Below are positions 1 to 41,309 of a DNA stretch of 41,309 nt, piece by piece. The first letter of the stretch is position 1, and each line of letters begins with the position of its first letter. The translations under genes and the position numbers were made by a program. Below the pieces are notes generated by a model. That model made no database searches, was not told the origin of the DNA, and worked only from the letters and a program-made list of their open reading frames with translations. The DNA comes from a virus, in the IMG/VR virus record IMGVR_UViG_3300021182_000103, positions 1-41,309 of that record. One strand, 5' to 3'.

Positions 1-48
1 ACCCTGATGGAACCCCTCGCATCGGATAATTACTCCGCGCTTCACCAT
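1..48 (-). CDS. possible gene start cut by the window edge
   Basis: An open frame begins with ATG (MVKRGVIIRCEGF) and runs off the left edge, so only 16 codons are visible. It is less AT-rich than the phage genes and has no UGA codon. I do not recognise a family. It may be a real neighbouring gene, chance, or sequence from a contig end. Confidence 0.2.
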   Translation of the reverse strand, partial: MVKRGVIIRCEGFHQG

Positions 49-86
49 TTTTATTGTACAATTATTATGGCTTTCAGGGGCATACA

Positions 87-102
87 AGGGGATTTCTCCC
101 CT
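87..102. other. short GC-rich hairpin
   Basis: A perfect 6-bp stem (AGGGGA/TCCCCT) with a 4-nt loop lies just past the stop codon of the HTH gene. It sits where a terminator would be expected, but no T-run follows on the minus strand. Termination is therefore only a possibility. Confidence 0.3.
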
Positions 103-115
103 AAGTGGCGTTAGA

Positions 116-340
116 CTATCTGAATGATATTTCTATTGTTTTTCCCGGGAACATTTCTTGAAATATTGACCGTACTTGTTCAATGCTAATATTAGCAACT
201 CATCTCTCTATCTTAGATAACTGTGTATAGTGGATCGACTTGAAGTCTTTGAGATTCATTTTTACTTGTCTTCGACAATTTCGGATCTCTAAACCATATC
301 AATCGAACGATAGTTCCACGTTAAGTTCGTCTTTCTTCAT
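116..340 (-). CDS. XRE-type helix-turn-helix DNA-binding protein
   Basis: A 74-residue protein, essentially one HTH_3/XRE domain. Residues ~16-60 fit the five-helix pattern: an I-RN-R start, a recognition-helix region LSKIERGVANIS, and a final helix SIEQVRSIFQEM. The glycine of the ERG turn, nearly invariant in this fold, is encoded by UGA, as is Gly14; this supports the Gly reassignment. Proteins of this kind act as repressors or Cro-like switches in phages. It is the last gene of the leftward left-arm block and the only classical regulator seen in the window. Its operator cannot be identified from sequence alone. Confidence 0.85.
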
Positions 341-411
341 AAACATTAAGTTAATTATATTACCGTGATTATATGGATTTTTTCGTTTTTTGCAAATATT
401 TGAAATATCTA

Positions 412-561
412 TTAAATATTATTGATAATCCATTGAGTATAGCGACTTGTGTTACTCATAATATCATGTAATGCGTTCAGATACATATTCAATTTGTTTT
501 CGTCTTTCTCGATCATTATCCTTTCTGAGAGATTATCTACTTGTTGTGTAAATTGTTTCAT
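412..561 (-). CDS. small hypothetical protein (49 aa)
   Basis: Starts MKQFTQQVDNLSERIM and ends in TAA. Charged and probably helical throughout, with no UGA codon and no recognised family. It lies between the HTH gene and the variable lectin-like protein. The start is the only ATG in frame and immediately follows one copy of a 37-bp direct repeat. Confidence 0.55.
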   Translation of the reverse strand: MKQFTQQVDNLSERIMIEKDENKLNMYLNALHDIMSNTSRYTQWIINNI

Positions 562-568
562 ACTAACT

Positions 569-605
569 TTTAATTAGTTCTAAAATTTGTTGTAGTGTCT
601 CTTCT
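569..605. repeat. direct repeat, left copy
   Basis: 37 bp, about 33 of which match 1143-1179; the inner 25 bp (581-605) are identical. Read on the minus strand it encodes EETLQQILELIKS followed by TAG. The two copies flank the variable lectin-like gene almost exactly, and this copy overlaps its stop codon. Confidence 0.8.
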
Positions 606-1134
606 ATTTTAAATTACGAATAAGATTGATAGCTTCACTTATCTTGTCTGCTTCCATATGTTTTTCTTTTTCAAGTAATTCGAGTTTTAAAATTACTTCA
701 TCAAAGATTCAAAGAGATGAAGAGTCGAATTTGTCCTGAAGAAGACGAACAGAGAATGCATACCTGCGGTCGCCCCAGTCGCGTTTCGCCTCGTCATTAT
801 CGCGATTCAGATACACATAGTGAGCATTGTCACTATCGTTCTCAGAAGAAGACCAGAGATTCGCTTCCCTACCAGCGTCATCGAAGCCTCCGCCAGTGTT
901 GCGATACCCTGCGTATGGAATATTCAGAGCTTTACACGTCTCTTTACAATTTCACGGAGTATTTTTTAGTATTTCCATTAGCTGGTCTATAGTTGGGATT
1001 CTGTCTCAGAATAGTTCCATTGCCTTAGTCCAAGTAAAGAGTGTCTGAGGTTTTCAGTCTACCATTACTTCAAATATATCTTTGCCATCTGGCTTCATAT
1101 ATTCGTTTTGTGATTTTAGAGTTAGTGTTGTCAT
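604..1134 (-). CDS. C-type-lectin-fold variable protein, likely DGR target
   Basis: 176 residues. The centre has the FISUMP/DUF1566-like C-type-lectin signature: IPTIDQLMEIL, then GYRNTGGGFDDAGR, NLWSSSEND, NAHYVYLN and a closing FSVRLL. This family includes many variable proteins of diversity-generating retroelements. Residues ~78-130 are dense in D, S, H, Y, R and G codons (GAT, AGT, GAC, CAC, TAT, CGC, GGC, AGG), exactly what A-directed mutagenesis of AAY codons yields, and the stretch is GC-richer than its surroundings. A coiled-coil tail follows. One missing A near the stop may have cut off a longer tail, because EETLQQILELIKS continues in the next frame. No reverse transcriptase or template repeat is visible in the window. 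Confidence 0.7.
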
Positions 1135-1142
1135 ATTTACGA

Positions 1143-1179
1143 TTTAATTAAAAGTAAAATTTGTTGTAGTGTCTCTTCT
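1143..1179. repeat. direct repeat, right copy
   Basis: Partner of 569-605. On the minus strand it encodes EETLQQILLLIKS and a TAA stop, so both copies look like the same gene tail. It sits between the variable-protein start and the next gene. Confidence 0.8.
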
Positions 1180-1186
1180 GAATTAT

Positions 1187-1333
1187 TTAATTAGTTAATA
1201 AATGTATATTTTTTACAGCAATAAGAACAGGTATTGATATATAAACAGCAAAACTTATAGTAATTACAAACAATAACAGCAAAAATAGATTTTCTTTGCT
1301 TTCTTTATACCATACAGGTGGTTTAGGTTGCAT
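1187..1333 (-). CDS. small single-span membrane protein (48 aa)
   Basis: A short soluble start (MQPKPPVWYKESKEN) is followed by a hydrophobic helix at about residues 16-42 (LFLLLFVITISFAVYI). No family recognised. The start overlaps the end of the coiled-coil gene at 1323-1526, so the two are probably translationally coupled. Confidence 0.6.
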   Translation of the reverse strand: MQPKPPVWYKESKENLFLLLLFVITISFAVYISIPVLIAVKNIHLLTN

Positions 1334-1526
1334 ATCTATTAGATTTAAGAATAGTATTTTCTTCCAGAAGCCGTTTATTCTGCTCTAGTAGTATCTCTGC
1401 ATTCTCTTGTGATTTAACTGCTAGCTGATAGTATCTAAAACTCTCTTCTCGTAGTTTTTTCAATGCTTTCTCTATCTGTACTTGCTTGTCGATTCGTTTA
1501 AGTGTCTGGATCATAGAATTTTTCAT
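1323..1526 (-). CDS. coiled-coil hypothetical protein (67 aa)
   Basis: Lys/Glu-rich heptad-like sequence (LKRIDKQVQIEKALKKLREE...LLEQNKRLLEENTILK) suggests a single coiled coil. No catalytic motif. It is the first gene after the promoter at 1555-1581, which lies about 30 bp upstream of its ATG. Confidence 0.6.
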   Translation of the reverse strand: MKNSMIQTLKRIDKQVQIEKALKKLREESFRYYQLAVKSQENAEILLEQNKRLLEENTILKSNRYAT

Positions 1527-1554
1527 ATTTGTTTTATTATTTGTAAGTACCTCT

Positions 1555-1581
1555 ATTATATAGATTTTTCTTTATTTGCAA
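1555..1581 (-). promoter_or_regulatory. promoter TTGCAA-15-TATAAT
   Basis: On the minus strand, TTGCAA (1581-1576), a 15-bp spacer and TATAAT (1560-1555). It matches the recurrent promoter class of this genome. It would drive the leftward genes from 1526 to the HTH regulator. Confidence 0.7.
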
Positions 1582-1605
1582 ATTTATTTTTCTTTTTTAC
1601 AAAAT

Positions 1606-2088
1606 CTAGGTTCTGAGTTTTCTTACAATTTCTAGTTTTTGCTCTCATCTAAGGTCTTGTACATATACAGGAGAAAAGCTAGTACGAGTTCTTATTCTTC
1701 CAGATTCTAGATTCTCAGTTTCTTCGAATTTTTTTCAAAACATTTCATTTGCTGTTCTTCGAAATGATCAAGGATTCACTTTGAATGTTTTAACACATTC
1801 ACATCAAGATTGCATAGCGTGAGAAGTTCAATAGTCGCAGATCCAGTATAAGTTCGAAGTATCTTTCCATTTTATGTCCTCGAAGCCTTTTATGTCTCCG
1901 TATTCTCCATGGAAAAGTTTATCTCATGTATCTGCATCTGTTATTATTAGAGTATCAGTTCTTGATGATTTTTGTTTCTTCTCAAATATTCCCATGTATT
2001 GATCTTTCGTAAGTGGGATTTTTAATATCTTTCATTCTGGATTTTTTACTGAAATTATATCAGTTCGAAGATTAGTTGTAGGTAACAT
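1606..2088 (-). CDS. hypothetical protein with Cys/His cluster (160 aa)
   Basis: Full-length only with UGA read as Gly (seven codons). The centre carries WICDYGTSH followed by SGCEC, a Cys/His group that could bind zinc. The C-terminal half is basic. I do not recognise the family. It ends in TAG just upstream of the 1555 promoter. Confidence 0.6.
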
Positions 2089-2097
2089 AAGTTATTT

Positions 2098-2160
2098 TTA
2101 TAAAAAAAATAAACGATCTATTCCAACTCAAAGTATAGCTTCTCAGTTTAAAACATTCAT
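2098..2160 (-). CDS. possible 20-residue peptide
   Basis: MNVLNGEAILGVGIDRLFFL, filling the gap between two genes. Its upstream sequence (CAATTAAATAAATAACTTTTATG) closely matches the one before the gene at 2330-2785. It is too short to confirm from sequence. Confidence 0.25.
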
Positions 2161-2173
2161 AAAAGTTATTTAT

Positions 2174-2326
2174 TTAATTGTAAAATTTAATTTTTCAACA
2201 TCTCTCACATTCATATTGATATTTTTTCCAAGTAAATTTTTTTCAGGGTATTTTAAAATCAATTGCCTCGGTTTCTCAATCGAATTTCATTTTATGTAGT
2301 CAAATTAAACATAATATAGATTTCAT
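2174..2326 (-). CDS. DUF1660-like small zinc protein
   Basis: 50 residues with CLIGLHK near the N-terminus and YECERCGK near the C-terminus, the layout of small phage/prophage zinc-ribbon proteins of the DUF1660 type. The glycine after the second CxxC is UGA-encoded, as zinc ribbons prefer. A paralogue lies at 5816-5956. Function unknown. Confidence 0.65.
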
Positions 2327-2329
2327 AGT

Positions 2330-2785
2330 TTATTTATTAGGAATATTATTTGAATAACATACTGGGCATCTTTTGTCTATTTTTTTCCATTCAATACCAC
2401 AATCTGAGCAAGTTTCTACATTTTCATTCCATTTTTCTATTTTGGAAGTAATATAATTATTTTCCACACACCAAACATACATTTCTGCGAGAGCGTTTGG
2501 AATATTTCCATCTCAAAATCAAATATATTCATCTAATACTGGTCAATCTTCTGTTTGAGATATAAACGCAGCATAGCAGCTTCATATTTTTGTCATTTTA
2601 AAGTGCCACATAATTCATTCAATTCAAAGAATATTTTCCGGTATTTCATCCAATAGTTCAGCTATAGATGGGCATTTAAAATTACCAACTCAGAGATATT
2701 GTTTGTGCTTCTCTGTCTCTGGAAATCCTAACTCTGTAAGTTTTTTACATAACTCTAGGCTAGGATAATGTGAAGTATTTAACAT
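2330..2785 (-). CDS. phage hypothetical protein with C-terminal zinc ribbon
   Basis: 151 residues. The N-terminal part (SLELCKKLTELGFPETE, CPSIAELLDEIPENI, then ALAEMYVWCVENN) resembles a common phage protein of unknown role. The end is a clear zinc ribbon, CSDCG then CPVC. Seven UGA codons are needed to keep it open. Confidence 0.65.
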
Positions 2786-2789
2786 AAAG

Positions 2790-3035
2790 TTATTTATTTA
2801 ATTGTAAAATTTCTTCCTCTAATTTTTCTATAACTAGTTTTAGTAAATCATCATCTCTATGTTTGAGAATACAAATCTGTTGTCGTTTTATCTCAATAGT
2901 TGATGCCTGAAAAACTCAAAGAGAATAAGCATCATCGAAAAGTATTTCTGGATATTCAACACTCTTTCATTTTTTAAGTGATTTACATCTAAAATCCCAA
3001 ATTCTTTTGTACTCTTCGTGTCGTGGAAATTTCAT
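2790..3035 (-). CDS. hypothetical protein (81 aa)
   Basis: Basic N-terminal half (MKFPRHEEYKRIWDFRCKSLKK) and an acidic helical C-terminus (DDDLLKLVIEKLEEEILQLNK). Two UGA codons. It lies tightly between its neighbours in the block downstream of rep. Family not recognised. Confidence 0.6.
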
Positions 3036-3038
3036 AGG

Positions 3039-3263
3039 TTATAAAAGTGAGTGAATATAATTTATAGCTTTTTCTCAATCCTCTTGTCTTATAAAAAATC
3101 AGTTTTCCTGCCACATAAAATCTTCAAAGTAATTACTTAATTCTGTATCATCGAGTTCACTATACCATTTTTCTTCTGCTTCTGGTCAATTATCGTCTCA
3201 ACCTTGATAATATTCCTGAAATTGTTCTATTAAATATGCTGAAAATGTAAGTGGGTTTTTCAT
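3039..3263 (-). CDS. small acidic hypothetical protein (74 aa)
   Basis: Rich in Asp, Glu and aromatic residues (QEYYQGGDDNGPEAEEKW). Four UGA codons. It starts 10 bp after the rep stop and is probably co-transcribed with it. Small acidic phage proteins often act as inhibitors or DNA mimics, but nothing specific supports that here. Confidence 0.55.
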
Positions 3264-3273
3264 AAAAAATTAG

Positions 3274-3987
3274 TTAAAAAATATCAACGGTAGATCATTT
3301 CGGTTTATTCGCTTCTTGAAATTTACTCTTAGTTTTTGCAACTAACGCTGCAAGATTATAGTATAAAGACTTGCAAGAGGTTGTTTTTGTGACATTGTAC
3401 TCATCTGTATTCTCTAGGATAACTTTTATGAATCAATGATAGTCTCAGTTGAATCCAGTTATCTTATCGAGCTTTCATTTTAGGAGGTTTCAGTATATTC
3501 GATTCTCTGAGTGTGTTCAATCTATTGTTCCATGAAATTCTTTTATAGTGGAAATAATTGCATTTATATCTTTGTTTCCAAATTCTTCTGGAATTTCTAA
3601 TGATTTATCTTCTTCTTTAGAAGAATTATTATTAGTTATATTATTAACTATATTATTATGTTTAAACTTTCCTTTATGAGGGTCATAAACTTTTGTTTGC
3701 GAGGGTCATAAACTTTCCTTTATGAGGGTCATCAAGATTCTTTTATTACCTTCCTCATATTTTATCTCACTAGATAGGTATCATTTTTTGATAAGAGATG
3801 AAATAACTTCACTTACTCTTACTTTAGATATTCCGAAGAATTTAGAAAAATAATCATTATTAGCAAAACATCATTTTTCATTATTAAGGCTATCTATCTC
3901 AACATAAAAAACTTTTTCTTGTAGTGTTAAGTCTGTAGATAACCATATTTCTTTTGGAATCCATATTCCTTTAAAATCTCTATCCAT
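3274..3987 (-). CDS. replication initiator / replisome organiser
   Basis: 237 residues. Residues 1-100 form a winged-helix replication-protein N-terminus (GIWIPKEIWLSTDLTLQEKVFYVEI, then FSKFFGISKVRVSEVISSLIKKGYL), as in phage and plasmid initiators with a helix-turn-helix head. A low-complexity linker (HNNIVNNITNNNSSKEEDK) leads to a C-terminal helical domain. The linker DNA contains three tandem 23-bp repeats and an AT-rich tract, the lambda-O arrangement of an origin inside the initiator gene. Expression is probably set by the promoter at 4135 and the structured leader at 4008-4100. Nine UGA codons. Confidence 0.8.
3618..3732. repeat. iterons plus AT-rich tract, candidate origin
   Basis: Three abutting 23-bp repeats (3664-3686, 3687-3709, 3710-3732). 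The outer two are identical and the middle one differs at about six positions; all end in GAGGGTCAT on the plus strand. Next to them, 3618-3663 is almost pure A/T. Iterons beside a melting region inside an initiator gene is the classic lambda-type origin layout. Confidence 0.65.
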
Positions 3988-4007
3988 TTGATTTGAATAT
4001 TAAACAA

Positions 4008-4100
4008 ATAAAAACCCCCATATAGTCGTGAGTATTATATGGGGGAGTCTATGTTCTTGCAGGTAAAGAAAAGCTCACGACTTCTTATCTTTACCTGCAA
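4008..4100 (-). ncRNA. rep leader: kissing hairpin plus intrinsic terminator
   Basis: On the minus strand, a 13-bp hairpin (arms 4088-4100 and 4057-4069) is followed by an intrinsic terminator (10-bp stem 4036-4045/4015-4024, then TTTTT), ending about 20 nt before the rep ATG. The first loop contains GTCGTGAG (4074-4081) and the terminator loop contains CTCACGAC (4025-4032), perfectly complementary over 8 nt. The layout suggests an attenuator in which loop-loop pairing, or a trans-acting RNA competing for it, controls readthrough into rep. Confidence 0.75.
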
Positions 4101-4134
4101 GGCGGAATTTTAGAGTTCTGTTGAACCTGCAAAT

Positions 4135-4161
4135 ATTATATATAAATATTCCAAATTGCAA
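4135..4161 (-). promoter_or_regulatory. rep promoter TTGCAA-15-TATAAT
   Basis: TTGCAA (4161-4156), 15 bp, TATAAT (4140-4135) on the minus strand. The predicted start near 4128 puts the whole structured leader in the transcript. Confidence 0.75.
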
Positions 4162-4172
4162 AATTATTTTTT

Positions 4173-4200
4173 AAAAAACCCTATCACACAGCAGATAGGG
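4173..4200 (-). terminator. intrinsic terminator
   Basis: CCCTATC/GATAGGG stem with an 8-nt loop and a TTTTTT run on the minus strand, directly after the gene at 4209-4562. The loop (TGCTGTGT) is the exact complement of ACACAGCA at 4593-4600 in that gene's own 5' leader. Confidence 0.85.
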
Positions 4201-4208
4201 AAAATTGT

Positions 4209-4562
4209 TTAAATAGATTCTATGTGTATTTTTTGTCATGCCATATATTCGTCATCTTCTTGTAATTCTTCGATCCATTTTTTCATTGTACACTCATCGT
4301 TGAATGAATATCCCATTGATAAGAATAATTCAAATATTTTATACCATTCTTCCCAATTTTTCAATGATAATCTTTCTGACGATCATTCGTCTATTTCAAG
4401 TTCAAAATTTGTATAGTGTTTTGTTAGTTTACCATTTACTTGGAAAATGAATTGCAAGTATAAATATGGTATATCTGGTTGTGGAATATCATTATGTGAA
4501 TGTTTTGCATAATAAATCTTTCACTCCATAATCATCCTATCGGATGTAAATAATGTTTGCAT
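4209..4562 (-). CDS. hypothetical protein (117 aa)
   Basis: Mixed acidic protein (FELEIDEGSSERLSLKNW, KKWIEELQEDDEYMAG) with three UGA codons and no recognised domain. It has its own terminator. MQTLF is taken as the start because it is the first ATG after the leader; two Met codons follow closely. Confidence 0.6.
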
Positions 4563-4609
4563 AATAATTATAAGAAAATAATAAAATTATTGTGCTGTGT
4601 GTTGTTATA

Positions 4610-4807
4610 TTATTCAAATTCTATATAAAATCAAATAGGTTTTTTCTTTCATTTCTCGATCTGCCATTCATCGACATTTAAAAATTCTTTGCATCAATCC
4701 CAGATATTATAAGTCACATTTTCTTTATATATTGTGATATTATTGATCCATCATTCATTTCAGGATATGAGTTTAACTTTTTGTCAAACTTGATATGGTA
4801 TTTTCAT
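4610..4807 (-). CDS. hypothetical protein (65 aa)
   Basis: Begins MKIPYQVGQKVKLISGNEGW and is rich in aromatic and beta-forming residues. It resembles small phage SH3-like or 'GxxVxL' proteins, but no family can be named. It overlaps the last codons of no neighbour and needs six UGA codons. Confidence 0.5.
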
Positions 4808-4815
4808 AATTTTTG

Positions 4816-4998
4816 CTAATTCGAGAATAATATTCAACTCAAAGCCATTTTGTAATACTTATCTTCCTTACGTTTCTCATATTTCAGGATCTTCGGATGC
4901 CAATTTCGTCTAGTATTTGCCATTTTTAGAGTTATTCATTCCTCCAAGCGCATTTGATTGATCTTGTTTTGGATCTCAGACTCTATATCGATATACAT
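4816..4998 (-). CDS. small basic hypothetical protein (60 aa)
   Basis: Contains LKMANTRRNWHPKILKYEKRKEDKYYK, strongly basic, so nucleic-acid binding is possible. Two UGA codons. The 114 bp upstream (4999-5112) holds no gene that I can support. Confidence 0.45.
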
Positions 4999-5112
4999 AG
5001 GAAGAGGGGATTATTTTGCTTATATGAGGTTTATTAAATCTTTGCTATAGAATATACCTATTTTATTTAAAAACCACTGTAAACGATTGTTTTGATAGTA
5101 GAAAGTGATAAT

Positions 5113-5805
5113 TTATACGAAATAGAATCAGGTATTGAACATGATATCTTCTTGAGTTTCCAAATCTAGCATAATCACATCTTTTGCGGATATTCAAGTT
5201 TTTGTAACTTCTCCATGATAATTTTCTCCGTATTTTGCCAGAATATCTCAGCCATTTGTATTTATTACTCCGTATCTGATACAATGTCAGACTTTTCATC
5301 GTCCCCATACTTGATCGATCACTCCATTATCATTCTCATCTACGAAGTATCAGCTAGGAACATTTATTCCGGAAACTACCGAAGATCATTTTTTCATTGC
5401 CATCACCATATTATCATATGTCATAGTGATTTGTGTTGCAGTAATATGGCTTCCTCGCCATTTATTAAAGTCTTCTGTTGCGTATCGAACGCCGTCTGCA
5501 AGGTTTGCTCCGAATCCATGACGGAATTTTCCATCCTTTACCATTCGTTCAAGCGTTCCAATCATAACAGAATAGGGAACTGTAGCAGTAATTATTCCAT
5601 TCTGATCTTTCATTCTATCAGTAAGAGCCGAATAAGTTGCGACAATAGTACAAGCATATGGATCTACTTTTAATTGATTGTAGCAGAATATGCTTTGATC
5701 TGGATTCATTGCAAAAGTTTTCCATCTTCCTTGCTCTATCGCTCATCCGAAGAATTCTTCTTTTTTACATACGGACTCAAAACATGAGTTTACTATATTC
5801 TCCAT
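5113..5805 (-). CDS. papain-like cysteine peptidase, putative lysin
   Basis: 230 residues when eight UGA codons are read as Gly. The order of motifs matches C1 (papain-type) peptidases: ACTIVATYSA with candidate nucleophile Cys52, GHCIRYG with His174, and AKYGENYHGE with Asn195. Phage enzymes of this type can cleave peptidoglycan cross-links or process proteins. It lies downstream of the holin-like gene, which favours a lysis role, but the substrate is inferred. No signal peptide is evident. Start MENIVNSC is the first ATG after the upstream stop. Confidence 0.6.
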
Positions 5806-5815
5806 AAAATGATAA

Positions 5816-5956
5816 TTAAAAAATATTTGTAATTTCCATGTCTTTTATTCTTTTACAGTGTTTACATCTATCTCATTTATGGTCACATCCCATCCAACAA
5901 GTATATTCTGAGAATTCCCAATCATGAAGTCCAAGAAAACAAAGTATTTTTCTCAT
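5816..5956 (-). CDS. DUF1660-like small zinc protein (second copy)
   Basis: 46 residues: ILCFLGLHDWEF and GDRCKHCKRIK, the same C..LGLH...CxxC layout as the paralogue at 2174-2326. Role unknown. Confidence 0.65.
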
Positions 5957-5960
5957 AAAA

Positions 5961-6167
5961 CTATTTATTAAGAATAGAAATTGCTTGTGCTGCTTCCATC
6001 CTGATTCTTTCTACTATGTTTTCTAAGTAGACGAGATTTTCCACATCTTTTATATTTGTATTGAGTTTTCGTTTTTGCCTTGCGAATACTCATAAGTCAC
6101 TAGCTATTGCTTTTATTTCTTCAAGTCAGTCTGTTTTATTTACAAAACATAATAATTTATTTTCCAT
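5961..6167 (-). CDS. hypothetical helical protein (68 aa)
   Basis: Predominantly helical (GLEEIKAIASDLGVFARQKRKL, ENIVERIRMEAAQAISIL). No family recognised. Its start overlaps the end of the preceding gene by 11 bp, which indicates an operon. Confidence 0.55.
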
Positions 6168-6318
6168 TTTTTCCGGAATTACGATTTATACAAATTTCAA
6201 AATCTAAAAGGGTAACAATAGCTTCTCTGGTTTCTTTGATAGACTTGTCTGTTCAATGTTCAAGTAGTTGCTCATATTCAGAAGCAAGAGCTTTGAAAAG
6301 TATAATATTATCGACCAT
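6157..6318 (-). CDS. hypothetical protein (53 aa)
   Basis: MVDNIILFKALASEYEQLLEHG..., probably helical, one UGA codon. It overlaps both neighbours, so the cluster 5961-6798 is a chain of coupled small genes. Confidence 0.5.
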
Positions 6319-6526
6319 ACGACTCTTTGGTTAAATATAGTCCTTGAAGTGTTTTCAGACGATATTCATATTCTGCGGATCACTCCTTACAAAATGTCAT
6401 CTGTAATTTTTCATTTGTTATTTCTTCATTTAATGAAGATAAAAATGATTCTTTTATGTGTTTTCAATCTTTTTCATTCTTGTCTGGTAGTTGTGAAACC
6501 ACAGGTCTTTCTGATGATTTTTTCAT
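6308..6526 (-). CDS. hypothetical protein (72 aa)
   Basis: Charged helical protein (EKDGKHIKESFLSSLNEEITNEK) with two UGA codons. ATG overlaps the stop of the membrane protein upstream. No family recognised. Confidence 0.5.
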
Positions 6527-6798
6527 TATCGAACAATGTTAAAATATCTTGATTTAATCTCTGCTATGTTAGCATCAATAGATGATAACTGTGTTTGTAT
6601 TCTAGCCAAAGCAACATCATTTCCATTTTGTTTTTCCACTATTCCGGTATAAACTTCCTTTTCGTCCTGTAGATTATTTTCTACGGCTGAAACTCTGTTT
6701 ATTATAGATTCCCATGCAACCGACGAAAGAGCTACAACTGATAATATTGAGATGATAGATGCCCATTTGAGCGTTATCCTTTGATTTTCTAGGGTCAC
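6526..6798 (-). CDS. membrane-anchored coiled-coil protein, spanin/holin-like
   Basis: 90 residues: a transmembrane segment at about 11-30 (WASIISILSVVALSSVAW), then a long coiled coil (VSAVENNLQDEKEVYTGIVEKQ...IQTQLSSIDANIAEIKS). An N-terminal anchor with a periplasm-facing coiled coil is typical of inner-membrane spanins and of some phage accessory lysis proteins. It lies right after the holin candidate. Role inferred from shape and place. Confidence 0.6.
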   Translation of the reverse strand: MTLENQRITLKWASIISILSVVALSSVAWESIINRVSAVENNLQDEKEVYTGIVEKQNGNDVALARIQTQLSSIDANIAEIKSRYFNIVR

Positions 6799-6803
6799 GG
6801 GTA

Positions 6804-7004
6804 CTACTGTTTAGGAAATATAGTTTCGAAAGTTATCTTCAATACAGCGGAAACTCCAGCCGCACAAGCAGAAATGAATGTAGAAATTAAAAATTCTTTG
6901 TAGCCAGTAGTTGGCATAGTTGTAAGAGCAACTGTAAAAATAGCTGTAAAAGATGATAGGAAAACTCTGAATGCTGAGAGTAGGTGTCTCTTTAAATCTG
7001 ACAT
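6804..7004 (-). CDS. putative holin (two membrane spans)
   Basis: 66 residues with two hydrophobic stretches (FLSSFTAIFTVALTTM and FLISTFISACAAGVSAVL) and a charged start (MSDLKRH). I use the ATG at 7004 rather than the longer frame from 7097. The terminator at 7026-7050 would otherwise lie within the gene, and the usual TTAACCTTTTT tract precedes 7004. Size, topology and the peptidase nearby fit a class II holin. Confidence 0.6.
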   Translation of the reverse strand: MSDLKRHLLSAFRVFLSSFTAIFTVALTTMPTTGYKEFLISTFISACAAGVSAVLKITFETIFPKQ

Positions 7005-7025
7005 AATCAAAAAGGTTAAAGGGTA

Positions 7026-7050
7026 GTAAAAAGCCTCCAATAAAGGAGGC
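7026..7050 (-). terminator. intrinsic terminator
   Basis: GCCTCC/GGAGGC stem, 6-nt loop and TTTTT on the minus strand, between the gene ending at 7057 and the holin candidate. The loop TTTATT is complementary to AATAAA just upstream, and CCAAT upstream could pair with ATTGG inside the stem as a competing fold. Confidence 0.8.
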
Positions 7051-7056
7051 ATTGGT

Positions 7057-7344
7057 TTATTTAAGTTTTTTCTGGATTGAGAATACAGCTTCAGCATCTA
7101 CAACAGAGAAACTTCGTCATTCAATCGCTTTTAATATAAATGCTTTTTGTTCAGTAGTAAAGTCTATTTTGCTTTCTTTGAAAAGTTTTTCACCTTCTTT
7201 TTTACCGGGGACAGTAACAGAATCGAGAGCCTTGAATACTTCGAGAGCAGTTTGTAGTTCAGCCAAAGGATATTGTATCCCTTTTCCTTCAGTATTTACT
7301 TGAATGATAAAATTGATAAGTTGTAATTCTGGAATAGTAAACAT
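7057..7344 (-). CDS. hypothetical protein (95 aa)
   Basis: Soluble helical protein (MFTIPELQLINFIIQVN, LQTALEVFKALDSV, TTEQKAFILKAIEG) with one UGA codon near residue 76. First gene after the promoter at 7373-7399 and ended by a strong terminator. Family not recognised. Confidence 0.6.
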
Positions 7345-7372
7345 AAGAAAAAAGTTATATTATAGTGGTTTT

Positions 7373-7399
7373 ATTATAGTATACTTTTTATAAAATCAA
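7373..7399 (-). promoter_or_regulatory. promoter TTGATT-15-TATAAT
   Basis: TTGATT (7399-7394), 15 bp and TATAAT (7378-7373) on the minus strand, with the predicted start about 20 bp before the ATG at 7344. Probably serves the lysis/left-arm genes separately from the tail genes. Confidence 0.7.
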
Positions 7400-7415
7400 G
7401 AGGATTTTTATTTTA

Positions 7416-7697
7416 TTAAGCATCAATAGCAGTAGCGAAGAAAGGAAGAGTTTTTAGGTAAGTATATCCATCAGTGATAGAGATGTCAGCTTCGATAGCC
7501 TGACAAGTATATACTACTTGATCCATATCATATTCTTTACTAGGAGTAGTATAAGAATTGACGGTATAGACAACATTATACAGTTTTACTCATTCTTCGT
7601 TCCGAGTTCAAGAGTCATTATAGTCGATTCCAGTGATTTTATAGTAAGCATCAGGGAGGGTAATTCCCTTGTATACTGTACTCATTATGAGAGCCAT
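7416..7697 (-). CDS. tail-associated hypothetical protein (93 aa)
   Basis: Begins with VYKGITLPDAYYKITGIDYND and is beta-rich (YNVVYTVNSYT, ISITDGYTYLKTL). It looks like small phage tail or fibre-adjacent proteins. Two UGA codons. It directly follows the tail fibre gene and has the TTAACCTTTC tract before its ATG. Confidence 0.55.
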
Positions 7698-7716
7698 AGA
7701 AAAGAAAGGTTAAAAA

Positions 7717-9954
7717 TTAGACATTTGAAGCTAAAATATAGTAAGTTACTCAACCAATTACAACAGTTACTTTGTGTGTAGAAGCTATTGCTATAGCTGC
7801 TTGTACCGTATTTCCGATAGCAATTACTCCATCTTTATCTACGCTAAATTTTGTAACTCAAGCCTGTTGTCAGTTTATTAAGAATCAAGTAGATGTTGCA
7901 GATTGATTTAATTTAAGTACATCTACTGTATCTGTGAGTGTACCTGCTGTTTGAGTAGCAGAGTTTTCTAACTTTAAAACCGAGCCAGCCGACGTTAATG
8001 TTCAACCTGCACCATTTTGAACTGATGTTCGTTTTATATAAGATAAATCGTAACTATCAGCTACAGTACCAGTTGTTGCAGTATTTGTTCTACTAGTAAA
8101 TAGTTCAAAATAACCTGTACTTTTAGCAGCCAAAGCACCAGATTTTGTGCTATTAAGTGACATTATCTTTCCGCTCGTGAGAGCGTTTCAGTTTATTGTA
8201 AATATTGTTGGGGTATCAGCTAAGGAGTTTGAATAGTAATCCTGAGCAGATGAGGAAGATACCATATATATTCAAACCCTACCAGTTGTATTGTAGGTAT
8301 TAAAATACATAGTACTTATGGAAGGATTATCAAATTTTGCAGAATATTCAGTTAAATTCGTTGTAGACCATCCTCATAATGTATTTATATATAATCATTG
8401 ATGAGGTACTCATCCGGGGTCTCAAGTAAGAGCTATGGATATTCATCTTTGAGTTACGGTGGTAGAAGTTCCTACTATTTCTATTCCTATTCAACTACCT
8501 GTTGTGCTAGTATCAATCTTTATTGCTCTCTGAGATGTACTTGCCCCTTGAGCATTTATAAGCAATCCAGTATGTGCTTGAGCAGAAGTTCCTAGATCTA
8601 TTTTTTGTGCGATATGAGCTACTGCTTGAGTATTTCAAATAACAGTATAAGAGTGTCCATTCGTAGGAGCAGCTTGACTATTAGCAACAGTAGTAACAAA
8701 TTCTGAAACAGTAGAGTTTTGAGCCTGTAAATTTAAAGCACCAGCTATACCAACACCTCAAGCAACAATTAAAGCACCAGTAGCAGAAGTAGTGGAGGCT
8801 GTAGTATCAGCTATTTGTAAAGAAGAAGCAAAATAGTTTTTAGCTGAAGAATTTGAATTGTAGAACCCCCATTTATTCGTTCAAATCATACTATCAACAT
8901 AGTATGCGTAGGCATTTGTAAGATTACCAGCTGTAGAATTCATCGTGGAGAATGAGCCATAAGCATTGGTTACAGTTTTTCAGGCTGCTTGTAAGGTTAT
9001 CTCATTATAATTACCATACATTCCAGTAATGGTAGCATTTTGGTTAGTTACAACATTATAAGTTCCAACAAGCTTTGCAACTGTAGAATTATTTGAAGCA
9101 TAAGCATTAGCAAAAACTGCCCTCAACATTCAAGTAAATGTAGATGGATTTGCTCCATTTCCAATAACTTGTGCGAGAATACCTGAGAAGTTACCTGATG
9201 AAGTTCAAGTAGAATTTGCAGAGATATAAATATTGCAGGTTTGATCGTTTCCAGACGGAATCGCAGAGCTTTTTGAAAGTCCTAAACTGCTTGTGCTGAG
9301 TGTAGTACAAACAATACTTCAAGCATTGATAGTACCACCTTGAGTAGTTAATCCGCTACAAGTAATTCCTCAGTCTCCAAAAATAATATCATTTGGTACT
9401 GCTGATCCCTTGAATATATAAACAGGGTAGTTAGCTCATCCCCATCATCCACCATCTCATCCGTGACTAATTGCATTTGGATCAACTATATTTGATATAT
9501 AAGTTCTGAATACCATGGAAGTACCAGCCATTCCTATAGGTCAAACGTCGTCTCCATTACTAGCATCTACCGCAGGTTGGTTATAATTGTCATCATTTCC
9601 AAGATAGATCATCATGGTAGCATCGAGCGAAGCTCAAGTATTATTTACTGATTGATCGGTAGCATGAAGAGTGCCATTATAATCCTCGACAGCAACATTT
9701 CCAGTATTCCCCGGAGCATTAGCCTGAAAAGGATCTGAAGAACGATTTACAATAATTGTATTTGTAGTGGTGTTTCAAGCATCAGTGACAGTTTGTAAGG
9801 TTCATCCACCACCTCAAGTAATCTCAACATAAGCCGCACCATTCCAAAGGTAAGCCTTCTGAGTAGTATTATCGATATAAATAAGAGTAGTAGATCCTAC
9901 TGCTGGAAAGTGTGCAAGGCTATCGAATATAACCTGAATTGCTGTTCGTGCCAT
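7717..9954 (-). CDS. tail fibre / receptor-binding protein
   Basis: 745 residues, Thr/Asn/Ala/Gly-rich, low in charge and built of short beta repeats. The N-terminus (MARTAIQVIFDSL...TTLIYIDNTTQKAYLWNGAAYVEIT followed by a Gly run) matches phage fibre heads that display a 'value, unit, glycine linker' pattern. About 30 UGA codons, many adjacent to GGN codons, make Gly the natural reading. The C-terminus (FSVDKDGVIAIGNT...) resembles collar/knob ends of fibre proteins without an obvious intramolecular chaperone. It probably forms trimeric fibres that contact the host surface. Confidence 0.75.
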
Positions 9955-9966
9955 AATTTAGAAAGT

Positions 9967-10557
9967 TTAATTTTTAAGTATGTCTCCATAATACTTTTTG
10001 AGTTCTTCGAGTTCATTTCTCTGTACTTCGATCAAGTCTTTCTCAGATTTGTTAATAGAAGCCTGTAAAACAGCCTCTTCTTTGAGTTTTTTATTCTTTT
10101 CTATATCTTTCTCTAGTTTAACTCTCTTCGCATCAATAGCATCGCTTTCTTCTTTGAATTTTTTAATCTCTAAAATGAGTTCATTTTTCTTTTCCAAAAG
10201 TTTTTCATGGATAGCCTGTAATTCTCCTCATTCTGTTTCGATTTTAGAGCGTTCTAAAGTTTTCTCCGACAATTCTATCGTCAAACTCTTTAAAACTTCA
10301 TTTAGGCTTTGAATTTCAGTGTTTCTGGTCTTTCTATCGTGTTCATATTCTACTTTTAATTGCTCTGTTTGTACTATGAGCAAATTTTTCTGATTTAAAA
10401 ACTGCTGTGCCTCATTATAAGCCTCTGATTTTGCTCTTCTTTGATCTGTAACTTGTTCTTCGATCTTTCATAGTTCGACTAAAGCCCTCGCTGTTTCACG
10501 TTGAATACGAGCGAGTTCTTCTTGTTGTAGGTTTATAGCTGCTCAAATAGGTATCAT
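9967..10557 (-). CDS. long coiled-coil structural protein (196 aa)
   Basis: Apart from a short head (MIPIGAAINLQQEELARIQ), nearly all of it is Glu/Lys/Gln-rich heptad sequence, so a rod-like coiled coil is expected. Three UGA codons, all in the head and middle. It lies between two tail-module genes, which suggests a virion rod or fibre-linker role. That role is inferred from position. Confidence 0.6.
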
Positions 10558-10560
10558 ATT

Positions 10561-10953
10561 TTACCAGTTATCAGTTAGATTTGCGACTCATGCGATAGCT
10601 CATGCGGTTCCTGTAGTAATAAGAACACCTACCCAAGTCTGAGCATTTGTATTTACTTCAAACGCCTTATTAGATACTCCGGAAAATGTATATCCAGTAG
10701 AACCTGTAATAGCTGATCCATCGTTAAGATCGATAGCCTGTGCATAGCTCCAAAGATTTGTAGCAGAAGAAGCAGCGGTAAAATCTGGTTGTGTTTGCTG
10801 ATTGCTGATTACGAATTTTATAACCTGATCTGAGGCAGCTATAGAATTTATCTGATAAACAGCGTTTCTAAAATCTTGGCAAAAAAGACTAGAGAATAGA
10901 CCAGTAGTAGTCTTTGCAGTAAGAGGATATCTTACTAACTGACGATTTGACAT
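10561..10953 (-). CDS. phage tail/structural protein (130 aa)
   Basis: Begins MSNRQLVRYPLTAKTTTGLF and has a beta-rich middle (TGYTFSGVSNKAFEVNTNAQTWVGVLI). It ends GTAGAIAGVANLTDNW, where both inner glycines are UGA. It has the feel of a small tail-tip or fibre-base protein. No specific family named. Confidence 0.55.
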
Positions 10954-11033
10954 AAAACGAAAATTAAAGTAATAAATTTTTTACTACCCCCGAGAGTAAC
11001 ACAATCGAGGGAAAGGGGCAGAATAAAAGTCTA

Positions 11034-11578
11034 TTATTGCCGATACTTATGAGCTTTGTTAGCATAAGTATCAGTAGATTTATGACATTTTACACATAAT
11101 GTTCTTCCATTATCAATCGCAAATCGAAGTTCGGGATAGTATGCAAATGGTTTTATGTGGTCAGCGTTCAATTTGCCTTTATTACCACACCATATGCAAG
11201 CCCAGTTATCTCTTTTAAACACGGCTTCACGCCATAGTTTATACTCAAGAGAACTTCTGATTATTTGATTTCTACTAGTAGAATTATCATTGAATGTATT
11301 GTGTCGTCATTCTGAAACTCTTTTAAGTTGAGCGTCTCGTTTCTTTTTCTGGTTTCTATAGTATCGATTCTTCCAGTTTGAGAAAAACTCATTTTTTCCC
11401 GAGATTCCGCAGTTTGTTTCCATCATGCAGGTCTTGGAGGATTTCCAACTTTGCTTAGATTAAGACATTCTTTTGAACAATATTTATGTCTTATTTCCCA
11501 ATTTTTAACAGACTCAAACCTTGGTTTGTCTATTATTATTCAACACTGTAAACAGGTTTTTGATAGAGAACTTGACAT
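11034..11578 (-). pseudogene. HNH homing endonuclease, frameshifted
   Basis: Two overlapping frames make one normal HNH endonuclease. The first (start 11578) has a zinc pair (CLQCG...YCSKEC) and a NUMOD3-like GWKQTAESREKMS. The second has the HNH core (CIWCG, ADHIKPFAYYPELRF, NGRTLCVKCHK). The shift falls near 11344-11348, where an A5 tract would need to be A6 to join RIDTIETR to KKKRDAQLKR. It is a real mutation, a homopolymer read error or, less likely, programmed slippage. A shorter product from the ATG at 11423 would still keep the nuclease core (129 aa). It sits between the beta-helix and tail genes, typical for a homing gene. Confidence 0.75.
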
Positions 11579-11597
11579 AATTATTATTTATTGAATA

Positions 11598-12608
11598 CTA
11601 GGCTGTGGGTTGGATTCATTTTATTGCAGTAGCAGCTGAAGTAGGAGCAACAACTTGTACATTTGCATTGAAACCTGAAGCAGCCTGAGATACTCAACAG
11701 TTGAAAACTGAAGGGTATGCAAGGTAAACTCCACCCTTAACAGTTCCAGTACCAGTTTGAACAGCACCAGCAGTAAGAGCAATACCTCCAGCAGAATCTA
11801 CTGAAGCTATAAAACTACATCGGTCGAAGAGGTTTGTGAAGAGAATATCACTAACAGCATCGAGTCGAACGAATGAAGCAGTAGCAGAAGAAGAAGAAAT
11901 TATGAAAGTACATCCACGAAGAATATTTGATTTGAATTCCTGTCCAGCCGTAACAGCTTTCATATGGAATACTGAACGAGCACCACTTGTAAGAAGTGTG
12001 TCAGAACCAAATAGACAATCTTCAAAAGTAGCAGAGTCTGAACCCGCGAGGAATTCATGAGCAGTAGTACCACCAAGATTGTTAGCAACACCGAATACAA
12101 ACGAACAGTTTTTATAAACTGTACCTTCACCACCATCTTGTACGACAGTAAGTGCGTTTGCGTGAGTAGAAGATTGAATAAACTTGATGTTTTCGAATGA
12201 ATTTCGTACTCCAGTAACCTTGATTACATAAGGAGTATCAATTGCGCCAGTAATTTCAATTTTTGAGCCTTGCTGAACGAGGTGATTTCCACCATCGAAA
12301 CCGATTACATTGATTCGGTTTTTTGTCCAAGCAATACCTGCTGTGAGATAATTTGAAGTAGCTCCGTCAATAACGATTACGTCATTGTTATCACTTTCAG
12401 CTGCTGCGTACGCTGACGCAAGAGAAGTGAAGAAACGAACTTTACCATTTGAATCGTTAGCAAACAACTCTTGAATAATCTGGTAGTGAGAAGTTGTAGT
12501 GTCTGCTGAATTTGCAACTACGAGAATTTTCCCGAAAGCTGGTACTTTTGCATGGATTGCATCGAGCATAGCTCGACCGTATGAAGCATTCTGATTAAAA
12601 GAAGCCAT
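11598..12608 (-). CDS. beta-helix (pectate-lyase-like) virion protein
   Basis: 336 residues. After MASFNQNASYGRAMLDAIHAKVPAFGKILVV come repeating short beta strands (NRINVIGFDGG, FENIKFIQSS, VYKNCSFVFG, FEDCLFGSD, LRGCTFIISS, FDRCSFIAS), the ladder of a right-handed parallel beta helix. Such proteins often lie beside the capsid gene and may be surface or spike components. Only two UGA codons, both in the C-terminal 30 residues. The start at 12608 is preferred over an upstream ATG because family members begin with M-S/A-F-N. Confidence 0.65.
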
Positions 12609-12709
12609 AATATTATATTTAAGAAATACCACCCACCGTCCTTTCGGAGTATTAAAGAAATCCGAACTTTCCTATTTTGGCTTAGATAAGCCAAAACTTA
12701 AATTCAAAG
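12609..12709 (-). other. intergenic region with two hairpins after capsid gene
   Basis: On the minus strand a 9-bp hairpin (TTTTGGCTT/AAGCCAAAA, 4-nt loop, about 12672-12694) follows the capsid stop by about 15 nt. A second stem (TTCGGA/TCCGAA) lies near 12640-12665. No T-run follows either one. They may stabilise the abundant capsid mRNA or partly separate it from the next gene. Confidence 0.5.
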
Positions 12710-13714
12710 TCAAGTACTAAACTTGATCCATCGTGCTCCTACCATAGCGATACCGTATGATGATCGAGCTGCATAGTTCCAGTTTTCTGTAGAGAAATCT
12801 TCTCCGTTGTTTCCATCTCGTGGAGTCTTTAGGATTGGTTCCTGAAGTACACCAAGGTGAAGCTGTGAGTTTGCAGTTGATGCAATACCCCAGTATTTTG
12901 CTTTTGTTGTGTCTACACCTCCTGTTGCTGTAGTAGCAAGTCGAGGAAGACGAATCTTTCGCATAGCATTCTCGTAAACGTTGAATGTTGCTGCATTTGA
13001 TGAGTTAACATCTGCACGAGCGTGGAGAAGTTCATCGATTTGGTTGTTTGTGTCTTCGTCATCTGTACACCAGATAACATCGAAGTCCATAGTCATCTTG
13101 TCTCCAAGGTTGTTGTATGTCTCTTCAACAGTAAGTCTTTTAGCTGCTGCAAGAGATCCTTTAGAGAACTGAGGATTACCTGGGACGATGTTGTTATATG
13201 TTGTTGCAGAACCAGTGAGTGTGTGGAGTGCATAAGCTGCTTGGAAGCCGTCACCTACAGTAACATCTACTGAATTACCAGAGATATTTGTATAAGATGT
13301 AGCAAAAGCGAATGTGAAACGGTGAGAGAGGTCAAGATCCATTCGGTTTGGACAAACTGTAGAAATATCTACGAGTTTTTGTTTTACCTGTGGATATTTA
13401 TTCTCAAGACGTTCTTCAACAGTGATAGCGATATCGAGAGCAACACGAGAGATTGCCATTTCTTTATCGTAACCCATTTGAACTTTAGCTTGAGCACCTG
13501 GAGCACCTTCTGCTTTATCTTTAGCATAAAGTGATCGATCTGGCATTTCAGAGAAACGCTTGTATTTACCAGTTGCTTCTGGGATAGCTTCGACTACTAC
13601 GAGACCTGAAGCTCGTACAGTAGCCTTAATTTCTTGTAGCCCTTCTTCAAAGGTACGTGTTACCAAATCGGTAAACGCTGGCTCAGAGAGGGTATTTAAT
13701 TGAGGAGCTGACAT
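12710..13714 (-). CDS. major capsid protein
   Basis: 334 residues beginning MSAPQLNTLSEPAFTDLVTRT. Features fit HK97-fold capsid proteins: an N-terminal helical arm, an E-loop-like YAKDKAEGAPGAQAKVQMGYDKEMAIS, a spine helix, and a P-domain region (DFDVIWCTDDEDTNNQIDEL). Size and place after scaffold and decoration genes agree. It contains about 22 glycines but no UGA codon, unlike most genes here, consistent with avoiding a rare codon in a very highly expressed gene. Confidence 0.8.
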   Translation of the reverse strand: MSAPQLNTLSEPAFTDLVTRTFEEGLQEIKATVRASGLVVVEAIPEATGKYKRFSEMPDRSLYAKDKAEGAPGAQAKVQMGYDKEMAISRVALDIAITVEERLENKYPQVKQKLVDISTVCPNRMDLDLSHRFTFAFATSYTNISGNSVDVTVGDGFQAAYALHTLTGSATTYNNIVPGNPQFSKGSLAAAKRLTVEETYNNLGDKMTMDFDVIWCTDDEDTNNQIDELLHARADVNSSNAATFNVYENAMRKIRLPRLATTATGGVDTTKAKYWGIASTANSQLHLGVLQEPILKTPRDGNNGEDFSTENWNYAARSSYGIAMVGARWIKFST

Positions 13715-13741
13715 GTGATATTATGAGATTAGGGGTAATAG

Positions 13742-14227
13742 TTAAGCTGTAACTGCTTTAGGTACACTGAATTTACAAAGTCCTTTTGTAGACGAAATAA
13801 GTCCAGAAATTTCTGCTCCGAGTCCATTTGTATCGACTGCGAGAGATTTAGAATCAGTGTGAAACTGACAAATTCGACCGATGTCTGCTGCTGTGAATGT
13901 TCCAGACCCAACAGTGAAGTATGCTTCAGCTAGTCCAGAAATTGGAACAGCAACTGTTTTGAGTTTGAATGCAGTAGCGTAATCTGCGTCGTCTGTTCGT
14001 ACATTCTCCATGAGAATACCGAGGAAATTTTGTCCGCTTGCGTTTGTAGTAGGCATTGCGATAGCTTTACCAGTTGGAGAGCTTGCAGATACTTCGACAG
14101 CCATAGCTGTACCCATATCATATGCGATAGATTCCTTTACGGCAACCTGACGCATCTCCCAAAGGTAATCAGCTGGCAAGAAGTTAACAGTTTTGTTAAC
14201 AGCGTTGAGAGGTGTTACTGATGGCAT
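13742..14227 (-). CDS. capsid decoration / stabilisation protein
   Basis: 161 residues, beta-rich (AVAVKES, GTAMAVEVSASSPTG, FLGILMENVRTDDADY, VAVPISGLAEAYFTVGSG), in the position used by head-decoration proteins directly upstream of the capsid gene. The MAVEVS...GILMEN...SGLAEAY pattern resembles DUF2190/head-fibre-like decoration proteins, but assignment is tentative. No UGA codons. Confidence 0.55.
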   Translation of the reverse strand: MPSVTPLNAVNKTVNFLPADYLWEMRQVAVKESIAYDMGTAMAVEVSASSPTGKAIAMPTTNASGQNFLGILMENVRTDDADYATAFKLKTVAVPISGLAEAYFTVGSGTFTAADIGRICQFHTDSKSLAVDTNGLGAEISGLISSTKGLCKFSVPKAVTA

Positions 14228-14248
14228 GTGTATGTTGTAAATTAAGAA

Positions 14249-14629
14249 TTAAGATTCGAGGAATTCTCGAACTTGACCAATTCGGATATTTCTTACCTGT
14301 GTTTCGGTGTTACCTTCATATTTTTCTAGTATACCAGCAGCTTTGCATAGTGCTTTATCGGTATACTGATCCGTAGACCATTTAATCTTATTGAGAACGA
14401 GATTTACATCAGAAAATCTGATATCGTGTTCTGCAAAGATGTTAAGCATATCTTGAGCAATAGCATTTACTGTGGTGTTCTGTAGATCTGATTCACCGAT
14501 TGGTTCAGCAGATAGAATATATTTAAGTGCGCGTTCAGTGTAAGTTTCAGAGTCTCCGTTCTCGAAATATACAGTATTTCCTTCGATTTTTGCGACTTGT
14601 TTAGAGCCGACATATACGATTGGTTCCAT
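14249..14629 (-). CDS. head-module hypothetical protein (126 aa)
   Basis: Begins MEPIVYVGSKQVAKIEGNTVYFENG (small beta unit), then a helical C-terminus (DMLNIFAEHDIRFSDVNLVLNKI, GILEKYEG). No UGA. The TTAACCTTTTT tract precedes its ATG. Probably a minor head component by context. Confidence 0.55.
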   Translation of the reverse strand: MEPIVYVGSKQVAKIEGNTVYFENGDSETYTERALKYILSAEPIGESDLQNTTVNAIAQDMLNIFAEHDIRFSDVNLVLNKIKWSTDQYTDKALCKAAGILEKYEGNTETQVRNIRIGQVREFLES

Positions 14630-14641
14630 GTGTTAAAAAGG

Positions 14642-15226
14642 TTAGTTGATAGCAGAGTCATCAACAGTGAAAGTTTCACCATTGACTTCAAACTTAATAA
14701 ATTTTTTTCAATCTCTTTCTATGATTTCTTTAGCAAACATTTTCTCAGAAGTAGTATATACCTGATAAAATATTGCGTAATCTACATCCATTTTACCTCA
14801 ATCTGCAAGTGTTAATTCGAGAGTCTGATTTGCGACATAACGACCTGTAGTTGCGTTAAGAAGAACTTGATTTTTAGTCATGTGTAGAGAACATATAGGT
14901 TTTCCTTCATACATCTTGTAAGAGTATTTCCAAGGGCCCTTATATCTCTCTTGAGATTGTTTCTGGTTTTCCATAACAGATAACGCAGAAAATTCTTTAA
15001 GTTGTGCATTTTCCTTTCGAACCTCGCTCAATTCGGTTTGAATTGTTTGAATAGCTTTGAGGATTGCCGCCGTGCTTTCATCCGATTTAGGTAGAGATAC
15101 CTCTACTAATGGAACAGGAGTAATGTTTTCAGTCTTCTCTGGAGTCGCAGAGGTTTCTGGGGCAGTATCTTCTGCCACTTGAGGGATCGCTCCTCTCAAA
15201 TTTAGACTTGATGGCTTAGTAGACAT
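14642..15226 (-). CDS. head-module hypothetical protein (194 aa)
   Basis: A disordered Pro/Thr/Glu-rich start (ETSATPEKTENITPVPLVEV), a coiled-coil stretch (ILKAIQTIQTELSEVRKENAQLKEF), and a folded C-terminal part. One internal UGA (TLADGGKMD) joins what would otherwise be two ORFs; a second lies further on. Layout suggests a minor head or scaffold-linked protein. Confidence 0.55.
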
Positions 15227-15232
15227 AGTGAA

Positions 15233-15937
15233 TTATTTTTTAGAAGTAAATTTGAATCCAAAGGCTTCTGCAAGTGCGTCAGTTTCAGATGAGTTTACAC
15301 CTCATTTCTTTGGTGTTCAACCTGCTCGATTTGATATGGTCGTAGAGGCCATATTAAGAAGTGCTCGGTCTTTATCTCAAGATGATAGCTTCTGTCTTGC
15401 GTGCGTAGCTGCCATTTCAGCATATTCGAGTATTTCACCAGTAGTCAATCCGGAGATTCACTTGGTAATCTTTTCAAAATGTGATTTTGCAAGCTCTTCT
15501 TGCTCTTGTGTCAGATTCTCGAATTGTTTTTCTGCTTTTATCATTGCATTTTCTTGCTCGATTTGTTGTCGAACACGAGAAACGATAGCGTCTTCATCTA
15601 TAGCTTTTGGCTGTGGAGTATCTGTCGTGGTAGTTCCTTTGATATAGTTGATAAGCTCTTTAGCAGAGTTTATTCCTTCGAAATTCTTAGCGACACGTTC
15701 TGCAAGTTTTGGATTCTTTGCATACAGGTCTAAAAAACGATTCTTATCAGCAAGTACGAGTTGAGTATTTGCGTCTACAGCGTCTGCTATAGCGCGCTCT
15801 GCCTCATCCTTACTTCCTTGCATCATTTGCTTATAGCGAATGACTTTAGGATCTGAGTCATCTGACTCGTTTTGAGGGTTGCCTTCTTCGTTGAGCTTGA
15901 GCTCATCTACCGGGGCCTCGTTGTCCTGAGTTACCAT
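15233..15937 (-). CDS. capsid scaffolding protein
   Basis: 234 residues, acidic N-terminus (EAPVDELKLNEEGNPQNESDDSDP), long helices (SKDEAERAIADAVDANTQLV, VRQQIEQENAMIKAEKQFENLTQEQEEL) and a short basic end (GFKFTSKK). Acidic/coiled body with a basic C-terminus next to portal and capsid genes is the usual scaffold profile. UGA codons occur only in the C-terminal third. Confidence 0.65.
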
Positions 15938-16042
15938 TGAGTGGGTCAGGTTAAAAAATAGAACTACTAAGAGTTACCGTGAGGGGTCTTAGTGGTAGCT
16001 TATAGGCTACTTCCTACCTTGTAAACAAAGCAGGTAAGTAAT
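15938..16042 (-). other. structured leader before scaffold gene
   Basis: Three short minus-strand hairpins in a row: TACCT/AGGTA, GTAGC/GCTAC and ACTAAGA/TCTTAGT. The last is followed by AGTTCTATTTTTT, so it could terminate weakly. TTTACA-15-TATAAG (about 16022-15997) resembles the local promoter class. It may set scaffold and capsid levels relative to portal. Confidence 0.4.
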
Positions 16043-16390
16043 TTACAAACTTTCTTCTTCTTCCTTTTCTTCCTTTTCTTTCTTTTTTGCATCGTATGCT
16101 TCTCTCACTTGAGAGATTTTCTCGATAGTTATTTTCATTTTTGCTATCGTGTCCATTGCGAAATTATACTCTTCAGCCCTTCCTGTTCTATCTAGTGCTT
16201 TTTCATGATAGAGAGAAGCCCAGGTATTGGTAAGAAATTTTATGATATGCTCCTTGGCAATCTGGAGTTTAATTATATCTCATATATGGAGAGAAGTATT
16301 GTTTACATCCTTCACATTGAATGAGTCTCGGAATTTTTCGAGCTCATCCAGATATGCTTTACTGATTATTACCTGTGTTTCGTTTATCAT
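16043..16390 (-). CDS. hypothetical helical protein (115 aa)
   Basis: Helical, ending in an extreme Lys/Glu tract (KKKEKEEKEEEESL). Its ATG overlaps the portal stop: GTATGATAA holds the portal's last UGA-Gly, the TAA stop and this start. One UGA codon. Minor head or packaging-linked role by position only. Confidence 0.55.
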
Positions 16391-18438
16391 ACGAGTGATT
16401 TAAGTGCTGGTGAAGTATTTCCGATATTTGGAGTGGTTGGAATCATTATTCATCCTACTTTTTTTCTAAGTCCTGCTCATTGTAATTCATTTCAAGATAT
16501 GTTTTTTGCAGTACCCATATTGAATTGCTGTGTAGCTTGTTCTGGAATAGTTGGTTGTCATCCTGCTGCTTCTCATCCTATTCCTGACATTTGTTGAGCT
16601 TGTTGTATAATCTGTGCCTTTGCATTCTTTATTGAGTCTTTCTGTCATGCTACAGCATCCATATCAATATCGAAGTCATACGCCATTTGTTCAATGAATT
16701 TATCCATTGGGATAATGTCTGTGAATCAAGGTATTTGTGCAGCTTGTCCGAGTTGGAGCATGGTAGCTGTAAAGTCTTTGTATCGTTCGAGTTGGAGTTG
16801 TTTGAGTGTTGGAGCATTGAAGTTTGTTGATACCTCGATATCTAGTTGACCTCGGATATATTCTGGTTTTACCTCGAATGGGAATCGACCGTCCATAGGT
16901 ACGAATTCACCATTTACATAATTTTCATTCTCAAGAAGTATAGATTTTGGTTTCGGTTCTCATCTGATTGCTTTCCCAGACGCATCAATTTCAAATAATT
17001 CTTTTGCCGATATTACCGGGTAAAATTGCATGAGATTCTGGAGATGTTTTCTGTAAACATGTTTCAGAGCCATATCACGATTTGTGAGAGCTACGTTTAC
17101 ACGTTTAAGAGAAGATTCTTGTCGTACTGCTGTTTCGAATGCTGTTCCTGATGAACTTCCGATAATTCCTGCTGGATCGATACCTACATACATTGCAACC
17201 TCTTTTATGAGTTGTTCAAGATATGAGAATATTGCCTGATTTGGTGCTTGACCTCGAAGTTCTTGGAAATTCTCTGGAGTAAGTGCTCCTGTGAATTTGA
17301 TTGTTGTGTTGTTGAATCCGAATTCTTCTCAGTCAAAACCGAGTCCAGAACCGATAGCAAAGAGAGAGTTATTTGAACGCTTGATACCATCCATAATCAT
17401 TTCCTTGAGTGTGTTGATCTCGCTCTTGAAATTCATCAGTGCTTCACAGAGTCCACGACCATATATTGACATAGGATTGTGTCCATACTGTCGCATAGTG
17501 ATAGGAAGCGATTTGTGAGCGTATGGTATGAATGTATCTTTAATAAGGTGCTGTCGATTTCCAACTACGAAGTAACTATCTGTATTATCATCCCAAAAGT
17601 GGAGTAATTCGATTTGTCACTCTTGCATCATAGCTCGATCTTCTTTTGTCCAGAACGCCTGATCCATCTTTGGTCATCCAAAGAGTGTATCGAGATTCTG
17701 CCATCCATCTTGTCATTTAAGTTGTTCAATATCTTCCCAAGTAACATATTCTTTGTAGATACAGTCATGAGCGTCACGAGAATCGATTACTCGATCATCT
17801 ATATAGACGTTTCGTATATCGAGTGCTTTGAGAACGATTTTACTTTCTTCGAGAAGTTTTGGTATTCCTATAAGTACACCATCCTTGAATTGTGGATCTC
17901 TGATAATTCGAGAACGAGTTTCTACTCAGTTAAAATATGGACAAGTACCGAAAATAGCTGTAATATACTCTGCTCGATAGAGTTCATCATCTCGATCATA
18001 TTGTACTCGGTCTACGTCCCAAACTCGCTTCACTACTTCTACTTTTGATACATCAGTCTCGCCAATAGCTGTTATTGTAGGCATACTCTTCTTTGCGATA
18101 GCCTCAGCAACGAATAACTCAATAATAGCCCATTCTAGGGGCACGTTTGAACGTGATCGACCATCTTGATATGGAAGATAATTAGCCTCGAATTGAAGCT
18201 GATACATCTGCCAGTATCGATCTATCATGGTTCTTTTTGATCGCATCTTCTCAAAACGACCAATTACTTTTGTTACGATTTTTCCCTCATCTATCTCGAC
18301 TGGTTTTTGCTCTGGTTTTCGTTCTTCTAAAAAGTCAGTTGGTTTTTTTCAGGTCTTTAAAGTTCTCGTACCTTCGAGCTGCTTTTTGCTTGATTCACTT
18401 TCTTCTGTTTTAGTGCTTCTTAGCTTTAACTGTGGCAT
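16384..18438 (-). CDS. portal protein
   Basis: 684 residues, the size of podoviral portals. Recognisable features: QMYQLQFEANYLPYQDGRSRSNVPLEW, a stem/wing segment (VVGNRQHLIKDTFIPYAHKSLPI), SIYGRGLCEALMNFKSEINTLKEMIMDGIKRS, and ELRGQAPNQAIFSYLEQLIKEVAMYVGIDPAGI, all typical of large phage portals. A Gln/Gly-rich tail (QQAQQMSGIGGEAAGG) ends the protein. About 16 UGA codons. It forms the dodecameric DNA gateway. It follows the promoter at 18493-18519 and lies next to TerL. Confidence 0.85.
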
Positions 18439-18492
18439 TTTACTCAGAGGTTAGGGTGGCAGGTGTGGCGGTGTGCTACTCTAACTGCCTCC

Positions 18493-18519
18493 ATTATATG
18501 TAAAATAATCAGAATTCAA
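18493..18519 (-). promoter_or_regulatory. portal promoter TTGAAT-15-TATAAT
   Basis: TTGAAT (18519-18514), 15 bp and TATAAT (18498-18493) on the minus strand in the TerL-portal gap. The 50-nt leader that follows is GC-rich and can fold (GGCAG with CTGCC, TTAG with CTAA). It would boost the head genes separately from upstream tail genes. Confidence 0.75.
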
Positions 18520-18527
18520 GTATTATT

Positions 18528-20225
18528 TTAGCGATACCTTGTCGTTAGTTGTCCTGTGATTGGGTCAGCATATTGATATGCCTTCTTTTGTTTGTTTTGT
18601 TTTCACTCTACTTTTCTATCATCTTGGGTCACCCAAAGGAACATATACTCCATTGCGGTGCGGAAATGTGAAGTCCAGTCGTGTATCGGTTTGTCGTTTG
18701 TACTGGTAGATTGAGAGGTATCTCATCGATCCGGGAATCGAGCATTTTGAATAGCTGAAATGAAGTCGGTACAATCTTCGTGAATGTCAAGTCTGTGTAG
18801 ATTACTTCGAGTTATATCGATTTGAGTGTTCATATTTCCGGCTTTCTCTGGTGTGAGAAGTATGATTCATTCTTTTAAATATTCCTCATAAATAGAGGTA
18901 TCGTTCCATGTTGCGTGAGTATCGAATGGATCTGCTATGAATGACGCTGGTTTATACACGAACCATTGGAGGAAAAATTTTGATAGGTAATCGTCTATTT
19001 TGAGTGTTGTTCGTGGTTTTTTAGCAAGGAATGCCGCGCAATCGGAGATAGATGTTTGAGATGGTAATTGAACCGTGTTAATGACACGGACTCTACCTGT
19101 GAGAGTGGTTTGGAATACAATAACGGCGTGATTATCATTGCCACCATGGCTATTATCAATAGCAACAAAAAGCGGAAGCGTATAGTCATAAGTAATATCT
19201 TTACCGATATAAATATCTCAGACTGGTTTTGGCTGGAATCTTTTGTATACCGCTCATTCGAGAGAGGCTGTATATGATATTTCAAGTTCTTGCGCGATCT
19301 TCTCTGGAGTCATACCTTTCGTCTTCCATGTGTACCAGTCTGGCGTGTAGAAAGGATTGAGTGACCAGTGGATAGTAATTCAGTCTATATCTCATGACAT
19401 AGCCTTTTTTCGCATTCTATAGTACTCGTTTCATTCCCCGAGTGGAGTTGAATTATAGATAATACAAGAAGTTGCAGCAGCACAGGCTGTATTGATCTTC
19501 ATAGCATTATCCTGCTTTGCAAACTCATCGAGAAATATTGCATTGTAAGTACCTCATGTACCTGCATTGGCATTTGCTGATTCTCAGGTGATAGATGCTC
19601 CAGATGATGTTCCGAGTGACATATATTTATTACCCGTACTTCCCGATTCTTTTGTCAGACCTTCTGGAACCATCCAGTTTGGAAGCAGTCGGAGCATAAA
19701 ACGTATTTTTTCAAAACACGAACGCATATCACCTTGTTTGTCTACATATTCCTCTTTCTGAGAGATAATAAGGAACTTCATATCATGAAATATAATACCA
19801 TAAAGGAATACACCCATAATGAGCCATGTAAGACCCATCTGACGAGATTTCTCCAGGAATACATTCTGTCCAGTTACTATATCATTCCAGATACGCTCCA
19901 CGATATCTTCCTGATATTTAAAAAGCATAAAAGGGATTGTCTTTGGCATTTCAGTCGAAAAGAACACATCATTTTTCTCTGTGAAAAGATAGTGATTGAA
20001 AAAGTAAACAATCCCGCTATGTTCTTTGTCATTTTTCTTACATAATTCCCGGATAACAGATTTCAGATTGTCATTATCCATTGACTTGGTTGCTATAAGA
20101 ACCCGATCCTTTAGCTCTTGGGTCAGTGGAGTTCATATTCTGGTTTTTCAAACTGTTTCATTGGCGGTGATTATTAGTAACTCTTTGGCTTTAGACTCAT
20201 AATTTTTGGAGTTTCGTCATCACAT
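18528..20225 (-). CDS. terL: terminase large subunit
   Basis: 565 residues. ATPase domain: Walker-A-like EKSRQMGLTW at about 125-134 and Walker B AIFLDEFA at about 229-236. Nuclease domain: FVAIDNSHGGNDNHAVIVFQ and a later ADPFDTHA acidic site. These are the standard TerL motor and headful/cos nuclease motifs. I start at the ATG at 20225, which overlaps the previous gene, because the frame is open from there through three early UGA codons. It packages DNA through the portal encoded next door. Confidence 0.9.
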
Positions 20226-20563
20226 TGAAGTGATCTGACTTTTGCACAGAGTTGCTGAATATCATCGTACTTTTGGATAAGTTGGTTCTTTATTCCTTCG
20301 TCTTTTTCGACAGGAATAGCAAATTTGAGAGATGTCTTGAGTGCTTCTGTCTTTGCATATAAATCTGCGACAAGTGTCTCATCGTCAATCGTGCCAGAAT
20401 CTGTTGCGTACTTCTTTTCAGCAATATCGTGTAAAACGTCGAATAAGCCCTCATAAATACCTTGGGTATACAAATGTACCAGAGCATCCTCTCAGATGGT
20501 CTTAGCGTGAACCAGAATCGATAGGAGATATGCTTCTCCGGCTAACTTTATAACTTCATCCAT
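20174..20563 (-). CDS. hypothetical protein overlapping terL (129 aa)
   Basis: Helical protein (VIKLAGEAYLLSILVHAKTIGEDALVHLY, ALKTSLKFAIPVEKDEGIKNQLIQKYDDIQQL). Overlaps terL by about 50 bp, so translation is likely coupled. Its place would suit a small terminase subunit, but the gene at 30779 matches that family better. One UGA codon. Confidence 0.6.
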
Positions 20564-20581
20564 AATAGAGTTGGTAAAGGA

Positions 20582-20749
20582 TTATTTTTTCCAAGACTTA
20601 GCATTCAAAGCAAATTGCTTTCGCTTTTTTTCGAGTGGAGTATCTGTGTTTTTGATAGCGAGTTTAGCAGCGGGGATTTTCTCGCCTTCTTTAATTCCGA
20701 GTTCTTTATGCAAAGCACCCTTCTTGAGTTTTAACTTCAAAGGTTTCAT
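20582..20749 (-). CDS. small basic phage protein (55 aa)
   Basis: MKPLKLKLKKGALHKELGIK...IPAAKL...KRKQFALNAKSWKK. This very basic 'K-K-GALH...F-NA--W' protein type recurs beside structural genes in many tailed phages, including crAss-like ones. Role unknown; DNA-associated virion protein is possible. The start at 20749 is chosen over a longer hydrophobic extension because the TTTAACC tract precedes it. Confidence 0.65.
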   Translation of the reverse strand: MKPLKLKLKKGALHKELGIKEGEKIPAAKLAIKNTDTPLEKKRKQFALNAKSWKK

Positions 20750-20760
20750 ATAAAAATAGG

Positions 20761-20817
20761 TTAAATAGTAGCAATTAAGTAAGTAATTCAACAGATTATT
20801 CAGAATAGTATTGCCAT
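20761..20817 (-). CDS. possible 18-residue hydrophobic peptide
   Basis: MAILFGIICGITYLIATI, a single hydrophobic helix with two UGA-Gly codons, placed neatly between two genes. Too short to establish without expression data. Confidence 0.25.
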
Positions 20818-20829
20818 ATAGGTATATAG

Positions 20830-22836
20830 TTATTTAGATAATACATCAAGTCATAGTGCTCATGCTGTTCAGATTCATACTCATGTTGCTACTTTCTTTG
20901 TAAGAGGATTTTTTAGTATTTTTCAGAGTAAATTTATATCTTCTTTTCACTTAATCAGGTCTAGGGCATCATATTTAAGTGACTGTTTTCTTAATAATGC
21001 TTTAACATTAACATTTTCTGGAGTTGCCGCTTCAAGTGCATCTGATGAGGCATTTCTTATAGCTTTCCAAACAGTGTTTTTGATTGATTTTTTACCAATA
21101 TCCGATGGACTGTATTCATTCATATAAGCATCAAATTTTTGTCTTGCATCGAGTAATCATGTTCAATTTTCGTCAGTGTTTTTTACTATTGTTTTCCACT
21201 TATTTATCATTTTATTAGCCTGTAATTCACTTTCTCAAACCATCTCTGGATCATCTGCTATTTTATTCAAAGCATCTTCTGCTATTTTTCCCATTGAATC
21301 TCTTGTAATTACTGGATTATTAGCGGCAATTTCTGAGCGTAATTGGTTTCAAGTTTTTGCTATTCAACTATTCAAATTTGTTGAATTTTGAGATACAGTT
21401 TGTAGAGGTTCTATATCTTCAGAAGTTGCTTCTGCTATTTGTTGAAGAGTTCAATGCGTTCAAGGAATATTTGCATCTGGGAGTATTTTTGTTGTATTTC
21501 ATAACATTCATTGTCATGTTTCAGTAATTGCTTTTTTCTCAGTATTAAATGGATTTAATTTTTTAATCAATCCTGGTTTAGATTCAGGAGTAATATATTC
21601 AAGGGTTTTAGCTGTTTTTTCTGCTGCTTGTTTCTCAATATTAGGAGCATTTAAAAACTGTTTTACTCATTGTCATAGTGTTGTTTCTGTTGGTGTTTCT
21701 CCTACTTTGAGAGTAAGAGATTTTGTTCTTCCTAGTCAAAGTTTATTTGCTCATTCATCGATGAGTCACTTTGCCTTACTTGCAGCTGCATCTGCCATAT
21801 CGGATGCTGTTTGTTTCAGAGTAAGACCTCATTCTTTCACTGCGTTTCATACTTCTGGTGCCGCTTTTGCTCCTGCGAAATTAAGAAGTAATTGACCAGC
21901 GATTCAAGCATTCTCGGCATCTCTTTTCGCTGAATCTGGGAGTTTATTATACCAGTCTGTAATCTTTTTAGCTGCTGGTTGTACTATGTTCTGACTTATA
22001 TCATTCTTTACTGATTTTGGAGTGAGTCAAGTTATTGGATCAACGACAAGATGCTTAACTGCTGTACTAGCTACTCAGGCTACAGGAGATGTTGCCGCTT
22101 CTACTGCTCAAAGTCATCCTCGTGCTGCTGCCTCTGGAAAACTATATTTACCATTAGCAAGTCATTCGCCAGCCTCTTGTACTCTGCCAATTCCTCACAT
22201 AAACGCCTCTTTAGTATTTCGTGCTGATTCACTTAATATATTACCCATCGCATCTAAAACACCTGTTGGCTCGTCTTTTTTTTGTTGTTCTGTTGATTGT
22301 TCTTGTGGTTGCTGTCCTTGTTTAACTATATCAAGCATCTTCATAGCATCTTCAAAGCTTTCTCACTTGTCTTTCATTGTTTGCAAAAACTTTAAATCCT
22401 TTTCAGAATATTGTCAATCTGCATAGGCTTTTGGAATACCGAAAATATCCATAGGATCAGTAGAATTATCTTTTGGTGCTGTTTGTTCTTGTGGAGTATT
22501 TACAAGTGGTATTCATTCCTCTGTCGGTGGCATCATACCACCACCAGTCGGCTTGACTTTCAATCACTGTAAAAGATTATTTCAAGATTGTTCTGCGAAA
22601 TTTGGTAGCAAAGGACTTTTTATCGCTGGGCTAGTGTTTTTTGGAGTAAGAGGAAGAGGTTTAGCTGCTGGAGTAGGTGGCATCATTCATCCACCAGTAG
22701 GAGCATTTGGTTGACCTATATTGTCTGTATTACCAGTTGAACCATCAAGAGTACCAATAGGATTGAACAATCCCTTTTGTGCCTGTTGTTTAGCTCGAAA
22801 CTGTGAAAGTAAATCTAGGTTTGTTGACGCTGGCAT
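20830..22836 (-). CDS. large internal virion protein (668 aa)
   Basis: Pro/Gln-rich N-terminus with two copies of PTGGGMMPPT, then long Ala-rich helices (AKAAPEVGNAVKEGGLTLKQTASDM, AKGLIDEGANKLG) and a glycine-zipper C-terminus (KVATGVGIGTAGALGLDVL), where most glycines are UGA. Large, Ala-rich, helical proteins between tail and terminase genes in podoviruses are usually ejection/internal core proteins. The Gly zipper could insert into a membrane during DNA entry. Confidence 0.6.
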
Positions 22837-22838
22837 AG

Positions 22839-25800
22839 TTATTTTTGGTTATAAATATCTTGTAATTCAGCTTGTGAATACGTTTTACCTGTTGCTGTTG
22901 ACTTATGCGAATTATTTGCGTTGTAGATAGCATCTATATATGAAGGGTCTGATCACATTGAGATAGAATGCTGCTTAATTTCATCGAGTGATTTACCAGC
23001 CTTTATATCTGCTACGATCTTTGGGGTTGCTTTTGATATCTGTGCCGCCGTAGGTTTTGTAAGAGCTGCCTCTGAACTTTCAAATGAATTTGGGTCAATA
23101 CCTATGGACTGAACTACCTGTCTTGTATTATCATCGAGAACATTCTCAAGTTGTCTCATTGGTTTGCCGCCTACTGAAACCGACTTTAGTCCTTCAGATT
23201 TAATTGAACGAGCTGCACCAGCGAGAAGCTTAATGGTTGTTTGGAAGAATTTTTGTTGCATATCAGGGGATAGATTTGCTTGTGCATTCTTAGCCCATTC
23301 AGAACGCTCTGCTTCTCCTGATTGAGAGCCAGCGTATGCCTTTGCTACCTCTCATCCAAGTGCTTGTGACACGATTTTTGCGGCAAGAACATCTCCATCT
23401 CAAAATGCGGTTTTTACTGTGTTTAATACATCATTTAACCAAGGAGAATCAGTATTTCAAAGTTCTGATAATGTCTTTCTTTGTTCATCGATATGGTTAA
23501 TAGCAACATTTAATGCTGCGCGCTTAACACCAACTCATTTTGTTGGGTCTGTATATGCTGCGTAATTGTCAGAGATACGCTTGTATTGATCTGCTGACCA
23601 GTTATTATCACCGCGAGCCTTAGCAATAGCACTAGCCGCTGATTCGAATGCTACTCGATTCATACCAGTAGTAGAACGAGCCGTAGCCATATCAATACCA
23701 GCCTTATATGTTGCTACATCTGCAAGAGCACTTAGAGCACTCGGAGTCATAGATAATATACTTTTTTTCATACTTGGATCTATCTTGTTCACATCTATTC
23801 CATTGTCTACGAGAGCTTGCGAATTTGTATCACTTGTTATAGCATCCTTAGCTGCCAGTATTCTGTTAACAGCATTCTTGTTTTTACCATAGAAACTAGT
23901 AACATTTGCAAGAGTTGCTGCTCAGTTTGATAAATCTTGTGCCCATTGCATTTCTGCATCGTTTTTGAGTCCATAACTAGATGGATCTTTTGTTGCTGGT
24001 GTTCATGCTGACATCTCTCATACTGCTGCTGCACCTCATGCTGGAGCTTGTGAGAACATCATACCATCTATTTTATCAGCCTTGTATGTTACAAGATTTG
24101 GTTCTCATCCTTCTTCTTTTCCTTGTGCATTTGCTTCAAGAACCGTGATAGAACCGTCTGGATTGACTGATTGTACTACTCCAGTATGCCCGATTCCGTT
24201 ATTAAGTGGATCAGATACGAATATTCATCCAGCAACTGGTACATCTGATATTCCAGCTTGTCGTATTGCGTTTGTTTTACTTCCGATAGAGTTTCCGATT
24301 CCCATAGATTTACCTGTCACCATCTTCCAATAGTCATTAACAAGTTCTCCGCATTGAAGATTAGTTCGTCCGTTTCTTTGGTCGATTGAATATTGAGCAA
24401 TCTTTTGAGCACTTGAAATCTGAGAAGATGATGTAGGAGCAGTTGTATCACTCGAACCATCTTCATAGACATATTTATTCGTCTTTGGGTCAAAATATCC
24501 ATTTACTTTTACCGTATTGCCATCTTCATCAGTATATTCTTTTGAAACTTGTGTAACCTTTTCTTGATTTGGTATATTTGTTCATTTTAATGCGGTTGCA
24601 AGTTGCTGTCAAGTTAGTCAAAGCATTTTTCCAACTACATCTGGGTCGATATGTGCTGCGATAGCGTTTTTTGCTGCATCTATTTGGTCTTGAGTAAGTT
24701 TTGGAGCAGTTATAGCCTGTTCATGTCGGATAGTACCATCTGGATTCCTAAAAAGGGCCACCTTTCATCCGAGACCATCGTCACCGAGTGAAATAAACTG
24801 TCCTGTAGCGTTGTTGAAGGTTAAAGCCTGTCAATCATTGCCTGTGATTGCTTGTCACTGTGCATTGTAGAGTTTTCAGGTGTTTTGACCCTGATTCATA
24901 GTAGCCGAAACGTCTTTATCGACTGTATTTTGTGCCATTTGAAACTTACGAGTTTCCTCGTATTGTGTGGTAAGATTGTTTAATTGAGTCGTGTAGTTTG
25001 TAGTATGATTCAGATAAGCTACATTAGCAGCATCTATTACACTTCTTGCTTGGATAAGCCCTTGTTGAGTATCAAGTGCACCTGTTTTATTAAGAGCATC
25101 TATTTTACTTAAAGATTCTTGTAACATTGTGCTTGTTAAATCATTATATTGGTCTGAAAGAGCCTTTTGATTATATTTGAGAGTATTCGCCATCTGCTGG
25201 AGAGTATTATCTCTCGTGCTTATCATGTTGTTATAGATATTTTGCTGTTGATCGATAGCAGTTTTAGCTGCATTTGCGGCGTTTTGGCTTGTAAGTCTTC
25301 CAGCAGCTCATAGAGCCATAGACATATTGTTTGTAGTAGAGTCTATGTTATCTTTTTGCTGTGATATCTGAGTATTCATTTGTGTCTTGTACTGTTCCGT
25401 CTGCAAGTCATTTTGTTGCTGGTCATACGTAAGTTTTTGTTCAGTATCTCGTCTTGCTCGAAATTCTGTCAATGCCTCTTTCGCTAGTTGTTGTTTTGTG
25501 GCAGCATCTGCTTGTGCAAGCTTTATAGCAGCAGCAGGATCAGTAGAAGTTAAAGCAGCAGTTATTGCCGCCTTTTCATCTGGGGCTAAAGGATTTGCTC
25601 CATTGTTTTCCATTGAATTGATAATAGAATCAACAACTGCATTTGAGCCTTGTCCGTTTGTTCAAGGCATCTCCCAGTTTCCTGTCTGAGCATTCCAAAC
25701 ATCCCCCTGAGAATGTGGCTTGGTATTATCTACTGGAAGTCATACTGTAGAAGTTGCAACTGCTGGAGTTGCAGGAGCCGTTACTCAATTCGTATATTCA

Positions 25801-26249
25801 GGTTTGATAGAAAGCTCACCAGTAGTAGGATCACGATAAAAAGCATCTTGTGAGATGCTTCCGGTGAGTCATTTGCTCTTGGCAAGAGCGGCTTTTTCTT
25901 CCTCACTATATTGTCCAGTATTTACCTGCTCGCTTGGGTTTACTGTTTCAGTTCCACCAGTACGAGGATTGTACGCATCTGTAGCTGTCAAAAGATTCGG
26001 ATTTGTCGCTACTTGTCAAACTGTTACGCCTTGTGGAGCAGTAGCCTGTGCAGATTCCAACTTAGTTGAAACGGCAGGAGTGGGCGTTACAGGCTGAACA
26101 GCAGGAGTCTGAACACCTCATAGATCAGCTTTTGGAGCCGCAGGAATAGAGGCTGACATAGTCTGGTCTGGTACCGCTGGTTGTGTAGCACCCGCACCAG
26201 TAATTGCCGCAGGTGATTCTTCTAGTCCAGTTATAGGATTCTTAGTCAT
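22839..26249 (-). CDS. 1136-aa virion protein with CHAP lysin domain
   Basis: One continuous frame under UGA=Gly. Residues 1-200 are Pro/Thr/Ala-rich; ~205-460 are long helices/coiled coils (ALTEFRARRDTEQKLTYDQQQ). A CHAP amidase/endopeptidase domain lies at ~620-720: LQCGELVNDYWKMVTG with Cys633, GGIFVSDPLNNGIGHTGVVQ with His688, then ITVLEANAQG. A helical C-terminal third follows. The glycines at VAGGIF and GHTGVV are UGA codons, which restore the CHAP consensus. This is probably an ejected virion-associated lysin that opens the peptidoglycan during infection. Confidence 0.75.
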
Positions 26250-26255
26250 AAAAAT

Positions 26256-27635
26256 TTAAGCGTTATTGATAACTGCGTAAGTAGGAGTGATAAATAGACC
26301 TTGAATTTGCAACAATGTTACAGTATGGTTAGCGGCATTTGTAGCTTTAGCATATAACTGAATCAGGTCTCATTTTAAAAACACGAGATTTTGCACGAAT
26401 GTAAGAGATCCAGCACCACCGATAATAGTCTGTTCAGTACCATAAGCAACACCATTTTTATATACTCTGAAGTTGACAGTTCATCCACCACCACCATCGA
26501 CATTCGTACCTGTAGTAGTGACGATATAAGTTCCTGATTCTGGTGATACTATCTCTTTATATTTTGTATAGACTCATCCACTACCAGAAATATTATCAGA
26601 AGCATTTGCAGCAGCGATAGTATAAGCAAACGGAACTATAGTTTTACTATCGATCACGAGTTGAGTAGTAGAGATAGCAGTTCAAACACGAACAACATTC
26701 GTTCATGGTGTTGTCTGGATAGTTCCTACATTATCAGATAGGAAGTAGTCAGCATTAGCAGTTAATCCAGTAGTTACGAAGGTTCAAGCAAATTTTACAT
26801 TGATAGGATTCCCTGTCGTGATAGTATTCAAAGCAAACCCTCGAACATTGCACTTGTTATTTACGTTTGCATCAGCATTGTACACTTTTGAGTCTGATAT
26901 TTCTACATAGACAGGAGCACCAGCCGATATATTCTCTCAAGCAATATAAGTATCGACCGTGTTAGCTTCTCGAGATAATAGTGGTGTCATCAATACAGTA
27001 TTACTTGATCCAGTCTCTGCTTGTAATTCCGTAGCAACACGAGCCAAGATTCAAGCCTGAAAGGTAGAAGGAATGACAACATTTAAAGCCCCTGTTGTTC
27101 CTATATCAGTCGGAGTATCAACAGCGGTTTGTGTACCAGCTTGAAATTTACCAGCAACCGTAGTCGATCCGTTAGGTGTCGCACCTGTAGCTCTTTGTAC
27201 CCAAGCACCCGATATGTAGTCTGTGAAGTAACCCTCGGCAGTCAAATATACCTGCATTCCGTTCGCTGGTACAGTGATTGCAGCATTTCGAGCGGCAGCA
27301 TTAGCATAGACACCTGCTTGTCCTGTGGTCGCATCTGTAATCTGGTCGTGCATCAATACAAGTTCTGCCTCTTCTGGAGCAATCCAGGAGTAACCAGTCC
27401 CGAGAGATACAATAGGGATTGCAGTCTGTGATAGCTGGCGAATCAAGTTAGCATAGACGTATTCAGTACCCACGAGAGATACACCCGAGAACGAAAGCCA
27501 TTCGACATTATCCTCATTTTGGAAAAAGAGACGGCCGGAAGTTACGCCGATATTACGATCTGCGTAGAGTGACGTATCACCCGGCGACAGTTTTCGCGTA
27601 AGTTGTAGGATCTTTCAAGTAGCGAGAGAAGACAT
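26256..27635 (-). CDS. tail spike/fibre-like structural protein (459 aa)
   Basis: Begins MSSLATGKILQLTRKLSPGDTSLYADRNIGV. It has an inspected phage 'GTEYVYANLIRQLSQ' segment, a module NGMQVYLTAEGYFTDYISGAWVQRATG, and a C-terminal beta sandwich-like part (ESGTYIVTTTGTNVDGGGGG, VNFRVYKNGVAYG). A likely baseplate, spike or fibre-base component. About 12 UGA codons, one within the Gly run. Confidence 0.6.
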
Positions 27636-27645
27636 ATAAAAAATG

Positions 27646-29226
27646 TTAGTGTGTAGAAGTTGCTTTTTCTGATACCATTTCTATGCGTGGTGACAGCATC
27701 TGTAGTAAGAAGTCAGCACCCAGAGAATTGCATCTGTATTCCCATTGAAAATATTTGCATCTGTATTGTAGGTCTCACTTCTCGACTACTGATATAAGGC
27801 GAGCCTGTGCCAGTGGGTCTACGTTTCAATCTTCACCCATTGGGTAGGTTCCGACCTCTCGCGTTCCTATACCTCATACGAGAACAGGAAGCATTGAGCT
27901 GTCCAGGATCTTTTCGTTTAATAGAGTGCTGTCACCGAGTATTCGCTCGTGCATCTCGGTGTCGTAATTCATGGTCATGAACAGACGCGATTGCCAAAGT
28001 TCTTTGTTAATTGTCGGATCTCAGAGCGTCACCTCTTTTGTATAGTATACGAAAGGAATAGCCGAATCGTCGTACGTGTGTCCGTATTCGTCGAGGTACA
28101 TCTTAGGCTCAACTTGAGCAAAAGCAAAAGATTTTGTTTTATACCAGCAAGCCGCAGAAAATACATGGTTTGTATCTACCATAAACTCATCATAAATGAA
28201 GCTATAGACAATACAAATATCGTTGTATGTGCTTCATCGAGTCTTCAGGAACCATTTAACCAGTCATTTGTCGGGTAGTACATAAGAACACCCAAGAGAT
28301 TGGTCTGGGTCGAGTAGTCTCATAGTCTCATCGATACCAGCGTTTGGTCGGTGTGAGACTTCTGCAACGTCATAGTATAGCATCCCGTTAGGGACGACTT
28401 TCTTTATTTTGTTTGATCTTGTAAGGTAAAAGCAATCTTTCCCTACTACAGCGATTGTAGCGTGATTTACCGCGCCCTCGTTCGCTTCTAGCGGTATGGA
28501 GGTATAAACCAAAGAAGACCCTATTTGTTTAATAGAGTTGTTGTTAATCATATCGATCTGCTGTTCCGAGAAGACGTATAGTGTCTGTCATGCAGATGCG
28601 AGTCATGTCAAAGGATAGGAACCATCAAAGATATCAGAGCCTGTACCACTGAAAGAATCTGCGTTATTCTCAGCCGACTTATAGAGTCTATATGGAAACG
28701 CTGGATCACCCCCACAAAACATTGAATTGTCGAACCATGCCGCAAAGCCTGGCTTGAATCCTGCGATTCCTGTCGCTGGGTTGGTATAAGTCGAGCCATT
28801 TAGCTTGCCGAATGCGTCCGCGCCATTCATACAATAAATAGAGTCTGCCGCATTTAAAAAGTTCATCTTGTTGTCTGATGCAATGAGTGCCGCCGTTGTA
28901 ACTGGAGTGACTGCATAAGTAACTGGATTGATAGAAACGAGCTTGTGTGTACCATCGGAGTTATAGCGAGCTATTATCTGGTCATTGGTTGGATTCTGTC
29001 GGATATACGCCGCTGCTCATGTTGCCGCTCCTGTTGCTCATAATGTAGCAATACGAGAGAATCCGAGAGCTGGAGATATACCGCGACCGTTTACCCTGAA
29101 GTTTCGAGCAAATGGTGAAGCCTTATAGGGAAGCATCCAAGGCTGAGAGTTATCAATAATACCGCCAAGGAATACTTGCCCTTTCTTGTCCTGAAGCGGT
29201 ATATACTTTGAGGTTGCGAATGACAT
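27646..29226 (-). CDS. tail/stabilisation protein, beta-propeller-like (526 aa)
   Basis: Starts MSFATSKYIPLQDKKGQVFLGG and includes ARNFRVNGRGISPALGFSRIATL, then repeated beta segments (AAYIRQNPTNDQIIARYNSDG, DSIYCMNGADAFGKLNG, AAWFDNSMFCGGDPAFPYRLY, QTLYVFSEQQIDMI, DCFYLTRSNKIKKV). The pattern resembles podoviral DNA-stabilisation/tail-hub proteins with propeller folds (P22 gp10-like role). The start overlaps the stop of the preceding gene. Confidence 0.6.
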
Positions 29227-29588
29227 TAGCCTAGACGATTAAAGATTGTCTTAAGTGTTGCTTGTGTCTTGTAGTCGATAGTTAGTTTGTTGTCTTCTGC
29301 GTACTGTTTAAGCTCATCAATAGCATCATACGCATCGTATGTATGTACTAACTCTGGAGCCTTTTCCATTGTATCTTCTGGAATATCTCACTCTATTGCT
29401 CCTGTGTGGTCTTCTTCCTCTGGTACTGGTGCAGTCGTTGGGTCAATAGAACCCTCAACACTAGTAAGCTGTTCTTCTACAGTCTCAACTGCATCAGTTG
29501 CTTCTGTTTCTGGTATAGTAGTTGAGTCTAATGAATCCTCAACAGTATCAAATGTATTAGATACTTTCTTCTTTCCTAATCCGAACAT
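29226..29588 (-). CDS. acidic hypothetical protein (120 aa)
   Basis: Long acidic Thr/Glu/Val-rich stretch (VEDSLDSTTIPETEATDAVETVEE), then a small folded helical end (YDAIDELKQYAEDNKLTIDYKTQATLKTIFN). One UGA. Between neck and propeller proteins, so probably a minor structural or assembly protein. Confidence 0.55.
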
Positions 29589-29600
29589 AATATAAAAAGG

Positions 29601-30542
29601 TTATATATTAGGATATCGTTTGTCCTGGCTTGTTCATACTCTTGTTCCATACTTCAATTCGTTCTTGCCTTGTTGGTACTTCTTGTACATGGCTTTAACG
29701 TTCTTTACACCTATAGCGTTTAATCTGTATGCCTCGTCCATCTCTCATCTGTTGTACATCATCTCAGCCGTTGCAATGTATGGAACAGTATTTAGTGCAT
29801 AAGTATCTGGAATAGTGCATATATCAGCAGGAAGAGCAAGCGTTGTCGGTGCTTTCTGATAATTCAACCTTATAGGCTTATTGCTTGTGCTTGGTATGAT
29901 AGGCAATAGGTATTTAGAGCTTATCAATGTATAATAGTATTGACCCGTTAATCGATCGCTATAGAAATCAGATTGAAAGAAACGATAAACGAATGGATCC
30001 AATAGGGTTGCGTTGTTAATATCTCGATAGTCTACAGGTTCAAGTCTGAAGTTCTCGGAGTATATGGCTCGTACTGCTTGTTCAAAGTCATCAGGGAGTA
30101 TATGCAAGTTGTGTGCTATTTGTCATCCTGTGAAAGCGTACATAATAGATCAGTCTCAGCTTATAGGAATGCCTGTAATCTGTGTTGCTGTCTTTCCTGT
30201 ATATGTTATGACGTTACCTTGTACCAATAAAGCCCCTGGAGTTACCAAGAGGCTTGTATCATCTAGATCGAGCGTTGTAGATCATACGACCGCATCGAGC
30301 GACAAATGGAGATAGGCGATAGAGTTATAGAAAACTGTCTTATCCAGGAACTGTAAAGCCTGCTTTTGTACTACTACATTATCATGGCTTGGATCGAGTT
30401 CAACCACTGTACCGCTACAGATTGTTTTCTGTGCGCTGTCTGTAAACTGTGTTAAGTCATCAACTGGATATGCTGTGGCACCTTGTCGACTCTTTAATAT
30501 CGAATACTCTTTGTTTAATAGGTCTTGCAATGATACGGACAT
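29601..30542 (-). CDS. head-tail neck/adaptor protein (313 aa)
   Basis: C-terminal half carries the neck-protein pattern: LPDDFEQAVRAIYSENFRLEPVDY, YYYTLISSKYLLPIIPSTSNKPIRLNYQKAPTTL, DICTIPDTYALNTVPYIATAEMMYNRGE and AYRLNAIGVKNVKAMYKKYQQ. Related proteins plug or extend the portal (P22 gp4 or neck type). The N-terminal 130 residues hold a beta module (GALLVQGNVITYTGKTATQ). Six UGA codons join two apparent ORFs. Confidence 0.6.
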
Positions 30543-30552
30543 AATAGAAAGG

Positions 30553-30732
30553 TTATTGAATGTTTAGAATCTCTTTTAGATATTTAGCTACTCAGTACGA
30601 ATTGCAATCTAATCATCTACGCCGTAGTGCTTTATTCAGTGCCTGGCGTGTCTTTCCTGTCATCTCTTCCATAAGATTATACAACACAAGGTGTTCTATC
30701 AATGGGTGCTTGTTTAGCTTGATTTTTTGCAT
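30553..30732 (-). CDS. small hypothetical protein (59 aa)
   Basis: Basic, helical (HPLIEHLVLYNLMEEMTGKTRQALNKALRRRGLDCNSYGVAKYLKEIL) with two UGA codons. The helix-turn-helix-like spacing of the middle might suggest nucleic-acid binding; unproven. Confidence 0.5.
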
Positions 30733-30778
30733 TTGTCCGTTTGACTATCGGATAGAGTGGACACATTGTATTCTTTTA

Positions 30779-31225
30779 CTAACTTATAAGTGAAGCAAAA
30801 ACGTCTTTTAATTCCTTTGCACTCTTTTGGCTTAAATCAGCCGTTACTTCTATTTTCTTTTCTGTTGTCTCAACTTCTGTTTTGTCTTTCCATCCGAAAT
30901 TCTTTAGTGCAAAAATGGCTCCTGTATTGCCTTCTTGGGCTAATTCTTCATAGTGCGATTCAATTCTGCTTCTCGCCTGTTTTATTGTGGAAGTAAATTC
31001 CGGATATTTCTCATAACTATTAAAGCTATGTCTATCTTCAAATCATAAGAATAAACAAAGTCAAGTTATCGTTGGAATCTCTACAGTTACAGGTAAACCA
31101 GATTTTGTTATGATTGTTTTCTTCTTCAAACCTGACTTAAAATATTCATCCACTTTCTTCTGTAAATCTTGTGGATTCTTGTATCGTTTAGATACTCAAC
31201 GTCATTTCTTAGTATCTTTTTCCAT
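30779..31225 (-). CDS. terS: terminase small subunit (gp3-like DNA-packaging protein)
   Basis: 148 residues with the order seen in small terminases of the GP3_package type: KRYKNPQDLQKKVDEYF, PTITGLCLFLGFEDRHSFNSYEKYPEFTSTIKQARSRIESHYEEL, then GAIFALKNFGWKDKTEVE. The two TGA codons in TGLCLFLGF give the family's conserved glycines. It recognises the packaging site and regulates TerL. It opens the late leftward block, about 10 kb upstream of terL rather than beside it. Confidence 0.8.
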
Positions 31226-31465
31226 AGCTTTTCACAGTATTAGCGATTTTTTTTATATCTTTTCACGCATTTTAATCATAATTGATAGGTTTTCAAGTAA
31301 TTTTTACGATTCTTTCACTGATCTCTTACTTTCTTGTATAAATTTAGTGTTCAATTTTAAAGCTTTTCACAGTATAGCCGCCTTTATTTTCTATTTTACA
31401 CAAAAATATATTTGGCTTTATAATGCTTTTACTTGTACAATATTTTCTTTTCTTGCAAATTCTTA
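31226..31465. promoter_or_regulatory. divergent control region without a gene
   Basis: No supportable gene here. It holds a 15-bp direct repeat (AGCTTTTCACAGTAT at 31226-31240 and 31361-31375) and several weak leftward promoter candidates. The repeats, one touching the terS start, could be operator sites for a regulator acting on the late block. Confidence 0.5.
31432..31458 (-). promoter_or_regulatory. candidate leftward late promoter TTGCAA-15-TACAAG
   Basis: TTGCAA (31458-31453), 15 bp and TACAAG (31437-31432) on the minus strand, back to back with the plus-strand promoter. The -10 match is imperfect, so it may need an activator. It would transcribe terS and the tail genes. Confidence 0.45.
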
Positions 31466-31492
31466 TTGACTTAATTTTGTTTTGTATATAAT
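31466..31492 (+). promoter_or_regulatory. rightward promoter TTGACT-15-TATAAT
   Basis: TTGACT (31466-31471), 15 bp and TATAAT (31487-31492), the best promoter on the plus strand, immediately before the six-gene rightward operon. Confidence 0.8.
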
Positions 31493-31506
31493 AGGAGGCA
31501 GAAGAA

Positions 31507-31561
31507 CGAGAGAGACAAAAACAGACAACATTGCAAACGCAAAACCGTCGGGTCTCTCACG
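31507..31561 (+). other. 5' leader hairpin of the rightward operon
   Basis: A 10-bp stem (CGAGAGAGAC at 31507-31516 with GTCTCTCACG at 31552-31561, one mismatch) closes a 35-nt C/A-rich loop just downstream of the predicted start site. No U-run follows, so it is more likely a stability or regulatory element than a terminator. Confidence 0.5.
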
Positions 31562-31597
31562 CTCTCAATAATCTTTATATTTAATCCTTATAACTAT

Positions 31598-31795
31598 ATG
31601 AATAAATACAAGTTAATTTCAGTATTAAATAAACATTGAGACATATACGAAATATGCAAAAGACTGCAACAACTAAGCAAAGAAAAGACAAATCAAGAAA
31701 TATCTACAATCATAGAAGAAATAAGACTCCCATTAAATATTCACTTGTTCATCACTTCTAATTATTCGGATCTCATGACTTTAATTTATAAATAA
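31598..31795 (+). CDS. hypothetical protein (65 aa)
   Basis: First gene of the rightward operon: MNKYKLISVLNKHGDIYEICKRLQQL..., helical and basic, one UGA-Gly. TTAATCCTTATAAC precedes its ATG. Family not recognised. Confidence 0.6.
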
Positions 31796-31806
31796 TCCTT
31801 TTATAT

Positions 31807-31932
31807 ATGGCATACGAACGAGAAAGAATCTTGACCGCTCCGCATCTATCAAAACATTTTCTTTTGAGAGGTGAAACAATAGACAAAGAAGACAGGAACA
31901 CATACACAAACAAAGAAGCAGATCAAAAATAA
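31807..31932 (+). CDS. small charged protein (41 aa)
   Basis: MAYERERILTAPHLSKHFLLRGETIDKEDRNTYTNKEADQK. No UGA. The TAATCCTTTT tract before ATG and the tight spacing support it as a gene. Function unknown. Confidence 0.5.
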   Translation: MAYERERILTAPHLSKHFLLRGETIDKEDRNTYTNKEADQK

Positions 31933-31956
31933 TTTTACCCGTTAAACTTTCACACC

Positions 31957-32100
31957 ATGCAGGCAACTATTAAAAACCTTAAAAAGGTAGCCCGTCACTA
32001 TTCATACTATACAGCGGAAGAGAAAAAGGACTTTGAAGACACTTTGACGACTATTGAAAAAGGAGTTTTCAAGTTTATTGTAGATCATCCGAATTCTTAA
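31957..32100 (+). CDS. small hypothetical protein (47 aa)
   Basis: MQATIKNLKKVARHYSYYTAEEKKDFEDTL..., helical, with the TTAAACTTTC tract before its ATG. No family recognised. Confidence 0.55.
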   Translation: MQATIKNLKKVARHYSYYTAEEKKDFEDTLTTIEKGVFKFIVDHPNS

Positions 32101-32118
32101 TTTTTAATTATCTATTTT

Positions 32119-32325
32119 ATGAAAGCATTTTTTACAGTTTGAGCGATCGCGCTCTTGGTTCTTGTAGCCGTTCAGATAGGACACAAAGGACAGGAAGTAT
32201 TGAAGGACACAGATTGTAAGTCAGAGGTGCAGTATATGAACCTATACACCGACGGGACACCAGAATACAAAGTACATGCAGATCGATTTTTTTCGGCTGG
32301 TTTTGATCCAATAATCTATAAATAA
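32119..32325 (+). CDS. secreted or membrane-anchored small protein (68 aa)
   Basis: N-terminal hydrophobic segment (FFTVGAIALLVLVAVQIG, UGA-Gly at residue 8) typical of a signal anchor or uncleaved signal peptide. A soluble domain with one Cys follows (TDCKSEVQYMNLYTDGTPEYKV). It could alter the cell envelope, for example in superinfection exclusion, but that is inference from topology and placement. Confidence 0.55.
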
Positions 32326-32326
32326 T

Positions 32327-32578
32327 ATGAACATCATATATACAAGACACTTTATGGAACGAGCAAAAGAAAGATTTAATAAGCCAGAAAGCTACATAAA
32401 AGAAACAGTCGAATATATGTTAAAACTCGCAAAGAAGCACAAAATACAGCCAAAGAAAAGTTTGAACAATAGTTATACACTTGTATTTGAAGAATTCAAA
32501 ATCGCTTATACAAAAGAATCGTGACAGACTGTAATAATTACAATCGCCCAAAGAGACATAGATACTTCTAACCTTTAA
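32327..32578 (+). CDS. DUF4258/RelE-like small protein (83 aa)
   Basis: MNIIYTRHFMERAKERF...YTLVFEEFKIAYTKESGQTVIITIAQRD follows the beta-alpha-beta pattern of DUF4258 and RelE/BrnT-like proteins: His near the start, a basic helix, then strands ending in a conserved 'VIIT' strand. The UGA-Gly falls in the beta turn SGQ. If it is a toxin, the next gene is the natural antitoxin candidate; that pairing is not proven. Confidence 0.5.
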
Positions 32579-32588
32579 TTTTTACAAT

Positions 32589-32828
32589 ATGATAATTAAA
32601 CACGCCGCTGGCTCACGATTGATAGAGCTTCCTTCAGATATATCATCACATGATGCTAAATCGTTTATACACTCAATTGTTAGGCAATATCTAACGCTTA
32701 ATGACACAGAGAAACTAAAGTTCGACATCGAGATGCTATATATCGAGAAAGAGAATGAATATATCCAAGAATCAATACAACATGCAAAGGAGTTTAATGA
32801 TACCCTGCAATTAGAATGATTGATTTAA
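32589..32828 (+). CDS. hypothetical protein (79 aa)
   Basis: Helical, acidic C-terminus (ENEYIQESIQHAKEFNDTLQLEGLI). Stop lies immediately before the operon terminator. Possible partner of the DUF4258-like protein upstream. Confidence 0.55.
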
Positions 32829-32856
32829 AAAAAGCTCCCCGATCTGGGGAGTTTAT
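32829..32856. terminator. bidirectional intrinsic terminator
   Basis: CTCCCC/GGGGAG stem (32835-32840/32846-32851) with a 5-nt loop. It has an A7 on one side, giving a T7 for the minus strand, and TTTATTT on the other. It separates the rightward operon from the converging leftward right-arm genes. Confidence 0.85.
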
Positions 32857-33252
32857 TTATAGTTGTGCATCCATGGATTCTACAAAATATATAGCATCGA
32901 GACACCCGAAGCATACAGCGGCAGCAACATTATCAACAGCATTCAACGAATCGATCCATCTTTGCTGTTCTTGGGACACCTCGATTCAATCCGAAGATAA
33001 TGCTTTCTGTTCTCAATTCTTCTTTAGTGTTCGTGATCTCTTTAGTTCTATAAATAGGAGTCATCAATGTTTTAATAATAGCATATAGTCAGGGACACCT
33101 GGAGATACACCCATTCGCTTCTTTCTTATAGCCGATAGCATTGCAACCTTTGGAGGCAATCAACTTTCGTTCGCTAGATGCGAGAAAATATATCATTTTA
33201 ATCGAAGCCATTTTGCGAATGCTTCGGCTTCTTGATTTTCACTTACTTTCAT
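32857..33252 (-). CDS. VRR-NUC domain nuclease
   Basis: 131 residues: EAEAFAKWLRLKGYIFSHLANESG, then MGVSPGVPDYMLLL and LLFIELKR, and SQEQQRWIDSLNAVDNVAAAVCFG. These are the G-PD, E-K and Q-W blocks of the VRR-NUC branch of PD-(D/E)XK nucleases, found in phage recombination modules as structure-specific (Holliday-type) nucleases. Consistent with the Bet/exonuclease genes in the same arm. Two UGA codons sit at NESG and SDG. Confidence 0.8.
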
Positions 33253-33253
33253 A

Positions 33254-33436
33254 TTACCATATTTCTAATGTAGTATTTTTTCTTTTACACTTTGTACATT
33301 TAGGATTTGCATCAATAGAAAAGTTGTTTGAAAATTGATATATTTCCCATTTATTGCCACAAGTATTACATTTCATTTTGAATTTTATTCCAATTCAAAG
33401 AATATCTTTCATAAAGTATATAGCTAATTTTTTCAT
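33254..33436 (-). CDS. zinc-ribbon protein (60 aa)
   Basis: CNTCGNKWEIY then CTKCKRKN: two CxxC knuckles 25 residues apart, a standard zinc ribbon. Overlaps the HNH gene upstream. DNA or protein binding likely; role unknown. Confidence 0.65.
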
Positions 33437-33684
33437 AGGATTTTATTATGGATACGCTGCAATTCATCCTGCAACAAATACGGGGACACTTGGAGATGCG
33501 CTCTCATGTGATCCAGGCGGCATAATCATATCAGATTTGAAAGGACATCCTGCTCTTCTTTTCTCTTTTTACCGAATGTGCTGCGCTTCTGGAGATGATG
33601 CACGTCCACGACTGGAGCATTGCATACCTCGCATAAAGGATTTTCTCAAAAGTATTCTATATAGACTTTAATGTGTTTTTGCAT
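33424..33684 (-). CDS. HNH nuclease (86 aa)
   Basis: CEVCNAPVVDVHHLQKRSTFGKKRKEEQD, then NLIGLCRLDHMRAHLQ. This is the compact HNH fold with CxxC, the HH pair and the D-H-x-x-AH end. The conserved NLIGLC glycine is UGA. It overlaps both neighbours, so it is integrated in the operon rather than a free homing unit. Such small HNH proteins can assist packaging or act in recombination. Confidence 0.75.
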
Positions 33685-33895
33685 GGTTATTATCTACAAA
33701 TATATTATATGGTGGTAATCTTAAAATAAATCTTTGATACGGAGTTGATATAATCACATCGTCTCATGTAAATGGATTTTTTACTATAATAGGCTGACCT
33801 TGCATATTCTCTGTAACATAACAGTCAATGTATAAAACATCACTTCATAGCCATTCGTCTCGGGTTATTTTAGGATTTTCAAATCTGTATTTCAT
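33668..33895 (-). CDS. hypothetical protein (75 aa)
   Basis: Beta-rich (VLYIDCYVTENMQGQPIIVKNPFTGDDVII). Start overlaps the end of the preceding gene by ~30 bp. No family recognised. Confidence 0.5.
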
Positions 33896-34104
33896 AGCAC
33901 GCTTTCGAGTAAAAGGATAATGTCATTACCATATTCATCTGATCGATGCGGTAGAGTCACGCTATTCGGTCTGTATCAGTGTTTTATATCCAGATCCACG
34001 AGTCATTGCATAAGCTGGTCTCGCTTATGTTTTGGATGCAAGTGTTTTACGTTCGGGATCTTCATGGATAGATCGGCTATCTTGTCTTGTATTTCTGGTA
34101 GCAT
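33865..34104 (-). CDS. hypothetical protein (79 aa)
   Basis: MLPEIQDKIADLSMKIPNVKHLHPKHKRDQLMQGLVDLDIKHGYR..., with three UGA-Gly codons. Tightly packed with neighbours. Family not recognised. Confidence 0.5.
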
Positions 34105-34113
34105 ATAGTATTA

Positions 34114-34299
34114 TTATAAATGTTGTATAAGGATTCTCTCAAATATTTCTCGGACAGTAACATCGGGTCTTGTACACTGATTAAATTGATCCGGATTCAT
34201 ATTCCTTATCAGATTATTAAAAACGTTTCTCAAGTCTGATTTAACAGCTATGAGTCTATTGTATTCCTCAAGGGAAATTGTTACGAGTGGTTCTTGCAT
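34114..34299 (-). CDS. hypothetical protein (61 aa)
   Basis: MQEPLVTISLEEYNRLIAVKSDLRNVFNN. The V-T-I-S-x-E-E-Y-x-x-L start is common in small phage coiled proteins. It ends near the next ATG. Role unknown. Confidence 0.55.
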   Translation of the reverse strand: MQEPLVTISLEEYNRLIAVKSDLRNVFNNLIRNMNPDQFNQCTRPDVTVREIFERILIQHL

Positions 34300-34301
34300 A
34301 G

Positions 34302-34775
34302 TTATTTTGGATTATAGAGCTGTTTAATTGCTATTATTATTTGTCTTTTTGTTTCGTTCTTAATATAGTCTTCTTGATTATATGCGAATTCTATTTCAGG
34401 AATAACCGCAAGCACTTCTTCTAGTGTCTTTGTTGTTTTAGTATTTTCCTGTTCAAAATATTCTGGAGGCATAGCAAGTTTTACCTTGTATAATGAAAGT
34501 GAATCTTCTCATAACTTTCCTTCTAGCTGAATTCTTGTTCAATTATCACATATTCAAATTATCAAGTTTGTATTTTTATCAAAGACGATTTCTTTGAAAT
34601 AATTTACTGCTTCAACTGGACTATTAAAGTTTTTAATGGTATCATTTTTACCTTGAGGTAAAATAGCTTTCTCGGCTTGTTCATCTAGGAATGTTAAAAT
34701 AGCACACGAAAGAGTTCTAGGTCATTGTGTATTATAGTGCGATTCAATTTCTATTATTCTTTCTGATGGTAACAT
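34302..34775 (-). CDS. hypothetical protein (157 aa)
   Basis: Mixed alpha/beta protein (RTLSCAILTFLDEQAEKAILPQ, NLIIGICDNGTRIQLEGKLG, VKLAMPPEYFEQ) with four UGA codons. No recognised motif. Part of the tightly packed right-arm block. Confidence 0.55.
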
Positions 34776-34777
34776 AT

Positions 34778-34972
34778 CTATTTTGGTGAATGATAAAATT
34801 TTTCTATATCTTTTGGAGTAACTCGGAATACATAGAAGTATCATACTGGAGCTTTCCTAGTAAGCATACAGGAGCCATCATTATTGATATGATGGATTTC
34901 CCAGATCTCAGAGATTGCCTTTGGATTGTTCTTTGGTTTGAATTGTACAGGCTGTCAAATGTATACTTTCAT
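34778..34972 (-). CDS. hypothetical protein (64 aa)
   Basis: MKVYIGQPVQFKPKNNPKAISEIWEIHHINNDGSCMLTRK..., beta-rich, SH3-barrel-like size. Starts 2 bp past the stop of the membrane protein. Family not recognised. Confidence 0.5.
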
Positions 34973-34973
34973 A

Positions 34974-35114
34974 TTATCGAATTGTTTTACTATTAGATTC
35001 CTTGGCTATCTTGGTAGCTATTACCATACCTATACAAGCGAAAACTATTGCCACGCTGATTGTATAGAGTGCAAAATCTTGATACGTATTGAACGCTATA
35101 AATACAGTATTCAT
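34974..35114 (-). CDS. small membrane protein (46 aa)
   Basis: Contains one membrane helix (ALYTISVAIVFACIGMVIAT) after a short polar start. No family recognised. Between two soluble small genes of the right arm. Confidence 0.55.
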   Translation of the reverse strand: MNTVFIAFNTYQDFALYTISVAIVFACIGMVIATKIAKESNSKTIR

Positions 35115-35156
35115 ACAAAAATAGAAAGATATTATTACTTTTGATTTTTGTATGAA

Positions 35157-35603
35157 TTATTCTACGTCTACATATTCTACAAACTGTTTGTAGAAATCTC
35201 GGTAATTTTCTTGGTATTTTGTCTGGATTACATTGTGTACGCTGACTTTCTCTTCGCTATTCTTATGAGTTTTCATCATTACATCTCGCTCACAATATTT
35301 AGCGACTAGCCATTCTCAGGCGAAAAATTGTTTTACTCGCTTTCTAGGCATCATCCAAGCAGCTCAAGCCCTGTAGATGAGTCAAAACCATTGTAGCTTT
35401 GCCATCTCCGCGTACTGACTAGAGGTAAGACCTATTTTGTTTCTCTCGATCACATTGGTATTATTCTTGATACAGAATTTCCAAATCTTCGAGAGTATTC
35501 CGACAAATTTTTGGTTGAAATAGTTGTAATATATAACGTGTTTGGCATTACAATGCTCACACATATATACTTTCTGTTTCTTTGTTTCTTCGAGTGTTAT
35601 CAT
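35157..35603 (-). CDS. phage protein with N-terminal zinc site (148 aa)
   Basis: VYMCEHCNAKHVIYYNYFNQKF then WKFCIKNN at the start; a CxxC with a downstream Cys could bind zinc. Rest helical (SSQYAEMAKLQWFGLIYRAGAAW). Three UGA codons join the halves. It resembles a phage hypothetical family seen near replication genes; not named. Confidence 0.55.
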
Positions 35604-35604
35604 A

Positions 35605-36432
35605 TTAGATTGCGATTAAGAGAACACGATTGATCCAAGATTCTTTATTTTGCATTGTTCCAGGAGTTCAAACATAGTATCGAGCAATACACCTGACTAG
35701 GCTATCTTGTTTACAGCCTTTATCGATATAGTTTGCTTTGAGCATATTGGTTTTTGAATCGAAGTAATCATCGATCGAATCAAACTTATACAGGTAGCAG
35801 CCGTTTTCATCAGGATATTTTCATTTAAAAGGTGTAACAGTACCATTTGAAGTTACCCGGCCCTTAACTCATCCCCAGTTGTTGTAAAACGCACAGGCGG
35901 GCTTATTATAGTTAATTCCTATATGGCTTTCAGCATAGGTGATACCTAAGACAACTCACACAGGCACACTTTTTGATTCAGAAACCTTTTTTATAGAATC
36001 GAACATATCCCAATTATTACACAATGGAGTGGTTTTTCCATTCAGTTGTCAGTATTTACACACTCTTTCCATTATTATTTTGTCTCTATCTGAGCGTTGG
36101 GGATCGGCGATAGTGGTCGCCGTGCCTGTTCAAAAAAATTCTTCTTTGGTTTTTTCTGTGATATTATCACAGTCTACCACTGTTCCAGTATTTGAATTCG
36201 CTTTTTCACACTCTGTCCACTTTTCGTATTCTCATTTTAATTGCAATAGTTTTGTTGATTGCTCTTGGATCTGTCAGCTCAATGTTTTTACTTGTTCCTG
36301 AGCGTAAGCCACATTTTGTTTTCTTGTGTCTTCCATGTTCCCACGATACATTATCGGAAGAAGTAGTATAGCAAGTATAAATACGATCATTTTCCAGTTT
36401 TGGAGTATGTAATCTGTAATTTTTTGTTTCAT
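35605..36432 (-). CDS. membrane-anchored lysozyme-like endolysin
   Basis: 275 residues. A signal anchor (MIVFILAILLLPIMY, ~13-29) and a coiled stretch precede a lysozyme/transglycosylase/glucosaminidase-like domain: PVGVVLGITYAESHIGINY with candidate catalytic Glu168, CAFYNNWGGVKG, KFDSIDDYFDSKTNML and VRCIARYYVGTPGT...SWINRVLL. A pattern of anchor plus muralytic domain suggests SAR-type export without a holin. It has its own promoter (36563-36589) and lies far from the holin-like genes. Confidence 0.7.
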
Positions 36433-36556
36433 ATATTTGTATTTAAAATATAAGTTTACCTTGTGCATCTATTTTCTCGCTCATACTGGTGTACTATTGC
36501 GATCGTGCATTTCGGATGTTGGCGGTTATGCTGTTGAGAATGTATCTCGGTTGCAT
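36433..36556 (-). other. leader of the lysin gene with a possible 20-codon ORF
   Basis: The -10 at 36563-36568 predicts a transcript start at about 36556, exactly the A of an ATG that opens a 20-codon frame (MQPRYILNSITANIRNARSQ, stop 36494). It could be a leaderless leader peptide regulating the lysin. The sequence alone cannot prove it. Confidence 0.3.
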
Positions 36557-36562
36557 ACGTGT

Positions 36563-36589
36563 ATTATATATATTTTTTCTTTTTTGCAA
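36563..36589 (-). promoter_or_regulatory. lysin promoter TTGCAA-15-TATAAT
   Basis: TTGCAA (36589-36584), 15 bp and TATAAT (36568-36563) on the minus strand, between YopX and the lysin. Confidence 0.75.
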
Positions 36590-36613
36590 AAGATTTTTTT
36601 CTTTTCTTGAAAA

Positions 36614-37030
36614 CTATCATTGATGAGGAAGTAGTTTCGGGTTCTCGTATATGTTTCAGATTACTTCAAAATTTATTATGTTACCGTCGCAAGCACTATC
36701 AAAGGCGGCATCATCACACATCGAAAGAACACCAGCTCATTCGAACATTTCGTAACTATTATTTAAAAGATCATCATTTCACATTAAAGTCCATTTTCAA
36801 ATTCACCAGTCAACACCCGATATGAAAAATATCTCCAGGAGTTCATAGTGTTTATCCCAGGCTTGTATTTGTAAAATATCTCATTCGTATATTTCCTTTC
36901 AGTTTTTGTCCTCACATCAGGTATACTGCATATATCCAAATACATCTCAAGCCACGCCATTTGCAACATTGTCTGGATATTGCATTTCCTTTTCTCTAGG
37001 ATTCCAGAATCGAAACTTTATTTTTCTCAT
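36614..37030 (-). CDS. YopX family protein
   Basis: 138 residues: MRKIKFRFWNPREKEM, then the hallmark [21 protein letters not shown] and the closing VIGNIYENPKLL. This is a textbook YopX protein of phages, function unknown. Every glycine in the hallmark motif except none is standard; several (YTG, KNG, YEG, VIG) are UGA codons, which makes this gene one of the clearest proofs of UGA=Gly. It has a TTAACTAATTTACT leader after the HNH terminator. Confidence 0.9.
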
Positions 37031-37045
37031 AGTAAATTAGTTAAG

Positions 37046-37099
37046 AGTAAAAAATCCCCATCATTTTATAGCACAACCGCCAAGAAGTAAATGATGAGG
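37046..37099 (-). terminator. intrinsic terminator after HNH-A
   Basis: 11-bp stem (37089-37099/37056-37066, one G-U pair) with a ~22-nt loop and a T7 run on the minus strand. The loop (37074-37086) is complementary at 12 of 13 positions to 37133-37145 at the end of the HNH-A coding region. Confidence 0.8.
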
Positions 37100-37122
37100 A
37101 CTGAGAACAAGTCTCGTGGTCA

Positions 37123-37653
37123 TTATATTTTTTTCTTGGCTGTTGCAAATTTAAATTTCCATACGAATCATCAAGCGGAATTATAGTGTTCCTTACTTCT
37201 GCAACATTGTGATATTTGTGTTGCAGATATTCACAGATTTTTTTCTATCTCTCTACCACATGACCACTCTGATATAAAGTTTCATTCCATATCAAACTGG
37301 AGTATAGATATTCTTTGCTTGTTATCTCGTCATTTCTTAATCATATCATCCATATTATCCTTCATCGTTCAAACAAATATGTTATCCTCTCTATTGTTTG
37401 TTTTATCATCGTCTTTGTGACAAGCACATAGTTTTTTATTATTTGCATCCATTCGGTGAAAAACAATAGCAACTATTCTATGTATTCCTATTGGTTTATG
37501 TTTTTTATTCTTATAAAGATTCACATATAAATATCAACCAGTTCATATTCATGGAGACATAATTTTGTTTATATAATAACTCTTTATGTTTCATTCGTTA
37601 GAGACTTGGTAGAGTCATTCATATCACGGGATATCTTTCCAAATTTCATTCAT
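37123..37653 (-). CDS. NUMOD4-HNH homing endonuclease A
   Basis: 176 residues. NUMOD4 start MNEIWKDIPGYEGLYQVSNEGNIKS; HNH region GIHRIVAIVFH...CACHKDDDKTNNREDNIFVG (a variant with Cys in place of the usual VNH); NUMOD1-like DNA-binding end ISILQFDMEGNFISEW...LGISATQISQCC. UGA encodes the motif glycines. It has its own promoter, structured leader and terminator, so it is a self-contained homing unit. Sister copy at 39001-39540. Confidence 0.85.
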
Positions 37654-37760
37654 AAAAACCCTATATTTAGAGGATAAAAGCGTGTTTGTTCAGAACGATC
37701 ATATTATCTATGATTTGCTATTATCCCCTTAATACAGGGCTGAATACGAAAGTTCTGAAC
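37654..37760 (-). ncRNA. structured leader of HNH-A (attenuator)
   Basis: The transcript is predicted to start near 37760. Its first nine bases (GTTCAGAAC, 37752-37760) are complementary to GTTCTGAAC (37688-37696) in the loop of a 23-bp terminator-like stem (37727-37749 with 37659-37681, 21 of 23 paired). The stem ends in TTTTT followed directly by the ATG. A small inner hairpin (ATCATA/TATGAT) lies in the loop. About 70% identical to the HNH-B leader, with compensatory changes in both pairings. Confidence 0.8.
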
Positions 37761-37766
37761 ACCTGT

Positions 37767-37793
37767 ATTATATGATTTTTTTATGATATTCAA
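37767..37793 (-). promoter_or_regulatory. HNH-A promoter TTGAAT-15-TATAAT
   Basis: TTGAAT (37793-37788), 15 bp and TATAAT (37772-37767). It overlaps the last codons of the exonuclease gene. Confidence 0.75.
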
Positions 37794-38989
37794 GTTATTT
37801 CTTGGAGAAAATCCAAATAAGATTCAGTTCCTCAGAAAAAATCGCTGAGGTTAGGTAAAAACTTAGAATCATTTACATATAAAAGATTCAGTTGGTTCAA
37901 AAATCTCTTATAAATTTCTAAACACATAGGATGAATATATTTTTTCTGTTCGAAATCAATCACGATCTTCTTGCAGGTTTTACCCATTTTTAGAATTCAC
38001 ATTTTGACCAACATATCAGTTTTTATAGCATTGGTCATATAGCGGTCGTATTCGAGTCAATTTGCGTCCATGAGAGCGTTTAATTCTGCTTGGAGTAACT
38101 TTGGTGCCGTCGCCTCTCAAGTCTTCACCTCATTGAAAATAAAGCGTTTGACGGGCCTTCCGAGTTCTGCCTCAAGTGCTATCTTGTAAAATCCTGCCTG
38201 CATTTCGTATGCTGGAAAAATTGTGTCCTCTTCGCTTGATAGTTTTTCCTTGAATTTATGATCGATCCCGACAATACTTTCTCAGTCTTCATCGAGAGCA
38301 GCGACATCTATCTTTGCTTTTAGAGGTAGTGGCATATCGTTTCCTTCTTCGTCTTTGAAGAAAGTAAAGATATCCATTTCAGCCGCGATAATTGATAGGT
38401 CGTCTTTATTATCTATGAAGTTACAGATCCCTTTGTCGATCCGGGACTCAGCATCTTCTACTACATTTTCTTTCTTGAGCCATTCTACATATCGGAATCG
38501 TGATTCAAGACCTTTTTCTACGTCTATCTCGTCGATTTCCTTCTTGGTGAGTCCATAGTTCTCTGCAAGTTCTTTCTTGTCGTTCAGGAGCTTTTCTATC
38601 TCATCCAGAACAGTATAGATACTGACCTTCTTCCCGATCATCATTTCCTCTTCTGTAAGAGTTGGGATAACGAAGTCTGGAATCTTTGTGCCTTCTCGCC
38701 ATTTATTGTACCCATTGTGGATTGCTCCGACTACTTCATCGAAGAATTTTTGCTGGGCAATAGAGAACATTGCTTCCGGGATGTACATACCAGTATTGAT
38801 TGCCTCTTCTACTCAGGCGTGGCATGAAACTCAAATAAGTTGTGCCAATCCTTTTTCATCGTTGAAGTCGTGTCTTATGTATCACTTGAAGAACAATTGT
38901 TGATCTGCTGACCACTGCCTTATACATGAATAAGAAACATGACGTATTGGTAATAAATCCGCATCACCTCTACTTATAACATTTGTCAT
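37781..38989 (-). CDS. PD-(D/E)XK exonuclease (RecB/Cas4-like)
   Basis: 402 residues. N-terminal VSYSCIRQWSADQQLFFKGYI and GVSCHAGVEEAI match the RecB-family entry (S-x-S-x-I ... H-x-x-V-E). The nuclease core is LPLKAKIDVAALDEDGESIVGIDHKFK (D, then D-H-K) followed by AYEMQAGFYKIALEA (Q-x-x-x-Y). Together with Bet this makes a lambda Red-like recombination pair: resection of dsDNA ends, then annealing. Eleven or so UGA codons. Separated from bet by the HNH-B unit. Confidence 0.8.
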
Positions 38990-39000
38990 AAAAAATAATA

Positions 39001-39540
39001 TTAAATTATAAATTTCCATTTAAATCAGCCTATTGTTGAATGTAATCAGTGACAGCAAGCATTCATATTCGTAACACTTATATTTAGTTCTCTTCATGCC
39101 TCTGTGCAACTAGCCCATTCTCTTATAAACTCTCAATCTTTAGTCATTTGAATTATTGGTTTGCTTCATGGATTATCCTTTCAGAAAACTCATTTATACG
39201 GATGGTGAGTTTGAAAATTACTTACTCTTCCGAGATATTTATATGAATGTTTATGATTTTCACTAGCATTACACCATTCAAGATTTTCTAAGCGATTATT
39301 TTGCTTATTTCAGTCCTTATGATTCACTTGTGGTTTGTTTTCTGTATTTTTGATGAATGCTTGTGCGACTAATCGATGAATACTAAAATGTTTTACTATA
39401 CCAAAGAGACATAAACTAACCCTAACATATCAAAACCTACCAACATCTTTACATAGAATTCTATCTCCAGATTTTACATTTCATAGGTTACTTACTTGTT
39501 TTCATGGATATCATTCGATATCCTTCCAAATTTCATTCAT
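39001..39540 (-). CDS. NUMOD4-HNH homing endonuclease B
   Basis: 179 residues: NUMOD4-like MNEIWKDIEGYPGKQVSNLGNVKS, classic HNH SIHRLVAQAFI...[32 protein letters not shown], then NUMOD1-like IIQMTKDGEFIREWAS...LNISVTNMNACC. The glycine of NHKDGN, almost invariant, is UGA. It lies exactly between bet and the exonuclease without breaking either one. First 19 nt match those of HNH-A with one change, and the leader is homologous. Confidence 0.9.
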
Positions 39541-39650
39541 AAAAACCCTATATTTAGAGGATAAAAGCGTGTTTGCTTAGAACGAATCACACTATGTGAG
39601 ATTTGCTCTTATCCCCTTAATACAGGGCTTGATTATGATTCTTTCTAAGC
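39541..39650 (-). ncRNA. structured leader of HNH-B (attenuator)
   Basis: Same architecture as the HNH-A leader. The predicted 5' end (GCTTAGAA, 39643-39650) pairs with TTCTAAGC (39575-39582) in the loop of a 23-bp stem (39605-39627 with 39546-39568), then TTTTT and ATG. The kissing pair and the inner hairpin (TCACA/TGTGA) differ in sequence from HNH-A but keep pairing. Confidence 0.8.
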
Positions 39651-39656
39651 ACCTGT

Positions 39657-39684
39657 ATTATATAGATTCTTATGGCTTTTGCAA
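39657..39684 (-). promoter_or_regulatory. HNH-B promoter TTGCAA-16-TATAAT
   Basis: TTGCAA (39684-39679), 16 bp and TATAAT (39662-39657) immediately downstream of the bet stop codon. Confidence 0.75.
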
Positions 39685-39689
39685 ATTTA

Positions 39690-40880
39690 TTAGATAAATA
39701 GTTTTCTTAACTCTGTCAATACTTCAAGTCGTCGATCTTTTTCTTCCGCTGGAATTAAACCAGAATTAAAATCTTTTCGTACTTGTACTTCTGCTATCAT
39801 AATATCTTGGAGATTTTTGTACTTAGATACAAGCTTTGTCTCTTCGAATACTGCTTCTGCTTCGTTTGGAGTAACTGTTTTTGACTCAATATATTCTTCC
39901 ACGGTGATTGTTTCTGAATCCGTTGTAACTTCCGTTGTAACAGGTGTTTCTTCTGCTACTTTTTCTGATTCTGTTGCTGATTCTGGCTCCGTTGTAACAG
40001 CTGGTGTAAGCCCTGCGATCTTGTCATTGATATACCCTAGCATCTTTTGAGCTTGCTCTTCTGAGATAAAGAGAAGATTTGCTACTGGTTTACCAGCTGC
40101 ATCTTTGCATTCTCGCGTAAGATATGCTGACATATTATTGCTAGATTCTTCGAGTGTCCATCCTGTGAGTTTAGAGAGTTTCTTGAATGCTGCGATTATA
40201 TCTGTTCGAGTCTTATTCGAGATTTTATCTTGAGTGACAACTTCTCCAGTTTCCGAGTTGGTAACTGTAATTTCTTTAGCTTTTGGCTTTATTGATTCTA
40301 CAATTTCTACTGGTGCCGCTGTTGTTGGTGCTTCTTTTTCTGTCCAGTTCTCGCTTTCATCGTAAGTACCTGCGAAGAGTTCCTGGAATGTCATTCGTAA
40401 TACTTGTGCTTCTCAACATTTTTTCACCATAGTTTCTGGCTTAGTTGCCCACAAACTCTTTCATGTATTATATTCTTTTAGAGATACATATACATAATTT
40501 GCTCTACTTGCTCACTTACGCTTACATACTGCGTATGCTCATACAAGAACACCACGATCCGCAAGACTATACTTATGAAAAACCTCTCATTGTTGTACGG
40601 TAAAATCGTCTTTTGTATAAACTGCATCTACTTGATGGTAGTCATAATCTCGGTGAGCTTGAGCTGATTTTCTATATCAGTCACGACCTACGAATATCGA
40701 AGCTGGACTTGTACCATACTTAACACTCCAAATCTCTCTTAGGTAAGGATTTAATCCTGTTGACTTTGCTATTCAGATAAATGTATTGAATTCTACATCT
40801 GTAAGAGGGGTAGAGCATACCATCTTGCGTATTTCTGCAAGTTGCTTTTCATCCTCCCATACGATTACATTGTTTTCCAT
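39690..40880 (-). CDS. bet: Bet/RecT-type single-strand annealing protein
   Basis: 396 residues. The first ~175 carry the Bet-family core: IRKMVCSTPLTDVEFNTFIGIAKSTGLNPYLREIW, YGTSPASIFVGRDGYRKSAQ and ATKPETMVKKCGEAQVLRMTF. The rest is an extended tail: an acidic, Thr-rich linker, a helical unit (IIAAFKKLSKLTGWTLEESSNNMSAYL) and a charged end. UGA encodes conserved glycines, including GRDG and KCG. It anneals complementary strands in recombination and pairs functionally with the exonuclease at 37781. Possible attenuator in the leader (40895-40930). Confidence 0.9.
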
Positions 40881-40894
40881 AAAATGATTTGTTT

Positions 40895-40930
40895 AAAAAA
40901 TAGGAACATACCGTTTTTTGGTATGCCCCT
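40895..40930 (-). terminator. terminator or attenuator just before bet
   Basis: On the minus strand an 11-bp stem (40920-40930 with 40902-40912, two G-U pairs), a 7-nt A-rich loop and TTTTTT, ending 14 nt before the bet ATG. It either attenuates bet or terminates transcription entering from the right. Confidence 0.65.
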
Positions 40931-40957
40931 ATTGTCTCTTTTTTTCTTTATTTGCAA
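40931..40957 (-). promoter_or_regulatory. weak candidate bet promoter TTGCAA-15-GACAAT
   Basis: TTGCAA with the genome's 15-bp spacer and a 4/6 -10. A start ~7 bp downstream would fall inside the stem at 40920-40930, which weakens the call. Confidence 0.35.
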
Positions 40958-41233
40958 ATTTATTTTTCAAGAAAAGAAAATTTCTTTAATATTCTGATAA
41001 TTACTTTTCTTATAAAAATGTCAATTTTGCTATATTTACGTGATTCCTTCATCCAATTTATCAGTATCATATTTCAATCACAAAAATGTTTTTGAACAAT
41101 ACGCATAGTGAATAGTGAAGAGTAAAACCAGTGGTCAGTGAGCATTGGTCAGTAAAGCCCCGCTCTGCTGATTTTTCATATTGAGCATCGTCAGCGTGCT
41201 TATGCTTTTTCCTGGGATGACAAAGGAGGCCCC
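40958..41233. other. intergenic region, no phage gene seen
   Basis: AT-rich up to about 41090, including a GAAAATTTC inverted repeat near 40975, then increasingly GC-rich. I find no supportable ORF or RNA here. The composition change in 41100-41200 may mark the end of phage sequence. Confidence 0.5.
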
Positions 41234-41309
41234 ATGGACAACCGCCTCTCCATCACTACGCTTGCCAGCCGCGAGGTTTATCGCAACCACTGGATGCGGG
41301 TGCGCGAGG
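41234..41309 (+). CDS. start of a NUDIX-hydrolase-like gene, cut by window edge
   Basis: MDNRLSITTLASREVYRNHWMRVRE follows the N-terminal pattern S-R-x-V-Y-x-N-x-W-M-x-V-R-E of proteobacterial-style NUDIX hydrolases. A strong AAAGGAGG ribosome-binding site precedes the ATG, and GC is high. Both are foreign to the rest of the window. Only 25 codons are visible. Confidence 0.55.
   Translation, partial: MDNRLSITTLASREVYRNHWMRVRE

Follow-up and report, generated by a model that had tools for sequence, protein, structure and literature searches.

What two closely similar stretches of DNA do directly upstream of two homing-endonuclease-like genes of one phage is the question raised by this locus. 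The window, by which we mean the entire 41,309-nt virus record analysed here, encodes on its minus strand, in this order, RecT, leader B, HNH-B, an ORF without assignment, leader A, HNH-A, and YopX (Table 1). The long genes of this strand form open reading frames only if TGA encodes glycine, an apparent recoding as in the Gracilibacteria/SR1 code (table 25). HNH-B matches Pfam NUMOD4 (1.2e-8) and HNH_3 (3.7e-10), passing both cut-offs, as well as the PHROG_59 HNH endonuclease; HNH-A passes for NUMOD4 (5.6e-14) and scores 19.8 for HNH_3, below the cut-off of 24.8. The locus therefore contains the NUMOD4 plus HNH domains of a free-standing homing endonuclease cassette. The two proteins are 41% identical, and the leaders plus first codons share about 85% DNA identity. 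A promoter of the type TTTGCAA-15/16-TATAAT is repeated before several phage genes (1550-1592, 36558-36600, 40926-40968, and 39657-39685, all on the minus strand). The segment from about 41160 to 41309 is G+C-rich in a window that is otherwise A+T-rich. The protein whose start it encodes looks unrelated (MDNRLSITTLASREVYRNHWMRVRE), and the segment is possibly a chimeric contig end.

Table 1. Features of the window, in the direction in which its minus strand is read
Feature	Position	Strand	Basis
Source sequence, 41,309 nt			IMG/VR virus record
RecT	40880-39690	-	Pfam 4.6e-32
Leader B -35 box TTGCAA	39679-39684	-	Consensus scan, 10/12 with TATAAT, spacer 16
Leader B -10 box TATAAT, overlaps arm a	39657-39662	-	Consensus scan
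Leader B arm a AATACAGG, partner a' CCTGTATT; overlaps -10	39652-39659	-	Sequence
Leader B kissing strand x GCTTAGAA, at predicted transcript start	39643-39650	-	Sequence
Leader B long-stem 5' arm (y) AGCCCTGTATTAAGGGGATAAGAGC	39605-39629	-	MFE fold
Leader B inner hairpin TCACA-TAG-TGTGA	39587-39599	-	Sequence
Leader B kissing strand x' TTCTAAGC	39575-39582	-	Sequence
Leader B long-stem 3' arm (y') GCTTTTATCCTCTAAATATAGGG	39546-39568	-	MFE fold
Leader B U-tract UUUUU, adjoins AUG	39541-39545	-	Sequence
HNH-B, NUMOD4 + HNH_3 homing-endonuclease-like protein, 179 aa (TGA=Gly)	39001-39540	-	
ORF without assignment, 412 aa	39019-37781	-	
Leader A -10 box TATAAT, weak -35 TTGAAT upstream	37767-37772	-	Sequence
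Leader A arm a AATACAGG	37762-37769	-	Sequence
Leader A kissing strand x GTTCAGAAC	37752-37760	-	Sequence
Leader A long-stem 5' arm (y)	37717-37741	-	MFE fold
Leader A inner hairpin ATCATA-GATAA-TATGAT	37698-37714	-	Fold
Leader A kissing strand x' GTTCTGAAC	37688-37696	-	Sequence
Leader A long-stem 3' arm (y')	37659-37681	-	Fold
Leader A U-tract before AUG	37654-37658	-	Sequence
HNH-A, NUMOD4 protein with divergent HNH motif, 176 aa (TGA=Gly)	37123-37653	-	
YopX	37030-36614	-	
Third leader promoter TTTGCA-16-TATAAT	4135-4162	-	
Third leader hairpin I, 14-bp stem CTTGCAGGTAAAGA/TCTTTACCTGCAAG, loop strand AGTCGTGAG (4074-4082)	4056-4101	-	
Third leader terminator hairpin CCCCCATAT-[AATACTCACGACT]-ATATGGGGG + UUUUU	4015-4045	-	
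Replication initiation protein, non-HNH, behind third leader	3274-3987	-	PHROG_270 7e-17

The original prediction described a long stem, an inner hairpin, and a kissing pair in each leader; these lie on the minus strand where it had placed them, and its sequence statements are right apart from small corrections. The long stem (CCCUGUAUU.A.AGGGGAUAAkAGC / GCUUUUAUCCUCU.A.AAUAUAGGG, then directly UUUUUAUG) is about 22 bp long and ends in GGG-UUUUU directly before the AUG, like an intrinsic terminator. Both leaders fold far better than dinucleotide shuffles (z of -5.75 for B and -4.47 for A), none of 200 shuffles being as good. A terminator scan, which expects about equal site numbers in shuffles, does not call A or B because their loops exceed its rule. 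The -10 box of each leader overlaps arm a, which is not part of the main stem, so that the predicted transcript starts almost exactly at x; the promoter of leader A is absent from the list of the consensus scan. In a constrained fold of leader B, arm a and arm y' compete for a'.

Comparison of A and B bears out most of the covariation originally predicted. The kissing pairs are GTTCAGAAC/GTTCTGAAC in A and GCTTAGAA(A)/(G)TTCTAAGC in B: pairing is kept at 9/9 positions in A and 8/9 in B, where the ninth pair is lost (A-G). Two columns change on both sides from A to B, column 2 from T-A to C-G and column 4 from C-G to T-A, and one further change is single-sided. Swapping x and x' between A and B weakens the duplexes from -11.1 and -9.3 to -4.7 and -4.4 kcal/mol. 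The inner hairpin likewise contains one double-sided change (TCATA/TATGA versus TCACA/TGTGA), although B has extra bases and the arms stay in register only with a gap for this insertion. The U-U of the long stem in A is, as claimed, a G-U in B. By a rough estimate, the chance of two matched double changes is about 0.01, and covariation from two copies is suggestive, not decisive.

Two copies alone being weak evidence, we collected relatives, namely tblastn-confirmed NUMOD4-HNH loci from IMG/VR and GTDB genomes. In a ranking of crossing helices upstream of starts (first script), A, B, L012, and L009 came out on top, and a promoter-anchored scan showed that numerous other HNH starts, entirely dissimilar in sequence, have the same order (promoter, x, y, x', y', start). 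The common layout consists of a promoter, the 5' strand x located a few bases downstream of TATAAT or of the Bacteroidota-type TATATTTG, then y, x', y' plus a U-tract, and the start codon. It occurs in Bacteroidota-type, Firmicutes-type, and TGA-recoded phages, host groups being assigned from promoter type and a few named phages. Among matches not chosen for a U-tract, y' commonly ends in a run of at least 5 T in 8, against a background of 7.5%; the tract measures just five in A and B, and some leaders (L009, L160) lack it. At two loci (L010 and L011), a candidate group I intron 3' core, recognized by resemblance, stands directly before the HNH gene; the window has no Rfam match to a group I intron.

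Five distinct leaders with Bacteroidota-type promoters (L214, L180, L160, L143, and L240) could be compared column by column. We took x as bases 13-23 after the start of TATATTTG and x' as the 11 bases ending at CCTTT; because both strands were placed by flanking anchors, complementarity had no role in their placement. MAFFT alignments (A3 and A4) shift some helices by one base, and pairs were therefore counted by script on the anchored segments. Each leader has 11/11 pairs in cis, while swapped pairs average 8.05; with Watson-Crick pairs only, the values are 10.2 in cis and 5.9 swapped. Double-sided changes occur in 8 of the 11 columns, several of which pass through three pair types. These leaders strengthen the original argument that compensatory change reveals RNA structure, and among the further homologous leaders there is no copy in which x and x' change independently. 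The x:x' pairing is thus well supported.

The layout is strongly associated with HNH genes. When a U-tract, a score of at least 38, and a -10 box before x are required, it precedes 17 of 212 distinct HNH starts, whereas elsewhere in these loci the rate is 0.06% (1726 places). Dropping the requirement for a promoter raises the HNH figure to 26/212, the rate being about 0.6-0.9% in shuffles and at other positions. A fairer control restricts the comparison to genes whose start has 90 nt or more of intergenic DNA. Here, a score of at least 46 is reached by 13 of 103 HNH-like genes and by 1 of the 419 others; at 42 or above there are 16 HNH-like and 3 other genes (Fisher p 1.5e-9, after two misfiled HNH genes were moved, for sequences that are related and not phylogenetically independent). 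The thresholds were tuned on the first examples, and controls were scored at the same thresholds. The majority of the sampled NUMOD4-HNH genes are without a leader.

The prediction had treated the leader as a feature of HNH genes, which holds for its enrichment but not as an exclusive association. In the window, the gene of a replication initiation protein stands behind a third leader (Table 1), a non-HNH gene is preceded by one of the two leaders of the cultured Flavobacterium columnare phage FCOV-F56, and in phi19:1 a leader stands before the gene next after an HNH gene. We therefore regard the leader as a regulatory device that is far commoner on HNH genes than on others. In the window, 34 of the 38 gene starts score under the cut. 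A leader of the YopX gene (37030), with a score of 49, was left out of the count because its x sits between the -35 and -10 boxes. At 37053-37149 (-), behind HNH-A and upstream of YopX, lies a terminator whose loop and the HNH-A gene's 3' end are complementary; as the upstream strand sits between promoter boxes, this may be chance. Three 23-base repeats stand head-to-tail at 3663-3744, within the replication initiator gene.

In some leaders, x lies in the loop of a small hairpin of its own (hairpin I), so that x:x' would be a true loop-loop kiss with the terminator-like hairpin. These are L314, L336, L281, L188, L157, L320, L323, L173, FCOV-F56, and the third leader, whose hairpin I has the top score of the window. 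There, the terminator loop strand CTCACGACT (4024-4032) is complementary to the hairpin I loop over 9 bases, and the kissing duplex has an energy of -13.3 kcal/mol. The two leaders of FCOV-F56 (locus L409, MT585310) are at 35385-35507 and 38630-38702. The leader of CDS 35508 is the clearest kissing-loop case: free-energy folding alone yields hairpin I (9 bp) and hairpin II (13 bp) with a z of -5.14, and their loops are complementary over 9 bp (GUAGAGAGC/GCUCUCUAC). The HNH-gene leader of this phage is 95-100% conserved across 65 Flavobacterium phage records; the HNH gene itself is annotated merely as hypothetical. Hairpin I is clear in a Bacteroidota-type subset and the third leader but not in L012-type leaders, and it was rejected as a universal feature, a score of at least 10 being found in 12 of 30 leaders versus 21% expected, only a modest enrichment.

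Different loops had also been proposed to make each unit self-specific. Loop energies within two genomes are consistent with this: in the window they are -8.6 to -13.3 in cis and 0 to -4.5 in cross combinations, and in FCOV-F56 they are -10.2 and -13.9 in cis and -2.8 and -3.4 in cross. However, near-identical leaders of about 85 nt precede clearly different HNH proteins in four contigs (L012 at 1899-1979, L204, L391, and L393), and self-specificity can thus hold per genome at most. The proteins behind these four leaders differ along their whole sequence, that of L204 being 48% identical to that of L012, and A and B show the same tendency, with leaders more alike than proteins. From this we infer that the leader and first codons are a module exchanged between endonuclease genes.

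As to function, we favor, at roughly even confidence, the explanation that the leader is a cis-acting attenuator whose terminator-like hairpin loop is bound by the 5' end of its own transcript. The leader RNA would be part of a promoter-leader-gene cassette, with transcription beginning at strand x or a few bases upstream. Downstream, hairpin y:y' runs into a U-tract and then the start codon; it is built like an intrinsic terminator and carries x' in its loop, where x pairs with it, as a kissing loop if x is in its own hairpin and otherwise as a pseudoknot. The x:x' helix would form once x' is made, ahead of y', and would compete with or reshape the terminator hairpin; it may in this way set the share of transcripts reaching the endonuclease gene, a share presumably kept low or timed. 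What was directly observed is that the strands pair and covary, that the elements lie close to a promoter and a U-tract, and that they are enriched before NUMOD4-HNH genes. In A and B, a U-tract comes immediately after a stable hairpin in front of the gene, as in an attenuator with an intrinsic terminator, and the third leader also fits (CCCCCATAT/ATATGGGGG plus U5). On this reading, y:y' would terminate transcription in vivo.

The direction of the effect may differ between leaders. Our preference is that x:x' would favor read-through over termination, because in the L012/L204/L391/L393 and L132 leaders the helices are too tightly linked to fully coexist. In L012-type leaders, x directly adjoins the 28-bp y stem (0 nt apart); with no linker, both helices cannot be complete, and x:x' would act there as an antiterminator. 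In A, B, and most Bacteroidota-type leaders, loop lengths permit both helices together, so that simple exclusion cannot be the universal rule; in these, x:x' could instead stabilize the hairpin.

The main rival to attenuation is translational occlusion, which we consider possible but on the unlikely side. In this case y:y', ending 5 nt before the AUG, would block the ribosome, and x:x' or a:a' would open the stem. The stem lies inside the ribosome footprint in A and B and about 10-20 nt from the AUG in many Bacteroidota-type leaders, and T4 I-TevI, segB, and Aeh1 mobE are held back by leader hairpins that sequester the ribosome binding site (PMC2988022). Arm a (AATACAGG) of A and B could capture a'; because it overlaps the -10 box, only read-through transcripts would carry all of it, and in constrained folds the a:a' state is 7 (A) and 4 (B) kcal/mol higher than the closed state. 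This phage, however, does not appear to use Shine-Dalgarno sequences, a similar sequence being found at 1 of the 36 non-HNH gene starts in the window (38 starts in all), and there is thus no ribosome binding site available for sequestering. Moreover, the U-tracts, and in some leaders A-tracts, suit a terminator better, and in Firmicutes-type leaders (L012, L169) the Shine-Dalgarno sequence is outside the stem.

We judge it unlikely that the leader is instead an independent and stable small RNA, bounded by a promoter and a terminator of its own and protected at its 5' end in the pseudoknot, that possibly acts in trans while the gene is expressed by leaky read-through. A promoter, a length of about 85-110 nt, and a terminator-like 3' end would suit such an RNA, as would the essentially identical leader of four contigs with differing HNH proteins, and a side group of the leaders belongs to an Rfam sRNA family, int-alpA. 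Yet the distance from U-tract to start codon is often 5-20 nt, the spacing of a leader and not of two genes, and, as the loop sequences are freely variable, no conserved trans target is evident.

A DNA-level role is very improbable. The inverted repeats would then be an operator or recognition site of the HNH protein and the RNA pairing incidental, in the manner of the autorepressor I-TevI, which binds an operator overlapping its own promoter (PMC2988022). A and B do share leader and first codons in front of proteins of limited identity; the changes, however, follow pairing, G-U included, two crossing helices and a U-tract are unexpected in an operator, and non-HNH genes are preceded by the same layout. 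Least probable of all is a nascent RNA of the put type, which would bind RNA polymerase and confer resistance to downstream terminators. This would fit a compact structure right behind a phage promoter and has a precedent in HK022 putRNA (PMC9378689), but it does not fit the leader's own terminator-like hairpin or the lack of conserved sequence across groups outside helices.

We also suggest, tentatively, a general and undescribed class of phage leader RNAs whose 5' end forms a kissing interaction with the loop of an intrinsic terminator located immediately upstream of the start codon. This class would be defined by topology and have diversifying loops, each copy in a genome answering only to itself; its users would be homing endonucleases, along with certain replication or early genes, of phages that infect Bacteroidota, Firmicutes, or TGA-recoded candidate-phyla bacteria. 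As the same layout occurs in unrelated letters before such genes in viruses of different bacteria, the self-kissing layout is probably a common, undescribed expression switch. A class defined by topology and not by sequence would be invisible to Rfam, and sequence and covariance searches miss it because kissing strands and flanks differ completely between groups. Blastn of the L012 and L214 leaders against named phages gave no match, and a search for the DNA pattern CCTGTATTAAGGGGATAA gave none either; the pattern CAAACACGCTTTTATCC has 5 matches in IMG/VR, about the chance level for 17 bases, and those recovered by leader blastn align over that core only. A functional RNA class can be shared by layout alone, and a topology-based search may reveal many more such leaders. 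The control of free-standing homing endonucleases beyond T4-like phages is little studied, and these leaders offer a recurring regulatory design, open to mutation and present in cultured Flavobacterium columnare phages.

We compared the leaders to known RNA families and regulatory systems. No Rfam family is found at gathering thresholds in the whole window, and nothing credible appears for A or B at E<=10 around the leaders; among open-licence papers, T4 work included, we found no description of the self-kissing layout. HDV-like and pistol ribozymes, which have a similar x-y-x'-y' strand order, were rejected as candidates, since the absence of an Rfam match, the long variable linkers, and the freely varying sequence all speak against them.

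One of the closest known systems is int-alpA RNA (RF02996, threshold 35.8 bits), which is found directly upstream of NUMOD4-HNH genes at L403 (705-774, 47.6 bits), L396 (1414-1480, 46.2), L116 (916-979, 35.9), and, below threshold, L407 (711-774, 31.2). The leaders of L009, Dulem virus 33, and Flyfo siphovirus Tbat2_3 are int-alpA RNAs above the gathering score, phage D6E matches below it, and L264 and L094 share the core motif. Like the leaders described here, int-alpA precedes NUMOD4-HNH genes, and its x:x' outer stem starts right after TATAAT; it differs in a conserved core, UAGGGUnGCnCCCGAnAAG, between x and x' and in two nested hairpins. A, B, Bacteroidota-type, and L012-type leaders are without this core and have no match to the model. 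RF02996 also gives no match at 20 further HNH leader loci, and we therefore do not file A and B under int-alpA. This RNA, so far only a candidate sRNA, gains a genomic context as an HNH-gene leader.

HK022 putRNA likewise gives a phage transcript a structured 5' end; it acts on polymerase, suppresses distant terminators, and is without a terminator of its own, whereas the leaders here carry a terminator-like hairpin. T4-type leaders, too, are RNA structures directly upstream of phage homing endonucleases. They have an embedded promoter that limits expression, as the leaders here may have, and their promoters are placed so that late transcripts miss the 5' half of the hairpin (PMC2988022). They are, however, single hairpins that sequester a Shine-Dalgarno site, whereas those described here have two crossing or kissing helices, a terminator-like second hairpin, and sequences unrelated between groups, and this phage uses no Shine-Dalgarno sequences. 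Sequestration of the T4 type was rejected for this phage: an AGGG lies in the stem, but 35 of the 36 other starts are without such a site.

In plasmid attenuators of the pT181/pIP501 type, loop-loop pairing controls an intrinsic terminator of the leader, and the partner is an antisense RNA supplied in trans. The leaders described here would share the control of a terminator by loop-loop pairing, with the difference that the partner is the 5' end of the same transcript.
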